From Acetomicrobium thermoterrenum DSM 13490 (GTDB lineage: Bacteria; Synergistota; Synergistia; Synergistales; Acetomicrobiaceae), in contig NZ_FNPD01000001.1 of assembly GCF_900107215.1 (NCBI RefSeq), forward strand, positions 186,001 through 250,000: a stretch of DNA of 64,000 nucleotides, read 5' to 3'. Under the pieces are notes generated by a model. It was not told the origin of the DNA. It made no database searches and saw only the letters and a list, made by a program, of their open reading frames with translations. Numbering within the stretch: position 1 is the first letter of the stretch; every line of letters starts with the position of its first letter. Positions 1-64,000 of this stretch are shown one piece after another. Made by a program: the position numbers and the translations under genes.

Positions 1-281
1 ATATTAAATTTTGGCCTACGCATCTTGACTTGAGCCCCCAGTTATGGGAGAGTATTATCCTGTCTTTGCCCTCTGTCGCCCTTTGCGATCCCGATTGCAG
101 GGGGCTCTGTCCTCATTGCGGCAAAGACCTGAATGTCGATTCCTGTGACTGTGCTTTCCGTGAGGTTGATCCTCGCCTGGAAGCGTTGAAGAAGGCAAAG
201 ATTTCGCTAAGCGGTCTCGAAAGGAGGAAAGAAAGAGATGGCCATCCCAAAAAGAAAGGTGTCTCACGCAAAGACGGCTAA
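1..281 (+). CDS. YceD/DUF177 family protein, C-terminal part
   Basis: The reading frame is open from the window edge to the stop at 279-281, so the N-terminus is missing. The visible part has the cysteine pattern CDPDCRGLCPHCG followed by a second pair (CDC), then a DPRLEAL motif, all typical of the YceD (DUF177) C-terminus. In many bacteria this gene lies directly upstream of rpmF and is linked to 23S rRNA processing or accumulation; that role is known from the family and not shown here. It overlaps rpmF by 44 bases in another frame, so the two are probably translationally coupled. The basic tail after the conserved block lies entirely in the overlap. Confidence 0.85.
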   Translation, partial: IKFWPTHLDLSPQLWESIILSLPSVALCDPDCRGLCPHCGKDLNVDSCDCAFREVDPRLEALKKAKISLSGLERRKERDGHPKKKGVSRKDG

Positions 282-435
282 AAGATACGCCCAATGGATT
301 AAGAGTCTAAAGGGACCCGAGCTGACTATCTGTCCCCATTGCTCTGAAGTCGTGATGACTTATAGGGCCTGTCCTGAATGCGGATACTATAGGGGGCGTT
401 CTGTAGGAAAGCTAGCCAAAAAAGAAGAAGAGTAG
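238..435 (+). CDS. rpmF: 50S ribosomal protein L32
   Basis: A 65-residue basic protein opening MAIPKRKVSHAKTAKR, the standard L32 start, with a zinc-ribbon pair CPHC (about residues 33-36) and CPEC (about 46-49). It is a structural protein of the large ribosomal subunit. An AGGAGG-like ribosome site lies just before the ATG at 238. The gene follows a YceD-family gene and precedes fapR and plsX, the common yceD-rpmF-(fapR)-plsX-fab order. A strong terminator follows immediately, so the fab genes are a separate transcription unit here. Four cysteines are kept, so this is the zinc-binding form. Confidence 0.97.
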   Translation: MAIPKRKVSHAKTAKRYAQWIKSLKGPELTICPHCSEVVMTYRACPECGYYRGRSVGKLAKKEEE

Positions 436-453
436 AAATCGATCGTCTAAAAT

Positions 454-490
454 ACAGGGGAAAGGAATCTTTCCCCTGTTATTTTTTATT
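454..490 (+). terminator. Rho-independent terminator after rpmF
   Basis: A perfect 11-bp stem (454-464 with 469-479) closes a GAAT loop and is followed by TATTTTTTATT. This is a textbook intrinsic terminator and separates rpmF from the fapR-fab operon. Confidence 0.93.
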
Positions 491-501
491 AAAGGGCAGT
501 C

Positions 502-530
502 TTGACCGACGCAGAAGATTGTTTTATAGT
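502..530 (+). promoter_or_regulatory. Sigma70-type promoter of the fapR-fab operon
   Basis: TTGACC (502-507), a 17-base spacer and TATAGT (525-530) form a near-consensus promoter. The expected start point near 537 is just upstream of the FapR-like operator and about 45 bases before the fapR start codon. Confidence 0.75.
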
Positions 531-547
531 ACCTTTACCACCAGTTA

Positions 548-564
548 TTAAGACCAGATATTAA
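548..564 (+). promoter_or_regulatory. FapR-type operator
   Basis: TTAAGACCAGATATTAA is an imperfect 17-base inverted repeat (6 of 8 positions symmetric around the central A). It closely resembles, in reverse orientation, the FapR operator of Bacillus (TTAGTACC-like half facing GTCTTAA). It lies just downstream of the expected transcription start, where a bound repressor would block elongation or initiation. A partial extra half-site, TAGTACC, overlaps the -10 box at 527-533. Autoregulation of fapR and control of the fab genes by malonyl-CoA are inferred from the family. Confidence 0.78.
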
Positions 565-582
565 GTTTCGGAGGTCGATTTC

Positions 583-1149
583 GTGTCAACATCGGGCGAC
601 AGGAAGCGTCGGCACCAGAGGATTTTGAAGCTTTTAAGGGAAAACCCCCTGCTCACTGACGAAGCTTTGGCTAATGCCCTGGGAGTTTCTTTGAGTACTG
701 TCAGGCTGGACAGGGCACTTCTGGGGATCCCGGAGTTCAGGGAGAGAATGAGAAAAATGGCCGAAGAGGCGACAAGCAGGTTGAGATCCCTGAGGTACGA
801 TGAAGTGGTGGGGGAATTGGTGGAGCTTCAGCCTAACAAACTGGCCCTGTCGGTACTTCAGACCACCGGAGATATGGCCTTTCGCGATACCGACCTGGTA
901 GCCGATCACCACATTTATGCTCAGGCGACCTCTCTAGCGATCGCGGTAGTGGAGGCCGATTACGTGATAACCGCTTCGGCTCACATAAGATACAAGGTTC
1001 CAGCCCGTGTCGGCGATATGCTGGTGGCGAGGGCCAAGGTGGGGACCCACAAGCAGAATAAATACATAGTAAGCGTCAGAACGAAGGTCGAGGGGAAAGA
1101 AATTTTCATTGGCAGGTTCATCGTTGCAGCTCTTGAAAACTACCCCTAA
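583..1149 (+). CDS. fapR: FapR-type transcriptional repressor of fatty acid synthesis
   Basis: A 188-residue protein with an N-terminal DeoR-like helix-turn-helix (about residues 8-55) and a C-terminal hot-dog fold (about 90-187). The layout and length match FapR, which represses lipid synthesis genes and is released by malonyl-CoA or malonyl-ACP. The segment DTDLVADHHIYAQA corresponds to the ligand-pocket region, and IRYKVPARVGD to the hot-dog strand. The start is GTG at 583, preceded by CGGAGG. It heads the fab operon and has a FapR-type operator in its own leader, so autorepression is likely. Confidence 0.92.
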   Translation: MSTSGDRKRRHQRILKLLRENPLLTDEALANALGVSLSTVRLDRALLGIPEFRERMRKMAEEATSRLRSLRYDEVVGELVELQPNKLALSVLQTTGDMAFRDTDLVADHHIYAQATSLAIAVVEADYVITASAHIRYKVPARVGDMLVARAKVGTHKQNKYIVSVRTKVEGKEIFIGRFIVAALENYP

Positions 1150-1196
1150 AAAAGGGTAAAACATAAAAACAAGTGTAGAGAGTTCGACCGATAGGG

Positions 1197-2207
1197 GTGA
1201 GTGTTTTGATCTTGGCATTAGATGCTATGGGAGGAGATCATGCTCCCGGTGAAGTGTGTAAGGGGGCGTTGGCAGCTTGCTCCAAATACCCCGACCTCGA
1301 AGTGGTGTTGGTGGGAGACGGCAGCCAAATAGAAATGTCGATACAGGGCGCGGAGCCTTTTGTAACGAAAAGGATTCATATCGTTCATACTGATGAATTC
1401 ATTACCATGGGCGAATCCCCAACAGTGGCTTTCAGAAAGAAAAAAAAGGCCAGCATTAGGATGGTAATGGATATGGTGAAAAGCGGTGATGCTCAGGGGT
1501 GCATATCGGCGGGCAATACTGGAGCGGTCGTGGCCGGGGGCGTGTTAATTTTGGGCAGAATTGAGGGCATAGACAGGCCCGGCTTAGGAGTTCCCATACC
1601 GTTGCCCAACAGGATTACCCTTCTTATAGATGTTGGGGCAACAGTTCGCTGTAAGCCCATTAACCTCTATCAGTTCGCCATCATGGGGGATATCTACATG
1701 AAGAATACCTTGGGTGTCAAATCCCCCGTCGTCGCTTTGCTCTCCAATGGCGAAGAGGAGATAAAAGGCGATGAGGTCGTCTGCGAAGCCAGGAACATGT
1801 TGGCCGGAGGCAACATGGAGTTTATGGGATATGTGGAAGGCAAGGACATACCCTTGGGAGTGGCCGATGTGGTTGTTTGCGACGGCTTTACGGGAAACGT
1901 GTTGTTGAAGTTCATCGAAGGCGTGGGCGAAGCGTTGTATAAGTTGTTAAAAGAAGAGATGGAACAACGGGTTCTCCCTAAAGTCGGATTTCTTTTTTTA
2001 TTGCCCATGCTCAAGGAGATTTGGGGGCGTTTCGACTACGAAAAATATGGCGGGACCCCTCTGCTCGGCGTTAACGGAGTGGTCATAAAGGCCCACGGAC
2101 GGTCGAAAGCGAGGGCCATTGACAACGCATTGAAGGTCGCCAGGGATTTTGCAAATCATCGTGGCGTTGATTTGATTAGAGACGGCTTGGATCGAGGAGG
2201 GATGTAG
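1197..2207 (+). CDS. plsX: Phosphate acyltransferase PlsX
   Basis: PlsX transfers acyl groups from acyl-ACP to phosphate, giving acyl-phosphate for PlsY and so starting membrane phospholipid synthesis. The 336-residue protein opens with LALDAMGGDHAPGE, the family signature, and keeps the ISAGNTGAVVAG motif and a DVGA...CKP motif (here DVGATVRCKP in place of the more usual DVGANVDCKP). The start is GTG at 1197 after AGGGGTGAG. fabH follows after one base, consistent with translational coupling. It is a soluble, membrane-associated enzyme under the same FapR-type control as the fab genes. Confidence 0.96.
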   Translation: MSVLILALDAMGGDHAPGEVCKGALAACSKYPDLEVVLVGDGSQIEMSIQGAEPFVTKRIHIVHTDEFITMGESPTVAFRKKKKASIRMVMDMVKSGDAQGCISAGNTGAVVAGGVLILGRIEGIDRPGLGVPIPLPNRITLLIDVGATVRCKPINLYQFAIMGDIYMKNTLGVKSPVVALLSNGEEEIKGDEVVCEARNMLAGGNMEFMGYVEGKDIPLGVADVVVCDGFTGNVLLKFIEGVGEALYKLLKEEMEQRVLPKVGFLFLLPMLKEIWGRFDYEKYGGTPLLGVNGVVIKAHGRSKARAIDNALKVARDFANHRGVDLIRDGLDRGGM

Positions 2208-2208
2208 T

Positions 2209-3207
2209 GTGGGTGTTTTTAACGGAAGGCCGGTATCCCTATTGGGTAGCGGCATGTACGTTCCCGAGAAGGTCTTGACCAATAAAGACCTCGAGAAAAT
2301 TGTTGATACTAACGACGAATGGATCAGGACGCGCACAGGCATCGTTGAGCGGAGGGTCGCATCCGACGATCAGGTCACCAGCGATTTAGCTTACCTGGCG
2401 GCCCTCGAGGCCTTGAGGTCATGTTCCCTTAGTCCTGAAGATTTAGATATGGTTATCGTGGCGACAAATACGCCCGACACCATATTTCCTTCGGTGGCTG
2501 CCAAAGTTCAGGGGAAGTTAGCCGCCACAAAAGCGGGAGCAAGCGACATACAGTCCGGTTGCACCAGCAGCGTTTACGCTCTCACTTATGCAGCTGCAGG
2601 CATAGCTTCGTTTCTCTGGGAGAGAGTACTGGTGATAGGGGCCGAAATTTTGACGAGGCTGCTTAATTGGGAGGACAGGTCTACCTGCGTTTTATTTGGT
2701 GATGGCGCCGGAGCTGTCGTTTTGGGAGTTAGTCCTGACGGCAAAAACAGGGTGATATCGGCTTCCCTAAGAAGCGATGGCACGAAAAGCGACCTGATCA
2801 TTTTGCCCGGAGGTTTGGTGGAATGCCCCGCCTCGGTAGAGATGATAGAGAAAAAATTACATACGATTCATATGAAGGGCAACGATGTGTTCAAGTTCGT
2901 GAACAAGGAATTGCCGCCCTTTTTGTCGGAGTTCTGCGATGAATCGGGATTAGCTCTTGACGATGTGGACTGGTGGATATTTCATCAAGCAAACTACCGG
3001 ATCGTGGAAAGCGTACTGAGGCGCCTCGGCGTTTCCATGGATAAAGCTATACTGAACGTGGATAAGTACGGAAACACCTCCTCAGCCTCCGTTTTTCTGG
3101 CCTTTCATGAGGCCATGGCAGAGGGAAAGGTGAAGAGGGGAGACAAGGTAGTCATGGTGAGCTTCGGGTCGGGGATGACCTATGGGGCTACATTGATAGA
3201 GGTATGA
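2209..3207 (+). CDS. fabH: 3-oxoacyl-ACP synthase III
   Basis: FabH condenses an acyl-CoA primer with malonyl-ACP to start fatty acid elongation. The Cys-His-Asn triad is visible: Cys118 in SGCTSSVYAL, His259 in FHQAN and Asn289 in YGNTSS. The length (332 residues) is normal. The active-site context SGCTSS differs from the common AACSG but keeps the nucleophile. The gene starts with GTG one base after plsX and its stop overlaps the fabK start, so plsX-fabH-fabK are likely coupled. Confidence 0.96.
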   Translation: MGVFNGRPVSLLGSGMYVPEKVLTNKDLEKIVDTNDEWIRTRTGIVERRVASDDQVTSDLAYLAALEALRSCSLSPEDLDMVIVATNTPDTIFPSVAAKVQGKLAATKAGASDIQSGCTSSVYALTYAAAGIASFLWERVLVIGAEILTRLLNWEDRSTCVLFGDGAGAVVLGVSPDGKNRVISASLRSDGTKSDLIILPGGLVECPASVEMIEKKLHTIHMKGNDVFKFVNKELPPFLSEFCDESGLALDDVDWWIFHQANYRIVESVLRRLGVSMDKAILNVDKYGNTSSASVFLAFHEAMAEGKVKRGDKVVMVSFGSGMTYGATLIEV

Positions 3208-4166
3208 GGTGTATGAGGATGTTTAAAAATACGAGAATTCAAGAACTGCTTGGATTGGAGTACCCCATTTTTCAGGGCGGTATGGCCTGGGTCGCCAATG
3301 CCGATCTGGCTGCCGCAGTGAGCAATGGAGGAGGGCTCGGCGTCATAGCTGCGGGGAACATGCCTCCTGAATTGTTGGACAGGGAGATAAAGAGGGCAAA
3401 AAGCATGACAGACAGGCCTTTTGCCGTTAACATAATGCTCATGTCCCCCACGGCAGAAGCCGCAATTGAGGTGGTCGCCGAAAATCGCGTTCCCGTGGTG
3501 ACTACCGGAGCCGGCAGCCCCGGGAAGGTGATAGAAAGGCTGAAACCCTTGGGTACCATAATAATACCGGTAATAGCATCGGTAGCCCATGCGAAGAGGG
3601 TCGAAAAGCAGGGAGCCGATGCTGTGGTTGCCGAAGGAACCGAGGCCGGAGGCCATATAGGCGAGCTAACGACAATGGTCCTCGTCCCTCAGGTGGCAGA
3701 TGCCATTAGCATTCCCGTCGTTGCCGCAGGCGGCATAGCCGACGGACGTGGCGTCGTTGCAGCCTTTGCCCTTGGGGCCGAGGGCGTGCAGGTAGGGACG
3801 CGTTTCGTCTGCGCCGTCGAAAGCCCTGCCCATGAGGCCTACAAGCGCATGATCATCGAGGCCACTGACAGGTCTACCGTCGTTACAGGACGCACGACGG
3901 GCCATCCCGTGAGGTGTATTAAGAACAAATTGACGAAAAGGTTCGAGGAAATGGAAACAGCAGGAGTCAGCCTGGAAGAGCTGGAGGCGTTTGGAGCGGG
4001 AAAGCTCAGGGCAGCAGTGATGGAGGGCGACGTGGAGTGGGGGTCGGTGATGGCCGGCCAATCCGCCGGTCTGGTCAAAAAGGTTCAGCCCGCTGCAGAG
4101 ATCATCAAAGAACTTTTTAGCGACGCCGAAAGGGTCCTTCGAGGCCTCGAAAATCGTTTAGAGTAA
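3204..4166 (+). CDS. fabK: Enoyl-ACP reductase II (FMN-dependent)
   Basis: A TIM-barrel FMN protein of the FabK/nitronate-monooxygenase group. Key segments are YPIFQGGMAWVA near the start, AVNIMLMSP, EGTEAGGHIG and AAGGIADGRG plus GVQVGTRF, the FMN phosphate-binding region. In a fab operon this is the FabK enoyl-ACP reductase, which does the last reduction of each elongation cycle. The start could be ATG 3204 (overlapping the fabH stop by 4 bases) or ATG 3219, which has GAGG close upstream. FabK is insensitive to triclosan in known cases. No FabI or FabL is in the window. Confidence 0.92.
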   Translation: MRCMRMFKNTRIQELLGLEYPIFQGGMAWVANADLAAAVSNGGGLGVIAAGNMPPELLDREIKRAKSMTDRPFAVNIMLMSPTAEAAIEVVAENRVPVVTTGAGSPGKVIERLKPLGTIIIPVIASVAHAKRVEKQGADAVVAEGTEAGGHIGELTTMVLVPQVADAISIPVVAAGGIADGRGVVAAFALGAEGVQVGTRFVCAVESPAHEAYKRMIIEATDRSTVVTGRTTGHPVRCIKNKLTKRFEEMETAGVSLEELEAFGAGKLRAAVMEGDVEWGSVMAGQSAGLVKKVQPAAEIIKELFSDAERVLRGLENRLE

Positions 4167-4189
4167 AAGTGGAAGAGAGGTGAAATTCC

Positions 4190-5143
4190 TTGGCATATGC
4201 GTTCGTTTTTCCGGGCCAGGGTGTCCAGGAAGTGGGCATGGGAAGGGAGTTTTACGACGAATTTACCGTCTCCAGGGAGATGTTCTTGCGAGCCGACGAA
4301 GCCCTTGGCTTTCCTCTTAGCAGGGTCATATTTGAGGGCCCCGAAGAGGAATTGACCAAGACAGAGTTCGCCCAGCCGGCTATCCTGACCGTCTCTATTG
4401 CCGCCTTCGAAGCGCTGAAGTCCATGCGGAAAGAGTTGGATCCCTCCTTCGTTGCCGGTCACAGCTTAGGGGAGTATACGGCCCTGGTCGCTTCGGGCGC
4501 CTTAAAACTTGAGGATGGAGTAAGGCTCGTCAATATTCGCGGCAAGCTCATGCAGCAGGCCGTTCCTCTTGGCGTCGGTGCCATGGCTGCCATCATCGGA
4601 CTGGACAAGGAAACGGTCGAAGAAATATGTAGCCTAGCCTCGACGGCCGAATCTTTTTGTGAGCCTGCAAATTACAATTCGCCCCAACAGATCGTCCTCT
4701 CCGGACATACCGAAGCGGTAAATCGCGCTATAGTACTGGCCAAGGAGAGAAAGGCAAAAAGGGCTGTTCCGTTAAAGGTAAGTGCCCCTTTCCACTCCTC
4801 ATTGATGCGCCCCGTTGCTGAGGGGTTGAGCGAGGCCTTTAAAAGTTGCGAGTGGAGAAGGCCCAAGTGGCCTGTAGTGGCAAACGTAAACGCCAAACCC
4901 CTTGAAAGCGTGGAAGAAATACAGAAGGCCCTGCTCCTTCAAAGCTACAGTCCCGTGTTATGGACCCAGTCGGTGGAGTTCATGAGGGGGGCGGGAGCAT
5001 ATTTCTTCCTGGAGGTCGGCCCCGGCGGAGTGTTGACGGGCTTGATCAAAAAGATCGCTAAAGACGTCAAGGTTTACTCCCTCGATAGCCCGGAAAAATT
5101 AAAGGGAGCTCTTGATTTTTTGGGGGGTGCTCAAGTAGAATGA
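4190..5143 (+). CDS. fabD: Malonyl-CoA:ACP transacylase
   Basis: FabD moves malonyl from CoA to ACP, supplying the two-carbon donor. It opens with FVFPGQGVQEVGMG and has the nucleophile Ser92 in GHSLGE and His202 in APFHSS, the catalytic pair. The 317-residue length is typical. The start is TTG at 4190 behind GAGAGGTGA. Its last four bases overlap the fabG start. Confidence 0.96.
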   Translation: MAYAFVFPGQGVQEVGMGREFYDEFTVSREMFLRADEALGFPLSRVIFEGPEEELTKTEFAQPAILTVSIAAFEALKSMRKELDPSFVAGHSLGEYTALVASGALKLEDGVRLVNIRGKLMQQAVPLGVGAMAAIIGLDKETVEEICSLASTAESFCEPANYNSPQQIVLSGHTEAVNRAIVLAKERKAKRAVPLKVSAPFHSSLMRPVAEGLSEAFKSCEWRRPKWPVVANVNAKPLESVEEIQKALLLQSYSPVLWTQSVEFMRGAGAYFFLEVGPGGVLTGLIKKIAKDVKVYSLDSPEKLKGALDFLGGAQVE

Positions 5144-5886
5144 CTTCGGTTTGTAAGGTGGTCTTAATAACAGGTGCCAGCAGGGGCATAGGAAGGGCTA
5201 TTGCACTGAAGATGGGAAGTCTGGGCTATGCCGTTGCATTAAACTGCAGATCCTCGGCAGAACAGGCCGAGGAGGTAGCATCTGAGATAAGAAAGATGAA
5301 TTCCGAGGCGAGAGTTTTCCTTGCCGACGTAGGGGATGCCAAAAGCGTCAAAGGGATGTTTGAGGCCATCAAAAGGGATCTGGGACCTGTCTCCATCCTG
5401 GTCAACAATGCCGGAGTCGTAAGGGACAACATTTTGCTTCGCATGAAGGACGAAGAATGGGATGATGTGTTAAGGGCAGATCTTACCTCTGCTTTCTACT
5501 GTACGAGGGAAGCTCTGCGGGATATGGCGAAGGCGAGATGGGGAAGGATAGTATACGTGAGTTCTGTAGTGGGCCTGATGGGAAACGCAGGTCAGTCCAA
5601 TTACGCTGCAGCCAAGGCCGGGTTGGTGGGTTTTGCCAAAAGCGTTGCCAGGGAGTACGGCCCCAGAGGGGTAACGGCAAACGTGGTAGCGCCGGGGTTC
5701 ATAGAGACGGATATGACTCAAAAGCTGGGAGACCAATATAGAGAGCAGTTTTTGAGCCGTGTGCCCCTCGGTCGGGCCGGCAGACCGGAGGATGTTGCGA
5801 ACTTGGTGGCCTTTTTGGTCTCCGATGATGCCGAATACATCACCGGACAGGTCATAGCTGTAGATGGCGGAATGGTCATGCATTAG
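5140..5886 (+). CDS. fabG: 3-oxoacyl-ACP reductase
   Basis: A short-chain dehydrogenase of 248 residues. It has the NADPH-binding GASRGIGRA (12-20), NNAG (89-92), and the catalytic Ser142, Tyr155 and Lys159 (YAAAK). The C-terminal VDGGMVMH is the usual FabG ending. It reduces 3-oxoacyl-ACP in the elongation cycle. It overlaps fabD by four bases and acpP follows after 24 bases. Confidence 0.97.
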   Translation: MTSVCKVVLITGASRGIGRAIALKMGSLGYAVALNCRSSAEQAEEVASEIRKMNSEARVFLADVGDAKSVKGMFEAIKRDLGPVSILVNNAGVVRDNILLRMKDEEWDDVLRADLTSAFYCTREALRDMAKARWGRIVYVSSVVGLMGNAGQSNYAAAKAGLVGFAKSVAREYGPRGVTANVVAPGFIETDMTQKLGDQYREQFLSRVPLGRAGRPEDVANLVAFLVSDDAEYITGQVIAVDGGMVMH

Positions 5887-5910
5887 TATTTTGGAAGGAG
5901 GTGAGTAAAG

Positions 5911-6162
5911 ATGAGATTGGAAGAAATCCAGGAAAAACTCAAACAAATAGTAATGGACAGATTAGATGTCGATGAGGATCAGATCACGATGGAAGCCTCC
6001 TTCGTGGAGGATTTGGGTGCCGATTCGCTCGATATCGTTGAACTCATCATGGGCATCGAAGAGGAGTTCGATATCGAGATCCCCGACGAAGACGCAGAAA
6101 AGCTTACTACCGTCGGAGGAGCATTGGAGTACATTAAGACCAAACTTGGTGTAGAAGAGTAA
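5911..6162 (+). CDS. acpP: Acyl carrier protein
   Basis: An acidic 83-residue protein with the phosphopantetheine site Ser39 in [10 protein letters not shown]. It carries the growing acyl chain. A strong AAGGAGGTG ribosome site lies 8 bases before the ATG, fitting the high expression expected of ACP. A hairpin follows the stop codon before fabF. Confidence 0.98.
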
Positions 6163-6170
6163 AGGCATAG

Positions 6171-6198
6171 GGCTCTTGCAGGTCATCCCGCAAGAGCC
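6171..6198 (+). promoter_or_regulatory. Hairpin between acpP and fabF
   Basis: A 9-bp perfect stem GGCTCTTGC (6171-6179) / GCAAGAGCC (6190-6198) with no T-run after it. It is not a full terminator. It may stabilise the acpP mRNA 3' end or partly attenuate fabF, giving more ACP than synthase; that role is inferred. Confidence 0.6.
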
Positions 6199-6228
6199 TC
6201 TACACCACTAATCGAAGGAGTGAACAGC

Positions 6229-7467
6229 TTGAGAAGAGTGGTGATAACTGGGGTTGGCGTCGTAAGTCCTATCGGAAACAGTAAAGATGAATTCTGGAAG
6301 GCCCTTGAGGAGGGTAAAAACGGCGTGGGATATATCACGCTTTTCGACGCCTCCGATTATCCTGTAAGAATAGCTGCCGAAGTGAAGGATTTCGATTCGG
6401 GACAGTGGCTTGAAAAAAAGGAAGCCAGAAAAACCGACAGGGTCATACATTTTGCCGTCGCCGCTTCGGATATGGCAATCAAAGACAGCGCTTTGGATTT
6501 GAGCATGGAGGATCCGACGAGGGTTGGGGTTTACTTGGGGAGCGGCGAAGGTGGTATAGGAACGAGTTTTCAAAACATCAAGGCCTTGATAGAAAAAGGC
6601 CCTAACAAGATTAGCCCCTTTTTCATTCCCATGATGATAAGCAATATGCCCGCAGCTTACGTGGCAATAAGATGCAACGCCAAGGGCCCAAGCCTATGTG
6701 CCGTAACAGCCTGCGCCACTGCAACGCATACTATAGGTGAGGCCATATATGCCATTAGGAGGGGAGAAGCCGACGTAATCCTTGCAGGAGGTGCGGAAGC
6801 TGCCATTACGCCCGTCGGCGTGGCTGGTTTTGCAGCCATGAAGGCACTGTCTTCCAGGAACGATGACCCCGAGCACGCATCGCGTCCCTTCGATGCAGAC
6901 CGGGACGGTTTCGTTTTGGGCGAAGGTGCGGGAGTGCTTGTCCTGGAGGAGCTTGAACACGCAAAAAAGAGGAACGCCAAGATATACGGAGAACTTGTAG
7001 GTTACGGAAATACCACCGACGCCTATCATATTACCGCTCCGGATCCCGATGGAGCGGGAGCGGTCAGGGCTATGAAGATGGCTATAGCCATGGCGGGTTG
7101 GGATCCTGCGGAGGTTGAGCTTATAAATGCCCACGGCACATCCACGCCTTTAAACGATACGATGGAGGCCAAAGCGATCAGAGCCCTTTTCGGGGAGCAC
7201 ACAGATGATATTTTGGTCCATTCCACAAAATCAATGGTGGGACACGGCTTGGGTGCGGCAGGTGTCCTCGAGTTAATCGCTCTGCTGATGGCCCTGGAAA
7301 AAGGCGTCGTCCATCCAACCATCAACCTTGAAAAACTTGACGAAGAATGCCCCATCAATGTCGTGGGAAAATCTCCAGTATACAAGAAGATCAGTCGAGC
7401 TTTGTCGAACAATTTCGGCTTCGGGGGGCATAATGCCGTTTTGGCAATACAACGTTATGAAGGTTAA
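6229..7467 (+). CDS. fabF: 3-oxoacyl-ACP synthase II
   Basis: FabF elongates acyl-ACP with malonyl-ACP. The protein has the catalytic Cys in TACATAT (residue 162 from this start), His in NAHGTSTP and His in KSMVGHGLGAAG. I prefer the TTG at 6229: GAAGGAG (6214-6220) is 8 bases upstream, the protein then opens LRRVVITGVGVVSP like other FabF proteins, and the earlier GTG at 6220 lies inside the ribosome site. It is the last gene of the fab operon; a probable terminator follows. Confidence 0.95.
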   Translation: MRRVVITGVGVVSPIGNSKDEFWKALEEGKNGVGYITLFDASDYPVRIAAEVKDFDSGQWLEKKEARKTDRVIHFAVAASDMAIKDSALDLSMEDPTRVGVYLGSGEGGIGTSFQNIKALIEKGPNKISPFFIPMMISNMPAAYVAIRCNAKGPSLCAVTACATATHTIGEAIYAIRRGEADVILAGGAEAAITPVGVAGFAAMKALSSRNDDPEHASRPFDADRDGFVLGEGAGVLVLEELEHAKKRNAKIYGELVGYGNTTDAYHITAPDPDGAGAVRAMKMAIAMAGWDPAEVELINAHGTSTPLNDTMEAKAIRALFGEHTDDILVHSTKSMVGHGLGAAGVLELIALLMALEKGVVHPTINLEKLDEECPINVVGKSPVYKKISRALSNNFGFGGHNAVLAIQRYEG

Positions 7468-7504
7468 ACTGCCAGGTTCTCTTTTTAGTTGTCGGACGAT
7501 CAAG

Positions 7505-7560
7505 AAGGGAAGATCCGCTCTTGTGCCGAATGTTAAGCATGTGGTCTTCCCTTTTTATTT
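7505..7560 (+). terminator. Probable terminator of the fab operon
   Basis: AAGGGAAGA (7505-7513) pairs with TCTTCCCTT (7545-7553), followed by TTTATTTTTAT. The 31-base loop is unusually large, so efficiency is uncertain. No shorter hairpin is seen inside it. Confidence 0.6.
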
Positions 7561-7566
7561 TTATGT

Positions 7567-7596
7567 AACTTTTATGCAACCGGTTGCATAAAAGTT
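7567..7596 (+). promoter_or_regulatory. Perfect 30-bp palindrome, probable operator of the pyr promoter
   Basis: Two exact 15-base arms (7567-7581 and 7582-7596) meet at a CCGG centre; the core is ATGCAACCGGTTGCAT. Operators of LacI/GalR-family repressors typically have such a central CG and arms of this kind. The -35 hexamer TTGCAT lies in the right arm, so a bound protein would exclude RNA polymerase. No candidate regulator is encoded in the window. Confidence 0.72.
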
Positions 7597-7612
7597 TGCC
7601 CTCTGATATACT
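7584..7612 (+). promoter_or_regulatory. Promoter of the pyr operon
   Basis: TTGCAT (7584-7589), a 17-base spacer and TATACT (7607-7612) form a good sigma70-type promoter. Transcription would start near 7619, giving a leader of about 150 bases before pyrR that contains a small ORF and an attenuator. Confidence 0.72.
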
Positions 7613-7653
7613 CTCTTCTAAAGGAGATATCTTTTGCGGGGAGGTAAATTATT

Positions 7654-7728
7654 GTGAAACAAAGACTTGATAATAAAGACAGAGCCCAACGAAGGGGCTG
7701 TCTTAAAAAGTTTCGAGAGCTTCCGTGA
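7654..7728 (+). CDS. Possible 24-codon pyr leader peptide
   Basis: A GTG start at 7654 lies 9 bases after GGGGAGG. The frame runs 24 codons, rich in Arg and Lys (opening MKQRLDNKD), and ends with TGA at 7726-7728. The stop codon is inside the rising arm of the terminator hairpin, the arrangement seen in leader-peptide attenuators such as enterobacterial pyrBI. A ribosome reaching this stop would keep the terminator from folding. The ribosome site is good, but the ORF is short and could be fortuitous. Confidence 0.45.
   Translation: MKQRLDNKDRAQRRGCLKKFRELP
7676..7704 (+). promoter_or_regulatory. First leader hairpin of pyr operon (possible PyrR-binding or pause hairpin)
   Basis: AAGACAG (7676-7682) pairs with CTGTCTT (7698-7704) and CCC (7685-7687) with GGG (7695-7697). 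This leaves a two-base purine bulge on the 5' side and a loop AACGAAG. PyrR-binding loops also have a purine bulge and a GA-containing loop, but the PyrR consensus is not clearly matched here. Confidence 0.5.
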
Positions 7729-7756
7729 GGTCTTTTTCATGGAAGCTCTTTTTTTA
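7716..7756 (+). terminator. Attenuator terminator before pyrR
   Basis: A 13-bp stem (7716-7728 with 7737-7749, one G-U pair), an 8-base loop and a run of seven T residues make a strong intrinsic terminator inside the leader. Read-through must be regulated for the pyr genes to be expressed. Confidence 0.88.
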
Positions 7757-7770
7757 GGGAGGTGGCGAGA

Positions 7771-8310
7771 GTGAAAGTCAAGGCTGTAGTGATGGACGAG
7801 AAGGAAATGGATCTTACGATAAGAAGGATAGCCCATGAAGTTTTGGAGAAACTTGGCGGCACTGACGAAGCAGTCCTGGTGGGGATCCAAAGAAGAGGGG
7901 TATATCTTTCCCACAGGATCAGGGACGTCATTAAGTCCTCGGGTTATAAGGAACTTCCCTGCGGAGAGCTGGATATAACCTTTTACAGGGATGATCTTTC
8001 GTTAATGGCCGATCATCCGATGGTGCACAGCACGACCATGCCCGTGGACATAACGGGCAAGGATATAGTGCTGGTTGACGATGTTCTTTTCACGGGAAGG
8101 ACGGTGAGAGCTGCCCTTGATGCCTTGATGGATATGGGAAGACCGAGGAGGGTTTTGCTGGCCGTTTTAGTGGACCGTGGGCATAGAGAGCTTCCCATTC
8201 ATCCCGATGTGGTAGGAAGGGTTGTTCCCACTTCAAGGGATGAAGTCGTAGAAGTTTACGTCAGGGAGCTCGACGACAAGGACGGTATAGTCATAGCGGA
8301 GAAGGAGTAG
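7771..8310 (+). CDS. pyrR: PyrR, pyr attenuation protein / uracil phosphoribosyltransferase
   Basis: PyrR binds pyr mRNA when UMP is high and promotes termination; many homologues also convert uracil and PRPP to UMP. The PRPP-binding loop IVLVDDVLFTGRTVRAA is clear, and the length (179 residues) fits. I choose GTG 7771, 8 bases after GGAGG (7758-7762); the GTG at 7762 overlaps that site. The gene follows an attenuator terminator, its usual place, and heads pyrBCKDFE. Confidence 0.94.
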   Translation: MKVKAVVMDEKEMDLTIRRIAHEVLEKLGGTDEAVLVGIQRRGVYLSHRIRDVIKSSGYKELPCGELDITFYRDDLSLMADHPMVHSTTMPVDITGKDIVLVDDVLFTGRTVRAALDALMDMGRPRRVLLAVLVDRGHRELPIHPDVVGRVVPTSRDEVVEVYVRELDDKDGIVIAEKE

Positions 8311-8324
8311 GGGGGTGTGGTTTT

Positions 8325-9254
8325 ATGCCTTGGAAACACAGCCATCTGGTAGACGTAGACGTCTTTAGCGAAGACGACTTTTACGTCGTCTTGGAAGAGG
8401 CTTGTAAGATGGAAGAGGTCATGGAAAGGCCATTAAAAAAGGTCCCCGCTTTGAGGGGAAAGGTCGTTGCCAATTTATTTTTCGAGCCATCCACGCGAAC
8501 CAGGACGTCTTTTGAGCTTGCGGAAAAATTCTTGAGCGCCGACGTGATTAACTGGTCCGCCTCGGGATCAAGCGTATCAAAGGGGGAGAGCCTTCAGGAT
8601 ACTGCCAAGACGATCAAAGCAATGGGAGTGGATGCCGTTGTCGTTAGAAATAGGGAAGTCGGGACGCCGGAATACCTGATAAACAAGCTTTCGGGAACGT
8701 GCATCATCAACGCAGGTGACGGAGCGAGGGCTCACCCCACTCAGGCTTTGCTCGATCTTTATTCCGCCTGGAGACATTTTGGAGATTTGAAGGGCCGCAA
8801 AATGGCGATAATTGGCGACATACTGCACAGCAGGGTAGCAAGGAGTGACATTCACGCCTTCTCGAAAATGGGAGTTCATGTGGTGGTTTCAGGCCCAAGG
8901 TCCTTGATCCCCCTTCACGTTTTCGATCTCGCCGAATACGAACCGGATCCCAAAAAGGCCGTAGAAGGCGCCGATATTGTATATGCCTTGAGGATTCAGC
9001 GTGAAAGACAGGAGGAAGGTCTCTTTCCCAGCATCGATGAATATCACAATCGATGGGGCGTGAAGACAGAACTTCTGCGTAATGCCGAAAGAAATGCAAT
9101 AGTGATGCATCCCGGCCCCATGAACAGGGGTGTCGAAATAGAAAGTTCTGTGGCTGACGGAAGCAGAAGTTTAGTGTTGGATCAGGTGAGAAGCGGTGTG
9201 GCCGTCAGGATGGCTTTACTTTTCCTGTATTTAGCCGGAGGTGCGGGTAGATGA
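8325..9254 (+). CDS. pyrB: Aspartate carbamoyltransferase, catalytic chain
   Basis: This enzyme makes N-carbamoyl-L-aspartate from carbamoyl phosphate and aspartate. The carbamoyl-phosphate loop FFEPSTRTRTSFE (Ser56-Thr57-Arg58-Thr59-Arg60) is intact, as is HPGPMNRGVEI near the C-terminus. The length of 309 residues is standard. No pyrI regulatory chain is nearby, so it is probably the unregulated trimer, as in Bacillus. It overlaps pyrC by four bases. Confidence 0.97.
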   Translation: MPWKHSHLVDVDVFSEDDFYVVLEEACKMEEVMERPLKKVPALRGKVVANLFFEPSTRTRTSFELAEKFLSADVINWSASGSSVSKGESLQDTAKTIKAMGVDAVVVRNREVGTPEYLINKLSGTCIINAGDGARAHPTQALLDLYSAWRHFGDLKGRKMAIIGDILHSRVARSDIHAFSKMGVHVVVSGPRSLIPLHVFDLAEYEPDPKKAVEGADIVYALRIQRERQEEGLFPSIDEYHNRWGVKTELLRNAERNAIVMHPGPMNRGVEIESSVADGSRSLVLDQVRSGVAVRMALLFLYLAGGAGR

Positions 9255-10564
9255 TTTGGTTGCGTAAAGTGTTCCTCTATGATGGAAGGAGTTTGAGAGA
9301 GGGCAAATGGGATCTTCTCCTTGAGAAGGGCAGTGTGACGAAGTTGGTTCCTTCAGAAAGCAACAGCTTGCAAGAAGAGGATGTATTTTACGATCTTGAA
9401 GGCTTCATGGCTTGTCCAGGGTTTGTCGATCTCCATGCCCATTTGAGGGATCCGGGCCAGACTTGGAGAGAGGATATCTATAGCGGTTCTCTTGCTGCCG
9501 CGGCAGGAGGTTTTACCCATGTGGTCGCCATGCCTAACACCACTCCGGCAGTGGACGAACCTTCTATCGTCCGTTACGTCGCAGAAAAGGGGAGGGTTGC
9601 CGGGGGAGCAAGGGTGCTTCCGTCGGGTGCCGTGACGGTGAAAAGAGAAGGCAGGCGGATTACCGAGATGTTAGCAATGAAAAAAGAAGGGGCGGTGCTT
9701 TTTACCGACGACGGCTCTCCGGTGATTTCGGCTAAGGCCATGCGAATAGCTCTTTTATACCTCAAGGATGTAGGGGTGCCCCTCATGGAGCATCCAGAAG
9801 AGTTAAGTCTTTCCGAAGGGGGGCAAATTAACGAAGGCAGAGTGAGTGCCCTTTGCGGTCTTAAGGGGATACCGCGAAGCTCCGAGATAATAGGAGCAGA
9901 AAGAGCGATAAGGTTGTGCGAGGAGACCTCCGGTCGTCTTCATCTGACTCACATAAGCACCAAAGAGGCTTTGGAGGCCATAAGGCGGGCCAAGGAACGG
10001 GGATTGCCAATTACGTGCGATGTGACACCTCACCACCTTCTCTTTGACGAAGAGACGATATTGCATTCTGCCTTTTCCTCTTCCCTTAAGGTCAATCCTC
10101 CGTTGAGGAGCGGAGAGGATGTGGAGGCTCTTTGGCGTGGCCTGGAGGATGGGACGATCGATGCCATAGCAACCGATCACGCCCCCTATCACGTAGACGA
10201 AAAGGATGTTGTCTTTGAGGCTGCGCCCTTTGGGATAGCTTCCCTTGAGTGCGCCGTGGCTGCAGTCATCGATAGATGGAATAGAAGGGGCAGGCCCTTT
10301 TCAAAGGAAAGGCTCTTCGAGCTTTTTTCGACGGGACCGGGAAGGGTAATCGGACTTGAGAGAAAACTGAAGCTCGGCTCGAAGGCCGACTTGACGATAA
10401 TTGATTTGAACCTTGAGGGGAAAGTCGATGTGGCAAACTGGAAAAGCAAGGCGAGGATAACGCCATACGACGGCTTTACCTTTAAGGGATGGCCGGTATT
10501 GACCATCCTGGAAGGTAAAATAGTTTATAATCGTCTAAAAGAAGAGGTATGTCATGCATTGTAG
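9251..10564 (+). CDS. pyrC: Dihydroorotase
   Basis: PyrC cyclises carbamoyl-aspartate to dihydroorotate. It belongs to the longer multifunctional-type group (437 residues). Zinc ligands His62 and His64 are in DLHAHLRDPG, and further metal and substrate residues lie in THIST, CDVTPHHL and ATDHAPY. The start ATG overlaps the pyrB stop, and its own end overlaps pyrK by 11 bases. Confidence 0.96.
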   Translation: MIWLRKVFLYDGRSLREGKWDLLLEKGSVTKLVPSESNSLQEEDVFYDLEGFMACPGFVDLHAHLRDPGQTWREDIYSGSLAAAAGGFTHVVAMPNTTPAVDEPSIVRYVAEKGRVAGGARVLPSGAVTVKREGRRITEMLAMKKEGAVLFTDDGSPVISAKAMRIALLYLKDVGVPLMEHPEELSLSEGGQINEGRVSALCGLKGIPRSSEIIGAERAIRLCEETSGRLHLTHISTKEALEAIRRAKERGLPITCDVTPHHLLFDEETILHSAFSSSLKVNPPLRSGEDVEALWRGLEDGTIDAIATDHAPYHVDEKDVVFEAAPFGIASLECAVAAVIDRWNRRGRPFSKERLFELFSTGPGRVIGLERKLKLGSKADLTIIDLNLEGKVDVANWKSKARITPYDGFTFKGWPVLTILEGKIVYNRLKEEVCHAL

Positions 10565-11333
10565 CCGTGGACTGGAACGGGAAGGTTTTTTGATCGACAA
10601 GGCCTTTTTGGGCGGAGGCGTGTATTCGTTGAGATTTGAGACGAAAGAACTTCTTCCCGAAATTTTGCCGGGACAATTTTTTATGCTAGGACCTCATCGA
10701 TGGAAAAGCGACCCCTTTTTGCTCAGGCCCTTTGCCGTGGTCGATTGGTCGGAAAATGACGTCGAATTTTTGGTGAAGGTTGTGGGCAGAGGTACGAAAG
10801 ATATCGTCTCTTGCGAAAGAGGCACCCCCTTTCGCCTTCGGGGACCCCTTGGGAACGGTGTCTTTACTGCCGCAAGGGGAAGGTCTTTGGCGTTGGTCGC
10901 AGGAGGGATAGGAGTGGCGCCTTTGCTGTGCGCCTGGAAATTCCACTCCGATGTTGTAAGCAGCTTCGTCTTTGGCGTTTCAAACGGGGATTGGGCAGGC
11001 GTGGCAGATTGGGCAAGCAGTAAAGTCTCCGGTCTGACCGTGGCCTCCGACGACGGATCACTGGGTTACAAGGGAACTGCCCCGGACGTTTTAAAAAAAG
11101 AAGGGGATTTGATCGATGAGATATGGGCCTGTGGTCCTGTTCCCATGCTTAAAGCGGTATACGGGGCATTTGGGGGAAAGTCGCTTATCATGGCGTCGCT
11201 TGAGTCAAGGATGGGTTGCGGCATCGGGGGATGTCATTCCTGTACAGTGAAAACGCAAAGGGGCATGCTTAAAGTGTGCCATGACGGCCCTGTTTTCGAT
11301 CTTTCGGAGGTATTTTTGGATGAGCTTATCTGA
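10554..11333 (+). CDS. pyrK: Dihydroorotate dehydrogenase B, electron-transfer subunit
   Basis: PyrK carries FAD and a [2Fe-2S] cluster and passes electrons from the PyrD FMN site to NAD+. The ferredoxin-reductase-like N-terminal part contains LLRPFAV (FAD binding), the middle part has a nucleotide-binding segment (GGIGVAPLL), and the C-terminal cluster site is MGCGIGGCHSC with a later Cys in KVCHDGP. Length (259 residues) and position next to pyrD fit the heterotetrameric class 1B enzyme. Confidence 0.95.
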   Translation: MHCSRGLEREGFLIDKAFLGGGVYSLRFETKELLPEILPGQFFMLGPHRWKSDPFLLRPFAVVDWSENDVEFLVKVVGRGTKDIVSCERGTPFRLRGPLGNGVFTAARGRSLALVAGGIGVAPLLCAWKFHSDVVSSFVFGVSNGDWAGVADWASSKVSGLTVASDDGSLGYKGTAPDVLKKEGDLIDEIWACGPVPMLKAVYGAFGGKSLIMASLESRMGCGIGGCHSCTVKTQRGMLKVCHDGPVFDLSEVFLDELI

Positions 11334-12270
11334 CGTCTCGAAAAGCTTACCCGATTTGAGCGTTTCCATAGGCGGATTGACCCTTCCCTCCCCTTTGATA
11401 ATAGCTTCGGGCCTTTGGCCTCACGATGCTTCCTTCTGGCAGGAGCCCTATAGTGCAGGCGTTGGAGCAATCTGCAGCAAGGGGTTGACTCGTCGCCCCA
11501 GGGCAGGCAACAGTGGCATCAGGATATGGGAAACCCCATCTGGAGTGCTTAATAGTATAGGGCTTCAAAACAGGGGAGTAGAGGTCTTTATAAAAGAAGA
11601 GTTGCCCCATCTTGCCAAAAGCGGGATTCCCGTAATCGTCAACCTGGCCGTGGAGTCCCTTGAAGAGACGACAGAGAGCCTGGTCTTGCTCAAATCCGCA
11701 GAGAAGGACATAGCGGCCGTGGAATTAAACGTTTCCTGTCCTAACGTCGATTGCGGCGGTATGGCCTGGGGAATGAGTGCGGATGGTGTCTCGAGCGTTC
11801 TTTTGGCGGCAAGAAAAGCTTGGGAAGGAAAGCTTTGGGTTAAGCTCACGCCTCAGGCCTTCGATTTGCCCTCCGTCGGAAGAGCTGCCGAGGATGGCGG
11901 TGCCGATGCCTTGGTGGTATCCAATACTTGGCTTGGAATGGCCATCGACGTGGAAGCCAAAAAGCCCGTATTCGACAGGATATTTGCGGGCCTGTCTGGC
12001 CCCGCCGTATTTCCTCTTGCATTGCGATGTCTTTACGAAGTGGCAGGGTCGGTCTCCATACCTGTAATAGGTTGTGGAGGCGTTTGCAGCGACGAAGATG
12101 TATTGGCCATGCTCCTTGCCGGGGCTGCCGCCGTAGAGATCGGCAGCATGCTGATGCATGACCTGAAATGCATATCTGATATCTATGAAAGTTTGACTAA
12201 AAGGATGGCCCTTTGGGGCGTCGGTTCCGTGGCGGATATAATAGGAAAGGGAAGAGGTGATCGCTTTTGA
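11320..12270 (+). CDS. pyrD: Dihydroorotate dehydrogenase B, catalytic subunit
   Basis: The FMN TIM-barrel subunit oxidises dihydroorotate to orotate. LNVSCPNVDCGG holds the Cys of class 1B enzymes, and VIGCGGV is in the FMN phosphate region. I choose ATG 11320, which has GGAGG 9-10 bases upstream and gives an opening MSLSDVSKSL. It overlaps pyrK by 14 bases. A longer frame back to 11281 is open but lacks a good ribosome site. Confidence 0.95.
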   Translation: MSLSDVSKSLPDLSVSIGGLTLPSPLIIASGLWPHDASFWQEPYSAGVGAICSKGLTRRPRAGNSGIRIWETPSGVLNSIGLQNRGVEVFIKEELPHLAKSGIPVIVNLAVESLEETTESLVLLKSAEKDIAAVELNVSCPNVDCGGMAWGMSADGVSSVLLAARKAWEGKLWVKLTPQAFDLPSVGRAAEDGGADALVVSNTWLGMAIDVEAKKPVFDRIFAGLSGPAVFPLALRCLYEVAGSVSIPVIGCGGVCSDEDVLAMLLAGAAAVEIGSMLMHDLKCISDIYESLTKRMALWGVGSVADIIGKGRGDRF

Positions 12271-12953
12271 GCGAAATCGTACTGGCTTTGGACGTAAAGG
12301 ACCTGACTTCCGCAGAAAAAATCCTGGAGATGCTGGGACCCGATTTGAAATACGTCAAAATAGGGCCGCGGCTTTTCTGTCAGGGAGGTAGAGACTTCAT
12401 ACTTTCTGTTGGGAAGAACTGGAAAGTATTTTTGGATATTAAGTTGCACGATATACCCAACACAGTCAAGGATGCCGTTTCAGCCATAGCCGAAATGGGA
12501 ATCTTTGGGCTTACCCTCCACATTGCCGGAGGAAAGCGGATGTTGTGCGAGGCGGTGAAGGGGCGAAACGAAGCGAACCCCGATATGAAATTATTTGGCG
12601 TTACAGTCCTGACTAGCATTAACGAAGAAGAGTGGAAAGCCGTCTCTCCGGGATGCGGCATCGAAGATGCGATCGAAATGAGGACCAAACTGGCCGATGA
12701 GGCCGGCATAGACGGTGTCGTCTGCTCTCCCAGGGATTTAGAATCGATAAAGAGGGTTTCAGCCAAGCTTCTTACTTTAGTGCCCGGCGTTAGGCCTGAG
12801 GGTACTTCGAACGACGATCAGGCCAGGACTATGACTCCCGGTGAAGCCAAGAAGAAGGGAGCCGACTTTATAGTGATAGGCAGGCCAATCCTCCGGGCTT
12901 CGGACCCCCTAGAGGCGCTTACCGCTATCAAAGGGGAGGTGGCGTGTTCGTGA
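12267..12953 (+). CDS. pyrF: Orotidine 5'-phosphate decarboxylase
   Basis: PyrF makes UMP from OMP. The catalytic DIKLHDIPNT (Asp57, Lys59, Asp62) is intact and the PGVRPEG and IVIGRPI phosphate-binding segments are present. It has 228 residues, the short bacterial type. The start is TTG 12267, overlapping the pyrD stop by four bases, behind AAGAGGTGA. Confidence 0.96.
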   Translation: MSEIVLALDVKDLTSAEKILEMLGPDLKYVKIGPRLFCQGGRDFILSVGKNWKVFLDIKLHDIPNTVKDAVSAIAEMGIFGLTLHIAGGKRMLCEAVKGRNEANPDMKLFGVTVLTSINEEEWKAVSPGCGIEDAIEMRTKLADEAGIDGVVCSPRDLESIKRVSAKLLTLVPGVRPEGTSNDDQARTMTPGEAKKKGADFIVIGRPILRASDPLEALTAIKGEVACS

Positions 12954-13543
12954 ATGGCGTAAATGATGGAGATCTCCTGGAAAAGATGCTTGCCGACAGC
13001 GGTGCTTTGCTGGAAGGCCATTTCCTTCTGTCCTCCGGCCTCCATAGCGGTAACTATTTACAATGCGCTTTGCTTTTGCGGTTTCCGCGCTATGCAGCTT
13101 ACGTCGGCGAAAGGTTGGCGAACTTAATAAGACCCAGCGCCCCCGATATCATAGCCAGCCCCGCGCTGGGGGGCATAATAATAGGCCATGAGGTGGCCAG
13201 GGCTTTAGACGTCCCCTTTATATTCTGCGAAAGAGAAGAGGGCAAGATGAGGTTGCGTCGGTTTCCCGCACCAGAGGGGATGAGATTTGCCGTCATAGAG
13301 GATGTGGTGACGACGGGAGGATCGATAAAGGAAGTCGGAGAAGCATTAGAGTTACTTGGCGGTAAATGGGTTGCCTCGGGGTGTATAGTGGACAGAAGCA
13401 CGGAAAACACAGGTCTTGAAGTGGAGCTGTTTAGCCTTGCCAAGAAGGTCTTTCCCGTCTATAAACCGGAGGAATGTCCACTTTGTAAGGAAGGGCTTCC
13501 CCTAGTGAAACCAGGCAGCAAAAAAACAAAGGATATAAAATAA
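12944..13543 (+). CDS. pyrE: Orotate phosphoribosyltransferase
   Basis: PyrE makes OMP from orotate and PRPP. The PRPP loop is FAVIEDVVTTGGSIKEV. The N-terminal LSSGLHSGNYLQCA matches the orotate-binding region of the Thermus-like PyrE group, and a C-terminal CPLC pair suggests a metal or structural site. The start could be GTG 12944 or GTG 12950; GGGGAGG (12933-12939) suits the second slightly better. With pyrF it completes the pathway to UMP. Confidence 0.93.
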   Translation: MFVNGVNDGDLLEKMLADSGALLEGHFLLSSGLHSGNYLQCALLLRFPRYAAYVGERLANLIRPSAPDIIASPALGGIIIGHEVARALDVPFIFCEREEGKMRLRRFPAPEGMRFAVIEDVVTTGGSIKEVGEALELLGGKWVASGCIVDRSTENTGLEVELFSLAKKVFPVYKPEECPLCKEGLPLVKPGSKKTKDIK

Positions 13544-14397
13544 TGAGCTACGAAAATGGCGGTCTTTTTGCGATGGCTGTACTTGTGAAAAAAACATTTC
13601 TTACCCTCTTTCTTCTTGCCCTGGTTTTCTTACCCTCGAAGGCCATGGCGGTCGAGGGTAAGATTGCCACGGTTGTGGCAACACCTCCCGAAGTTGCTGT
13701 CCTTGTCCGATTTGTAGGAGGTCCGGTAGTAGAGGTGCACTCGCTTTTCGACTGGGCCGAAGACGGTTCCCTGACCAAGCGTCTGAGGAGTTGGCCGAAA
13801 GATGCTTACCTGATTGCCCTGACGCCGGGAGAGAGAGGAATACCGAGGGGCGAAAAAAAGGTGAAGTACATATACGAGTTTTTGCCCTACGATAGATATG
13901 TCTTCGATAAATATTTCTTCGACCCGGCCACCATTTCTTTTACGGCAAGCCGTGTATTGGTTTTGCTCACCGAGATAGAGCCGTCCATGTACGACTACTT
14001 TCAAAGACGTTTGGCGGAATTTCAAAGCAGGTTGGACAGCGTGATCGGGGTGGGGAGGGAAATAATGGAGGGCCTTTTCATCCTCGATTTATCAGGAAGA
14101 ATGGAGTTTTTACTGAAAGCCTCTGGCGCCGAAACGTTGAGACCGCCCGTAAATTGTTTTGATGATTGGAGAAGGGGCGAAGGTATCGTTGAACTGGAAA
14201 AATATATAGAATACGCAAAAGCAAGAGGAGGCCTTGTCGTGGCCGACGTATGGTCTCCTCCCTTGATAAGAGAAACCCTTTCAAATTTATCATGCGCCAT
14301 CCTATTGCCGACGCCAAAGGTCGATGAGATGTGGACCACCTATTTGCACGATATCTACCTCACCCTTTGGAACCGATTTAAAGCGGTTTATGGTTAA
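13543..14397 (+). CDS. Secreted ZnuA-like protein lacking metal ligands
   Basis: The product (284 residues) has a signal peptide (hydrophobic about residues 18-34, cleavage near SKAMA). The rest resembles cluster A-I metal-binding receptors such as ZnuA in layout: a PPEVAVLVRFVGG strand-helix start, a YFFDP...EPSMYDYFQRRLAEFQ segment like the family's HxWLDP...YxxN...F region, and a C-terminal half ending in a helix. The His ligands expected at those places are absent. The ATG overlaps the pyrE stop (TAATG), so it is the last gene of the pyr transcript. Its function is unknown; the ZnuA-like fold is inferred from pattern only. Confidence 0.62.
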   Translation: MSYENGGLFAMAVLVKKTFLTLFLLALVFLPSKAMAVEGKIATVVATPPEVAVLVRFVGGPVVEVHSLFDWAEDGSLTKRLRSWPKDAYLIALTPGERGIPRGEKKVKYIYEFLPYDRYVFDKYFFDPATISFTASRVLVLLTEIEPSMYDYFQRRLAEFQSRLDSVIGVGREIMEGLFILDLSGRMEFLLKASGAETLRPPVNCFDDWRRGEGIVELEKYIEYAKARGGLVVADVWSPPLIRETLSNLSCAILLPTPKVDEMWTTYLHDIYLTLWNRFKAVYG

Positions 14398-15431
14398 TTT
14401 ATCTTTACTTTTCCCTTGCCCTCCAACACTTCTCCTATTACGTTGCTTCCCACAAAGCCCTTCTTTCTTGCGACGTCAAGTATGACATCCTCGACGTCGG
14501 GGTCGACGGCCAAAAGGAGACCTCCCGAAGTCTGGGGATCGAACAGCGCATCTTCCAAGTTTTCGTCAAGAGATTCCAATCCCGTAACCTTGCCCGTGCT
14601 TTTATAACAGTCTTTATTACGGTAGGCTCCTGCCGGGACGAGCCCCATCGATATTTTTTCGGTCACCCCTTCCAAAAGGGGAACCCTTTTGGCTTCAATT
14701 CTTATATCAATGTTTTCGTCTAACATGTTCAAAAGGTGACCGATGAGGCCGAAACCTGTTACATCGGTACAGGCATGGACCTTGCGGCGCACCTCTTGGG
14801 GCAGGTGCAAAGGCAGATCGTTTAAACTCACCATTTGAGATATCATGACTTCTTCCTCTTCTTTGCTGAGCAAATCGGCCTTCAGGGCCGTAGAAAAAAC
14901 GCCGATTCCCAGCGGTTTAGTGAGAATGATCTTATCCTTCGGCCTCGCCCCGGTAGTGCGCCATATTTCGTTCAGGGCCACTTCGCCGTAAACAACGAGG
15001 CCATATTTCGGTTCTTCGTCCTCAACGGTATGTCCTCCGGCCATTATGGCACCGGCCTTCGTCGCCATTTCCATGCCACCCTCCAGGATGGCGGAAAGGG
15101 TATCCAGCGGCAGGCAGTTTATGGGAAAACCGACGACGTTTAAGGCCAGAAGCGGTCTTCCTCCCATGGCGAATACATCGCTTAGCGAGTTGGCAGCCGC
15201 TATCTGCCCCCAGGTATAGGGATCGTCAACGACGGGTGTGATTATGTCTACCGTCAGCACGGCAGCCCTTTCGTCGGAGAGGATCCACAGGGTAGCATCT
15301 TCTCCCCCCTTCCAGGAGGAAAGAAGCCTGGGATGTTCTTGTACCGTAAAGTTATCGAGCAATTTATTCAGGTCCGCCGGACCAAGTTTTGCGGCTCAGC
15401 CGCTCGTCCTTGCCAGTTCGGTCAAGCGCAT
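14394..15431 (-). CDS. selD: Selenide, water dikinase (selenophosphate synthetase), selenoprotein
   Basis: SelD makes selenophosphate, the selenium donor for Sec-tRNA and selenouridine. An open frame of 322 residues starts at 15362, but the conserved N-terminus continues upstream in the same frame to an ATG at 15431-15429 preceded by AAGGTGA. That extension (MRLTELARTSG-U-AAKLGP) is interrupted only by TGA at codon 12 (15398-15396), exactly where SelD proteins have the catalytic Cys or Sec, with Lys three residues on (UAAK). Read as selenocysteine the protein has 345 residues, the usual size. ATP-binding segments follow (GGEDATLW, TVDIITPVVDDPYTWGQIAAAN). It is probably co-transcribed with birA. 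Confidence 0.93.
15371..15398 (-). promoter_or_regulatory. Selenocysteine codon and candidate SECIS hairpin in selD
   Basis: The in-frame TGA is at 15398-15396. Twelve bases further along the message a small hairpin GGTCC-GGC-GGACC (15383-15371) forms, within the distance where bacterial SECIS elements place the SelB-binding loop. A G is present in the loop, as required in known elements. Neighbouring GCCG/CGGC pairing may extend it. SelB recognition is inferred. Confidence 0.72.
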
Positions 15432-15435
15432 CGGA

Positions 15436-16209
15436 TCACCTTCTTCTTAAATGGATTACATCGCCTGTAGTAAGCGTTAAGGTTTCTTTCGGCGTGGCGA
15501 CCAAAAGCGCACCTTCGCCAGTAATATCAAAAGCACGTCCGCTCACCTTTCCCTTGTCCAGATAAACGATCACTTGAGAGTTCAAGGTCAGGCAATGTCT
15601 TTTGTAATCGGCTATTGTCTTACTTCGCCCCTCCCGTGTCGCAAGCCTTGAAATTCGGTCCAAGACTTCGGTGCATGCTGTGGCTAAAAGGACTTCAAGA
15701 TCGACCTCACGATTCAGTATATTTTTAACAGCAATTGCTTCCCTCGATATCCCTTCGGGCAAGCCAGAAAGATCTGTGTTGGCGTTTATCCCAATGCCCA
15801 CGATGGCGTGATCAATTTCTTGGCCGCAGCTTGCGACCTCGCTTAATATACCACATAGTTTTTTTTCCTGATATAGTATGTCGTTTGGCCACTTCAGCTC
15901 ACAGGGTATGTCGTATAATTTCTCCATCACATCTTTTATGGCTACCCCTGCGGCCAGACTTATCAGTTGGGGAGAGGGCAAGTTCCCTAATTTTTTGAAA
16001 AAAAGGGAAAAGTACAAACCTCCCTTCGGAGAGTGCCAGCTCCTTTCTCTCCTTCCCCTTCCTGCAGCCTGTTCTGCTGCCCAAACGACGAAGAGGTCTA
16101 GCCCTTCTTTATCGTAAAGCTCCCTTGCTTTAGTTTGAGTCGATTGAAGGACGTCGAATTTGAAGATGGGCAGTTTGAGTGTCTCGTTGCTAATACGGCT
16201 TTCTTCCAT
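15436..16209 (-). CDS. birA: Biotin-[acetyl-CoA-carboxylase] ligase, without repressor domain
   Basis: The enzyme activates biotin with ATP and attaches it to carboxylase lysine residues. GRGRRERSWHSPKGG is the biotinyl-AMP loop and LKWPNDI the biotin/ATP site; the C-terminal SH3-like domain follows. It has 257 residues and no N-terminal DNA-binding domain, so it is a ligase only (group I). It ends 4 bases before the selD start on the same strand. A biotin-dependent carboxylase/decarboxylase alpha subunit begins at the end of the window, and fatty acid synthesis needs biotinylated acetyl-CoA carboxylase. Confidence 0.93.
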   Translation of the reverse strand: MEESRISNETLKLPIFKFDVLQSTQTKARELYDKEGLDLFVVWAAEQAAGRGRRERSWHSPKGGLYFSLFFKKLGNLPSPQLISLAAGVAIKDVMEKLYDIPCELKWPNDILYQEKKLCGILSEVASCGQEIDHAIVGIGINANTDLSGLPEGISREAIAVKNILNREVDLEVLLATACTEVLDRISRLATREGRSKTIADYKRHCLTLNSQVIVYLDKGKVSGRAFDITGEGALLVATPKETLTLTTGDVIHLRRR

Positions 16210-16308
16210 GGGCTATGTCTCTCCTGCTATTAAAATCTCCGTCAATGATATAATAAATTTTACCTTGAGGAAAAATAAAACTAAAAGACTATAATGGGAG
16301 GTATGCAT
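16210..16308. promoter_or_regulatory. Divergent intergenic region birA / prfB
   Basis: This short AT-rich gap must hold promoters for both strands. On the plus strand there are TATAAT hexamers at 16249-16254 and 16290-16295. The second would place the start of transcription after the ribosome site, so the first is the likelier -10 box for prfB. No clear -35 box is seen for either, and no operator-like repeat. Confidence 0.35.
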
Positions 16309-17428
16309 ATGGAATTAAAGCCGATTTCAACGGTTTTGGAGGAACTGCGCTCATCTTTGGATGAGTTGCGGGAAAGTCTTTGACGTCGATACCCTGGAAA
16401 GCGAGATAAAAGCTCTCATCGACAGAACTTCCTCTCCTGATTTTTGGAATTTTTCCGATGCTCAGAAAGTTACCCAAAAATTGTCCCACCTTCAAGATTT
16501 GTTGGGCCAGTGGCAAAGGATGAAGGCGGAATGGGAAGAACTGGAAGTTTTGGCCGAACTGCTTAATGAGACCGAAGATGAAGAGTTGATAGGTGAGTTT
16601 TACGATAAGGCATCTCGCTTGAGAAAAGAGATAGATTCCATGGAAATGGAGCTTCTTTTGGACGAGGAGTACGATGAATCGAACGCTATCTTGACCGTTC
16701 ACGCAGGGGCAGGCGGTTTGGACGCCCAGGATTGGGCAGAAATGCTTTTGAGGATGTATTTGCGGTGGGCCGAAAGGCATAACTATGAAACAAAGGTAAT
16801 CGATATACTCCCCGACGAGGAGTCCGGAATTAAATATGCCACTATCTTGATTAAGGGTTTTTGTTCCTATGGCTATCTGAAGGCCGAAAAGGGCATTCAC
16901 AGGCTGGTCAGAATATCGCCCTTCGATTCGTCGAAGCGGAGGCACACCAGTTTTGCTTCCGTCGAGGTTATTCCCGAATTGCCTGATGATGCTGATATCG
17001 AGATAAGGCCGGAAGAGATAAGAATGGAGACCTTTAGGGCAAGCGGTGCCGGCGGCCAGTACGTCAACATGACCGATTCGGCTGTCAGGTTGATACATAT
17101 CCCGACGGGCATAGTTGTGACCTGTCAGAACGAAAGATCCCAACACATGAACAGACAGGTTGCGATGCAGCTTCTCAAGGCAAAGCTGTACGAAAGGCGT
17201 CAACAGGAAAAGCAGAGAATGCTCGATGATCTCCACGGAGAGAAGAAGGAAATCGGATGGGGCAGTCAAATAAGGTCTTATGTATTGCACCCCTACACGA
17301 TGGTTAAGGACCATCGGACGGGCTATACGTCCTACAGCGTCGATGCTGTGCTGGACGGGGACATCGACGATTTTGTAATAGCTTACCTGAGGATGCGCAA
17401 AGATACCATCAAGGCTAAGGGGGCTTAA
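16309..17428 (+). CDS. prfB: Peptide chain release factor 2, with programmed +1 frameshift
   Basis: RF2 ends translation at UGA and UAA. The gene starts at ATG 16309, 7 bases after GGGAGG. It reads 24 codons to TGA at 16381-16383, then must shift +1 at CTT-TGA-C to continue from 16382 (product about 372 residues). This is the classic RF2 autoregulatory site: low RF2 gives slow reading of the UGA and more frameshifting. An SD-like GCGGGA lies just upstream of the shift site. The GGQ motif (SGAGGQYVN) and the RF2-type recognition motif SPF (ISPFDSS) are present. Confidence 0.96.
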
Positions 17429-17433
17429 AAATT

Positions 17434-19185
17434 ATGGCTTTTAATGGGCTGTTTAAGAGCTTGGGCAGGAGGAGATTTTACCTCGCCTTTGTTTTGGCGT
17501 CGCTTCTGGTCTTTGGGCACGCATTTTTTAACGGTTCGGCTTTTGCCGCGACTTTCGTCCCAAAAGTTCCCCTCTTTCCTCTGAGCGAGCTTAAACCGGG
17601 AATGCAGGGAGAGGTCGTAACGGTAGTGAAGGGTCTGGAGCGGGTTTCCTTTCCTGCCGAAGTGGTGAGCATAATTCCCAGCCAAAGCGAGCCCAAAAGC
17701 CTAATCCTAATCAGGGCAAAGGGGCCTTTGGTGGAAAAAATCGGCGGAATAGCTGCCGGAATGAGCGGAAGCCCTTTCTTCATAGGGGGAAAGCTCGTTG
17801 GAGCAATCGGATACGGATGGGAATTCAGCGATCACAATCTCGGCTTAGTGACGCCAATCGAAGAGATGACCAAAGCCTTAGAGAGATCCTCCGGGGCAAA
17901 CGGCGTGGTAAAACATGGTTTTTATGAAGGCAAAAATGCCCCCATGATAGCATCGGGAGTAAGCAGAAGGGGGGCAGAGAGGATATCCGACGATTTAAAG
18001 GGTAGAGCGGAGGTTTTGCCCTTCGATCTGCCGCAGGGAGGAATTTCCGTGGATTACAATGCAAAGCTCAATCCCGGTGATTCCGTAGGGGTTTTGCTGG
18101 CCTGGGGCGATGTCACCGTTGGTGCCACAGGAACTCTGACGGCATTGGACGACAAAGGTAATTTTTTGGCCTTCGCACACCCCTTTTTAAATCGCGGCGA
18201 TGTTTCCTTTCCTCTTACGCGGTCATGGGTGCACGAGGTGATTCCCAGCATAAGAAGCCCCTTTAAACTGGGAAGCCCCCTTTCCATAGTTGGTGTAGTG
18301 AGCCAGGACAGACCACAGGCTATTGCGGGAAGGGTGGGGAGTTTTCCCCATGGCGTGGAAGTCTCGGTGAAGTTTACCGATGAATCTGGAAAAAGCACCT
18401 CCAAGCGATTCCAGGTAGTAAATGACCCCTTTTTGATGAACAGGGTACTGCCCGGCGCTTTGCTCGGGCTTCTGGACGATCTTTGGGGAAGGGTAGGCGA
18501 GGGAACGGGTTACATTTCCGTGAAAATAGAGGGTAAGGGCTTCACGGAAGGATTCTCGAGAAAAAATGTTTACTTTTCCGATAATGATATAATAGGACAA
18601 ATTGTAAACCAGGAAATTATGAGATTAGTTTCCTCCCTTTCGCTGAACAGGTTCAAGGAGATAGAGCCAATGGGCATACACGTTGAACTTCAGGTCACCA
18701 GGAAACCGGAGATCGTATATATTGAAAAGTTGGAGATTCCCAACAAAGATGAGGCCAAGAAAGGCCAAGATTTGGATGTTCACGTGACTTTGAGAAATTT
18801 TCGCGGCGAACCCGAGGTGAAGAAGCTGAAACTAAAGGTTCCGGAAAGGGCTGCAGGATTGTGCGAGGTCGTCGTCAGAGGCGGTGGAATTGCGGAACCA
18901 TCACAGGTGTCATTGATGTCCGGCTGGAGAGCCATAACTTCCTTCGATGAGCTTTTAAGCGAGATCAAAGCCGAGGAATCCAATAATCAGGTGATCGTGG
19001 AGTTACTTTACGGCTTTCTTCTCGAAGAGGGAGGGGGTATGCCCCTGGACGAAAATTACGAATTGGTTTCGGAGATGAAAAAACGTAGAATGGAGGAGGG
19101 CACCTTCAAAGTCTTCGATACGAACTATTACGTGGAGGGGCTCTTGAGGCGCACATTAACTATACAGAATATTGAGGGTAATTAA
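17434..19185 (+). CDS. Exported SpoIVB-type (S55) peptidase domain protein
   Basis: A 583-residue protein with a signal peptide (hydrophobic 15-38, ending SAFAA). The S55 domain follows; GGIAAGMSGSPFFIGGKLVGAIGYGW (about 104-130) carries the putative nucleophile Ser in GMSGSP, and LAFAHPFLNRGD is another conserved segment of this domain. The rest (about 330-583) has no domain I recognise. S55 was defined by SpoIVB, which cleaves a membrane-linked sporulation regulator, but similar proteins occur in non-spore-formers where the target is unknown. It lies between prfB and the MlaE/F/D genes, 41 bases before mlaE, so a role in the periplasm or envelope is plausible. Confidence 0.82.
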   Translation: MAFNGLFKSLGRRRFYLAFVLASLLVFGHAFFNGSAFAATFVPKVPLFPLSELKPGMQGEVVTVVKGLERVSFPAEVVSIIPSQSEPKSLILIRAKGPLVEKIGGIAAGMSGSPFFIGGKLVGAIGYGWEFSDHNLGLVTPIEEMTKALERSSGANGVVKHGFYEGKNAPMIASGVSRRGAERISDDLKGRAEVLPFDLPQGGISVDYNAKLNPGDSVGVLLAWGDVTVGATGTLTALDDKGNFLAFAHPFLNRGDVSFPLTRSWVHEVIPSIRSPFKLGSPLSIVGVVSQDRPQAIAGRVGSFPHGVEVSVKFTDESGKSTSKRFQVVNDPFLMNRVLPGALLGLLDDLWGRVGEGTGYISVKIEGKGFTEGFSRKNVYFSDNDIIGQIVNQEIMRLVSSLSLNRFKEIEPMGIHVELQVTRKPEIVYIEKLEIPNKDEAKKGQDLDVHVTLRNFRGEPEVKKLKLKVPERAAGLCEVVVRGGGIAEPSQVSLMSGWRAITSFDELLSEIKAEESNNQVIVELLYGFLLEEGGGMPLDENYELVSEMKKRRMEEGTFKVFDTNYYVEGLLRRTLTIQNIEGN

Positions 19186-19226
19186 AACTTAAAACTATTG
19201 TGACGAGAGGGTAAAGGTTTTAAATC

Positions 19227-20006
19227 ATGGTCAAATGGCTGGAGACCCTGGGCAAGGCGACTGCATCTTTTCTAGATCTTTTGGGGTGGATCGCGTCGTT
19301 GGCTTTTCATGTTTTGGTTCATTTGCCGCGTGCTCGTGTGGATCTTCGTTCCATCACAGATCAGATGGAGCGGGTAGGAGTGCAGTCGGTCTTCATGGTC
19401 TCCGTCATAAGTGCCTTTACAGGCATGGTGATGGCTGTCCAGACTTTGGATCAATTTATGAGGTTCGGCGCCTCCGGATATATCGGAGGGGTCATTGCCT
19501 TGAGCATGATAAGGGAAATGTCGCCAGTCTTAACGGGCATAGTGGTTGCCGGCAGAGTGGGGTCTTCCATGGCGGCCGAGATAGGGACTATGAGGGTGAC
19601 GGAACAGCTCGATGCCCTGAGAGCCTTTGGTCTGGACGAATACGTTTTCGTAGGGGTGCCGAGGATTTTAGCAAGTTTGGTTATGCTGCCCATTTTAACT
19701 ATATTTTCGATGACCGTAGGTACCTTGGGAGGCTATCTTTACGTCGCCTTTCGTGGCATCCACCCTCTCATATTCAAGGATTCCATAAAACTTTTGGTCG
19801 ACGTCTATGACATTAATGGCGGCTTATTGAAATCCCTGGTCTACGGCTTCGTAATATCAATAGTAGCCTGCGCCTGCGGTTTCAGGGCTGAGGGAGGGGC
19901 TAAAGGGGTTGGCGAGACTACCACTTTAGCGGTAGTGTGGAGCAATATGTTAATTTTGATACTAAACTACATGCTGTCAACCCTTTTATTTGGAGGAAGG
20001 GTTTAG
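19227..20006 (+). CDS. mlaE: MlaE-type ABC transporter permease
   Basis: An inner-membrane permease of 259 residues with about five to six membrane segments and the MlaE family core (VISAFTGMVMAVQ, SMIREMSPVLTGIVVAGRVGSSMAAEIGTM, EQLDALRAFGLD). It forms the membrane channel of an MlaFED-like complex that moves phospholipid between the membranes of diderm bacteria. mlaF begins on its stop codon and mlaD follows, so the whole transport module is present apart from periplasmic MlaC and MlaB-type parts, which are not seen here. Confidence 0.92.
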   Translation: MVKWLETLGKATASFLDLLGWIASLAFHVLVHLPRARVDLRSITDQMERVGVQSVFMVSVISAFTGMVMAVQTLDQFMRFGASGYIGGVIALSMIREMSPVLTGIVVAGRVGSSMAAEIGTMRVTEQLDALRAFGLDEYVFVGVPRILASLVMLPILTIFSMTVGTLGGYLYVAFRGIHPLIFKDSIKLLVDVYDINGGLLKSLVYGFVISIVACACGFRAEGGAKGVGETTTLAVVWSNMLILILNYMLSTLLFGGRV

Positions 20007-20773
20007 TGGAAGAATATATTTTGCGTTTCGAGAAGGTCAGCAAATCCTTCGGCGATAAGAAAGTTTTGAGGAATATAAGCTTTTCCGTGAAGAGGGGGGA
20101 AGTGGTCGCCCTCATGGGCCCTTCCGGTTGCGGTAAAACGACGGTCCTAAGGCTTATATTGAGGCTTATCGAGGCCGACGAAGGAGAAATCCATCTTTAC
20201 GGCAGGGATATAACGCATCTTTCGGAAAGAGAACTGATAGATATCAGGAAGAAGGTGGGCATAGTCTTTCAAGGCGGAGCTTTATTCGATTCCATGACGG
20301 TCTTTGAAAACGTGGCATTTCCTCTCCGATACTGCCTTGACATCAAAGACGAAGGCTTAATGAGGGAAATGGTTTCTTCCATGTTGGAATCCGTTGAACT
20401 CCCGGATACGGAGGATCTCATGCCGGCCGATCTCTCTGGCGGCATGAGGAAGCGTGTGGCCCTTGCCCGAGCTTTGGTCTATAAACCGTCGTTTTTATTG
20501 TTGGACGAACCGACGACGGGGCTTGATCCCCAGACGGCAAGGCACATCGATCGCCTCGTAGCCGATTTGAGCAGAAGACACAATCTCTCCGCAATGACCG
20601 TTACGCACGATGTAGTGTCGGCGCTGGGGATTTCCGATAGGGTTTTTTTGATGAAAGAGGGAGACATCGTATGGATGGGAACCTCTGAGGAGTGGGAGGC
20701 CTCTTCGGATCCGGAGGTGACCTCTTTTCTTCTCGGAACCAAATCGATACGCCATAGGGGGAGTGCCCCATGA
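20006..20773 (+). CDS. mlaF: MlaF-type ABC transporter ATPase
   Basis: A 255-residue ATPase with Walker A GPSGCGKTT (38-46), signature LSGGMRKR, and Walker B LLLDEPTTGLD. The start is GTG 20006, overlapping the mlaE stop by one base, with TGGAGGAAGG just upstream. The frame is open further back to 19937, but that part lies inside mlaE and lacks a ribosome site. It energises the MlaE channel. Confidence 0.94.
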   Translation: MEEYILRFEKVSKSFGDKKVLRNISFSVKRGEVVALMGPSGCGKTTVLRLILRLIEADEGEIHLYGRDITHLSERELIDIRKKVGIVFQGGALFDSMTVFENVAFPLRYCLDIKDEGLMREMVSSMLESVELPDTEDLMPADLSGGMRKRVALARALVYKPSFLLLDEPTTGLDPQTARHIDRLVADLSRRHNLSAMTVTHDVVSALGISDRVFLMKEGDIVWMGTSEEWEASSDPEVTSFLLGTKSIRHRGSAP

Positions 20774-22131
20774 AGCAGGAGGTTAAAATAGGCCTGGTTG
20801 TGTTCCTTGGCTTGGCGCTCTTGGCTGGCTTGATATTTGTGTCGGGTGGTCGTTTAGTGCGTCAAAGGGGCTATATCTTGGAAGTTCAATTGCCAGAGGC
20901 AAAGGGGTTGCCTCCGGGAGCCCCGGTTTATATATCCGGTGTGGAGACTGGTTATGTGGAAGACGTCTTCCTCGCTGACAGGGGCGTAACCGTTTCTGCC
21001 TTCATCAAAGAAGGTGTGAATATACCCTCGGACAGCGAATTTTTCGTGCAGGGAGGAGGGCTTTTGGGAGAGGCGTCCCTTCAGATCAGAAGAGGGAGTA
21101 GCGATACCTTTATAGTCCCCCCGGGTCCAGTAAAAGGTACGACGACGCCTGATGTGTGGAGCGTTCTTGAGGAGATGGAAAGAAACCTCAATTCCCTGCG
21201 GTCTTTCATCGACAATCTTAGCGGTCTCATAGGCGATGAAGAGTTAGAAGACCTAAAAAAGGCCATGAAAAGAATTCCCTCATTTCTTGAAAGTGCCGAG
21301 GAGGCTTCGGAGAGCTTGAAGGGATTGTCCGACGAGGGCATAGTCTTTTTGGGTGACATGAGGGGAAGATTGGGGACTTTTCTGGATAATGCCAACGGCA
21401 TGGTTTCAAATATGAACGAGATCCTGGCCGAAAACAGACAGGCATTCAAAGAGACCATGGCTAACGCAAGCGACTTGGTCGCCAGATTAAGCGCCATGGC
21501 GGAGGAATTGGATCGGGAAGGGCCCTTTGCTGCTGACGTCAAACAACTTGTAAAAAATGCCTCCGATGCTGCCCTTGCCTTCGAGAGATTCGTAGTCGAG
21601 CTCGAAAAGACTTTTTTCAGCGAGGGCGGGGATGGCGACGGTAAGGGCAATCTTCCCAAATTGCTCGAGGATGTAAGGCAAACCCAGGAAGCAGCCCAAA
21701 GCGCGTTAAAGGCCATCCAGGAGATAGAGGTAAAAGGAGATGTCTCCCTTAGGGGCAAGACCTTTGGAAGGGGAGAAGATGCCTACATGGATGTCAACGT
21801 GGCGCTCGGCATGAAAAACAGAAAGGATTTTCTGCTCTTTGGCGTCGACGATCTGGGCGACGGGAGCGACTTTACGTTAAGTTACGGATACAGGTGGAAA
21901 TGGATATCCCTCTGGGGCGGTCTGGTCAGGGACGATTTGGGAGTAGGTCTCGGCTTAGGAGATCCGACCTCTTTTCCAATACAGTTGATCGGAAAATGGT
22001 GGGACGATGGATCGGGCGCATGGTCGTTGGAGGGTCGTTACAACCTCAACGATCGATACGGCCTTCTCTTTCGCCATGACGAATTGGACGACGAGAGACG
22101 CGAATCCGTAGGCGTTTATTACAAATTTTAA
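20770..22131 (+). CDS. mlaD: MlaD/MCE family lipid-transfer protein with unusual C-terminal domain
   Basis: The N-terminal membrane anchor (about residues 7-25) is followed by one MCE domain (about 36-115; LPEAKGLPPGAPVYISGVETGYV) that forms the lipid-conducting ring in the periplasm. Residues about 130-320 are mainly helical and likely coiled coil. The last ~125 residues are different: Gly-, Asp- and aromatic-rich alternating strands ending SVGVYYKF, like an outer-membrane beta-barrel end with a terminal Phe. At 453 residues it is much longer than E. coli MlaD (about 183). It overlaps mlaF by four bases. Confidence 0.9.
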   Translation: MKQEVKIGLVVFLGLALLAGLIFVSGGRLVRQRGYILEVQLPEAKGLPPGAPVYISGVETGYVEDVFLADRGVTVSAFIKEGVNIPSDSEFFVQGGGLLGEASLQIRRGSSDTFIVPPGPVKGTTTPDVWSVLEEMERNLNSLRSFIDNLSGLIGDEELEDLKKAMKRIPSFLESAEEASESLKGLSDEGIVFLGDMRGRLGTFLDNANGMVSNMNEILAENRQAFKETMANASDLVARLSAMAEELDREGPFAADVKQLVKNASDAALAFERFVVELEKTFFSEGGDGDGKGNLPKLLEDVRQTQEAAQSALKAIQEIEVKGDVSLRGKTFGRGEDAYMDVNVALGMKNRKDFLLFGVDDLGDGSDFTLSYGYRWKWISLWGGLVRDDLGVGLGLGDPTSFPIQLIGKWWDDGSGAWSLEGRYNLNDRYGLLFRHDELDDERRESVGVYYKF

Positions 22132-22142
22132 GGGTGATCGGG

Positions 22143-22763
22143 TTGTTTATTACTTTTGAAGGCATAGACGGTTCCGGAAAATCGACTCACGCCAAAAGAT
22201 TGTACGAACATCTGTCGAACATTTTTGGGAACGAAAGAGTGCTGATCACACGCGAGCCGGGAGGATGGAGCGGAGGATCGCAGCTTCGTGATATCTTGCT
22301 ACACAGCGATTGGAGACCTTGGAGCGAGTTTTTTCTTTTCATGGCAGACAGGTGCGAGCACGTTGAGGAGCAGATAAAACCTGCCCTGGTGAAGGGGCAG
22401 ATAGTGATATGCGAACGTTACACCGATTCCACTCTTGCCTATCAGGGATGGGGCAAGGGACTGCCCTTGGAAGAGATGGAAAGGCTTTTTTCTCTGCTTG
22501 GTTTTCCCCTCCCCGATCTTACTATATGGCTAGATATTTCCGTTGATACGGCGATGAAGAGGATCAAAGCGAGAAGTGCCTCAGATAGACTCGAGGAAGA
22601 GAGGTTTCTCGCGGTGGTACGAAGGGGATACGAAGAGCTGTCCAAAAGAAACCCTGTCAGGATAAGGCGAGTCTTTTCCGGGGACGAAGAAGAAAAAGTT
22701 TTTGAAGAAATTGCCAGAGTAGTGGAGGACTTTATGGATGAAGGTGGAAAGGATAAATTATAA
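22143..22763 (+). CDS. tmk: Thymidylate kinase
   Basis: Tmk phosphorylates dTMP to dTDP. The P-loop FEGIDGSGKST opens the protein; TREPGG and the DR(C/Y)EH-type segment ADRCEHVEE follow, plus a LID region rich in Arg. I prefer TTG 22143 because AAGGGTGA (22130-22137) lies upstream and the protein then starts LFITFEGIDG like its homologues; GTG 22134 is the alternative. It heads the conserved tmk-yaaR-holB-ricT order. Confidence 0.94.
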   Translation: MFITFEGIDGSGKSTHAKRLYEHLSNIFGNERVLITREPGGWSGGSQLRDILLHSDWRPWSEFFLFMADRCEHVEEQIKPALVKGQIVICERYTDSTLAYQGWGKGLPLEEMERLFSLLGFPLPDLTIWLDISVDTAMKRIKARSASDRLEEERFLAVVRRGYEELSKRNPVRIRRVFSGDEEEKVFEEIARVVEDFMDEGGKDKL

Positions 22764-23176
22764 AGAAAGGCGTCATAGCGTAACGGCTGCAGATTGGGAC
22801 AGCTCGACAAAGGGACACAGGGTGGAGGCGTAAAAAGGGCGAACCATTCGATGGGTACGTCGATAGGGAAGAGGTGGATTCTTTTTTGAGAGAGCTGGAC
22901 GACCTGGGGATGGCCTTGTCCAGGTATCCCTCCAAAGAGCTGATACATAAATATAGGTTGCTCGTTCGTCAGATCATTGCCTTGATACTGGAGAAGTTGC
23001 GTGTTAAAAGAGAGTACGGATTTTCTTCGCGCAGCAACAAAATATATACGATTGTGGAAAGGACAGAGAGCTCTTTGTCGATGCTCGAGGATGCATTGGA
23101 CAAAGAGAGAGAAAAGATCGTCATACTGAATATAATCGAGGAGATTAAGGGATGTCTGATATCGCTTTTGCTATAA
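22738..23176 (+). CDS. YaaR-like (DUF327) protein, reading frame broken near codon 31
   Basis: The clear YaaR-like part is 22874-23176 (about 100 residues; KELIHKYRLLVRQIIALILEKL, SNKIYTIVERTESSLSMLEDAL, IEEIKGCLISLLL). That frame is open back to 22784 but has no good start there. In the next frame an ATG at 22738, with GGAGG 10 bases upstream and inside the tmk end, gives 31 sensible codons and stops at TAA 22831-22833. Joining the two needs a +1 shift near GCG-TAA-AAA. This may be a real frameshift, a sequence error, or an internal GTG start at 22874. YaaR function is unknown; it sits between tmk and holB in many bacteria. Confidence 0.72.
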
Positions 23177-23916
23177 GGAAAAGCGAGGCTTTCAAAACGA
23201 TTTCCACGGCAATTATGTCTTCCAGAGCACCCCATGCGCTTTTTATAGAGGCACCAGATCCATTTCACGAGAAAATTGCCGTGGAGATGGCACGCCTTTA
23301 TCTGTGCGAAAGCGGAAATGGAGACGACGAATGCCCCTCATGCAGGAGCTGGAACGAAGGGGATCACCCCGATTTTATAAGGCCCGTTGAATGGGGCAAG
23401 TCGCCCGGGATAGACGATTGCAGGAAAATGGCCGCTGAATTATATTTAGCTCCTGTTGTTGCACCGAGGCGCTTCCTTGCCATACCTAGGGGAAGCGGAT
23501 TGTCCCTTCCTGCCGCCAACAGTCTGCTCAAAATATTGGAAGAACCTCCAACTTGGGGGGCTCTCCTCATACTTTCCGATGGCGGGGGATTGCCCGAAAC
23601 GATTAAAAGTCGTACCTGGCAATTGACCATTGACCTGAAGGAAGAGGTAAGTCCGCTGGCGTTGCCCGAGGGAAAAGACGGTTGGCTGTCATTGATCGCG
23701 TCAGCCTCAAAGATGACGCAGCAGGAAGCCCTTGTTATGATGAATATGTGGATTAACTGGTGCCTCGGAAATGGCGAGATCGAAAGAGCTGCGATGATCG
23801 ATAAGATCAGGTTGATAGCCGAAAAGGGGCACATCCCTAACTATATGGCCTTTGATCTCCTTTATGCTTTCTTGGAGGAGGAATTATCCGATGAATTATT
23901 TGATAATCTTTGGTAA
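23152..23916 (+). CDS. holB: DNA polymerase III delta' subunit-like protein
   Basis: A 254-residue protein of the clamp-loader delta' type. The CxxCxSW segment (ECPSCRSW) resembles the zinc module, HPDFIRPVEWG and NSLLKILEEPP are family segments, and there is no proper Walker A motif, as is usual for delta'. It is shorter than E. coli HolB (334), with a reduced C-terminal domain. The start overlaps yaaR by 25 bases. With DnaX (40848-42521) it would load the sliding clamp. Confidence 0.85.
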   Translation: MSDIAFAIRKSEAFKTISTAIMSSRAPHALFIEAPDPFHEKIAVEMARLYLCESGNGDDECPSCRSWNEGDHPDFIRPVEWGKSPGIDDCRKMAAELYLAPVVAPRRFLAIPRGSGLSLPAANSLLKILEEPPTWGALLILSDGGGLPETIKSRTWQLTIDLKEEVSPLALPEGKDGWLSLIASASKMTQQEALVMMNMWINWCLGNGEIERAAMIDKIRLIAEKGHIPNYMAFDLLYAFLEEELSDELFDNLW

Positions 23917-24973
23917 GCCCCGATTTTTGGGGTTGATATATGATTGCGAAGTACATCTCGAAAAAAACGTTAAAGTCGTGGTAGAAAGCTCCAGAGGGCT
24001 CGAATTAGGATATGTCGCGGGGACTTTGAGCGAAGAACAGGTGCGTAAATATAAAGAAAAATTCGAGTCTCCTAAGGAGTACGACGAAGGCGATAATATA
24101 AGGTCGACAGAGCCCTTATGGCAGTGTGTTAACCTTTTGAGGTTAGCCGATGAGGAGGATCTTTCCGAAGCAGAACGGCAGAGAGGGGAAGAGGAAGAGG
24201 CCCTCCCCTTAGTGCGCAAAATACTCAAGAACCACGATCTTCCGATGAAGATAGTGGATGTGGAATATGTATTAGACAGAAAAAAGTTGTATTTTTATTT
24301 TACCTCGGAGCAGAGGGTGGATTTTCGATGCTTCGTAAAAGATCTCGCCAGGGAGTTTAAAACCCGAATAGAGCTGAGGCAGATAGGGGCAAGGGATGAG
24401 GCGAAGATCCTTGGGGGTTTGGCGCCCTGCGGAAATCCCTGCTGTTGTAATTATTGGATGTCTGAATTTTTCCCCATTTGCATCCGTATGGTAAAGGAGC
24501 AGAATTTAGCGCTTAATCCATCGAAAATATCGGGCCTCTGCGGTAGGCTCATGTGCTGCATGAGCTACGAATATGACTTCTATAAGCAACTATGGAAGGA
24601 TTTGCCGAATCCCGGTACAAAAATAAAGACGCCCTCCGGAAATTACCATATATCAGGCGTCGATTTGGCGAGCAGTTCCGTGAGAATCAGAAGCCCCGAA
24701 GGAGTTGAGTTTTTAGTGCCTGTCGGTGAATTTGTCCTTTTTCGAAAGACCGTCGAGGATGGAGGTAAATGGAGTTTGCATCCAAAATCAGATGATATTG
24801 ATATAGCTGAAGTTGCTCAGTCATTGAGCAAGACATGTACTTCAAGTGTCGAATCTTCTCCTTCGAGACCGTCGAATGACAACAGAAGAGAAGAAAAGAA
24901 CGAAAACACACGCAACGGTAAAGGCAAAACAAAGCAAAAAACAAAAGGCAGAAAGCGTAAAAGTAAAATTTAA
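23891..24973 (+). CDS. ricT: PSP1-domain protein RicT/YaaT
   Basis: The conserved PSP1 core has the Cys-rich segment [15 protein letters not shown] and [15 protein letters not shown]. In Bacillus RicT acts with RicA and RicF in RNA processing (with RNase Y) and in the phosphorelay, and carries iron-sulfur clusters. I choose ATG 23891, preceded by GGAGGAGG; the longer frame starts inside holB without a ribosome site. The last ~40 residues are very basic (Lys/Arg/Asn), which suggests nucleic-acid contact and is not part of the core family. Confidence 0.88.
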
Positions 24974-24985
24974 TGAGGTGAAATG

Positions 24986-25900
24986 ATGGCTTTTTTTGAC
25001 GCATTAAAAGAAAAACTGCAAAACGTGAAAAAGGGCTGGTTAGGCTTAGGGTCTCTCTTTGCCCCGGGCAAGAAAATCGATGAATCCTTTTGGGATGGTC
25101 TGGAGGAGCAGCTTTTGCTTGGCGATGTGGGGGTCGACCTTACGGATGAACTCGTTGCCGAATTGAGACAGGAGGCCAAGAAATCTAATATAAAGGATGC
25201 GTCGGCTCTAAAGGAGAAATTCGTCGATCTTATCGTTCGAAAACTGGAGGAAATTCCCGGTATGGGAAAACCAATCGAGACAAAAAACAAACCTGCAGTG
25301 GTCTTGCTGGTAGGCGTCAACGGAAGTGGAAAGACTACAACGGCGGCAAAGTTGGCATCCAAATTTACAAGTGAGGGCAAAAAGGTCCTGTTGGCCGCTG
25401 CCGATACGTATCGCGCGGCCGCTATCGACCAGCTAAAGGTATGGGGTGAAAAGATAGGCGTTCGCGTCGTGGCCCACGATGTCGGAGGAGATCCGGCAGC
25501 CGTTATTTACGATGCGATAGAAAGCGCCGTTGCATCCGATGCGGACCTTGTGATTTCCGATACCGCAGGTCGGCTCCACACAAAGCACAATTTAATGGAG
25601 GAATTGAAAAAGGTCAAAAGGGTAGTGGAGCGGAGATTGCCCGAAGAGCCCTCCGAATCGCTGCTGGTTTTGGATGCAGTAATGGGGCAAAATGCCTTCT
25701 ATCAGGCTGAGGTTTTCAACGAAGCACTGAGTTTGACGGGGGTCATCTTGGCTAAATATGATAACACTGCGAAAGGTGGTATAATTCTTGCGGTCGCCCA
25801 AAGGATGTCCCTTCCGATCAGATATGTGGGCTTGGGAGAGGGTAGCGAAGACCTTGAGCTCTTTGAGCCACGATCTTTTGTAGAGGCACTTCTGTCTTAA
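24986..25900 (+). CDS. ftsY: Signal recognition particle receptor FtsY
   Basis: FtsY is the GTPase receptor that brings ribosome-nascent-chain-SRP complexes to the membrane. The NG domain is complete: [15 protein letters not shown] (P-loop), [22 protein letters not shown] and [10 protein letters not shown]. It has only a short N-terminal part, with no long acidic A domain, as in many Gram-positive-like FtsY proteins (304 residues). ATG 24986 fits GAGGTGAA better than ATG 24983. Confidence 0.96.
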
Positions 25901-25924
25901 TTGAGCGGCAAAGGAGGTCTGACT

Positions 25925-26278
25925 TTGGGAGAAGAAAGCCTGGATCATCATATCGTTTTGAGCGAAGATGCGACCGTTAGAGATTCTCTTAGAGCACTTT
26001 ATGGGACCGCCTTCAAAGCAGCCAGTTTTTCCGTCGGCGACAAGACTTGCTTGATATCTAAGGACGAGCTGGTAACAGCTCGATGGGCAGCTATAGGTAA
26101 AGCCCTCTGGAACTATCTCGAGGCAAAGGATATGGCTTTGAAGGTCGAGGAGAGGGAAAAGAAGGGGGCTGTTCCCTTGAGATGGAATGGATTAGACCTC
26201 GGTTTTTTGACCTGCCGAAAGAAAAGAAAGAGCCCGAGCAAAGGAAAGGAACCCAAGAATGGCTCCTCCTCTGGTTAA
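25925..26278 (+). CDS. Hypothetical protein
   Basis: I do not recognise this 117-residue protein. A strong ribosome site AAGGAGGT (25911-25918) fits TTG 25925 and supports translation; the frame is open to 25901. It has a mixed N-terminal half (HHIVLSEDATVRDSLRALYG, then KTCLISKDELVTARWAAIGK) and a basic tail (CRKKRKSPSKGKEPK), so it may touch RNA or DNA. It has no signal peptide or membrane segment. It lies 24 bases after ftsY and overlaps the next gene by 20 bases, which suggests co-expression. Confidence 0.7.
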   Translation: MGEESLDHHIVLSEDATVRDSLRALYGTAFKAASFSVGDKTCLISKDELVTARWAAIGKALWNYLEAKDMALKVEEREKKGAVPLRWNGLDLGFLTCRKKRKSPSKGKEPKNGSSSG

Positions 26279-26777
26279 GCTGCTGGTGGGTTTTTTATTC
26301 CCCGACGAAGCTTTTTATAGGTGGACGATCGACGGCATATCCTCGCTGTGGGGGTCCGTAGAGAGGAGGAGTCCGGTTTATCCCTTTGACCATACCGATT
26401 ATTACAGGGATATATCCCCCGTCCTTTATAAGGCTTTCGTCAGCATGGAGGGCCTTTGGCCTGCAGATCAGCTTGTAAGGTGGAAAGTGCAGGCAATTGT
26501 CCTGGAAAAACAGAGCGGGCACAAACGCAAGATAAACGTTGATCCGGGCTACGTCGACGGAGCAAGGTTGGTTCTGGCATCAACGAAGGATCATGCCCAT
26601 AGGATTTACATTTCGGAGGGCATATTTGCTGAGGTGACCCTGCGTTATATGTTCGGCAAGTGGGTTTCCTACGATCATACCTTCCCGGATTTCAAGAGCG
26701 GCCTTTACGACGACTTTCTTGACGTAGTGCGTAGGGATTGGGTTTCCGACATGAGGAAAAGGAGGACTCTTCAGTGA
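26259..26777 (+). CDS. DUF4416 family protein
   Basis: This 172-residue protein shows the DUF4416 pattern: PPLVKLLVGFLF at the start, PFDHTDYYRD, KINVDPGYVDGARLVLASTKDHAHRIYI and GIFAEVTLRYMFGKWV. The function of the family is unknown, though it is often found in anaerobes. It has conserved Asp, His and Arg residues, which suggests an enzyme. It overlaps both the preceding gene (20 bases) and purB (4 bases). Confidence 0.82.
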   Translation: MAPPLVKLLVGFLFPDEAFYRWTIDGISSLWGSVERRSPVYPFDHTDYYRDISPVLYKAFVSMEGLWPADQLVRWKVQAIVLEKQSGHKRKINVDPGYVDGARLVLASTKDHAHRIYISEGIFAEVTLRYMFGKWVSYDHTFPDFKSGLYDDFLDVVRRDWVSDMRKRRTLQ

Positions 26778-28066
26778 TAGAACGTTACGAAACCGAAGTT
26801 ATGCGCCACATATGGAGCGATGAAAATAAATATCGGACCTGGCTTGAAGTGGAATTGGCGGTTTGTCACGCATGGAAGGAAGAGGAGGTAATACCCCGAG
26901 AAGCTTACGAGGTTATCAAGGAAAGGGCGACCTTCGATATCGAACGCATAAAGGAAATAGAATCTAAAGTTCATCATGACGTAATAGCCTTTGTCTCTTG
27001 TGTTGCCGAAAGCGTCGGAGAGGAGGGGAGGTTCATCCACCTGGGCCTCACAAGCAGCGATGTCCTGGACACGGCATCGGCCCTACTTTTAAAAAGATCT
27101 CTCGAAGTTGTCATGGAAGAATTGTCCTTGCTGTCCAAGCTTGTGTTGGACAAAGCCTTTTCCTGCAAATACTTGCCTTGCATAGGCAGGACCCATGGAG
27201 TTCACGCAGAACCAATGAGTTTCGGCCTTAAACTCCTAAATTGGCATTCTCAGCTGAAGCGATCGCAGGAGCGCTTGAGTTTGGCTCATGACCAGATAAA
27301 TTACGGAAAAATATCGGGAGCGGTAGGTACTTACGCCCACTGTCCGCCGTCGATAGAAAAAAGGGCCTGCTTGCTTTTAGGCTTAAAGCCGGCGCCCATA
27401 TCCAATCAAATCCTTCAGAGAGACAGTCATGCCTTCCTTTTGCAAACCCTCGCTTTGCTTGCTTCCTCTTTGGAAAATATGGCCCTGGAGATCAGGCATC
27501 TACAGCGTACCGAAGTGTTGGAGGCAGAGGAACCCTTTTTAAAGGGTCAAAAAGGCTCCTCTGCAATGCCGCACAAAAGAAACCCCATTTTATGTGAGCG
27601 CATATGCGGGATGGCGCGCCTGCTCAGGGGATATAGCCTTAGCGCAATGGAAAACGTGGCGCTTTGGCACGAGAGGGATATTAGCCATTCCTCGGTCGAG
27701 AGGGTTGTCTGGCCCGATGCCTTTCATATCACCCACTACATGATTCGCACTTTTAAGCGCATTGTGGAGTTTATGGAAATAGATGCTGAAAGGATGGCCA
27801 AGAACATCGAGCTGACCAGAGGGCTGATTTTCAGTCAGAGGGTGTTGCTTGCTCTCGTCGAAAGGGGCATGAACAGAGATGAGGCTTATGGGATCGTTCA
27901 ACGGTATGCCCTGAAATGTTGGAACGGAGAGGGCGATTTCAGGGTGATGCTGTCTCAAGATCCGGCAATATCCTCTTTGCTTTCGGCGGATCAATTGCGT
28001 GAGCTTTTCGATATTGGCTATTACTTGCGATATGTTGATGATATATTCGACAGGTTCGACAAATAA
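26774..28066 (+). CDS. purB: Adenylosuccinate lyase
   Basis: PurB cleaves SAICAR and adenylosuccinate in purine synthesis. The fumarase/aspartase superfamily signature is [11 protein letters not shown], and [12 protein letters not shown] and [14 protein letters not shown] are also present. I choose GTG 26774, overlapping the DUF4416 stop by four bases and 7 bases after GGAGGA; the product opens [10 protein letters not shown] and has 430 residues. No other purine genes are close by. Confidence 0.96.
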
Positions 28067-28080
28067 TGGAGGTGTGCATC

Positions 28081-29088
28081 TTGGGCGTTCCCGACAGGAA
28101 TATGGCTTTAGAGTTGGTAAGGGCAACGGAAGCTGCAGCCATGGCTGCAGGGCGTTGGATGGGGCGTGGCGACAAAAACGCCGTGGATAATGCGGCCGTT
28201 AATGCCATGAGGTATATGTTGAACACCGTTTCAATGGATGGAGTTGTGGTCATTGGCGAGGGAGAAAAGGACCGGGCTCCCATGCTTTTTAACGGCGAAA
28301 AGTTGGGTCTGGGTTGCGAACCGGAGGTGGACATTGCCGTAGATCCCGTCGACGGTACTACCCTTACGGCGCTGGGAAGGCCAAATGCCGTAAGTGTCGT
28401 CGCAGTAGCTGAAAGCGGAAGCCTCTACAGTCCGAAGCACATATTTTACATGAACAAGATAGCTACCGGTCCTGAGGCGGCAGAAGTCATTGATATTGAG
28501 TTGTCTCCATCGGAGAACATCCGGCGCGTAGCGAAGGCGAAACACAAGGCCGTAGAAGATGTCACGGTAGTAGTGCTTGACAGGCCTCGTCACGATAGCT
28601 TGATTCAGGAGATAAGATCTTTAGGTGCCAGGATAAAATTAATACCCGACGGAGACGTTGCGGGCGCGTTGATGACATGTAAGGAAGATAGCGGCATAGA
28701 TCTTCTCTTAGGCGTTGGGGGTTCGCCCGAAGCCGTAATATCGGCATGCGCCATTAAATGCATTGGCGGTAATTTTCAATGCAAACTTTGGCCGAGAAAC
28801 CGCGAGGAAAGAGAGCGTTGCCTTGAAATGGGCATGGATATAGATAGAGTGCTAAATATAGATGATCTGGTAAAAAGCGATAACGTTTTCTTCGCAGCTA
28901 CGGGCGTTACCGACGGTGAGCTTCTGAAGGGAGTCCGTTACGGAGGCGCCACGATAACGACCCACTCCCTTGTAATGCGATCGAAAAGCGGCACCGTCAG
29001 GTACGTGGAGGCAATACATCGGAGCAAGAAGTTGTACGAGATAAGCGATATCGAGTACTTGCCCAGGATGTCGAAGGGCCAATTATAA
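28081..29088 (+). CDS. glpX: Fructose-1,6-bisphosphatase class II
   Basis: GlpX dephosphorylates fructose-1,6-bisphosphate for gluconeogenesis. The metal and substrate motifs [11 protein letters not shown] and [13 protein letters not shown] are intact, as is [15 protein letters not shown] choose TTG 28081: GGAGGTG (28068-28074) is 6 bases upstream, and the opening [19 protein letters not shown] matches the family. The ATG at 28066 overlaps that site. Organisms of this type often grow on amino acids or organic acids and so need gluconeogenesis. Confidence 0.95.
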
Positions 29089-29122
29089 TTTTTATAACAT
29101 TTCTTGAACAGGAGGAGATCCC

Positions 29123-30790
29123 ATGTTATCCGATATCGAAATAACCCAAAGATCAAAGCTAAAACACATAAGGGAGATAGCACAAGACTTAGGAATACCC
29201 GAAAGGTATTTACTCCCCTACGGCCACTACAAGGCCAAGGTGGACGTAAACTACATGAAGGATTTAAAGGAAAGGCCCGACGGTAAGCTCATACTTGTCA
29301 CCGCAACAACCCCCACCCCTGCGGGGGAGGGAAAGACTACCACTACGGTAGGTCTTACTCAAGCTTTGGTGAAGCTAGGCAAAAAGGCCATGTTATGCCT
29401 TAGAGAACCCTCGCTTGGTCCCTGCTTTGGCGTTAAGGGTGGAGCTGCGGGAGGAGGCTACTCCCAGGTACTTCCCATGGAGGAGATAAACCTCCACTTC
29501 ACGGGAGACATACACGCCGTAGAGACGGCCCACAACCTGCTTGCAGCCTTGTTGGATAACCACCTGCACCAGGGAAATCCCCTTAAGATAGACCCCAGGG
29601 AGATAACCTGGAGGAGGGCCATGGACATGAACGAGAGGGCCTTGAGGAACGTGGTCATAGGCCTTGGAGGGAGGGCAAACGGCGTACCCAGAGAATCGGG
29701 ATTTGACATCACCGTGGCCTCCGAGGTGATGGCCATATTGTGCCTATCAAACGACCTAGCCGACCTAAAGGAGCGCCTCTCCAAGGTGGTCGTAGGCTAC
29801 GACGAAAACGGAAACATGATAACAGCAGGAAACTTGAAGGCCCACGGCGCAATGGCAGCCCTCCTTAAGGAAGCCATAAACCCAAACCTGGTTCAGACCA
29901 TAGAACACGTCCCCGCCTTCGTCCACGGAGGACCCTTTGCCAACATAGCACACGGCACGAACTCCATAATAGCCACGAAGATGGCCTTAAAGCTAAGGGA
30001 TTACGCCGTCGTCGAAGCGGGCTTTGCCTCCGACCTGGGAGCGGAGAAGTTCTTCGACATAGTCTGCAGGTTTGCGGGCCTCTCCCCCTCGGCAGTCGTC
30101 TTGGTCACCACCGTCAGGGCCCTGAAGCACCACGGAGGAGTGAAAAAGGAAGACCTCTCCAAGGAAAACCTTGAGGCGCTATCCCGGGGCTTAGAAAACC
30201 TCAAAGCCCACCTCGACATACTCTCCAACTTCGGCATTCCCGTGGTGGTGGCATTAAACAAGTTCAACTCCGACACCGATGGGGAGATAGAGATGGTCAT
30301 GAAGGCTACGGAGGAAAGAGGCGCCAGGATAGCCCTTTCCGAGGTATGGGAGAAGGGGGGAGAGGGAGGCATAGATCTGGCAAGAAAGGTCTTGGAGGCT
30401 ACGAAAGAGGAAAAAAGCTACAAACCTCTCTACGAGTTAGACCTTCCCCTTACGGAAAAGATAAGGACCATAGCGACCAAAGTTTACGGAGCAGAGGACG
30501 TGGAATACTCCTCTCAGGCCCTAAAGACCATAAAAAACCTGGAGGAAAAGGGCTTCGGCGGCCTTCCCGTCTGCATGGCGAAGACCCAGCTATCCATATC
30601 CGACGACCCTCAAAAGCTTGGAAGGCCTAAAGGATACAAGCTAACGGTAAGGGAAGTGAGGCTGTCGGCGGGAGCCGGCTTCGTCGTTGCCATATGCGGT
30701 AACATAATGACCATGCCGGGCCTTCCTAAAAAGCCTGCCGCAGAGTTCATAGACATAGACGAAGAGGGGAACATAACGGGGTTGTTTTAA
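29123..30790 (+). CDS. fhs: Formate-tetrahydrofolate ligase
   Basis: Fhs makes 10-formyl-THF from formate, THF and ATP, and in anaerobes serves one-carbon and glycine/purine metabolism. The protein has 555 residues with the P-loop [14 protein letters not shown] and the family block [22 protein letters not shown]. The start ATG 29123 follows GGAGGA. By eye the gene is richer in G+C (around 55-60% in sampled lines) with more C- and A-ending codons than its neighbours; this may reflect strong expression or transfer. A long hairpin follows the stop. Confidence 0.97.
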
Positions 30791-30793
30791 GTA

Positions 30794-30837
30794 CACATGC
30801 ATAACGGGGAAGCGGAGGCTTCCCCGTTATGCATGTG
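30794..30837. terminator. 20-bp perfect hairpin between convergent genes
   Basis: Two exact 20-base arms (30794-30813 and 30818-30837) flank a GGAG loop. It lies between fhs and the minus-strand TAXI receptor gene. Neither side has a T-run, so it is not a typical intrinsic terminator. It may still end or protect both transcripts, and its strand-symmetric stem fits that. Confidence 0.65.
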
Positions 30838-30852
30838 GCGGTTTGAGTATCC

Positions 30853-31815
30853 TTATTTCACCTCAGGTATCTCCAGTCCAATTTCCTTGTAGTAGCGAAT
30901 AGCTCCGTCGTGAAGAGGAACCGATAATCCGTCGAATGCGGTCTCAAGGGTTATTAGCTGGGCCTTGGCGTGAACGCGCTGTACCTCATCGATATGCTCC
31001 CAAAGCGCTTTGGTGAATTGATACACAACTTCTTCGGGAACGTCGGCATCGACAGCCAGCATGGCCATGACCGCGGGAGTTTGAACGTCGCGATCTATCC
31101 CCTTATAGGTGCCGGCAGGAATGGTGTCTTTGATGTAGAACGGATATTTTTCCTGCAGCTTGGCTAAGAAATCATCGTCGAAACTCACCAGATCGACATC
31201 GTGGGTGGTAGCAAGGTCCATTATGGCAGCCACAGGATAGCCTCCGACGACGAATCCGGCATCGAGCTGACCGTCCTTCATGCGGTCAACGGTGTTGTTG
31301 AAATCGAGAAAATCCACTTTCATGTCATCGTATTTGATTCCTGCGATATCCAGAAGGCAGCGCATGTCCGCTTCAGTTCCCGAACCGGGGGCTCCCACGG
31401 AGACCCTCTTGCCCTTCAGGTCGTAAATGTTTTTTATGTTGGCCTTTTTCATCACAACCAGGTGATTGGTTTCCGGATAGAGGGTTGCTATTGCCCTGAT
31501 ATTGGGAAAGGCATTTTTAAACATTATTTCGCCCCTAGCAGCCCACCAGGCTGTATCGTTTTGTACGAAGGCAAACTCGATGCTGTGGGTTCCAAGCAGG
31601 TTCAGGTTGGCAACTGCGGCATTTCCGGTTTCTGCCGTGGCCTGGATGTCTTCCGCATAACGGCTCACTACGTCGGCAATACCTCCGCCTATCGGGTAAT
31701 AGGTCCCTCCCGTGCCGCCCGTGGCGATGGAAACAAAGGTCTTGGCCTGAGCCGTGCCTACCGAAAAGACGAGACCTACAACCAAAGCCATTAACAAAAC
31801 TTTTCTTATTCTCAT
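30853..31815 (-). CDS. TAXI family TRAP-transporter substrate receptor
   Basis: A 320-residue exported protein (signal peptide 1-24, cleavage after AQA) with the TAXI pattern SIATGGTGGTYYPIGGGIA and TGNAAVANLNLLGTHSIEFAFVQND. These receptors capture small carboxylic or amino-acid ligands for a TRAP transporter. GAGGGGATC precedes the ATG. The DctQ/M-type membrane genes that usually accompany the receptor are not next to it, so it is an orphan within this window. The ligand cannot be named from sequence alone. Confidence 0.92.
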   Translation of the reverse strand: MRIRKVLLMALVVGLVFSVGTAQAKTFVSIATGGTGGTYYPIGGGIADVVSRYAEDIQATAETGNAAVANLNLLGTHSIEFAFVQNDTAWWAARGEIMFKNAFPNIRAIATLYPETNHLVVMKKANIKNIYDLKGKRVSVGAPGSGTEADMRCLLDIAGIKYDDMKVDFLDFNNTVDRMKDGQLDAGFVVGGYPVAAIMDLATTHDVDLVSFDDDFLAKLQEKYPFYIKDTIPAGTYKGIDRDVQTPAVMAMLAVDADVPEEVVYQFTKALWEHIDEVQRVHAKAQLITLETAFDGLSVPLHDGAIRYYKEIGLEIPEVK

Positions 31816-31968
31816 TTGATCCCCTCCTCATTGTTATTGATAGATCTTATTGCCACCTAATGCACAAAACTCTATGTTATTTTAAAATATAAACGATAAG
31901 ACGGTATATTTCAAGACTCGTTTGCTTGATTTAACAAGATAAAAGTGATGCGAAGGAGCGATGGTTCG
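31816..31968. promoter_or_regulatory. Divergent intergenic region (TAXI receptor / HutP-like)
   Basis: About 150 bases, AT-rich. It carries the ribosome site of the receptor gene (near 31820-31830, minus strand) and AAGGAG before the plus-strand gene. I see no convincing -35/-10 pair or repeated operator. Confidence 0.4.
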
Positions 31969-32481
31969 ATGTTGGAGAAAAGAGAAGAGAGCGAAAGGTT
32001 TGGAGAGGCTGTCGAAGAGCTGGGAGAGGACGAAGAAATACTGGGCACTCTCGAGGTGTCCTACGATATCCGTCAGGAGAGCCAGGTTGGAAGGGTTGCG
32101 GTTTTGCTAGCTGCCACGACTAATAAAAACGAGGAAGAGTATCTCAAGGAGCAGATCAAAAGGCTCGGCTGGAGAGCTGTGGCTACGGAAGTAGGAGGTT
32201 TAGTCGGTAACATATCCGGCAAATTGACGCGTTCTCTGGTCGGGGCGGCGCTAAACGGCAATGTGGTCAAGAAGACGGGTAGCGAAATGCACGCTCTAAT
32301 GCACGCCTCGATGGAAGCAATAAACAGTTTTTTGCCGATTTGCCTGTTGGAAGCGAGCGTTGGGGCAAAATTGGCCATTGTTCGAAGCAAAAAATGGATA
32401 GGAGTTGCTATAATTGGTGACAGTGCCTATCATGCTGCCGCTCACCACGACAGGTGCGGTTTGGGCGTCATGCACATTTGA
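31969..32481 (+). CDS. HutP-like RNA-binding antiterminator family protein
   Basis: The 170-residue protein matches HutP over its length: VGRVAVLLAATT, EMHALMHASMEAIN (His108 and His112, where HutP has its His-Mg2+ binding residues), KLAIVRSKKWIGVAIIGD, and the C-terminal HHDRCGLGVMHI, close to HutP's GLGxNHI end. HutP binds spaced NAG triplets in mRNA and lifts termination of histidine-degradation genes. No hut gene lies nearby, so its RNA target is unknown. An acidic N-terminal stretch of about 35 residues comes first. ATG 31969 suits AAGGAG. Confidence 0.8.
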   Translation: MLEKREESERFGEAVEELGEDEEILGTLEVSYDIRQESQVGRVAVLLAATTNKNEEEYLKEQIKRLGWRAVATEVGGLVGNISGKLTRSLVGAALNGNVVKKTGSEMHALMHASMEAINSFLPICLLEASVGAKLAIVRSKKWIGVAIIGDSAYHAAAHHDRCGLGVMHI

Positions 32482-32569
32482 ACAAAGAGAAGGCTTGCAG
32501 GTCCTTGTTGAGTGTGGTAAATTGCTCTTTGCTCTATAATTATGAATGTAGAAAATGGAGGGATTTTAG

Positions 32570-32800
32570 ATGAAAAAGGATATACATCCAAAATACGATG
32601 TTTGCAAAGTAAGTTGTGCCTGCGGCAATACCTTTGATACGAGGTCCACTAAATCGGAAATCCGCGTATCGGTTTGCAGCAATTGTCACCCCTTTTACAC
32701 CGGAAAGAGGGGCTTTCTGGTGACAGAAGCAGGACAGCTCGAAAAGTTCCGCAAGAAATATGCAGGAACGGATTACGTACAGTCGAACGATGGAGAGTAG
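32570..32800 (+). CDS. rpmE: 50S ribosomal protein L31, zinc-binding form
   Basis: A 76-residue protein opening [19 protein letters not shown], with cysteines 12, 16, 18 and the [11 protein letters not shown] motif. These are the metal ligands of the zinc form of L31. AATGGAGGG precedes the ATG. A TATAAT at 32535-32540 could be its -10 box, but no good -35 box is visible. It overlaps thyX by 11 bases. Confidence 0.96.
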
Positions 32801-33491
32801 CGTAAGGGTTAAACTGCTTACCTTCACGCCCACGCCCGACGATGTTGTCGCTGCAGCAGCGAGACTTTGTTACAGTCCGTCCACGGCCGAAGATTTAGTG
32901 GTTGAATTTAGAGAGGGAAAGAGGCAGAGCGGTCTTTTTATCAGGAAGTTGATAAATTCTGGTCATCTTTCACCGCTTGAACATGCCTCTTTTACCTTTG
33001 CCGTCGACGGCATCAGCAGGGCTTGCTCGCATCAGCTAGTGCGTCATCGCATAGCAAGTTACAGTCAGCAAAGTCAAAGATATGTCTCGATGGATGAAGC
33101 AAGGTATATCCTTCCGGATTCCGTGAAAGTTGATGCTCGGGCACTATCGATTTTCAAAGAAGCTATTCGCTATGCCCATGAAGCCTACAAATCCTTGGTA
33201 GAGTCGGGTATTCCTCTGGAGGATGCGCGGTATCTCCTGCCCAATGCTTGGGAGACGAGGATAGTTGTCACTATGAACGCCAGGGAATTGCATCATTTCT
33301 TCAGTCTCAGGCTGTGTAAGAGAGCTCAATGGGAGATACGCAGGCTTGCGAAGTTGATGTTGACAGAGGTCAGAGGGGTCGCAGGGGGGATATTCGACAT
33401 CGCCGGTCCGAGTTGCATTACAAAGGGCAAGTGCGAGGAGGTCAATCCCTGCGGAGAACCATATGGCAGTATGGAAGAATTGCTAAATTAA
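32790..33491 (+). CDS. thyX: Flavin-dependent thymidylate synthase ThyX
   Basis: ThyX makes dTMP from dUMP using methylene-THF and FAD-bound hydride, without ThyA. The signature RHRxxSxxxxSxR is complete (Arg85-His86-Arg87, Ser90, Ser95, Arg97). Length 233 residues. The start is uncertain: ATG 32790 fits the family opening, but no strong ribosome site is seen; the frame is open to 32760. The gene overlaps rpmE by 11 bases. Together with tmk it provides dTTP precursors. Confidence 0.95.
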
Positions 33492-33528
33492 GAGAGGCTC
33501 TTCCCTTCAAGGGGAGGTGATGATATAG

Positions 33529-34605
33529 GTGGATAATTTGAACGAAAAATTGGATGATTTGGAACGGAAATACCAAGAGCTGGAGACGAAGTTAAGCGAT
33601 CCCGATGTCATCTCCAATCCGGCAATGTTACAGCGCCTGGCGAAGGAACATTCTGAAATGTCAAAGGTCGTGGAAAAATACAGGGAGTACAGACAAGCTC
33701 AAAAGAGGTTGGAAGAGGCGCTCGCCTTGACCGAAGAGGATGACGAAGACCTGAGAGAGCTCGCCAGAGAAGAGGCAAATCAGCTCAAAGATACCGTAGA
33801 AGAGCTCGAAAAGGAGCTGGCCCTTCTTCTCTTGCCCAAGGATCCGAACGACGAAAGAAGCGTGATTGTGGAGATAAGAGCCGGTGCCGGAGGCGAGGAG
33901 GCAGCCCTTTTTGCAGCCGATCTTTACAGGATGTATGTACGTTATGCCGAACGAAAGGGGTGGAAAGTAGAACTTTTGACGGCCAACGAGACTGGCATTG
34001 GCGGCTATAAAGAAATTGTCTTCAGGGTCGAAGGGCAAGGTGCGTATAGCGTATTGAAGTATGAAAGCGGAGTCCATCGCGTCCAACGCGTCCCCGTTAC
34101 GGAAGCAAGTGGGCGTATACACACTTCCACTGCCACTGTTGCTGTATTGCCCGAGCCCGATGAGGTCGACGTGGAGATTCGTCCGGATGACCTTAAGATA
34201 GATACCTTCAGAGCCAGCGGAGCAGGTGGGCAATATGTGAACATGACCGATTCGGCCGTAAGGATAACCCATATCCCTACGGGCATCGTAGTTACCTGCC
34301 AGGACGAAAGATCGCAGCTTAAGAACAGGGCCAAGGCGATGCAACTGTTGAGGGCAAAATTATACGACGTGGAGATTCGCCGACAGCAGGAGGAAATGGC
34401 ATCGGAGCGCAGGGGTCAAATAGGCAGCGGTGACCGTTCCGAAAGGATTCGCACCTATAACTTTCCGCAAAATCGCGTCACCGATCACAGGATTGGTTTG
34501 ACTCTTTACAACCTGGACGAAATTTTGGATGGCGATTTGGATGAGTTGTTATACGCGCTGGCCACGGCCGACCAAATGGAAAAATTAAAGCTCTTGGGAG
34601 CGTAG
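33529..34605 (+). CDS. prfA: Peptide chain release factor 1
   Basis: RF1 terminates at UAA and UAG. GGQ ([13 protein letters not shown]) and the RF1-type tripeptide region PVT (RVPVTEASG) are present; the rest matches class I release factors (358 residues). The start is GTG 33529 behind GGGGAGGTGA. prmC follows after 6 bases and methylates the GGQ glutamine. Confidence 0.97.
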
Positions 34606-34611
34606 GACCTG

Positions 34612-35463
34612 TTGATTCTCTCTCAAGCAAGGGAGTATGTGATTGACAGATTAAAACAAGCGGGTATTTCCGGGCCGTCGGTAGAGAGCGATTTGCTATT
34701 ATGTAAGGTGTTGGGCTGCGATAGATCGTGGTTGATAGCCCATAAAGAACGGCCAATATTCGACTACGAATTGCAATATTTAAATGCTCTCTTGGAAAGA
34801 AGATGCAATAAGGAGCCTTTGGCTTATATATTTAACGAAGCTCAATTTTACGGCAGAAATTTTTATGTCGGCGAGGGCGTTTTGGTGCCCAGGCCAGAAA
34901 CGGAATCGTTGGTCGAGATCGTCCTTTCGTTGGTGGATGAAGGGATTGTAGTCGACTGGGGAACAGGAAGCGGATGTATCGTGATTTCGCTGTTGCTTGA
35001 AAACCCAAAGTTTAGAGGGATAGCGTTGGACGTAAACCCAAAGGCACTGTATTGGGCATGGAAAAACGTCGACAAATACGACTTGTTCGACCGATTGATC
35101 TTGTGGCATGAGAGCGGGAAATTGCCGGCTCAATTCGCAAAATCGGGTGTCGATGCCGTAGTGAGCAATCCCCCTTACATACCGACGAATCTCGTTGACA
35201 CTTTAATGTCTGAAGTTAAATGTTTCGAGCCGATTTCGGCCCTCGATGGAGGCAATGACGGGACGTTGTGGTACCGTTTTCTTTTTGAAAAGGCGTCTTT
35301 GTGGTTGAAAGAAGGGGGCTGGCTTATCGTAGAAACCGGCGGTTGGAAGGAGAAGGAGATCCTGTCTTTGGCGCCGGCCCGCTTTAGCCTCTGTGAGATG
35401 AAGAAATTAAGCGGAGGGGTCTGCGTTATAGCCTGGAGGCTTAGCGGTAAAAAATCTTTTTAG
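34612..35463 (+). CDS. prmC: Release factor glutamine methyltransferase
   Basis: PrmC methylates the GGQ glutamine of RF1 and RF2. The active NPPY motif (SNPPYIPTN) and the SAM-binding DWGTGSGCIVISLL are present. The start is TTG 34612, six bases after prfA. It is 283 residues, standard for the family. Confidence 0.94.
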   Translation: MILSQAREYVIDRLKQAGISGPSVESDLLLCKVLGCDRSWLIAHKERPIFDYELQYLNALLERRCNKEPLAYIFNEAQFYGRNFYVGEGVLVPRPETESLVEIVLSLVDEGIVVDWGTGSGCIVISLLLENPKFRGIALDVNPKALYWAWKNVDKYDLFDRLILWHESGKLPAQFAKSGVDAVVSNPPYIPTNLVDTLMSEVKCFEPISALDGGNDGTLWYRFLFEKASLWLKEGGWLIVETGGWKEKEILSLAPARFSLCEMKKLSGGVCVIAWRLSGKKSF

Positions 35464-35494
35464 CGCAGATTGGATAAATTAGGGAGGTGTTGTC

Positions 35495-36670
35495 GTGGAG
35501 AAGCGCGAATTGGTGATCGTTGGCGGGGGGCCCGCCGGACTTACTGCTGCCATATACGGCAGAAGGGCAGGGCTTGACGTGTTAGTCCTTGAAAAGGGAA
35601 TGGCAGGAGGTCAGATCACAATTACTGCCGAGATAGAGAATTGGCCGGGGATACCCATGATAAGCGGAGAAGAGCTGGCCAGGGCTTTCAGGGAGCATGC
35701 GGAGAAATTCTCTCCCGAATTCAGGGAGGCCGAAGTCAAGAAAGTATCCATAGAGGCCGGCAAAAAAGTCGTCGCAACCGACAAGGGGGATATAGAGGCC
35801 GAAGCAGTTATAATAGCCACAGGCGCCAGCTTCAGAAAGCTCGGGTGTCCCGGCGAGGCGGAATTCACCGGAAGAGGTGTCAGCTACTGTGCCGTATGCG
35901 ATGGTGCCTTTTTCGAGGATCAGGTTATCGCAGTGGTCGGAGGAGGCAATACTGCCGTAGAAGAGGCAGACTATCTGACCCGATTTGCCTCTAAGGTGTA
36001 CATAATACATCGTCGTGATTCCTTCCGTGCCGATAGAGCCGTCGTAGAAAAGGCCATGGCCAACCCGAAAATAGAGCCTGTATGGAACTCGGTCGTAGAA
36101 AAAATAAAGGGAACGGATATGGTCGAGGGCATCGTATTGAAAAATGTCAAGACGGGGGAGACGAGCGAACTGCCGGTTGCCGGTATATTCGTCTTCGTTG
36201 GGATGAATCCGAACAGCGATTTTGTGAAAGGCCTGGTAGAGACCAAGGACGGCGGATGGATCGTAACCAATGAAATGCTGGAGACCTCCGTGGAGGGAAT
36301 ATTTGCCGCCGGCGACGTTCGCGATAAGTTCCTCAGGCAGGTAGTAACAGCTGCAGGTGACGGGGCCACAGCAGCAATGGCTGCATATTCCTACATTTCA
36401 GAGCAGCTTCACCTGCAGAAAGTATTGTTTGAGCCTGAAAGGGTTGTCTCTCTGTTTTATTCAAGCATAGATCAGGAGCAGATAAAGCTGGCCAATGAAG
36501 TTGAGAAAAAATACGCCAAAAAAGTTTTGCTCATAGACGGTTATAAAAATAAAAGGATGTGCGAAAAACTTGGCATAGTCGACCTGCCGCAGGTCGTAGT
36601 ATTAAACAAGGGCTCTTTGGTTAAATCTAAAGCGATAAATGACGCTCAAGCGATAGAGGGGTTGCTTTAG
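35495..36670 (+). CDS. trxB: Thioredoxin reductase fused to a cysteine-free thioredoxin-like domain
   Basis: Residues 1 to about 310 are a bacterial thioredoxin reductase: FAD motif GGGPAGLTAAIYGRRAG, redox pair Cys132-Ala-Val-Cys135, NADPH site VVGGGNTAVEEA and the C-terminal FAD motif GIFAAGDVRD. Residues about 320-391 look like a thioredoxin fold (RVVSLFYSS, KVLLIDGYKNKRMCEKLGI, LPQVVVLNKG with a cis-Pro-like position), but the CxxC active site is missing and only one Cys (KRMCEK) remains. The natural partner is presumably a separate thioredoxin. A terminator follows. Confidence 0.92.
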   Translation: MEKRELVIVGGGPAGLTAAIYGRRAGLDVLVLEKGMAGGQITITAEIENWPGIPMISGEELARAFREHAEKFSPEFREAEVKKVSIEAGKKVVATDKGDIEAEAVIIATGASFRKLGCPGEAEFTGRGVSYCAVCDGAFFEDQVIAVVGGGNTAVEEADYLTRFASKVYIIHRRDSFRADRAVVEKAMANPKIEPVWNSVVEKIKGTDMVEGIVLKNVKTGETSELPVAGIFVFVGMNPNSDFVKGLVETKDGGWIVTNEMLETSVEGIFAAGDVRDKFLRQVVTAAGDGATAAMAAYSYISEQLHLQKVLFEPERVVSLFYSSIDQEQIKLANEVEKKYAKKVLLIDGYKNKRMCEKLGIVDLPQVVVLNKGSLVKSKAINDAQAIEGLL

Positions 36671-36690
36671 CTTCTCTACCCTAATGTGCC

Positions 36691-36730
36691 GGGCCTATCT
36701 TTGCAGGTGGGCCCTTTATTTTTAATTTTA
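36691..36730 (+). terminator. Rho-independent terminator after trxB
   Basis: GGGCCTATCT (36691-36700) pairs with AGGTGGGCCC (36705-36714), two G-U pairs, loop TTGC, followed by TTTATTTTTAATTTTA. A good terminator. Confidence 0.85.
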
Positions 36731-36750
36731 TTGAAGAAGGGGGAGAGGTT

Positions 36751-37701
36751 TTGGACAAAACAATCGTCACCGTTACCATGAATCCTGCTGTAGATATTCA
36801 ATACGTCGTTCCCGATTTCAGACCCGGAAGATGGTTCAGGGCTTCCGAGGTGGACAGGTCAGCCGGAGGAAAGGGTATAAATGTATCAATAATATTGCAG
36901 CAGTTGGGATACGAAAGCGCAGCAATGGGGTTTCTGGCCGGCTTTTCTGGAGAATATATAAGGGATACATTGAGGCGCTTGAAACTGACCACAAACTTCG
37001 TAAACGTAATAGGCGAATCCAGAACGGACGTGTATATCGTCGATGAAGTTGGACATATCGAGACAGGTGTGGCAGAGGCAGGACCTTATATCTCTGACGA
37101 GGCATTGCATAGATTCATGAAAAATTTCGACCGCATACTCAGTCGTGCCCGTTTGGTTTATTTGGGAGGATCCCTCCCTCCCGGAGTTCCTCAGGATGCT
37201 TACAAGGACCTGATCCTGCGTTGCAAGGAAGCGAAGGTACCTGTATTTGTGGATGCTTTCGGTCCGGCCTTGACTGCTGCTTTAGAGGGTGTGCCTAGGG
37301 TCGTTAAATTCGATCACCGATTTTTGTTTTCCACCCTCGGCTACCCTATGGGCGACCTTGACGATGTGCTTGAATTGGTATCCAAAATACACGACAGTGG
37401 CGTGGAGTGGTCAGTTACAACCTATCGAGCCGTAGGCAATATTTTTTATACGCCCGAGGGAATCTATTTGGTAGACATAGAGAGGGAAGAGAAGGAACAG
37501 ATGGTGTCCCTTCTTGCGATAGGCGATGCCCTTATGGCGGGATTAATGGTGGCCCTTTTGGAAAACATGGATGTAGAAAAAGCAATTCGTTTTGCCCAGG
37601 CATGCAGTCTAGAGGATACCCTTCACGTCAAAAAGGGAATTCGAGGCAGAGATATGGTGGAGTCGCTGATGCCAAAGATATTGGTCGAAAAGCTCGATTA
37701 A
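36751..37701 (+). CDS. PfkB-family sugar kinase-like protein, altered active-site motifs
   Basis: The 316-residue protein follows the 1-phosphofructokinase/tagatose-6-phosphate kinase group (MNPAVDIQYVV, AGGKGINVSIIL, YLGGSLPPGVP). Two signatures differ: the usual KPN-E segment reads VKFDHRFLF, and the GAGD motif reads AIGDALMAG, which keeps the catalytic Asp but loses the first Gly. It may be a phosphofructokinase with changed substrate or a non-canonical member. It starts at TTG 36751 after AGGGGGAGAGG and leads a small group with a CBS protein and a phosphatase. Confidence 0.8.
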   Translation: MDKTIVTVTMNPAVDIQYVVPDFRPGRWFRASEVDRSAGGKGINVSIILQQLGYESAAMGFLAGFSGEYIRDTLRRLKLTTNFVNVIGESRTDVYIVDEVGHIETGVAEAGPYISDEALHRFMKNFDRILSRARLVYLGGSLPPGVPQDAYKDLILRCKEAKVPVFVDAFGPALTAALEGVPRVVKFDHRFLFSTLGYPMGDLDDVLELVSKIHDSGVEWSVTTYRAVGNIFYTPEGIYLVDIEREEKEQMVSLLAIGDALMAGLMVALLENMDVEKAIRFAQACSLEDTLHVKKGIRGRDMVESLMPKILVEKLD

Positions 37702-37714
37702 AGAGGTGTTTCTC

Positions 37715-38152
37715 ATGTTGGTTGGCGATCTTATGGATAGGGATTTGACGTCGCTTGGAGAGGACGCTACATTAATGGAAGCGATAGAGGTCTTGTCAAG
37801 GCACAGAATTCCAGGACTTCCTATTGTAGATGCCGAGGGACGCGTGGTCGGTTTTTTAAGCGAAAAGGATATAGTTAGGGCTGCTTTGCCAGGTTATATC
37901 GACTTGCTGGAAGATCCCTCTTACGTTCCTGACATGGGACAATTCAAGGTAAGAATGAAAAGAGCCAGCATGGATTCGGTTGGAAGGCATATGACTAAGG
38001 AAGTCGTGTGCCTTAGTACGAATGACAGCGATTTTCATGCAGCCTTGATCATGATAAAGAAAAACTTAAAACGTGCTCCCGTCGTTAAAGAAGGCATTTT
38101 GGTCGGGGTCGTGAACAGAGCAGATATTATTGAGCACTTAATGAGCGAGTGA
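37715..38152 (+). CDS. Twin-CBS-domain protein
   Basis: A 145-residue protein made of two CBS domains (about 5-55 and 85-143), with the motif GLPIVDAEGRVVGFLSEKDIVR in the first and APVVKEGILVGVVNRADII in the second. CBS pairs bind adenine nucleotides and regulate partner proteins; no catalytic domain is attached here. I choose ATG 37715, 7 bases after GAGGTG. It sits 13 bases after the PfkB-like gene and 3 bases before the phosphatase. Confidence 0.9.
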   Translation: MLVGDLMDRDLTSLGEDATLMEAIEVLSRHRIPGLPIVDAEGRVVGFLSEKDIVRAALPGYIDLLEDPSYVPDMGQFKVRMKRASMDSVGRHMTKEVVCLSTNDSDFHAALIMIKKNLKRAPVVKEGILVGVVNRADIIEHLMSE

Positions 38153-38155
38153 GCC

Positions 38156-38716
38156 ATGCCTAAAATATTATTCGTATGTTCCGGCAACACCTGCAGAAGT
38201 CCCATGGCGGAGGCCTTGATGAAAAAGGCCTTAGATATGAGAGGTATAGAGGGGTGGCAGGTGTCGTCGGCAGGCCTTATGGCCATGCCGGGCAATTCTG
38301 CGAGCGAGAACGCAAAGAGAGCTCTTATGGAAGATTTCGGTATCGACATCGGGAGCCACCGCTCAAAGCCCGTAGACCTTTCCCTCATGGCCGATCATGA
38401 TTATGTAATTGCCTTGACTTTGAGGCATCTTCAATGGCTTGCGTCTAAGTACGGCCAATATAAAAATAAAATTTATTTCATAGGGTCTTTTGTCTCAAGG
38501 GATGTCGATAATGCAGTAAAAGAATACCTGTCGGCGACTGACCCATATTCTACATATTACATGAGATTATACGAGGACAAAATCAGATCCTATGAAGTTG
38601 AGGACCCTTACGGTCGCGAAATAGGTGAATACAAAAGGGTTGCTCGGCAGCTGTGGGATTATTGTTGCAAAATTGCGGATCTCATAGAAAAACACCTCTT
38701 ACCCCCAAGACCTTAG
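38156..38716 (+). CDS. Low-molecular-weight protein tyrosine phosphatase family protein
   Basis: The P-loop C-x5-R is intact (Cys8 to Arg14 in FVCSGNTCRSP), and the general-acid Asp is in DPYGREI. The fold is that of LMW-PTP, YwlE arginine phosphatase and arsenate reductase. At 186 residues it is a little longer than usual. YwlE-type phospho-arginine activity is possible, but no McsB gene is in the window. It follows the CBS gene with a 3-base gap. Confidence 0.9.
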   Translation: MPKILFVCSGNTCRSPMAEALMKKALDMRGIEGWQVSSAGLMAMPGNSASENAKRALMEDFGIDIGSHRSKPVDLSLMADHDYVIALTLRHLQWLASKYGQYKNKIYFIGSFVSRDVDNAVKEYLSATDPYSTYYMRLYEDKIRSYEVEDPYGREIGEYKRVARQLWDYCCKIADLIEKHLLPPRP

Positions 38717-38726
38717 AAGGCAGTAT

Positions 38727-38754
38727 TAATTTTAATAGGCAAAATGGCCGATTA
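38727..38754 (+). promoter_or_regulatory. Sigma28 (FliA/SigD)-like promoter before fliS
   Basis: TAATTTTA (38727-38734) and GCCGATTA (38747-38754) resemble the sigma28 consensus (TAAA, about 15 bases, GCCGATAA). The spacer is 12 bases by the 8+8 definition or 16 counted from the TAAA-like core. It lies 24 bases upstream of fliS, a gene normally under sigma28 control. Confidence 0.62.
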
Positions 38755-38777
38755 CAATCTATAGGGGGTGCTGGAGA

Positions 38778-39230
38778 ATGTTGCCGAGCGGGAACGAAGC
38801 GCAAATAACTTATAGGGTAAACCAGATTCAAACTGCCAGCAGAGAACAACTGCTTCTAATTACTTATGATATAGGCATAGGTGCGATTAAAGTTGCTAAA
38901 GAGGCGCTCAGAGATGGAAATAACGAAGTTGCAAACAGGGAGTTGCAGAGGGCACAGGCGGTCATAAGGGAACTTATGAGCGCACTCGATGTGAGTGCGG
39001 GAGAATGGGCGACGGCATTGATGAGTCTCTATGAATTTATGTATGAACAACTGGTTAAAGCTAACGTGGAAAAGGACCCCAACATCATGGACAGCGTAAG
39101 GTCTATGCTCGAGGAATTGCGTGCCCTTTGGCAGGAGGCTATGGAAAAAAGCCGCGTAGAAAGCCTCGCCCAAGGCGAAGCGCGTCGTGGCGAAGTCAGA
39201 CCGCAAGGGGGTCTTGATTTTGCAGGTTAA
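38778..39230 (+). CDS. fliS: Flagellin export chaperone FliS
   Basis: FliS binds flagellin before export and prevents early filament assembly. The protein has 150 residues, with the family segments YRVNQIQTASREQLLLITYDIGI and a four-helix layout, plus a Gly-rich tail. The start is ATG 38778 after AGGGGGTG. Its stop overlaps the next (FlgN-like) gene. Flagellin itself and fliD are not in the window. Confidence 0.93.
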   Translation: MLPSGNEAQITYRVNQIQTASREQLLLITYDIGIGAIKVAKEALRDGNNEVANRELQRAQAVIRELMSALDVSAGEWATALMSLYEFMYEQLVKANVEKDPNIMDSVRSMLEELRALWQEAMEKSRVESLAQGEARRGEVRPQGGLDFAG

Positions 39231-39663
39231 CGTTGACGATATACTGAATTTGGCAAAAAAAGAGAAGGGGCTTTACGAAAATTTGCTGGCCCTGGTGGAA
39301 GAGGAGATGAAATACGCTCGCGAAGGAAACGCCTCAGCCCTTATGGATGTCCTGAGAAGAAAACAAGAAATTATATCCCGCCAGGAGATATTGTTGGAGA
39401 GGTGGGAAGAGCTGGCATCTGCAATGGGCGTTAAGTCTTCAAGAGAAACGGTAGAGTTTTGGGATATCTTGTCGTCGAAGTTGGGCGAAAAAGGTTACCA
39501 GGAGGTTATAGGAGCCGTTATAGAGATCAGGGAAAAAGCTGCCGAGACATTGCGGAAGGAGACGGAAGTTCAGAAGGAACTTGAAGCCCATTTGGAGAAA
39601 TTGAGGTCAAATTTGTTAAAATTAAACGACGGGATGCGAGCCTTTAAGGCTTATACCAAATAA
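39220..39663 (+). CDS. FlgN-like flagellar export chaperone (probable)
   Basis: A helical, coiled-coil-rich protein of about 147 residues (KEKGLYENLLALVEEEMKYAREG, KQEIISRQEILLERWEELASAMG). The length, charge pattern and position behind fliS fit the FlgN family of chaperones for hook-associated proteins. I choose TTG 39220, about 9 bases after AAGGGGG; the frame is open to 39187 inside fliS. It may also be a FliT-like chaperone. Assignment rests on pattern and context only. Confidence 0.68.
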   Translation: MQVNVDDILNLAKKEKGLYENLLALVEEEMKYAREGNASALMDVLRRKQEIISRQEILLERWEELASAMGVKSSRETVEFWDILSSKLGEKGYQEVIGAVIEIREKAAETLRKETEVQKELEAHLEKLRSNLLKLNDGMRAFKAYTK

Positions 39664-39697
39664 ACCTAATTGTTTTTAGTCGGGAAGTGATCAGAGT

Positions 39698-40783
39698 CTG
39701 AAAAAACTTATCTCAGTTTTATGTCTTATATTGGTAATGATCGTTCCTGCTGATGTATGGGCTCAGGAAAGCGCTTCAAACGATAACTCCAAAGAAATTT
39801 CCTTAGGTCGTAAAGTAGCAGAGGAAGTCGAAAAAAACTGGGAAAGGGTAACCGATCCTTCTATTACTGCAAGGCTAAACATGATATTTGCTAACTTTAA
39901 GCCCCATTTAGAACGTGACTTGCCCTATGAGATCAGGGCGATAAAAGATGACGTTCCCAATGCTTTTTCGCTTCCGGGCGGAATAATTTATTTCACCACG
40001 GGTATGATCGAATTGGCCGAAAGCGATGCCGAAATAGCGGGAGTCATGGCCCATGAGCTTGCCCATACCGAGAAAAGACATGTGATGATTCAAGTTGCCA
40101 GAAATCAGAAGCTCTCTCTATTGAGCCTCGGGATCATAGTTGCTACAGGAGGGCAGGCAGCAGCACTTCTGCTGACTAACGTTGCTCAAGTGGCGATAAT
40201 GAATTCCTACAGCAGAGATCTGGAGGAAGAGGCCGATATGCTTGGATTAGAGCTTTTGATCAAGGCAGGTTATCACCCGTCGGCGATGATCACATTGCTT
40301 GAGCGTCTTGCCGAGGAAGAACTCAAAAGGCCTTATTTCGACCCCGGAATATATCAGAGCCATCCGAAGCTGAAGGACAGGATATCCTATTTAAAGCAAG
40401 CGATCAAATCAAAGGGATTCACCCTAAATCGCAAGGTAGTTTTGGGTTTGTTGAACGTAATGATAGAAGAAGGCCCGGAGTTATATATGTTGAGAATAGA
40501 CGATGTCGAAATTTTGGAGTTGGAAAAGAGTCCAAAGTCATTGAGCCTGCTGGAGGAAATAAAAGACAGGCTCGACAGATCATTAAAGCTTGAACTGGAA
40601 CCCTATGAGGTCAAAGTCGTGGATATAGATGGGGTTCCGTCTCTTTGCGTCGGACCGGAGAAAATTTTAGGCCAGCCGGATCTTCCCGCAAAAGGCCCAT
40701 CCCTCGAAAAGATGCGGGACAGCATACTTGTGGCTCTGGAAAGGGCTAGGCAGAAACATACCTTTACCAATTTCGTCCGCTGA
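39698..40783 (+). CDS. Exported M48-family metalloprotease, likely CUG start
   Basis: Metalloprotease motif HELAHTEKRH (His119, Glu120, His123 counting from the CTG) with a third ligand Glu in DLEEEADMLG. This is the periplasmic M48 type (BepA/LoiP-like) that degrades misfolded envelope proteins. The frame between the stop at 39677-39679 and the gene contains no ATG/GTG, and the only TTG (39731) would cut the signal peptide in half. CTG 39698, 7-8 bases after GGGAAGTGA, restores a complete signal sequence (KKLISVLCLILVMIVPADVWAQ). So the start is probably CUG. Confidence 0.88.
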   Translation: MKKLISVLCLILVMIVPADVWAQESASNDNSKEISLGRKVAEEVEKNWERVTDPSITARLNMIFANFKPHLERDLPYEIRAIKDDVPNAFSLPGGIIYFTTGMIELAESDAEIAGVMAHELAHTEKRHVMIQVARNQKLSLLSLGIIVATGGQAAALLLTNVAQVAIMNSYSRDLEEEADMLGLELLIKAGYHPSAMITLLERLAEEELKRPYFDPGIYQSHPKLKDRISYLKQAIKSKGFTLNRKVVLGLLNVMIEEGPELYMLRIDDVEILELEKSPKSLSLLEEIKDRLDRSLKLELEPYEVKVVDIDGVPSLCVGPEKILGQPDLPAKGPSLEKMRDSILVALERARQKHTFTNFVR

Positions 40784-40847
40784 GACACGCCCTCGACCTT
40801 TTGTTGTAAAATGAAGTAAGATTTGAGGATGACAAGGAGGCCTCTCA

Positions 40848-42521
40848 ATGTACATTTCCCTTTACAGAAAATATCGGCCCGGTCGTTTTAGCGATGTGGT
40901 CGGCCAGGAAGGTATTGTCAAAATCCTGAGGAACTCCTTAAGGTCGAAAAAAATTGGGCATGCCTTTTTGTTCTCCGGGCCCAGGGGTTGCGGCAAGACG
41001 ACTGTGGCCAGGATTGTTGCCAAAGCGCTCAATTGTCCCGATGCTAGGGAAGGGGAACCTTGCGACTGTTGCGAGGTTTGCAAAACAATATCAAGGGGAG
41101 AATCCCTGGACGTAATAGAAATAGACGGAGCTTCCAACAGAGGAATCGAGGAAATACGAAATCTGAAGTCGCAGATAGGTCTTGCATCCTTCTCGTTGTC
41201 TTATAAAGTATACATAATAGATGAAGTTCACATGTTGACCGATGCTGCTTTCAACGCTCTTTTAAAAACCCTTGAGGAGCCGCCGCAGAGAGTGGTTTTC
41301 ATCTTGGCCACGACGGCGCCGGAAAAGGTCCCGCTTACCATAAGGTCTCGCTGTCTTCGTTTTTATTTCAACCGACTTTCCTCTGTCGATATCGTAAACA
41401 GACTGCGTCGCGTAGCACAGGAGGAGAGCTTTGATTACGAGGAAGAGGCCCTCTGGGAGCTGGCAAGACAGGCCGACGGGTCGTTGCGCGATGCTTTGAC
41501 TTTGCTTGAACAGGCACTCTCGCTGGAAGAAAAAGCCCTGACTTTAAATTCCGTCGTTCTACTTTTTGGGGGCAGCAGAAGCACTTTGGAGGATATGGTA
41601 AAGCTGATGACCCTTGATCCATCAAAAGGATATGCAAAAATGAAGGAGATTTTGAAAAGGGGTTTAACGGCCGAAAGGCTTTTTGAAATAGCCTTCTCTA
41701 TCTTCAGGGACATGTGGGCCTATAAGGCCTTAGGGGATGAAGTCGTTGAAGAGTTGGAACTGTCCGAAAAGGAAAAGCGGTTTTTGGAGGAGGAGACTTC
41801 TTCCTGGGACACTTCAAATCTCTTTTCGGCAATGGAGTTGTGCGCTGATTTAAGCTTAAAGGCAAAGTTGGGCGTAAAAGATGACATCCTTGCGAGCATG
41901 TTCTTTGCGCGAACTAAAAAAATGGAGCAAGCCGTCATTTCCCTTCGCAACGATGTTCAAGAGCATGTGAAAGAACCGGAGATTGCGACAACTGAAAGCA
42001 GCAGGGATGAGGTCGATGTTCAAACAGTAAACGTTCAATGGCAAAAAATTATGAATCAATTAATTGAGGAAGCTCTTCCCATTTATTGCGCATTGATTTC
42101 TTCCAAGGTCGAGCGGGGCGAGGGAGAGGTTGTTATAGAAGTATCAGAGGAGCGAGCCTTCGATTATAATATTCTGAAGTTACACCGAAATAGAGTATAT
42201 CTTTATGATTTAATATCAAGGCATATGGGCGAAATTTCGGAAATAGTCGTAAAGAGCGGAAAGGAAGAAATAAGATACTCCAAAAGGGTGCCCGATGCGG
42301 AGGATATCGCCGAAAAAGGTCAAATAGAACTTCTTCAACCCGAAGAAGACGAGGAAAAAGTCGAAGCCAAAAAGGACGAACCTCTTTCGGCCCGTGCATA
42401 TAATGTTAAAGAAGATGATGCGGTTCTTAAACATATAGCTATGTTTCTTAACGGCGATGTGTTGATGTATAAGAGGATTGAAGAAGATCTAGACGAAGAT
42501 GGAGGCGTTGATATTGAATAA
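40848..42521 (+). CDS. dnaX: DNA polymerase III gamma/tau subunit
   Basis: DnaX is the motor and scaffold of the clamp loader. Walker A is GPRGCGKTT; the zinc module is CPDAREGEPCDCCEVC; Walker B is YIIDEVHMLT and sensor SRC is present. It has 557 residues; the C-terminal part is acidic and lysine-rich with no strong domain. The start ATG 40848 follows AAGGAGG. It overlaps dnaE by 8 bases. Confidence 0.95.
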   Translation: MYISLYRKYRPGRFSDVVGQEGIVKILRNSLRSKKIGHAFLFSGPRGCGKTTVARIVAKALNCPDAREGEPCDCCEVCKTISRGESLDVIEIDGASNRGIEEIRNLKSQIGLASFSLSYKVYIIDEVHMLTDAAFNALLKTLEEPPQRVVFILATTAPEKVPLTIRSRCLRFYFNRLSSVDIVNRLRRVAQEESFDYEEEALWELARQADGSLRDALTLLEQALSLEEKALTLNSVVLLFGGSRSTLEDMVKLMTLDPSKGYAKMKEILKRGLTAERLFEIAFSIFRDMWAYKALGDEVVEELELSEKEKRFLEEETSSWDTSNLFSAMELCADLSLKAKLGVKDDILASMFFARTKKMEQAVISLRNDVQEHVKEPEIATTESSRDEVDVQTVNVQWQKIMNQLIEEALPIYCALISSKVERGEGEVVIEVSEERAFDYNILKLHRNRVYLYDLISRHMGEISEIVVKSGKEEIRYSKRVPDAEDIAEKGQIELLQPEEDEEKVEAKKDEPLSARAYNVKEDDAVLKHIAMFLNGDVLMYKRIEEDLDEDGGVDIE

Positions 42522-45500
42522 TAAATTCGTTCATCTACATGTTCACACAGAATACAGCCTCTTAGACGGCGCCATAAAAATAAAAGACCTGGTCTCCAGG
42601 GCTAAGGAATGGGATATGGGAGCCGTGGCGGTGACTGATCACGGTGTGATGTTTGGCGCCATAGAATTCTATTACGAGTGCATGAAGCAAGGTGTCAAGC
42701 CGATCATGGGGTGCGAAGTTTACGTAGATCCAAAGGGGCATACCAGACGCGAAGGGCAGGGAGGGAACTACCATCTCCTGCTCTTGGCAGAAAACGAAGA
42801 AGGTTACAGGAACCTCGTAAAGCTGGTTTCCATAGCCAACGTGGAGGGATTTTACTATAAACCGCGGGTCGATTATGACTTGCTGTCGAAATATTCCAAG
42901 GGGTTGATCGCATCTTCGGCATGTCTTGCCGGAGAGGTTCCCTCTTTGATCTTGAGCGGCAGATACGACGAGGCGAAGGAAAAAGCCCTGCTTTATCGCG
43001 ATATATTTGGCGAGGGGAATTTTTACCTAGAGATTATGTCCAACGGTCTGTCGGAGCAGGCGGTAGCCAACAAGCACGTAATAGAGCTCGCCAGAAAGGC
43101 TAACATTCCTCTTCTTGCCACCAATGATGCTCATTATTTGGAAAGCTACGATGCAGACTGGCATGAAATATTGCTCTGCGTCCAGACCAACTCCACCGTC
43201 AATTCCAAGAACAGGTTTCAGTTCGGATCCAAGGAATTTTACTTGCGTTCACCCGTGGAAATGTGGAAGATATTTGGCGATGAGCTGTCGGATGCCCTGC
43301 ATAACACTGTCGATATATCGGAAAGATGCAATGTCAAGCTTGAATTCGGCCAATACATGCTTCCCGAGTACAAAGTTCCCGAAGGCGAGACGCTGGAAAG
43401 CTATTTGGCCCTGAAGGCCCAAGAGGGATTGGCCAGGAGGTTCGGCGGTAGGGAAATACCGCAAGAGTACATAAAACGAATGGAATATGAGTTGGGCGTT
43501 ATTAAACAAATGGGGTTTGCCGGATACTTTCTGATAGTCCAGGATTTCATAAATGCAGCCAAAGAAAGGGGTATACCTGTGGGGCCGGGCAGAGGGTCCG
43601 CTGCCGGTTCTTTGGTGGCCTATGCCTTGAGAATAACTGAGATCGATCCTATTACATACAATCTGCTTTTCGAACGTTTTTTGAATCCCGAAAGGATAAG
43701 CATGCCCGATATTGATACGGACATTTCCGATAAGCGGCGTGATGAAGTGATCGATTACGTGGTGGAAAAGTACGGTAGAGATAAAGTAGCCCAGATAATA
43801 ACTTTCGATAGGATGAAAAGCAGGGCGGCCGTGCGGGACGTAGGTAGAGCTTTGGATATGCCCTATCCTGATGTGGACAAAGTGGCCAAGTTGATACCCT
43901 TCAATGTCTCCTCTATAGAGGAAGCGTTAGAGTTATCCCACGAATTGAAGGCGTTATATGACGGCAACAGAGAGGTCAAACAGTTGTTGGATTACGCAAG
44001 TCACATCGAGGGTATCGCCCGCCATTGCTCACAGCATGCCGCCGGGGTGGTCATATCGCCCGAACCTCTGGTTAATATCGTTCCTTTGAAAGCCATCAAC
44101 GGTACCCAAATAGTGACGCAGTATCCCATGGAGCCCCTTGAAAAACTTGGGTTGGTAAAGATGGACTTTTTGGGCTTGAGAACTCTCTCCATGATAGAAG
44201 AGACTTTGAAGAATATAGCGAAAAACGGCAAAAAGGTCCCCGATCTGACACAACTGCCCATGGACGACAGAGCAACCTTCGAGATGTTGCAGAGGGGCGA
44301 TACCATGGGCGTCTTCCAGCTTGAATCTTCCGGGATGAGACAGCTTCTCAAAAAACTTTGCCCCGATTCGTTCCAGGATATCATCGCAGTTCTGGCCCTT
44401 TATAGACCCGGACCCTTGGGCAGCGGAATGGTGGATCAGTATATCGAAAGGAAGCACGGGAGGTCCCCCATAAGCTATCCCCATCCTGCGTTGGAAGAGG
44501 CCCTGAAAGAAACGTACGGAATTATTTTATATCAGGAGCAGGTTATGCAGATTGCCGCTAGATTAGCGGGTTATACCCTGGGGCAAGCCGATATACTGCG
44601 TAGGGCAATGGGAAAGAAAAAGGTCGAAGAGATGGAAGAACAAAGACAGGTATTTGTCAAAGGCTGCCTTGAAAATGCCGTAAGTGCAGAACAGGCCAAC
44701 GAAATATTTGATTTGATACAATATTTTGCCGGGTATGGTTTCAATAAGTCTCACAGCGCTGCCTATGCGATGATAAGCTATCAAACGGCGTACCTTAAAG
44801 CTCACTACCCCGTTGAATTTTTGGCCGCCTTTCTTTCAAGTCACATAGGCGCAAAAAAAGAAATCCTTGCTCGTTACGTTAGGGAAGTAAGGAGTGACGG
44901 CATTGAAGTCCTTCCTCCCGATGTGAACGAATCCGAAGCCGGTTTTACGGCCGTGGGCGATGTTGTAAGATTTGGGTTGACCGCCGTCGCCAAGGCCGGC
45001 TCCGGGGCCGTGGAGGCCATACTGAAGGCGAGAAAGGAAGGAGGCCCCTATAAATCTTTGTGGGATTTCGTTTCGAGGATAGATCTGAGGGCGGTGAACA
45101 AATCAGTTATAGAGAGCCTTATAGGTGTGGGTGCCTTCGATGGATTGCACAGCAATCGCCGCCAGATACTGGAATCCCTTCCCGTGTTACTGGAGGCGCG
45201 TGCCCGCTTAGACGAGGATAAGTTTCAGCAGCGCCTCTTCAGTCTCGATGGGAACGATTCTTTAGATGTAGAGCCGGCGTTGGTGGATATCGAGGACTTC
45301 GAGTTTCACGAGAAGCTCGAGCTTGAGAAAGATGCTGTGGGACTCTATATTTCGGGGCATCCCTTCGAGGCCTACGAAGAAAGGGTACGAAAATATGCAT
45401 ATTGTACCCCTTCCGAACTCATCCATTGGTGTTCTCCTCAGGCGAAACCCTTGGTCGGAGGCATCGTAACAGATGTAGCCGAGAAATATACCAAAAAGGG

Positions 45501-45933
45501 CGATCTCATGGGGATTGTGGGAGTAGAAGACCTGGATGCCAAGCTGGAAGTGGTGTGCTTTCCAAGAATGTGGGGTAAAGTAAAGGCCTTTTGTCAGGCG
45601 GGCACCGTAATTTTGGTGTCGGGGCGTCTCGAGGAAAGAGGAGGGGGGTTGACCATGATCGCCGAGGACGTTGTTCCTTTAGAAGTTGCCGAGAGAGAAA
45701 AAGGTCAAATTTTTAGGCTTCGCATTCCCTTCCACCTTTGCGACGAGACGGTCCTAAGGAATTTGATCAGAACTTGCAAGAGCTATCCCGGAAAAGACCA
45801 AGTTCTTGTGGAGGTCTATAATGACCGATTTTCGGCCTTCATCTTATTGAACGATACCCGCGTAACTGTAAGCGAAGAGCTTAAAGGAAAAATAGAGGAT
45901 ATGATGGGAAGTTTCTTGGAGATCGCCGTTTAA
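42514..45933 (+). CDS. dnaE: DNA polymerase III alpha subunit
   Basis: DnaE is the replicative polymerase. The PHP domain begins FVHLHVHTEYSLLDGA; the polymerase core has VGPGRGSAAGSLVAYAL and PDIDTDISDKRRDEV (catalytic Asp), and there is an HhH and OB domain at the C-terminus (VGLYISGHP onward). It has 1139 residues. I choose TTG 42514, 8 bases after GGAGG (42501-42505), inside the dnaX end. A 42499 ATG is also in frame. Confidence 0.96.
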   Translation: MNNKFVHLHVHTEYSLLDGAIKIKDLVSRAKEWDMGAVAVTDHGVMFGAIEFYYECMKQGVKPIMGCEVYVDPKGHTRREGQGGNYHLLLLAENEEGYRNLVKLVSIANVEGFYYKPRVDYDLLSKYSKGLIASSACLAGEVPSLILSGRYDEAKEKALLYRDIFGEGNFYLEIMSNGLSEQAVANKHVIELARKANIPLLATNDAHYLESYDADWHEILLCVQTNSTVNSKNRFQFGSKEFYLRSPVEMWKIFGDELSDALHNTVDISERCNVKLEFGQYMLPEYKVPEGETLESYLALKAQEGLARRFGGREIPQEYIKRMEYELGVIKQMGFAGYFLIVQDFINAAKERGIPVGPGRGSAAGSLVAYALRITEIDPITYNLLFERFLNPERISMPDIDTDISDKRRDEVIDYVVEKYGRDKVAQIITFDRMKSRAAVRDVGRALDMPYPDVDKVAKLIPFNVSSIEEALELSHELKALYDGNREVKQLLDYASHIEGIARHCSQHAAGVVISPEPLVNIVPLKAINGTQIVTQYPMEPLEKLGLVKMDFLGLRTLSMIEETLKNIAKNGKKVPDLTQLPMDDRATFEMLQRGDTMGVFQLESSGMRQLLKKLCPDSFQDIIAVLALYRPGPLGSGMVDQYIERKHGRSPISYPHPALEEALKETYGIILYQEQVMQIAARLAGYTLGQADILRRAMGKKKVEEMEEQRQVFVKGCLENAVSAEQANEIFDLIQYFAGYGFNKSHSAAYAMISYQTAYLKAHYPVEFLAAFLSSHIGAKKEILARYVREVRSDGIEVLPPDVNESEAGFTAVGDVVRFGLTAVAKAGSGAVEAILKARKEGGPYKSLWDFVSRIDLRAVNKSVIESLIGVGAFDGLHSNRRQILESLPVLLEARARLDEDKFQQRLFSLDGNDSLDVEPALVDIEDFEFHEKLELEKDAVGLYISGHPFEAYEERVRKYAYCTPSELIHWCSPQAKPLVGGIVTDVAEKYTKKGDLMGIVGVEDLDAKLEVVCFPRMWGKVKAFCQAGTVILVSGRLEERGGGLTMIAEDVVPLEVAEREKGQIFRLRIPFHLCDETVLRNLIRTCKSYPGKDQVLVEVYNDRFSAFILLNDTRVTVSEELKGKIEDMMGSFLEIAV

Positions 45934-45978
45934 CCCCTACAGGGATTTGATTTTGTTGATCAAGAGATTGTATTTTAT

Positions 45979-46006
45979 TTGCAAGCATATGTTTGCACCT
46001 TATAAA
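45979..46006 (+). promoter_or_regulatory. Probable pyk promoter with overlapping inverted repeat
   Basis: TTGCAA (45979-45984), a 16-base spacer and TATAAA (46001-46006) form a plausible promoter. TGCAAGCATATGTTTGCA (45980-45997) is an inverted repeat with one mismatched pair that covers most of the -35 box and spacer, where a repressor could act. Confidence 0.55.
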
Positions 46007-46029
46007 TTTGCACTTATGGAGTGATGAGT

Positions 46030-47781
46030 ATGAGAAAGGTTAAAATTGTATGTACTTTAGGTCCTGCCTGTGGAGATCGCGAAGTCCTCAAGCTGCTCGC
46101 CCAAGAGGGCATGGATGTGGCGAGATTTAACTTCAGTCACGGCACGTACGAACAACATGCTAAAAGTTTGGAAAATATAAGGAGTATAGAAAAAGAGCTG
46201 GGACGCCCAATAGCGACAATGCTCGATACTAAAGGTCCGGAAATCAGGACAGGCTCTCTTGCTAACCACGGGACGGTCATCCTTCATGAAGGAAATGTCT
46301 TTGTGTTGACGTCCGAACCCGTCGAAGGAGATGAATCCAGGGTATCCATAAGTCATGCAAAGCTTTTCAAGGACGTTAAACCGGGGATGAATATTTTTAT
46401 AGACGATGGCACTATTACTTTAGTAGTGGAAGACATTAGAGATCATGATATCGTCTGTCGCGTGGTTGTTGGCGGAGAGTTGGGCGAACATAAGGGGATT
46501 AATGTCCCCGATGCCAATCTCTCGGTGCCGGCATTGACGGAAAAGGACATTGAAGACATAAAGTGGGGTCTTGAACATGACATGGAATACATAGCCGTCT
46601 CCTTTGTTCGCACGAGAGATGAGATCATTAGCGTAAGGCGCGTGGTAGAAGAGCTGGACGGCGACATCAAGATCATCGCCAAGATCGAAACAAAACAAGC
46701 TGTAGTTAATCTGGACGATATCATTTCCGTGGTTGACGGTATGATGGTTGCCCGAGGGGATTTGGGGGTTGAAATGCCAACTGAGGAGGTCCCCCTGGTT
46801 CAGAAAAGGATTATTGACCTTTGCAGATATCACGGCAAACCTGTAATAGTAGCTACCCAAATGCTTGATTCTATGATAAGGAATCCGAGGCCTACGAGGG
46901 CGGAAGCCAGCGACGTGGCGAACGCAGTTCTCGATGGCGCAGATGCGGTTATGTTGTCTGGTGAAACAGCAAAGGGGAAATATCCCGTTCTGGCGGTGCG
47001 GACGATGAAAAATATTGTAGAGAGGGTGGAGAAGGAGTATCGTATGTGGCAAAGGCCCGCGACGATCCCCATAAAGGCCAAGGGCGTGCCCGATGCCGTG
47101 AGTCATGCAGCAGTTTCAATTGCCGAGGAGATGAACGTAGGGGCTATACTCTCTCTTACCAGCAGCGGGAGCACGGCAAGAATGGTGAGCAAGTACAGGC
47201 CTCTTCCTCCCATTATCGCAGCCACGCCAAAGGTCAAGACCTGTCGCGAGCTCTCCCTTGTATGGGGGGTAATTCCGATGATTCAGCCCCAGATATCTAC
47301 CACGGATGAAGCAGTAGAAAGGGCTTTGGCCTCGGCCAAGGAAAAAAATCTTCTGAAAGAAGGGGAATTAGCCGTAGTGACGGCAGGCGTTCCCATGGGC
47401 ATTCCCGGAACGACGAACATGATAGAAGTTCGTCCTGTCAGCAAAATTTTGGTCAAGGGCTTGTCTTTGATCAAAAAGGTAGTTTCGGGAGTCGTTTGCA
47501 AAGCCCTTGATCCCGATACGGCCATTGCAACGATGAAGGACGGTTATATTTTAGTAGTGCGGCAGACTGACAAGGCATATGTACCGGCCATGAAAAAGGC
47601 TCAGGCTATCATCGCGGAGGAGGGCGGCCTCACCAGCCATGCAGCAATAGTTGCTCTAGAATTGGGCATTCCATGCATTGTCAGTGCCGCGGGTGTGACC
47701 GACATTTTAGAAAATGGCATGGTTATAACGGTAGATGGCTCACGAGGTGTAGTATATCAGGGGAATGTAAAACTTCATTAA
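46030..47781 (+). CDS. pyk: Pyruvate kinase with extra C-terminal PEP-utilising domain
   Basis: Pyk makes pyruvate and ATP from PEP and ADP. Core motifs are VKIVCTLGPA, MLDTKGPEIRTG and IAKIETKQAV (catalytic Lys). The C-terminal ~90 residues form a PEP-synthase-like swivelling domain with GGLTSHAAIVA, as in Bacillus-type enzymes. In those the His carries no essential role in the kinase reaction. I choose ATG 46030, 8 bases after GGAG; the frame is open to 46021. Length 583 residues. Confidence 0.96.
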   Translation: MRKVKIVCTLGPACGDREVLKLLAQEGMDVARFNFSHGTYEQHAKSLENIRSIEKELGRPIATMLDTKGPEIRTGSLANHGTVILHEGNVFVLTSEPVEGDESRVSISHAKLFKDVKPGMNIFIDDGTITLVVEDIRDHDIVCRVVVGGELGEHKGINVPDANLSVPALTEKDIEDIKWGLEHDMEYIAVSFVRTRDEIISVRRVVEELDGDIKIIAKIETKQAVVNLDDIISVVDGMMVARGDLGVEMPTEEVPLVQKRIIDLCRYHGKPVIVATQMLDSMIRNPRPTRAEASDVANAVLDGADAVMLSGETAKGKYPVLAVRTMKNIVERVEKEYRMWQRPATIPIKAKGVPDAVSHAAVSIAEEMNVGAILSLTSSGSTARMVSKYRPLPPIIAATPKVKTCRELSLVWGVIPMIQPQISTTDEAVERALASAKEKNLLKEGELAVVTAGVPMGIPGTTNMIEVRPVSKILVKGLSLIKKVVSGVVCKALDPDTAIATMKDGYILVVRQTDKAYVPAMKKAQAIIAEEGGLTSHAAIVALELGIPCIVSAAGVTDILENGMVITVDGSRGVVYQGNVKLH

Positions 47782-47814
47782 TAGGGTATTACAGTAGCAG
47801 ATAGGAGTAGCGAT

Positions 47815-48504
47815 GTGGATGTAGGGTTTGATGATAGAAGAGATTACAATGAATTTTGCCCATGGCGGCGCTTTGGCTTTCGCAAAAAGGTACTTTCCTC
47901 CGATTGGAGGAGCATGGAAAGGGAGATAGCAAGACATTATGGAGACAGAGTAAAGATCTCCTCTTTGGTTAAAAGCGCCGTGCTGGTGCCTATGTTGACT
48001 GTAGCGGGAAGGCCGTCTCTTTTACTGGTCGAAAAAAAAGATGACCTTCCCAAACACGGAGGGCAAATTGCCTTTCCCGGCGGTAAGATGGAGCCCTACG
48101 ATAAAGGGCCCGTCGAGACAGCACTACGTGAATTTGAGGAAGAGACAGGTTTGCCCTCTAGCGAAATTAGCGTAGTTGACATGTTAGATCCCGAGCTTAC
48201 TCACACGACGGGTTTTGTGATAGTTCCCGTCGTAGGTTTTTTGAAAAATATTGATAATTTAAAAAAGGTTAAAGTAGATTCCAACGAAATCAAAAGGATC
48301 ATTATCTTCTTTTTGGATGACCCGAATGGTGGTAAGTTTGAGTTAGAGACCTTTTCTCTGAGCGAGGGATTTTCCCTTCTATATCCTATTTACCGTCTCA
48401 AAAGCGGAGTAAGGATATGGGGTGCGACGGCACGTATTTTGCTTAAGATAATGGTCAATTCAGGCGTATATTTTAGAGGAGCATTGGAGCGTAGATGTCT
48501 TTGA
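47815..48504 (+). CDS. Nudix hydrolase, CoA-pyrophosphatase (NudL) like
   Basis: The Nudix box is GGKMEPYDKGPVETALREFEEETGL and fits the consensus GX5EX7REUXEEXGU. The preceding KHGGQIAFPGG matches the NUDIX_CoA motif region. It probably hydrolyses CoA or related nucleotide diphosphates. The 229-residue length suits that group. GTG 47815 is behind AGGAG. It overlaps nfo by 10 bases. Confidence 0.88.
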   Translation: MDVGFDDRRDYNEFCPWRRFGFRKKVLSSDWRSMEREIARHYGDRVKISSLVKSAVLVPMLTVAGRPSLLLVEKKDDLPKHGGQIAFPGGKMEPYDKGPVETALREFEEETGLPSSEISVVDMLDPELTHTTGFVIVPVVGFLKNIDNLKKVKVDSNEIKRIIIFFLDDPNGGKFELETFSLSEGFSLLYPIYRLKSGVRIWGATARILLKIMVNSGVYFRGALERRCL

Positions 48505-49337
48505 TAGGAGCTCATATATCCGTTCGCGGTGGCCTCTCAAAGGCCATAGACAGAGGAAAAAGCCTCTCATGCGAGGCAATACAGATATTCACGAAAAATC
48601 AATTACAGTGGAAATCTTCTCCCATAAAATTGGAAGAAAGTATGGCCTTTTACAAAAAGTGGCAAGAGAGCGACATCAAAGAAATAGTAGCCCACGGGTC
48701 TTATTTGATTAACTTGGCTTCGGAGGGAGATTTGAGAGTTAAGAGCATATGCGCTACCGTAGAGGAGTTAAAAAGGTGTAATGAACTGGGGATATCCTCT
48801 TTAGTATTGCATCCCGGTTCTCATGGGGGCGCAGGTGTTGACGTGGGAATCAAAAGGGTGGCACAGGCTCTTAAGGAGGTATTAGAAAGGACCGAGGAGC
48901 TTAAGACAAGAGTGCTTCTTGAGACCACTGCAGGCGAAGGTTTCTCCCTTGGTGGTGATTTGGCTCATTTTGGCGAAATCATGGAGTTGCTGGATGGCCA
49001 CTTTAGAATAGGTCTTTGTCTCGATACGTGTCATCTATTTGCCAGCGGTTACGAGCTTTCCTCTCTGGAGGGTTATGAACGCCTAATTCTAATGGTTGGC
49101 AAGTACGTCGGTCTTGAAAGGGTTGGATGTTGGCATTTAAACGACAGTCGCTTTGAGAGAGGAAGCAGAAAAGACAGGCATGCTCATATAGGAGATGGCA
49201 ATATCGGCATTGATGCTTTCGCAAATATACTTACCGATCGGCGTTGGGAGAGGGTACCATGTCTTTTAGAGACCCCTAAGGAAGGCCGCGGCGACGAGGG
49301 TAATTTGGCTTTATTGAGAAAACTGAGGGGACATTGA
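48495..49337 (+). CDS. nfo: Endonuclease IV (AP endonuclease)
   Basis: Nfo cleaves DNA at abasic sites using three zinc ions. IGAHISVRGGL begins the TIM barrel; LHPGSHGGAG, LLETTAGEG, CLDTCHLFASGY and HLNDSRFERGSRKDRHAHIGDGNIG carry the metal-binding His, Asp and Glu residues. Length 280 residues. ATG 48495 overlaps the Nudix gene. Confidence 0.95.
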   Translation: MSLIGAHISVRGGLSKAIDRGKSLSCEAIQIFTKNQLQWKSSPIKLEESMAFYKKWQESDIKEIVAHGSYLINLASEGDLRVKSICATVEELKRCNELGISSLVLHPGSHGGAGVDVGIKRVAQALKEVLERTEELKTRVLLETTAGEGFSLGGDLAHFGEIMELLDGHFRIGLCLDTCHLFASGYELSSLEGYERLILMVGKYVGLERVGCWHLNDSRFERGSRKDRHAHIGDGNIGIDAFANILTDRRWERVPCLLETPKEGRGDEGNLALLRKLRGH

Positions 49338-49357
49338 TTATCGAAAGGAAGACGATC

Positions 49358-50440
49358 ATGGGAAGTAATCCCAAACTTAGGGTAGGGCTCGAAAAAATCC
49401 GGGATAACGCTTCGAAAGTGGTGGAGCTTTGCAAAAAAACCGGCATCAGGGCGGGTGGCGTTACAAAGGGGCTTTGTGGAAACCTAAAGGTAGCCGAGGC
49501 GATGGTCGACGGAGGATGTTTCTTTTTGGCCGACAGTCGCGTAAAAAATATCGCAAATCTCAAAAGAGAAGGCGTGAATTCTCCTTTTATGCTTTTGCGC
49601 TTGCCGATGCCAAGCGAAACAGATGCTGTGGTGACTTGGGCCGATGTAAGCTTGGTTTCCATGGCTGAGACGATCTTACTCTTAGATGAAGCCTGTAAAA
49701 TTCAAAATAAGTTTCATGAAGTAATAGTCATGGTTGACGTAGGTGATCTGCGCGAGGGTATATGGCCATCTGATGTCGAAATAGAAACGATGGCTAGTGC
49801 TTTGAAGAAGTGTAAAAGGGTTCACTGCCTTGGAGTTGGAACTAATGTCGGATGTTATGGCGGCGTTTTACCCTCCCGCGAAAATATGGGCAGGTTGGTC
49901 GAGGTTGGCCGTAAACTCGAGGACCTGCTTGGCTACAAGTTGGCGGTCTACTCGGGGGGAAGCAGCTCTTCCTTGGCGTTGATAGAAAAGGGAGAGATGC
50001 CTCGGGAAATAAATCAACTGAGAATAGGGGAAGCTATTTTGCTTGGCACTGACGTAACGGGCGGGAGGAAAATTCCCTATTTGAACCAGGATACCATGTT
50101 TTTAGAAGCGGAAGTAATAGAGGTCAGGCGAAAGCCGAGCGTGCCTGTAGGCGAAATAGGAGCAGATGCCTTCGGCAATGTGCCGTTTTTTGAGGACAGG
50201 GGGGTGCGTCTTAGGGCTGTATTAGCCTTGGGCAAGCAAGATGTCAGGCTTGAAGGAATCAAACCTCTTCAAAAAGGCATCCGCATCCTCGGTGCGTCGA
50301 GCGACCATATGATTCTAGATGTAGAAAATTGTGACGAAAACATTTCCCCGGGGAGCGTTCTGGCTTTCAGGGTAGATTATGGGGCGATGCTGGCAGCTGC
50401 TACGTCGCCTTATGTGGAAGTGGTGGCGGAAGCAGAATGA
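49358..50440 (+). CDS. Alanine/ornithine racemase-family PLP enzyme
   Basis: The 360-residue protein is of the fold-III PLP type. The PLP lysine is Lys37 in GVTKGLCGN; the C-terminal RIGEAILLGTD is the family's second conserved block. Related proteins are the ornithine racemase (Orr) of amino-acid-fermenting Clostridia and YhfX-like proteins. Substrate cannot be named from sequence. I choose ATG 49358, nine bases after AAAGGA. Its stop overlaps the cdaA start by four bases, so it is probably co-expressed with it. Confidence 0.85.
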   Translation: MGSNPKLRVGLEKIRDNASKVVELCKKTGIRAGGVTKGLCGNLKVAEAMVDGGCFFLADSRVKNIANLKREGVNSPFMLLRLPMPSETDAVVTWADVSLVSMAETILLLDEACKIQNKFHEVIVMVDVGDLREGIWPSDVEIETMASALKKCKRVHCLGVGTNVGCYGGVLPSRENMGRLVEVGRKLEDLLGYKLAVYSGGSSSSLALIEKGEMPREINQLRIGEAILLGTDVTGGRKIPYLNQDTMFLEAEVIEVRRKPSVPVGEIGADAFGNVPFFEDRGVRLRAVLALGKQDVRLEGIKPLQKGIRILGASSDHMILDVENCDENISPGSVLAFRVDYGAMLAAATSPYVEVVAEAE

Positions 50441-51273
50441 TCAAATTTCTGTCCTTGCGCGATATTCTAGATATACTCATTATTGCCTTTCTCATATATC
50501 GCATCCTCTTATTGCTGATGGATACAAGGGCCATGCAGCTTGTAAAGGGGCTGTTGCTTTTGGCCTTAGTCAGTGTATTTGCCAGGACTTTGCGCTTTGA
50601 AGCTTTATCGTGGATATTGGGAAAGTTTTTAGGCGTTATGTTTATAGCCATTCCCATTGTATTTCAACCTGAACTGCGACGGATGCTCGAGGAAATAGGC
50701 AAAGGAAGCCTGTGGAGACGGGCCATATCCAGGGAGAAGGCGCAGTCTTTGGCGGATGAGGTTTTAAGGGCCCTACTGTATCTCCAATCTCAAAAAATAG
50801 GGGCTTTGATAGTTCTTCAAAGGAGCACTGGACTTAAAGACGTGTGGCAATCTGCTGTAAAATTGGACTCTGAAATTTCTCAAGAAGTGTTGGTATCCAT
50901 TTTTTGGCCGGGCAATCCCCTCCATGACGGTGCTGCCATACTGGATAGGGAACGGGTGATTGCGGCTTCATGTTTTTTACCCCTGAGCGATAATCCGGAT
51001 ATTTCAAGATGGCTTGGTACGAGGCATAGGGCAGCCTTAGGAATAACGGAGGTATCGGATGCCATATCTTTGGTGGTTTCGGAAGAGCGGGGAGAGGTTT
51101 CCTTTGCAATACGCGGTCACCTCTCCAGAGGTCTTAAAGAAAACCAATTGCGTCAGTTGCTCCTTCACTACTTTCTTTCGGAAAGCGAACCCACATCGCT
51201 GTGGGAAAAGATCCGTGAGGCCTTTGCTTCATTTCGTTCTGGAGGTGTAAAAGATGATGAAATGGATCGATAA
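50437..51273 (+). CDS. cdaA: Diadenylate cyclase CdaA
   Basis: CdaA makes the second messenger c-di-AMP from two ATP. Three membrane segments (about 10-27, 34-49, 57-75) precede the DAC domain with the DGA motif (NPLHDGAAILD) and RHR motif (GTRHRAALG). The cdaA-cdaR-glmM order is widely conserved and ties c-di-AMP to cell-wall and osmotic control. It overlaps cdaR by 20 bases. Confidence 0.95.
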   Translation: MIKFLSLRDILDILIIAFLIYRILLLLMDTRAMQLVKGLLLLALVSVFARTLRFEALSWILGKFLGVMFIAIPIVFQPELRRMLEEIGKGSLWRRAISREKAQSLADEVLRALLYLQSQKIGALIVLQRSTGLKDVWQSAVKLDSEISQEVLVSIFWPGNPLHDGAAILDRERVIAASCFLPLSDNPDISRWLGTRHRAALGITEVSDAISLVVSEERGEVSFAIRGHLSRGLKENQLRQLLLHYFLSESEPTSLWEKIREAFASFRSGGVKDDEMDR

Positions 51274-52462
51274 TCTGTTCTCCTCCAGGACATTTTTGAA
51301 GGTATTTTCCTTGGTACTCGCCTTTTTTCTGTGGTTTTATGTCACGGGAGACAGCAATACCGATGTGGTAAGATCTTACAGACTGGCTTTACAGCTTCGA
51401 AATGTCCCTAGCGGGGTTACGATCCAACTTCCCAGCAGGGAGGTCGAGGTTCAAGTGGCTGCCAACAGGTTTTTGGCATCGAACATTATCCCCGAAAAGG
51501 ACATAGTTTGTTATGTCGACCTTCAGGGATTGGAGCCGGGGCGGCATACCCTCCCAGTAAGGACATCTTTGTCAACGGGATTGCAGTTGATAACAATAAA
51601 CCCCTCAACGGTGGATCTCAGATTGGAAAAGAGCGCGGAAAGGGCGATCCCCGTTACGCCGGAATTGCCTCAGCTGCCCGACGGATATGCTTTACGAAGC
51701 GTTATCGTGTCTCCCTCCCAAGTGATCGTACGGGGTACAGAAAGCGATGTGAAAAGGATAACGGGCGCAGTCGTCGTTCCCTCTCTTGCCGATCTGCTTG
51801 CCAACGAAAAGATAAGTCTTAAGGTGATGCTTAAACCTCAATCGCAGGAATGGTCGAACGTAACAGTGATCCCTGACAAGGTTGATTTTCAGGCTGAGGT
51901 CGATATCGTAAAGATAAAAAAAGAAGTTCCCATCTTTGTTCCCATTGAAGGGGAGCCTCATCCCGATTATATCGTTACGTCCATTCTGACTACTCCAGGG
52001 AACGTGATATTGGAAGGGTCAAAAGTGACACTTAACGGGATCAGTTCCATCACTACAAAGTCTCTGAATATAAGCGGAATAAATGAAGACATGGAAGCGC
52101 AACTTCCCATTTCAGTCCCGAAAGGGATCAATGTATTGGGAGATAAAAGCGTAACCGTGAAGGTAACATTAAAGCAAAGGATTGCTACTATGAAATACGA
52201 AAATTTGGAGATAGAGATAAGGGGCAGAGGTATATATAGAAATTGGAAAATAGATCCCACTAAAGTGGATGTGATCATTGAGGGGCCCCCGTCCATTGTT
52301 TCTTCCCTTGAAGGTAAGGAGCCCGCAATAGTGGCGTATGTAGATATTACGAATATAGTGTCCAGGAGATTGTCCATACCCGTAAACGTTGAAGTAAAGG
52401 TTAAAGGGATCAGCGTCAAGAAGGTCGATCCTGACAGGGTTACCTTTACGGTTCTGGATTAG
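51254..52462 (+). CDS. cdaR: YbbR-domain protein, c-di-AMP regulator CdaR
   Basis: CdaR is a membrane-anchored protein with an external part of repeated YbbR domains (about three to four over residues 35-402), which modulates CdaA. An N-terminal membrane segment (TFLKVFSLVLAFFLWFYVTG) is followed by the beta-rich repeats (e.g. VPVEIEG/ITPELPQLPDGYALRSVIVSPSQVIV-type units). ATG 51254 follows GGAGGTG. Length 402. Confidence 0.9.
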   Translation: MMKWIDNLFSSRTFLKVFSLVLAFFLWFYVTGDSNTDVVRSYRLALQLRNVPSGVTIQLPSREVEVQVAANRFLASNIIPEKDIVCYVDLQGLEPGRHTLPVRTSLSTGLQLITINPSTVDLRLEKSAERAIPVTPELPQLPDGYALRSVIVSPSQVIVRGTESDVKRITGAVVVPSLADLLANEKISLKVMLKPQSQEWSNVTVIPDKVDFQAEVDIVKIKKEVPIFVPIEGEPHPDYIVTSILTTPGNVILEGSKVTLNGISSITTKSLNISGINEDMEAQLPISVPKGINVLGDKSVTVKVTLKQRIATMKYENLEIEIRGRGIYRNWKIDPTKVDVIIEGPPSIVSSLEGKEPAIVAYVDITNIVSRRLSIPVNVEVKVKGISVKKVDPDRVTFTVLD

Positions 52463-52515
52463 ACTGATAACTGTAAGGCATTGCAATTTATGATAAATAT
52501 AGGAGTGAACGTCCA

Positions 52516-53892
52516 ATGGGCAAGAAAATACGATGCTTATTCGGAACAGATGGGGTAAGAGACGTAGCGAATAAGGGGGTCATGATCCCCGAAATGGTGC
52601 TGCGTTTGGCCAGAGCCTATGCCCTTTTTTTGGCCGAAAGGGGAATACCCAAACCCACAATTGCCATAGGAACCGATACCAGATTATCATGTCAAATGCT
52701 GCAGTCCGCACTGGAGGCAGGGTTCATGTCTGCAGGAGCTGATGTGATGCTTTTAGGCGTTATCCCCACGGCCGGGGTCAGTTTTGCAGTTAGGCAATAC
52801 GAGTTGGCGGGCGGCGCTGTAATCAGCGCTTCGCATAATCCTGCCGAGTACAACGGGGTTAAATTCTTCGATAAAAGGGGCGTAAAGCTGAGCGATGACG
52901 ACGAAGCGGCCATAGAGGAGTACCTTGGCGACTCCATGTTGGACGAGTGGAGGCCAACGGGGGCATCGATTGGTGTCTCCATTGAGGCCGAGGACTCTAT
53001 AGGTGATTACGTAAAATACATGTTGGCAAAGGTCGACAGTTTTTCTCTGTCCGAATACAAAATGGTGATCGATTGTGCGAATGGAGCAATGATAAAATCG
53101 GCAAAAGATGTATTTGAAGCTCTAAAGCCAAAAAAAGCGGTTTTTTTGGGCGATAAACCGGATGGTCTCAACATCAACGAGGGCGTCGGCGTGATGTTTA
53201 TCGAGACATGCCAAGAGGCTGTTTTGAAAGAGGGGGCGGATTTTGGAGTTGCCTTCGACGGTGATGGCGACAGGGTCTTGTTCGTCGACAAAAAAGGTCG
53301 CCTGATAAACGGAGATTTGATTCTATGGGTGCTGGCCAGGTGGCTTAAGAAAAAAGGAGCGCTGGGTAGCGGTGTGGTTGCTACAGTGATGAGCAACATG
53401 GCATTGGAAGAGCATTTAAACAAAGAAGGCATTCCTCTATTTCGATGTCCCGTAGGCGACCGCTACGTCTATGAAACTATGCAAAAGACCAATTCCTTGC
53501 TCGGAGGGGAGCAATCGGGTCATATAATTATTAAAGATTATGTCCAAACGGGCGATGGGTTGTGCACCTCCTTGATGTTCCTTCGAGCCTGCGATGAACT
53601 CGGACTTCCCATCAGCGAGTTGAACGATGAATTTTCTCCATACCCTCAGCTTTTACAAAACGTCAGGGTGAGCAGTAAAGACAAAATATTATCTCATCCG
53701 GCTTTTTTGGAACTTCTCAGAGAGTACGAAAGAAAAATAGAGGGCCGGGGAAGGCTGTTTGTCAGGCTTTCCGGGACTGAGCCCATGGTGCGAATTTTAT
53801 TGGAGGGGAAGGGTCTCGATTTGGGTTCTTTAGCTAAAGAGCTGGTTTCGCAAATTCACAAGATAGATAAAGAGCTTGATGAGGTTATTTGA
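52516..53892 (+). CDS. glmM: Phosphoglucosamine mutase
   Basis: GlmM turns GlcN-6-P into GlcN-1-P for UDP-GlcNAc, the peptidoglycan and LPS precursor. The phosphoserine is Ser106 in ISASHNPA; the metal loop is DGDGDR (FDGDGDRVLFV), and RLSGTEPMVRI is at the end. Length 458. It completes the cdaA-cdaR-glmM set; glmU is downstream at 55844. Confidence 0.96.
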   Translation: MGKKIRCLFGTDGVRDVANKGVMIPEMVLRLARAYALFLAERGIPKPTIAIGTDTRLSCQMLQSALEAGFMSAGADVMLLGVIPTAGVSFAVRQYELAGGAVISASHNPAEYNGVKFFDKRGVKLSDDDEAAIEEYLGDSMLDEWRPTGASIGVSIEAEDSIGDYVKYMLAKVDSFSLSEYKMVIDCANGAMIKSAKDVFEALKPKKAVFLGDKPDGLNINEGVGVMFIETCQEAVLKEGADFGVAFDGDGDRVLFVDKKGRLINGDLILWVLARWLKKKGALGSGVVATVMSNMALEEHLNKEGIPLFRCPVGDRYVYETMQKTNSLLGGEQSGHIIIKDYVQTGDGLCTSLMFLRACDELGLPISELNDEFSPYPQLLQNVRVSSKDKILSHPAFLELLREYERKIEGRGRLFVRLSGTEPMVRILLEGKGLDLGSLAKELVSQIHKIDKELDEVI

Positions 53893-53923
53893 CATTTTAC
53901 TTAAGTATAAAGGAGGTATGTCA

Positions 53924-54793
53924 ATGTCTGGCGTTCGAAAGTGCATCTTCCCCGTGGCCGGTCTCGGAACTCGTTTTTTGCCTGTTACCAAGGAAATACC
54001 GAAAGAAATGTTGCCTTTAATCGATAGACCCATTATTCATTACGGTGTGGATGAGGCTGTAGCATCGGGATGTAGTCAAATTATATTTATAACCGGAAGA
54101 GGCAAGAGGGCACTAGAGGATTATTTCGACAGATCCTACGAATTGGAACAACTTTTGAAGGAACGTAACAAGGAAGATTTGTACCGTTTAATCACGTCTA
54201 TAAGCACCCTTGCGGACTTTGCCTATGTAAGACAGCCTGAACCCCTTGGATTGGGGCATGCTATACTCTGTGCCGAACCCTTTTGCAACGAACCCTTCGG
54301 GGTTATTTTGACTGATGATGTCATGATCTCCGATAAACCGGTCCTTAAACAGCTCATCGATGTGCGGGAGAAATTTGGAGGCTCGGTGATCGCACTTGAA
54401 AGAGTGCCTCACGAAGAAACGGAAAGGTACGGCATTGTAGATGCTACCCCCTATTCGGACAACGTTTATCGGATAAATGACTTGGTTGAAAAGCCAAAGA
54501 AAGAAAAGGCGCCCAGCGATTTTGCCATAATGGGAAGGTATGTTCTGTCTCCGTCTATTTTTTCCCATATAAGGAATATAAGTATGGGCGAAGGCGGCGA
54601 ATATCAACTCACCGATGCCTTGAAAAGCTTGGCACAGGAGGAGCCAATCTGGGGAGTTGTTTACGAAGGAGAGCGTCTCGATTGCGGGACCAAGGTTTCC
54701 TGGTTCAGATCGACCATAAGAAGGGGACTTCAAGATCCCGAACTGAAAGACGTTGCCTTAGAAATATTAAGAGATGAAAATATCATTAAATGA
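53924..54793 (+). CDS. galU: UTP-glucose-1-phosphate uridylyltransferase
   Basis: GalU makes UDP-glucose. The N-terminal nucleotidyltransferase motif is FPVAGLGTRFLPVTKEIPKEMLP, and LTDDVMI and VEKPKKEKAPSDFAIMGRYVL follow. I choose ATG 53924, six bases after AAGGAGGT. The ATG at 53918 is part of that ribosome site. Length 289. Confidence 0.95.
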   Translation: MSGVRKCIFPVAGLGTRFLPVTKEIPKEMLPLIDRPIIHYGVDEAVASGCSQIIFITGRGKRALEDYFDRSYELEQLLKERNKEDLYRLITSISTLADFAYVRQPEPLGLGHAILCAEPFCNEPFGVILTDDVMISDKPVLKQLIDVREKFGGSVIALERVPHEETERYGIVDATPYSDNVYRINDLVEKPKKEKAPSDFAIMGRYVLSPSIFSHIRNISMGEGGEYQLTDALKSLAQEEPIWGVVYEGERLDCGTKVSWFRSTIRRGLQDPELKDVALEILRDENIIK

Positions 54794-54823
54794 ATTTGAA
54801 AAATGAATTTGAATTATAACTGT

Positions 54824-54869
54824 AGCGGGCTTCTTGTAAAATGATCGCGATAAGAGCAAGTAGCCCGCT
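54824..54869. terminator. Hairpin between galU and the convergent minus-strand genes
   Basis: AGCGGGCT (54824-54831) pairs with AGCCCGCT (54862-54869), extended by CTTG/CAAG after a T-T mismatch. No T-run follows on either strand. It probably separates the converging transcripts, but is not a standard terminator. Confidence 0.5.
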
Positions 54870-54882
54870 GTTCGGTGGACTG

Positions 54883-55158
54883 TTAACCCGAGCGGTTCGA
54901 TCGTTTAGTCAGTATGTAGATATACATCGCTAAAGGTATCAGAGGGGCTATAGCTATATAAAATGGCGCAATAGCCAGCAATACCAAGAAGCTTAACACC
55001 ATTATCATGGCAAAACTCGACCAAAAGAGGCCTTGCAGTAAAGAGGATTCTCTGCGTTGGTTCAATATACCCAAGACCGAAGACAAAACTACCAGCGCAA
55101 TTATTAGGAAGCACAAAATTTTTAGATTACCTGTTATTGCATTCTGGACATAATCCAT
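54883..55158 (-). CDS. Small integral membrane protein, unknown function
   Basis: A 91-residue protein with two to three hydrophobic segments (LKILCFLIIALVVLSSVL; FAMIMVLSFLVLLAIA; FYIAIAPLIPLAMYIYIL) and a basic C-terminus. The frame begins 32 bases inside the Fur-family gene, so it is probably translationally coupled to it and co-transcribed. I do not recognise a family. Its being co-transcribed with a metal or peroxide regulator is a hint, not proof, of function. Confidence 0.6.
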   Translation of the reverse strand: MDYVQNAITGNLKILCFLIIALVVLSSVLGILNQRRESSLLQGLFWSSFAMIMVLSFLVLLAIAPFYIAIAPLIPLAMYIYILTKRSNRSG

Positions 55159-55543
55159 ATAGATAGACCTGTAAGCTTTGGGTTCTGTATTCGCTCAAAT
55201 TTTTGAGTTTGTCCACTTCCTCCTGTTCCATCTCGATGTCTTCCAGTCGGCCGCATTTTTGGCAGAAGAAGTGAGCGTGAGCTGCCCACGTTGGGTCAAA
55301 ATGGGTTTTTTTCTCGTCGATGGTAAGTATTTGCAGGTAGCCCATTTCTTCCAAGAGCTGCACGGTACTGTATATGGTAGCAAAGGATATGGTCGGATAG
55401 TCTTTTTTAAGTTCTTTGTAAAGCTGTTCTGCCGTTGGATGATCCTTGCGCCCGCACAGCCTTTCCACGATTGCCTTTCTCTGACCTGTCAATTTATACC
55501 CCCTTGTTTTTAACTTATCCAAAATTTCATCGACATTCCACAT
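55127..55543 (-). CDS. Fur-family transcriptional regulator (PerR-like)
   Basis: A 138-residue protein with an N-terminal winged helix (GQRKAIVERLCG, TAEQLYKELKKDYPTISFATIYSTVQLLEEMGYL) and a C-terminal metal domain with CQKC and CPEC pairs (structural zinc) plus HAHFFC. It is a metal-dependent repressor of the Fur/PerR/Zur type. I choose ATG 55543, nine bases after GGAGGGG; a TTG upstream is part of that site. The residues that separate Fur from PerR cannot be decided reliably here. Confidence 0.9.
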   Translation of the reverse strand: MWNVDEILDKLKTRGYKLTGQRKAIVERLCGRKDHPTAEQLYKELKKDYPTISFATIYSTVQLLEEMGYLQILTIDEKKTHFDPTWAAHAHFFCQKCGRLEDIEMEQEEVDKLKNLSEYRTQSLQVYLYGLCPECNNR

Positions 55544-55573
55544 GTTTTGATACCCCTCCAATCTGTAATTTAA

Positions 55574-55602
55574 TTTATAACTATTTAAAGGTAAATTTTC
55601 AA
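55574..55602 (-). promoter_or_regulatory. Promoter of the Fur-family gene
   Basis: On the minus strand TTGAAA (55602-55597), a 17-base spacer and TATAAA (55579-55574) give a near-consensus promoter 31 bases before the start codon. The surrounding TTAAATAGTTATAAATTAAA is a weak inverted repeat, so autoregulation is possible but not shown. Confidence 0.68.
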
Positions 55603-55654
55603 GAGGGACCGTTCAAAAAGTTTAAAAAATAGGATTTCCTTTGCCCGATTGATC

Positions 55655-55684
55655 TGGACAAGGAGGCAACGTTTCATGTATAAT
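55655..55684 (+). promoter_or_regulatory. Promoter of tRNA-Gln and probably glmU
   Basis: TGGACA (55655-55660), an 18-base spacer and TATAAT with an upstream TG (extended -10, 55677-55684). The tRNA begins 17 bases later. Confidence 0.65.
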
Positions 55685-55700
55685 TCATTTTGCTTTACAA

Positions 55701-55776
55701 TGGGGTGTAGCCAAGCCGGCAAGGCAGCGGACTTTGGATCCGCCATTCGCAGGTTCGAATCCTGCCACCCCAGCCA
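55701..55776 (+). tRNA. tRNA-Gln (anticodon UUG)
   Basis: The acceptor arms TGGGGTG (55701-55707) and CACCCCA (55766-55772) pair fully, with the discriminator G and an encoded CCA (55774-55776). The anticodon stem GCGGA/TCCGC holds a loop CTTTGGA with anticodon TTG, and the T arm has GGTTCGAATCC. This is the only tRNA gene I find in the window. Confidence 0.97.
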
Positions 55777-55793
55777 TAAATATGGTATATAAA

Positions 55794-55816
55794 TGGGGGG
55801 AGAAAGACTCCCCCCA
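55794..55816 (+). promoter_or_regulatory. Hairpin between tRNA-Gln and glmU
   Basis: TGGGGGGAG (55794-55802) and CTCCCCCCA (55808-55816) form a 9-bp stem with loop AAAGA, followed by CTTTGTTG, a weak U-rich tail. It could be a weak terminator or an attenuator that trims the tRNA and lets some transcription enter glmU. Confidence 0.6.
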
Positions 55817-55843
55817 CTTTGTTGCATTGGGAGGCTAGAAGAT

Positions 55844-57211
55844 ATGAATTTTACTTGGGGAGCTTTAATTCTTGCCGCCGGCAAGGGCACAAGAATGAAA
55901 AGCGTTACCGCGAAAGTGATGCAACCCATTTTGAACGAGCCCATGCTTTTATATCCTCTAAATGCTTTAAAGGGGTGTCAGCAAGTTGCTACTGCAGTAG
56001 TAGTAGGATATGGAAAAGAAGGAGTAATAGCTTATCTCAAAAGAGATTGGCCCCATATCGCTACGATCGAGCAAAAGCAGCAAAAAGGTACAGGAGATGC
56101 GGTTAAGGTTAGTTCTTCTTTCTGGGAAAATTACGACAATTTATTGGTCCTGCCCGGCGATGTTCCCCTTATTACCAGCGATACCATCGACTTGTTGATG
56201 AGACGGCATTTGGAGAAAGGTTCGGCGTTGAGCTTTATCAGTTTTCAGGCGTCCAATGCGGTTGGATACGGTAGGGTCGTTAGAGCCGGCGGCGTTGTTC
56301 GAATCGTCGAAGAAAAAGATGCAACCAAAGAAGAATTGAAGATCTCTGAGGTCAACAGCGGCGTCTATGCCTTTTCAACAGATGCCCTTAAACGTCATAT
56401 TAAAAGTTTGGAATGTAAAAATGCACAGGGAGAGTACTATTTAACTGATCTGGTGGAAATCTTTCAGAGTGCTGGGGAACGTGTTGAAGTGGTGCTCGGA
56501 GAGAGAGAAGAAGAGTTTTTGGGAGTCAACGATCCCTTTCAATTGGCACGAACAACCGCTTTGCTAAGGGAATCGATACTTGCTCGGTGGATGGAAAGGG
56601 GTGTCAAATGCGTTGATCCCTCAACTGTTTGGATTGGTCCTAACGTACTATTTGAAGGAGAAGCTTTTATTTCTCCAAATGTCCAGATATATGGCAGGAC
56701 CGTCGTTGGAGATCGTTGCAACATAGGCAGTTTCTCGATAATAAGGGATTGCAGGCTTGAAAGTCAGGTTCACATAAACTCCCACGTGATAATTGAAAAT
56801 TCTTCAATCGGACGTGAAGCCGTCGTAGGTCCCTTTGCCTATTTAAGGGACGGAGCGGAATTGATGGCACAAGCCTTTGCAGGGAAATTCGTCGAAATAA
56901 AGAAGTCAAAAATAGGGGCGAGGAGCAAAGTTCCTCATTTATCGTACATAGGAGATGCTATTATTGGAGAGGACACCAACATCGGTGCCGGCACTATAAC
57001 ATGTAATTACGACGGAATTAGAAAACATCCGACGATAATAGGCGATCGCTGTTTCGTCGGCAGTGATACGATGTTGGTCGCGCCAGTCGAGCTCGATGAC
57101 GATGTCACTACAGGAGCCGGTTCCGTAATTACCGATAATGTCCCCAAAGGAGCCTTAGCCTTGGCAAGAGCGCGGCAGCGGAACATATTGGGGTGGAAAC
57201 GGAAAAAATAA
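55844..57211 (+). CDS. glmU: Bifunctional UDP-N-acetylglucosamine synthesis enzyme GlmU
   Basis: GlmU acetylates GlcN-1-P and then makes UDP-GlcNAc. The N-terminal pyrophosphorylase domain has LILAAGKGTRMKS and SEVNSGVYAF; the C-terminal left-handed beta-helix (about 250-455) has the hexapeptide repeats and the acetyltransferase segment GAGTITCNYDG. ATG 55844 lies about 10 bases after GGGAGG; an earlier in-frame start falls in the hairpin. 455 residues. Confidence 0.96.
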   Translation: MNFTWGALILAAGKGTRMKSVTAKVMQPILNEPMLLYPLNALKGCQQVATAVVVGYGKEGVIAYLKRDWPHIATIEQKQQKGTGDAVKVSSSFWENYDNLLVLPGDVPLITSDTIDLLMRRHLEKGSALSFISFQASNAVGYGRVVRAGGVVRIVEEKDATKEELKISEVNSGVYAFSTDALKRHIKSLECKNAQGEYYLTDLVEIFQSAGERVEVVLGEREEEFLGVNDPFQLARTTALLRESILARWMERGVKCVDPSTVWIGPNVLFEGEAFISPNVQIYGRTVVGDRCNIGSFSIIRDCRLESQVHINSHVIIENSSIGREAVVGPFAYLRDGAELMAQAFAGKFVEIKKSKIGARSKVPHLSYIGDAIIGEDTNIGAGTITCNYDGIRKHPTIIGDRCFVGSDTMLVAPVELDDDVTTGAGSVITDNVPKGALALARARQRNILGWKRKK

Positions 57212-57250
57212 GGCATCAACTACTAATAATAAAGGTGGGGGTCGGTCTTT

Positions 57251-58219
57251 ATGGTCTTTAAGGATAGGGAGCTCAAAATTTTTGCGGGGCAATCTCATCC
57301 GGACTTTGCCAGGAAGGTGTGCGAAAACCTCCATATATCTTTGGCGGCTTCCAAGATTTATAGGTTTTCCGACGGCGAAATAGGCATATCTATAGAGGAA
57401 AGCGTTCGAGGCGCCGATGTGTATGTTATACAATCGACATGCTACCCCTCGAACGAAAACTTGATGGAGTTGTTGATATTTTTGGATGCCTTGAGAAGGG
57501 CATCTGCTTATCAGATCAACGTAGTGGTTCCTTACTTTGGTTATGCAAGGCAAGATAGAAAGACACGAGGCAGGGAGCCGATCACAGCAAAGTTGATAGC
57601 GAATTTGCTGGAGAAAGCCGGAGCCGACAGGGTAGTATCGGCAGATCTTCATGCCGGACAAATTCAGGGCTTTTTCGACATTCCCGTAGATCATCTCACG
57701 GCCGTTCCGTTGTTGGCATCCTATTTCCAGGAGAAGCTGAAGGATGAAATAGAAGCGGGGAAAGTAGTTGTCGTATCTCCCGACATAGGCGGAGTGGTGA
57801 GAGCGCGGCGTTTCACAGAGCCCTTGCATACTGATCTTGCCATTGTTGACAAGAGGAGATCCTATGACATAGCCAATCATTGCGAAGTAATGGAGATAAT
57901 AGGACACGTCGACGGCAAAGTGGCCATCTTGGTGGACGATATGATAGACACCGGCGGCACTATTGTAAAAGCAGCCGAGGCATTGATGGAAAGGGGAGCT
58001 AAAAAGGTCTATGCGGCTGCAACCCATGCCGTTTTGTCCGGCCCGGCCATAGAGAGGCTCAAGGATTCGCCAATAGAAGAAGTGGTTTTAACCGATACCA
58101 TCCCGTTGTCCAAAGAAAAGACATTGGATAAAATCACTGTGTTGTCCATTGCTCCACTTTTTGCTGAGGCTATAAGTAGGATACATTCAAATGATTCGGT
58201 GAGCATACTCTTTCGATAG
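57251..58219 (+). CDS. prs: Ribose-phosphate pyrophosphokinase
   Basis: Prs makes PRPP from ribose-5-phosphate and ATP, needed for the pyr genes and purB in this window. The motifs are FAGQSHPDFA, RFSDGEIGI, PYFGYARQDRKTRGREPI and the PRPP loop AILVDDMIDTGGTIVKAA. The start is ATG 57251 after GGGGGTCGG. Length 322. Confidence 0.97.
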   Translation: MVFKDRELKIFAGQSHPDFARKVCENLHISLAASKIYRFSDGEIGISIEESVRGADVYVIQSTCYPSNENLMELLIFLDALRRASAYQINVVVPYFGYARQDRKTRGREPITAKLIANLLEKAGADRVVSADLHAGQIQGFFDIPVDHLTAVPLLASYFQEKLKDEIEAGKVVVVSPDIGGVVRARRFTEPLHTDLAIVDKRRSYDIANHCEVMEIIGHVDGKVAILVDDMIDTGGTIVKAAEALMERGAKKVYAAATHAVLSGPAIERLKDSPIEEVVLTDTIPLSKEKTLDKITVLSIAPLFAEAISRIHSNDSVSILFR

Positions 58220-58341
58220 GCTATAATGTTTTAAAATACGGGAAATATTGGCAATCGTTGCGTTTCATTTTACATAGGGTTGCTTTCGCTTAGGGCATTT
58301 AACATCATAATTTTAGTTCTGTTTCGAGGGAGGAATTCGAT

Positions 58342-58998
58342 ATGGCGGTTGAAAACATTGATATAAGGTTGGAATATAGGGAAAATATGGGAAAGAACAA
58401 ATCAAAACAGCTACGAAATGAAGGGTATTTGCCTGCAGTCTTTTATGGTCCGGATTATAAAGAAGCAGTTCCGGTCAAGGTGTCCGTCGATGAGATTTTG
58501 CCACACATACAGTCTTCCCATTGGAAGACCTTAATGTTTAACGTAATTTTCCCCGACGGCAAGAAAGAGATGGCGATGATAAGGGACTACCAAAGAGATC
58601 CTATAAGCAGGCAGGTCCTTCACATCGACTTCTATCAACTTGTAAAAGGACACAGAGTATTGGTAGCTGTTCCTATAGTCCTTATAAACAGGGAATCCTG
58701 TCTGGGCGTCAAGAAGGGTGGAGTTTTGATTCAATCTCTTCACGAATTAGAGATGGAAGTTCTTCCTACGGAAATGCCCGATGAGATACATGTAGACATA
58801 GCTGGACTCGATATAGGAGACAGCCTTCGAATATCCGATATCAACTTGCCGGAAAGCGCTTTAGTATCGGTCGATCTTGAAGACACTGTCGTTCAAATCG
58901 TTGAAGCAGTCGAAGAAGAAGTAGAAGCAGCTGAGGAAGTTGAAAGGGAAGTCGAAGTAATAGGCAAAAAGCCCACCGCAGAAGAAGAGGAGGAATAA
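58342..58998 (+). CDS. rplY: 50S ribosomal protein L25 (Ctc form)
   Basis: A 218-residue protein with the L25 domain (LEYRENMGKNKSKQLRNEGYLPAVFYG) followed by the longer Ctc C-terminal domain and a very acidic tail (about 185-218). It binds 5S rRNA. GAGGGAGGAATTC precedes the ATG. pth follows after 7 bases; ctc-pth-mfd order is common in Firmicutes-like genomes. Confidence 0.95.
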   Translation: MAVENIDIRLEYRENMGKNKSKQLRNEGYLPAVFYGPDYKEAVPVKVSVDEILPHIQSSHWKTLMFNVIFPDGKKEMAMIRDYQRDPISRQVLHIDFYQLVKGHRVLVAVPIVLINRESCLGVKKGGVLIQSLHELEMEVLPTEMPDEIHVDIAGLDIGDSLRISDINLPESALVSVDLEDTVVQIVEAVEEEVEAAEEVEREVEVIGKKPTAEEEEE

Positions 58999-59005
58999 TT
59001 TTAGA

Positions 59006-59584
59006 GTGGGCGTACGACTCTGCGTCGGCCTTGGCAATCCTGGAGCAAAATATGGCATGACAAGGCACAACGTTGGATGGCTGGCCGTGGATGCCTTGTT
59101 GGAAAAATTAAATAAATTTGCCAGCTTCGAGTATCGGTGTAATGGCATGATGTGGGGACCCTTCGAGGTAGAGGGAGAAAGGGTCTACCTGTTAAAGCCG
59201 CTCACCTTTATGAATTTAAGTGGCCGTTCTGTAGTTCAGGCAAAAAGAGAGTTAAATTTAGATAATAATAATATATTGATAGTTTATGATGATATATGGT
59301 TGCCCTTTGGCAAATTAAGGCTGCGCGCCAAGGGCAGTGCAGGCGGTCATAATGGAATGGCTTCCGTTATAGGCGCGCTTGGCACATTGGAAATACCTAG
59401 GCTTAGAATAGGGACGGGGGGAGAGGAACCCATAGAGGATTTAATAGGTTTCGTCTTATCTCCCTTTTACGAAGAGGAAATGAAGGCTTTGCCCGATGTG
59501 CTAGAGAGAGCAGCAAAGGCAATTTTGGCCTGGGTTACAATGGATATAGAACATGCCATATCCTACGTAAACAGCAGCCTATAG
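59006..59584 (+). CDS. pth: Peptidyl-tRNA hydrolase
   Basis: Pth frees tRNA from stalled peptidyl-tRNA. Catalytic His21 (MTRHNVGW), Asn70 (TFMNLSG) and Asp95 (VYDDIWLPFGKLRLR) are visible, and GGHNGM is present. GTG 59006 follows rplY by 7 bases. Length 192. Confidence 0.96.
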   Translation: MGVRLCVGLGNPGAKYGMTRHNVGWLAVDALLEKLNKFASFEYRCNGMMWGPFEVEGERVYLLKPLTFMNLSGRSVVQAKRELNLDNNNILIVYDDIWLPFGKLRLRAKGSAGGHNGMASVIGALGTLEIPRLRIGTGGEEPIEDLIGFVLSPFYEEEMKALPDVLERAAKAILAWVTMDIEHAISYVNSSL

Positions 59585-59587
59585 GAC

Positions 59588-62500
59588 GTGATGCATGAAT
59601 TGCAGATATACATTGAAAAGGTTTGGGATGTCGACCTCGAAAATTGGATAAGGGGAGACACCCTTTGTCTCCAAACGAAGGGAGCCGCAAGGCCCTGGGT
59701 TTTGAGAGATTGTAAATTTAAAAGCATAGCTATATTTCCCGACAATTCGCAGGCACTGGACTTTTATTTTGATTGGAAGGCATTGTTCGGAGAAAGGGAA
59801 ATAGTCTATTTGCCGGAGTTGCCCTTGACGGCAGATCAGGTGGGGCAATCCGCATTGTGGGTTAGCAGAGGAGAGCTTTATAGAAAGTGGCGTCATGGCG
59901 AGGGTAATAAGCTTTTAATATCGACACCGGGAGCCCTTATGACGCCCCTTTCTTTTGCCGACGACAGCTTCAACATAGCTGTTGGAGAAGCCATCGGCAG
60001 AGACAATCTATGCCGATGGCTTCAAAACAGCGGCTATGAACAGGTCGATCTGGTGTGGGCGCCTGGCCATTTTGCCCTTAGAGGAAATTTATTGGACCTC
60101 TTTGACCCGCTTTACAGATATCCCATCAGGGTGGAATTCTTTGACGACGAAGTGGAGAGCATCAGAGCTTTTGACGGCGAGACTCAAAAAAGCATCGCCC
60201 ATCATGATGAGATAGAAATTCATAGAATTTACGGCAGTAAATTGTCCTTTCCTTTCGAGACGATCCCTGAGGGTTGCCGCGTAATACTTTTCGACCCAAA
60301 GGAGCTCGAGTCGCAGGGAGACATATATAGTTGGCTTTGGGATAAGTTATGCGACGATGATAAGTCTTTGCCTTCCATACAGAGTTGGAGAGAGATTTAT
60401 AAAATCCTCGGAAGGTTGCCCAAGATAAGAATCGATTCATCGCCGGAAGGTGCAGCATATAGGTTCGATATATTGAACGAGCCTTATTTTAAAGGAAAAT
60501 TAGAAGAGGCCAATGCTTATCTGCTCAAGTGGAAAGAAGAGGGTTACAGAGTTAGCCTCTACGCTGATATGGAGCATTTGGCCGATTGGGCGCGGAGTCG
60601 GGATATCGAATTCATACCTAGGCCCATTAGCAGTGGTTTTCTGGATATAAAGGGCAAAAAGGTCGCACTGTCCCAATCTTCGATTATGGGGATCGACAGG
60701 TCAAATGTTTTGGATTTCTCCTATCGCCCTCCGTCGGATTGGGAGGAAACTTTAGAGGTCGGCCAGCACGTGGTACACGAGGATTACGGGATAGCCATTT
60801 TCAAAGGAGTTACCTCTACGGATACTGGAGAAGGCGAAAGGGAATATCTGATTTTAGAGTACGGCGATAAAAAAAGACTATTAGTGCCGATATATCAGCT
60901 GTACAAAATTGCCCCTTACGAAGGAATATACGGAGTTGAACCTCAGCTTGATCGTCTTGACAGGAAGTCGTGGAAAAAGAACCTCCAAAAAGCGAAAGAA
61001 AAGGCTCAAGAGGTTGCAGCGGATCTGTTATCGCTCTATGCATTGAGGGAATTGAAAAAGGGATTTCCCTTTCCCAAAGACGGAGATATGTCGCGTCATT
61101 TTGAAAAGACCTTCCCCTATAAAGAGACCTCTGACCAGTTGAAGGCGATTGAAGAGATCAAGAGGGATATGGAAAAGCCGGTTCCCATGGACAGAGTCCT
61201 GGTGGGAGATGTCGGTTTCGGCAAGACGGAAGTGGCATTACGCGCTGCAATAAAGGCCGTAGAGGGAGGAAAACAGGTTGCGGTATTGGTTCCCACTACT
61301 CTTCTTGCAGAACAACATTACGAAAATTTCATTGCCAGAATAGGTGACATGCCGATCAGGGTGGAACAGCTTTCGCGCTTCGAAGGGCAGGCAAAACAGC
61401 GCCTTATATTGGAGGATACGAAAAAGGGACTTGTGGATATACTGATAGGTACCCATCGAATATTGCAGAGGGATGTTCAATTTAAAGATTTGGGTCTGGT
61501 CATTATAGACGAGGAGCACCGGTTTGGGGTGAAACAAAAGGAACTTTTAAAAAAGATGAGAGCCGAGGTAGATGTACTTTCCATATCGGCTACGCCGATA
61601 CCCAGAACACTTTATATGGCACTGTCCGGGATTAGGGACATATCTCTTCTGAACACCCCTCCCAAGGAAAGACAGCCCGTTATAACTGTAGTCGGGCCGT
61701 GGAGGGATAGCCTTGTGAGAGAAGCCATCGTAAGGGAGATATCTCGAGGCGGTCAAGTATTTTTTGTATATGATCGAATTAAAGGGATAGAGAAAAGGGC
61801 GCAGAGCTTAAAGAAGCTCGTTCCCGAGGCAAAAGTAGGAATTATTCATGGCCAGCTCCCCAAAAACGCTCTCGAAAGGACGATGATTAAATTTTTAAGG
61901 GGAGACATCAACGTCCTCGTCTGCACCACTATTGTCGAAAGCGGCCTCGATATAGCTAGGGCTAACACTCTTATTGTGGATAATGCGCACATGTTTGGGC
62001 TTTCTCAACTTCATCAGCTACGCGGAAGGGTAGGCAGAAGGAGCAGACAAGCTTTTGCATATATGTTGTATCCTAGTGATAAAGTGTTAACACAAGAGGC
62101 GATGCAGAGACTTGAGGCCATTTCGGAATGCAATCAGTTGGGCGGAGGATATATGTTGGCCTTGAGGGATCTGGAAATTAGGGGCGGAGGTAACCTCTTG
62201 GGCATAGAACAACATGGGCACGTTGAAAAAGTTGGTTTTCAACTCTACTATAAATTGATCGAAGATGCTATGAAGAATTTGAAGGGAGAAGGAACCGAGG
62301 CTCTTTCTATGGATATAAAGATTCCCATAGGCATTCCAGAGCACTACATTCCCCAGGCAAGCTTGAGATTAGCTTTGTACAGAAGGTTGCTCAGGGATTT
62401 GAATTTTGAAGATATTGAGGAAATTAATCGGGAAATTGTCGATAGATTCGGATCTTTTCCTGAAGAAATTGAGTTGCTGTTGAATATAACAAGACTGAGA

Positions 62501-62740
62501 GCGGGATTGCCCGGTCTTATGGTTCGTGAGATTGCGGCGGATGCGAAGGAGATATATTTGAAGGGCGCAAGAGAGGGTCTTTCCGCACTGGTCGGAGGAA
62601 GGCCGGGTTGGATAATCACCGACTCTGTTGCCAAGGGCCCCGGTGGGCCAAAGGGAATAAAGGAATTGGTCCGATATATGATGGATGCCTTGAAACGATG
62701 CGAGGGGGCGGTTGAAGAATGGGACCGAAGCGCCATATAG
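59588..62740 (+). CDS. mfd: Transcription-repair coupling factor Mfd
   Basis: Mfd removes stalled RNA polymerase and recruits UvrA. The order is a UvrB-like N-terminal module, the RNA-polymerase-binding domain (QHVVHEDYGIAIFKGV), the RecG-like helicase with Walker A (GDVGFGKTEVALRA), DEEH box (IIDEEHRFG) and a TRCF C-terminal domain. At 1050 residues it is slightly short for Mfd (about 1150). The start is GTG 59588 or ATG 59591, three bases after pth. Confidence 0.96.
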   Translation: MMHELQIYIEKVWDVDLENWIRGDTLCLQTKGAARPWVLRDCKFKSIAIFPDNSQALDFYFDWKALFGEREIVYLPELPLTADQVGQSALWVSRGELYRKWRHGEGNKLLISTPGALMTPLSFADDSFNIAVGEAIGRDNLCRWLQNSGYEQVDLVWAPGHFALRGNLLDLFDPLYRYPIRVEFFDDEVESIRAFDGETQKSIAHHDEIEIHRIYGSKLSFPFETIPEGCRVILFDPKELESQGDIYSWLWDKLCDDDKSLPSIQSWREIYKILGRLPKIRIDSSPEGAAYRFDILNEPYFKGKLEEANAYLLKWKEEGYRVSLYADMEHLADWARSRDIEFIPRPISSGFLDIKGKKVALSQSSIMGIDRSNVLDFSYRPPSDWEETLEVGQHVVHEDYGIAIFKGVTSTDTGEGEREYLILEYGDKKRLLVPIYQLYKIAPYEGIYGVEPQLDRLDRKSWKKNLQKAKEKAQEVAADLLSLYALRELKKGFPFPKDGDMSRHFEKTFPYKETSDQLKAIEEIKRDMEKPVPMDRVLVGDVGFGKTEVALRAAIKAVEGGKQVAVLVPTTLLAEQHYENFIARIGDMPIRVEQLSRFEGQAKQRLILEDTKKGLVDILIGTHRILQRDVQFKDLGLVIIDEEHRFGVKQKELLKKMRAEVDVLSISATPIPRTLYMALSGIRDISLLNTPPKERQPVITVVGPWRDSLVREAIVREISRGGQVFFVYDRIKGIEKRAQSLKKLVPEAKVGIIHGQLPKNALERTMIKFLRGDINVLVCTTIVESGLDIARANTLIVDNAHMFGLSQLHQLRGRVGRRSRQAFAYMLYPSDKVLTQEAMQRLEAISECNQLGGGYMLALRDLEIRGGGNLLGIEQHGHVEKVGFQLYYKLIEDAMKNLKGEGTEALSMDIKIPIGIPEHYIPQASLRLALYRRLLRDLNFEDIEEINREIVDRFGSFPEEIELLLNITRLRAGLPGLMVREIAADAKEIYLKGAREGLSALVGGRPGWIITDSVAKGPGGPKGIKELVRYMMDALKRCEGAVEEWDRSAI

Positions 62741-63555
62741 GCGGAAGTTTCGAGGAGCTTGTCGAGATTATGAAAAAATTGCGGGCGCCGGGAGGTTGTC
62801 CTTGGGATAGAAAGCAGACTCTTGAGATGTTGAAGGAGTACGTTATCGAAGAAAGCTACGAATTGATCGATGCCATCGACTCGAGAGACGTAAAAAACAT
62901 CTGTGAGGAATGCGGAGATCTTCTCCTACAGATTGTTTTCATCGCTCAGATAGCTGCTGAAAACGACTGGTTCGACGTTCAGGAAATAATAGAATCGCTC
63001 TGCGACAAATTAAAACGAAGACACCCTCATGTATTCGGAGATCTCAAGGTTCGAGATAGCGAAGAGGTGAGACGGAATTGGGATATGATAAAATTGCAGG
63101 AGCGGGAGTCGAAAAAAGAGGAGCCCTCTCGACTTACGGGTATTCCCAGATCAATGCCAGCGCTTCTAAGAGCATATGCTATTCAAGAGCGAGCTGCGAA
63201 GGTGGGTTTTGACTGGGAGAAGGGTAATTTGGATCCCATTTGGGCTAAATTAGACGAAGAGATTCGTGAGCTTCGAAAGGCTTTAGACGAGGGCGATGCG
63301 GGAGAGGTGAAGGAAGAGATTGGAGATTTGCTCTTTGCCGTGGTTAATTTATCAAGACACATTGGAGTGAATCCCGAAGAGGCCCTTCAAGGGGCAAATG
63401 AAAAATTTTCCGCCAGGTTTAGGTTTATCGAGAAATCTGTGGAGGGAAAGGGAAGAAGTTTTGATGAATATTCGCTGGACGAACTGGAAACGCTTTGGCA
63501 GTCTGCGAAAAAAGCACAAAGGACCAAGGGGAGGCTAATTTTTGATGGACAATAA
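62719..63555 (+). CDS. mazG: Nucleoside triphosphate pyrophosphohydrolase MazG
   Basis: MazG removes non-canonical or excess NTPs. The doubled MazG domain is visible: [14 protein letters not shown] with [11 protein letters not shown] and [12 protein letters not shown] in the first half, and [14 protein letters not shown] with [16 protein letters not shown] in the second. Glu-rich helices bind the metal. ATG 62719 overlaps mfd by 22 bases. Length 278. Confidence 0.95.
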
Positions 63556-64000
63556 TGATGTTAACCTGAGCGGCATTGACATATTTGGGGAGTCCATAAA
63601 GGGACAAAAGGGCGAAAAAAAGAAGGTATTAGTTACCGAGACCGTTTTAAGAGATGCCCATCAGTCCTTAATGGCAACCAGGATGCGGACGGAAGATATG
63701 CTATCCGTGGCTGCCAAGATGGATGAGATTGGATATTACTCCTTCGAAATGTGGGGAGGGGCCACTTTTGATGCGGCCATGCGTTTCTTGAACGAAGACC
63801 CCTGGGAGCGCTTGAGGGCGCTCAGACGGGTAGTTAAAAAAACTAAACTTCAAATGTTGTTGCGTGGCCAAAATATAGTGGGATATAAACACTATCCTGA
63901 CGATGTGGTGCGAGAATTTGTGAAGAGGGCTGTCGGTAATGGGCTGGATATCATAAGAGTTTTCGATGCCTTGAATGATCTTAGAAACATGGAAGTTGCA
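63545..64000 (+). CDS. Biotin-dependent (oxaloacetate) decarboxylase / pyruvate carboxylase alpha subunit, N-terminal part
   Basis: The frame opens at ATG 63545 (GGGGAGG eight bases upstream) and runs off the window after 152 codons. The carboxyltransferase domain is clear: [41 protein letters not shown] and VFDALND. This is the alpha subunit of oxaloacetate decarboxylase or the carboxyltransferase part of pyruvate carboxylase. The biotin-carrier end is outside the window. Its ATG overlaps the mazG stop. BirA at 15436-16209 would biotinylate the full protein. Confidence 0.92.

Follow-up and report, generated by a model that had tools for sequence, protein, structure and literature searches.

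The pyr operon of Acetomicrobium thermoterrenum DSM 13490 is preceded by a long perfect palindrome that lies over the −35 box of its promoter, which raises the question whether pyrimidine genes are controlled there by a DNA-binding protein and, if so, by which one. We addressed this question computationally, using the window (the whole stretch of 64,000 nucleotides analysed here), the genome to which it belongs, and the genomes of related Synergistota.

Palindrome and promoter of the pyr operon

The palindrome, AACTTTTATGCAACC followed directly by GGTTGCATAAAAGTT, was found by sequence inspection at positions 7567 to 7596 (no strand assigned), in the gap between fabF and pyrR. It consists of two perfect 15-nt arms with a spacer of 0, the CCGG at its centre being made up of the arm ends (CC plus GG). 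By chance, perfect palindromes with 15-bp arms should occur about 5 × 10−5 times per 64-kb window and 0.0015 times per genome; this was the sole one in the window, where the runner-up had 9-bp arms. The right half contains the hexamer TTGCAT (7584 to 7589, plus strand), separated by 17 nt from the TATACT (7607 to 7612) of an extended −10 element, TG-A-TATACT (7604 to 7612, plus strand; TG at 7604 to 7605). The preliminary description of this DNA had reported a long perfect palindrome, unlikely by chance, whose right arm holds TTGCAT 17 nt before TATACT; coordinates and chance expectation bear this out, and the interval to 7612 that it gave comprises the palindrome plus the promoter. TTGCAT matches the TTGACA consensus at three of six positions only, and for that reason the promoter was absent from the list of a mechanical promoter scan. 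In favor of its assignment as −35 box, it occupies a fixed position in all 30 non-redundant orthologous promoters, where a spacer of 16 to 17 nt and then the −10 box always come after the half-site hexamer.

The first gene of the operon is pyrR (7762 to 8310, plus strand; NCBIfam PyrR, 236 bits with a cut-off of 138), the product of which is 98% identical to PyrR of A. hydrogeniformans. It is followed, 3′ of the palindrome on the same strand, by pyrB, pyrC, pyrK, pyrD, pyrF, and pyrE (8325 to 13543), of which pyrB, pyrC, pyrK, pyrF, and pyrE were assigned with Pfam and pyrD by position and sequence only. Directly upstream of the palindrome region, positions 583 to 7467 of the window hold a fatty-acid synthesis cluster (HTH/thioesterase-like regulator, plsX, and fab genes).

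Loci of relatives were collected with PyrR as the query. Within the palindrome, a 16-bp core, ATGCAACCGGTTGCAT (7574 to 7589, no strand assigned), which has a central CG and a G at half-site position 6, was present with at most three mismatches and at the same promoter position in 30 of the 30 Synergistales pyrR loci first examined, usually 50 to 200 nt before pyrR. Of the roughly 75 pyrR loci that came from other phyla, none had the core at the promoter position, and a single three-mismatch match lay 542 nt upstream. Positions C4, A5, A6, C8, G9, T11, T12, G13, C14, and A15 of the core were invariant in the 30 non-redundant promoters, and G3 was kept in 27. The arms outside the core (positions 9 to 15) co-varied symmetrically among these promoters (108 pairs versus 78 ± 6.5 with permuted partners; 0 of 3,000 permutations); in Acetomicrobium, for instance, both outer arms changed together, from ACTTTT/AAAAGT to ACTATT/AATAGT.

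A whole-genome scan found ATGCAACCGGTTGCAT once in the genome of A. thermoterrenum, at the pyr promoter. The next best place, with two mismatches, lies near gyrB, and among the sites with three mismatches the one at C4:107050 lies between gene ends and not at a promoter. The genome scan and the comparison of pyrR upstream regions proposed in the preliminary description thus gave a site that is kept in relatives and stands mostly at promoters. The two-mismatch site in Acetomicrobium, ATGCAATCGTTTGCAT (G000:C6:95627-95642; L145:4628-4643), is located about 310 nt 5′ of gyrB, and the identical 16-mer was found in G080, G083, and G084.

A short LacI-family protein as candidate regulator

Exactly one LacI-family protein, unusually short at 285 amino acids (G000:C4), was detected in the A. 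thermoterrenum genome in a search for the LacI domain, and each of four other Acetomicrobium genomes likewise encodes exactly one LacI-domain protein. Orthologs of this short LacI across the order measure about 195 to 306 amino acids. Compared as whole proteins they share as little as about 35% identity, while the DNA-binding region hardly varies, with the recognition helix [DN]K[AG]TVSR and Ala/Leu in the hinge; the LacI HTH domain (PF00356) scored 65.9 bits in the short LacI, and the hinge helix is present. In the published code for LacI-family proteins, TVSR corresponds to G at half-site position 6 and hinge Leu to a central CG (PMC2978694), and the operator agrees with this code in its central CG (C8 and G9, 30 of 30 promoters), C14 (30 of 30), and G3 (27 of 30). 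The resemblance of the core to LacI/GalR-family operators, pointed out earlier from its appearance, fits these rules for TVSR and hinge Leu.

We then compared the distribution of protein and site in 188 Synergistota genomes, counting the short LacI as present when it scored over 180 bits and the 16-mer when a match had two mismatches or fewer. Both were found in 68 genomes, the protein only in 6, the site only in 20, and neither in 94 (odds ratio 53, P = 2 × 10−25), whereas a control with the reversed site gave an odds ratio of 0.7. This odds ratio of 53 counts genomes regardless of kinship; phylogeny was taken into account at the level of genera only, where the corresponding counts were 17, 2, 0, and 6 (P = 1.6 × 10−4). 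Many of the 20 site-only genomes are expected, because the site should occur by chance about 0.5 times per 2 Mb. The Synergistales lineages that encode the short LacI keep the core at one and the same place in the pyrR promoter, whereas in eight Synergistota genomes that have pyrR but not the short LacI (f7, f2, G056, and G060) no site was found, the best match having 5 to 8 mismatches. Three draft genomes were apparent exceptions: G020 and G049 carry the site at pyrR and have no detectable lacI, the uridine-kinase-like gene that adjoins lacI in relatives being missing as well, and in G011 lacI runs off the end of a contig. These exceptions are likely assembly gaps.

On the evidence of sequence comparison, it is highly probable that the palindrome serves the short LacI-family factor as its operator and that this factor controls UMP synthesis, presumably by binding and repression, on top of attenuation. 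The preliminary description had proposed that the pyrimidine genes are additionally repressed at the DNA level, possibly by a protein of the LacI family, and this proposal gains support from the conservation of the site, its regulon, the autoregulatory sites, and the co-occurrence with the protein. A genuine operator might also belong to a DNA-binding protein outside the LacI family that shares the phyletic distribution by chance. The site is tied to the LacI protein by co-occurrence and sequence logic only, and the three drafts with a site lack a complete lacI gene, which leaves some room for such a protein; it is nevertheless improbable given the LacI-type architecture of the operator, the single LacI-family protein in the genome, and operator copies directly 5′ of the short lacI in eight cases.

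These copies emerged when sites with at most two mismatches to the 16-mer were assigned to genes (a 14-mer with two mismatches was dropped as a search pattern for lack of specificity). Of 31 short lacI genes, 8 had a site within 100 nt, versus 0.011 expected; LacI-family regulators commonly, though not universally, act on their own gene or on neighbouring ones. In many genomes lacI itself adjoins a uridine-kinase-like gene (PF00485). Sites were also found immediately 5′ of a gene for a nucleobase permease of the NCS2 family in about 16 genomes, 5′ of pyrB in three (at a distance of 88 to 89 nt), 5′ of carA in one, and 5′ of a second pyrR in one. In genus g17 of family f4, pyrR does not come first, and three of the four genomes have their sites at pyrB instead. 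The NCS2 permease scored higher with the xanthine-permease model than with the uracil permease model, and both scores were below the cut-off. In Acetomicrobium, no autoregulatory lacI site and no site at the NCS2 permease gene were found, and as judged from these two loci the local regulon may therefore be the pyr operon alone. In single genera, sites were seen near a thiamine-transporter/HDOD gene pair, an aldehyde ferredoxin oxidoreductase gene, and a GH8-like gene; the operator-like sites L161:3952 and L163:6278, from two genomes of genus g10, are 5′ of the aldehyde ferredoxin oxidoreductase gene.

Relation to PurR, CcpA, and UriR

Escherichia coli PurR resembles the short LacI in being a LacI-type repressor of nucleotide synthesis genes with a palindromic operator that has a central CG, and CA at half-site positions 5 to 4 presumably resembles the PurR box, which we counted in favor of a true PurR-type regulator, an ortholog of the E. 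coli protein with a purine co-repressor. Some pyrimidine genes are indeed among the targets of E. coli PurR (PMC4052901). Such an ortholog is nonetheless very improbable: the PurR equivalog model scored 39.7 bits with a cut-off of 501, CcpA is closer by fold and profile, the second lobe is either reduced or absent, and no purine synthesis genes were identified adjoining the sites examined. The PurR operator also differs from the one described here, and the regulon of the short LacI is centred on de novo UMP synthesis. The term PurR-like, used in the preliminary description, thus holds as an analogy and not as a statement of orthology.

CcpA, in turn, was the best solved relative by profile, and an AlphaFold2 model of the 285-amino-acid protein (pLDDT 85) matched CcpA and LacI, with a shortened effector domain. 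Even so, there is scarcely any chance that the palindrome is a catabolite-control site (cre) of CcpA read through HPr-Ser46-P, since the CcpA model scored 85.4 bits with a cut-off of 442, the CcpA operator is different, and the regulon consists locally of pyrimidine genes. Of six genomes carrying the short LacI, HPr was detected in two and not in the other four; HPr kinase was found in none of the six, a weak test in that the kinase model also misses Bacillus subtilis. A CcpA-like signal through HPr is unlikely. UriR of Corynebacterium is likewise a LacI-family factor tied to pyrimidine nucleosides but controls nucleoside utilisation and not UMP synthesis, and the short LacI scored 50.7 bits against its cut-off of 550.

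The effector domain of the short LacI is degenerate, and one clade lacks an entire lobe of it. LacI-family proteins of about 195 amino acids, present in many genera of family f5 (L209, L213, and L177), comprise the DNA-binding domain plus one lobe; a model of such a one-lobed protein reached a pLDDT of 90, and in f5 the classical ligand cleft seems to be absent. It is conceivable, if rather doubtful, that in f5 a one-lobed repressor keeps its operators and works without an effector cleft, pyrimidines being sensed via a partner protein or through the repressor's own autoregulated level. Variants with a reduced effector domain are natural material on how such repressors signal. LacI-family regulators have, to our knowledge, been described almost exclusively as sensors of sugars.

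Leader attenuation and proposed layers of control

Between the promoter and pyrR, the leader (7613 to 7761) contains an intrinsic terminator with a 16-pair stem and a U-run (7715 to 7756, plus strand), the putative attenuator. A putative leader peptide, MKQRLDNKDRAQRRGCLKKFRELP (7654 to 7728, plus strand), starts with GTG, spans 24 codons, and ends at a stop within the terminator stem; it is preceded by the Shine-Dalgarno-like GGGGAGG (7638 to 7644). Leader open reading frames reaching into or through the terminator were found in 17 of 21 leaders of relatives, versus 2.6 in shuffled leaders, and this arrangement suggests translation-coupled attenuation. We take it to resemble the leader-peptide attenuation of enterobacterial pyrBI, in which a short open reading frame with a Shine-Dalgarno-like sequence likewise extends into or past a terminator. 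The peptides differ, however, and here a putative coupling would be combined with a DNA operator.

With PyrR-dependent attenuation (RF00515), the locus shares pyrR at the head of the operon and a leader terminator. The RF00515 model matched the leader over its full length and in the right place, but at 25.2 bits it stayed below the gathering threshold of 54, and a DNA operator is added here; the leader is possibly a diverged relative of RF00515. Some leaders of relatives, with or without LacI, matched this model weakly, at up to 49 bits. The preliminary description had noted that in most bacteria with PyrR the pyr operon is under attenuation and not under a DNA repressor; the additional DNA-level layer that it proposed is supported here, and attenuation was not displaced by it but retained, as indicated by the terminator, the leader open reading frame, and PyrR-loop-like leaders in some lineages.

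Under the operator reading, a dimer of the short LacI would occupy both half-sites, place its hinge helices at the central CG, and block RNA polymerase at the −35 box, thereby repressing UMP synthesis. The signal would be pyrimidine sufficiency, with a nucleotide or nucleobase as its carrier or, where the protein has a single lobe, perhaps a partner protein. Any transcript escaping repression would meet the second control, the terminator overlapped by the short leader open reading frame. This layer at the promoter is very probably used by many Synergistota for their pyrimidine genes. A literature search, which covered few subscription journals, found no earlier description of pyrimidine genes under LacI control in Synergistota. 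A dedicated LacI-type system for UMP synthesis, stacked on leader attenuation across a Gram-negative phylum, would give the Synergistota, a little-studied group, a regulon open to testing.

The reading of the palindrome as an RNA hairpin, terminator of the fab operon, or DNA cruciform with no protein partner was rejected as having next to no chance because, although the strand does fold into a hairpin, the letters of the core themselves, and not just their symmetry, are kept, and their distance from the −10 box is constant; in addition, the right arm has no following U-run, and a separate terminator-like hairpin of the upstream fab operon, distinct from the palindrome, lies just upstream (7505 to 7560, plus strand).

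In lineages without the short LacI, PyrR-loop-like leaders were observed in G010 and G060 (L235 and L242), scoring 38.9 and 48.8 bits with RF00515, respectively, which is consistent with PyrR attenuation in these genomes.
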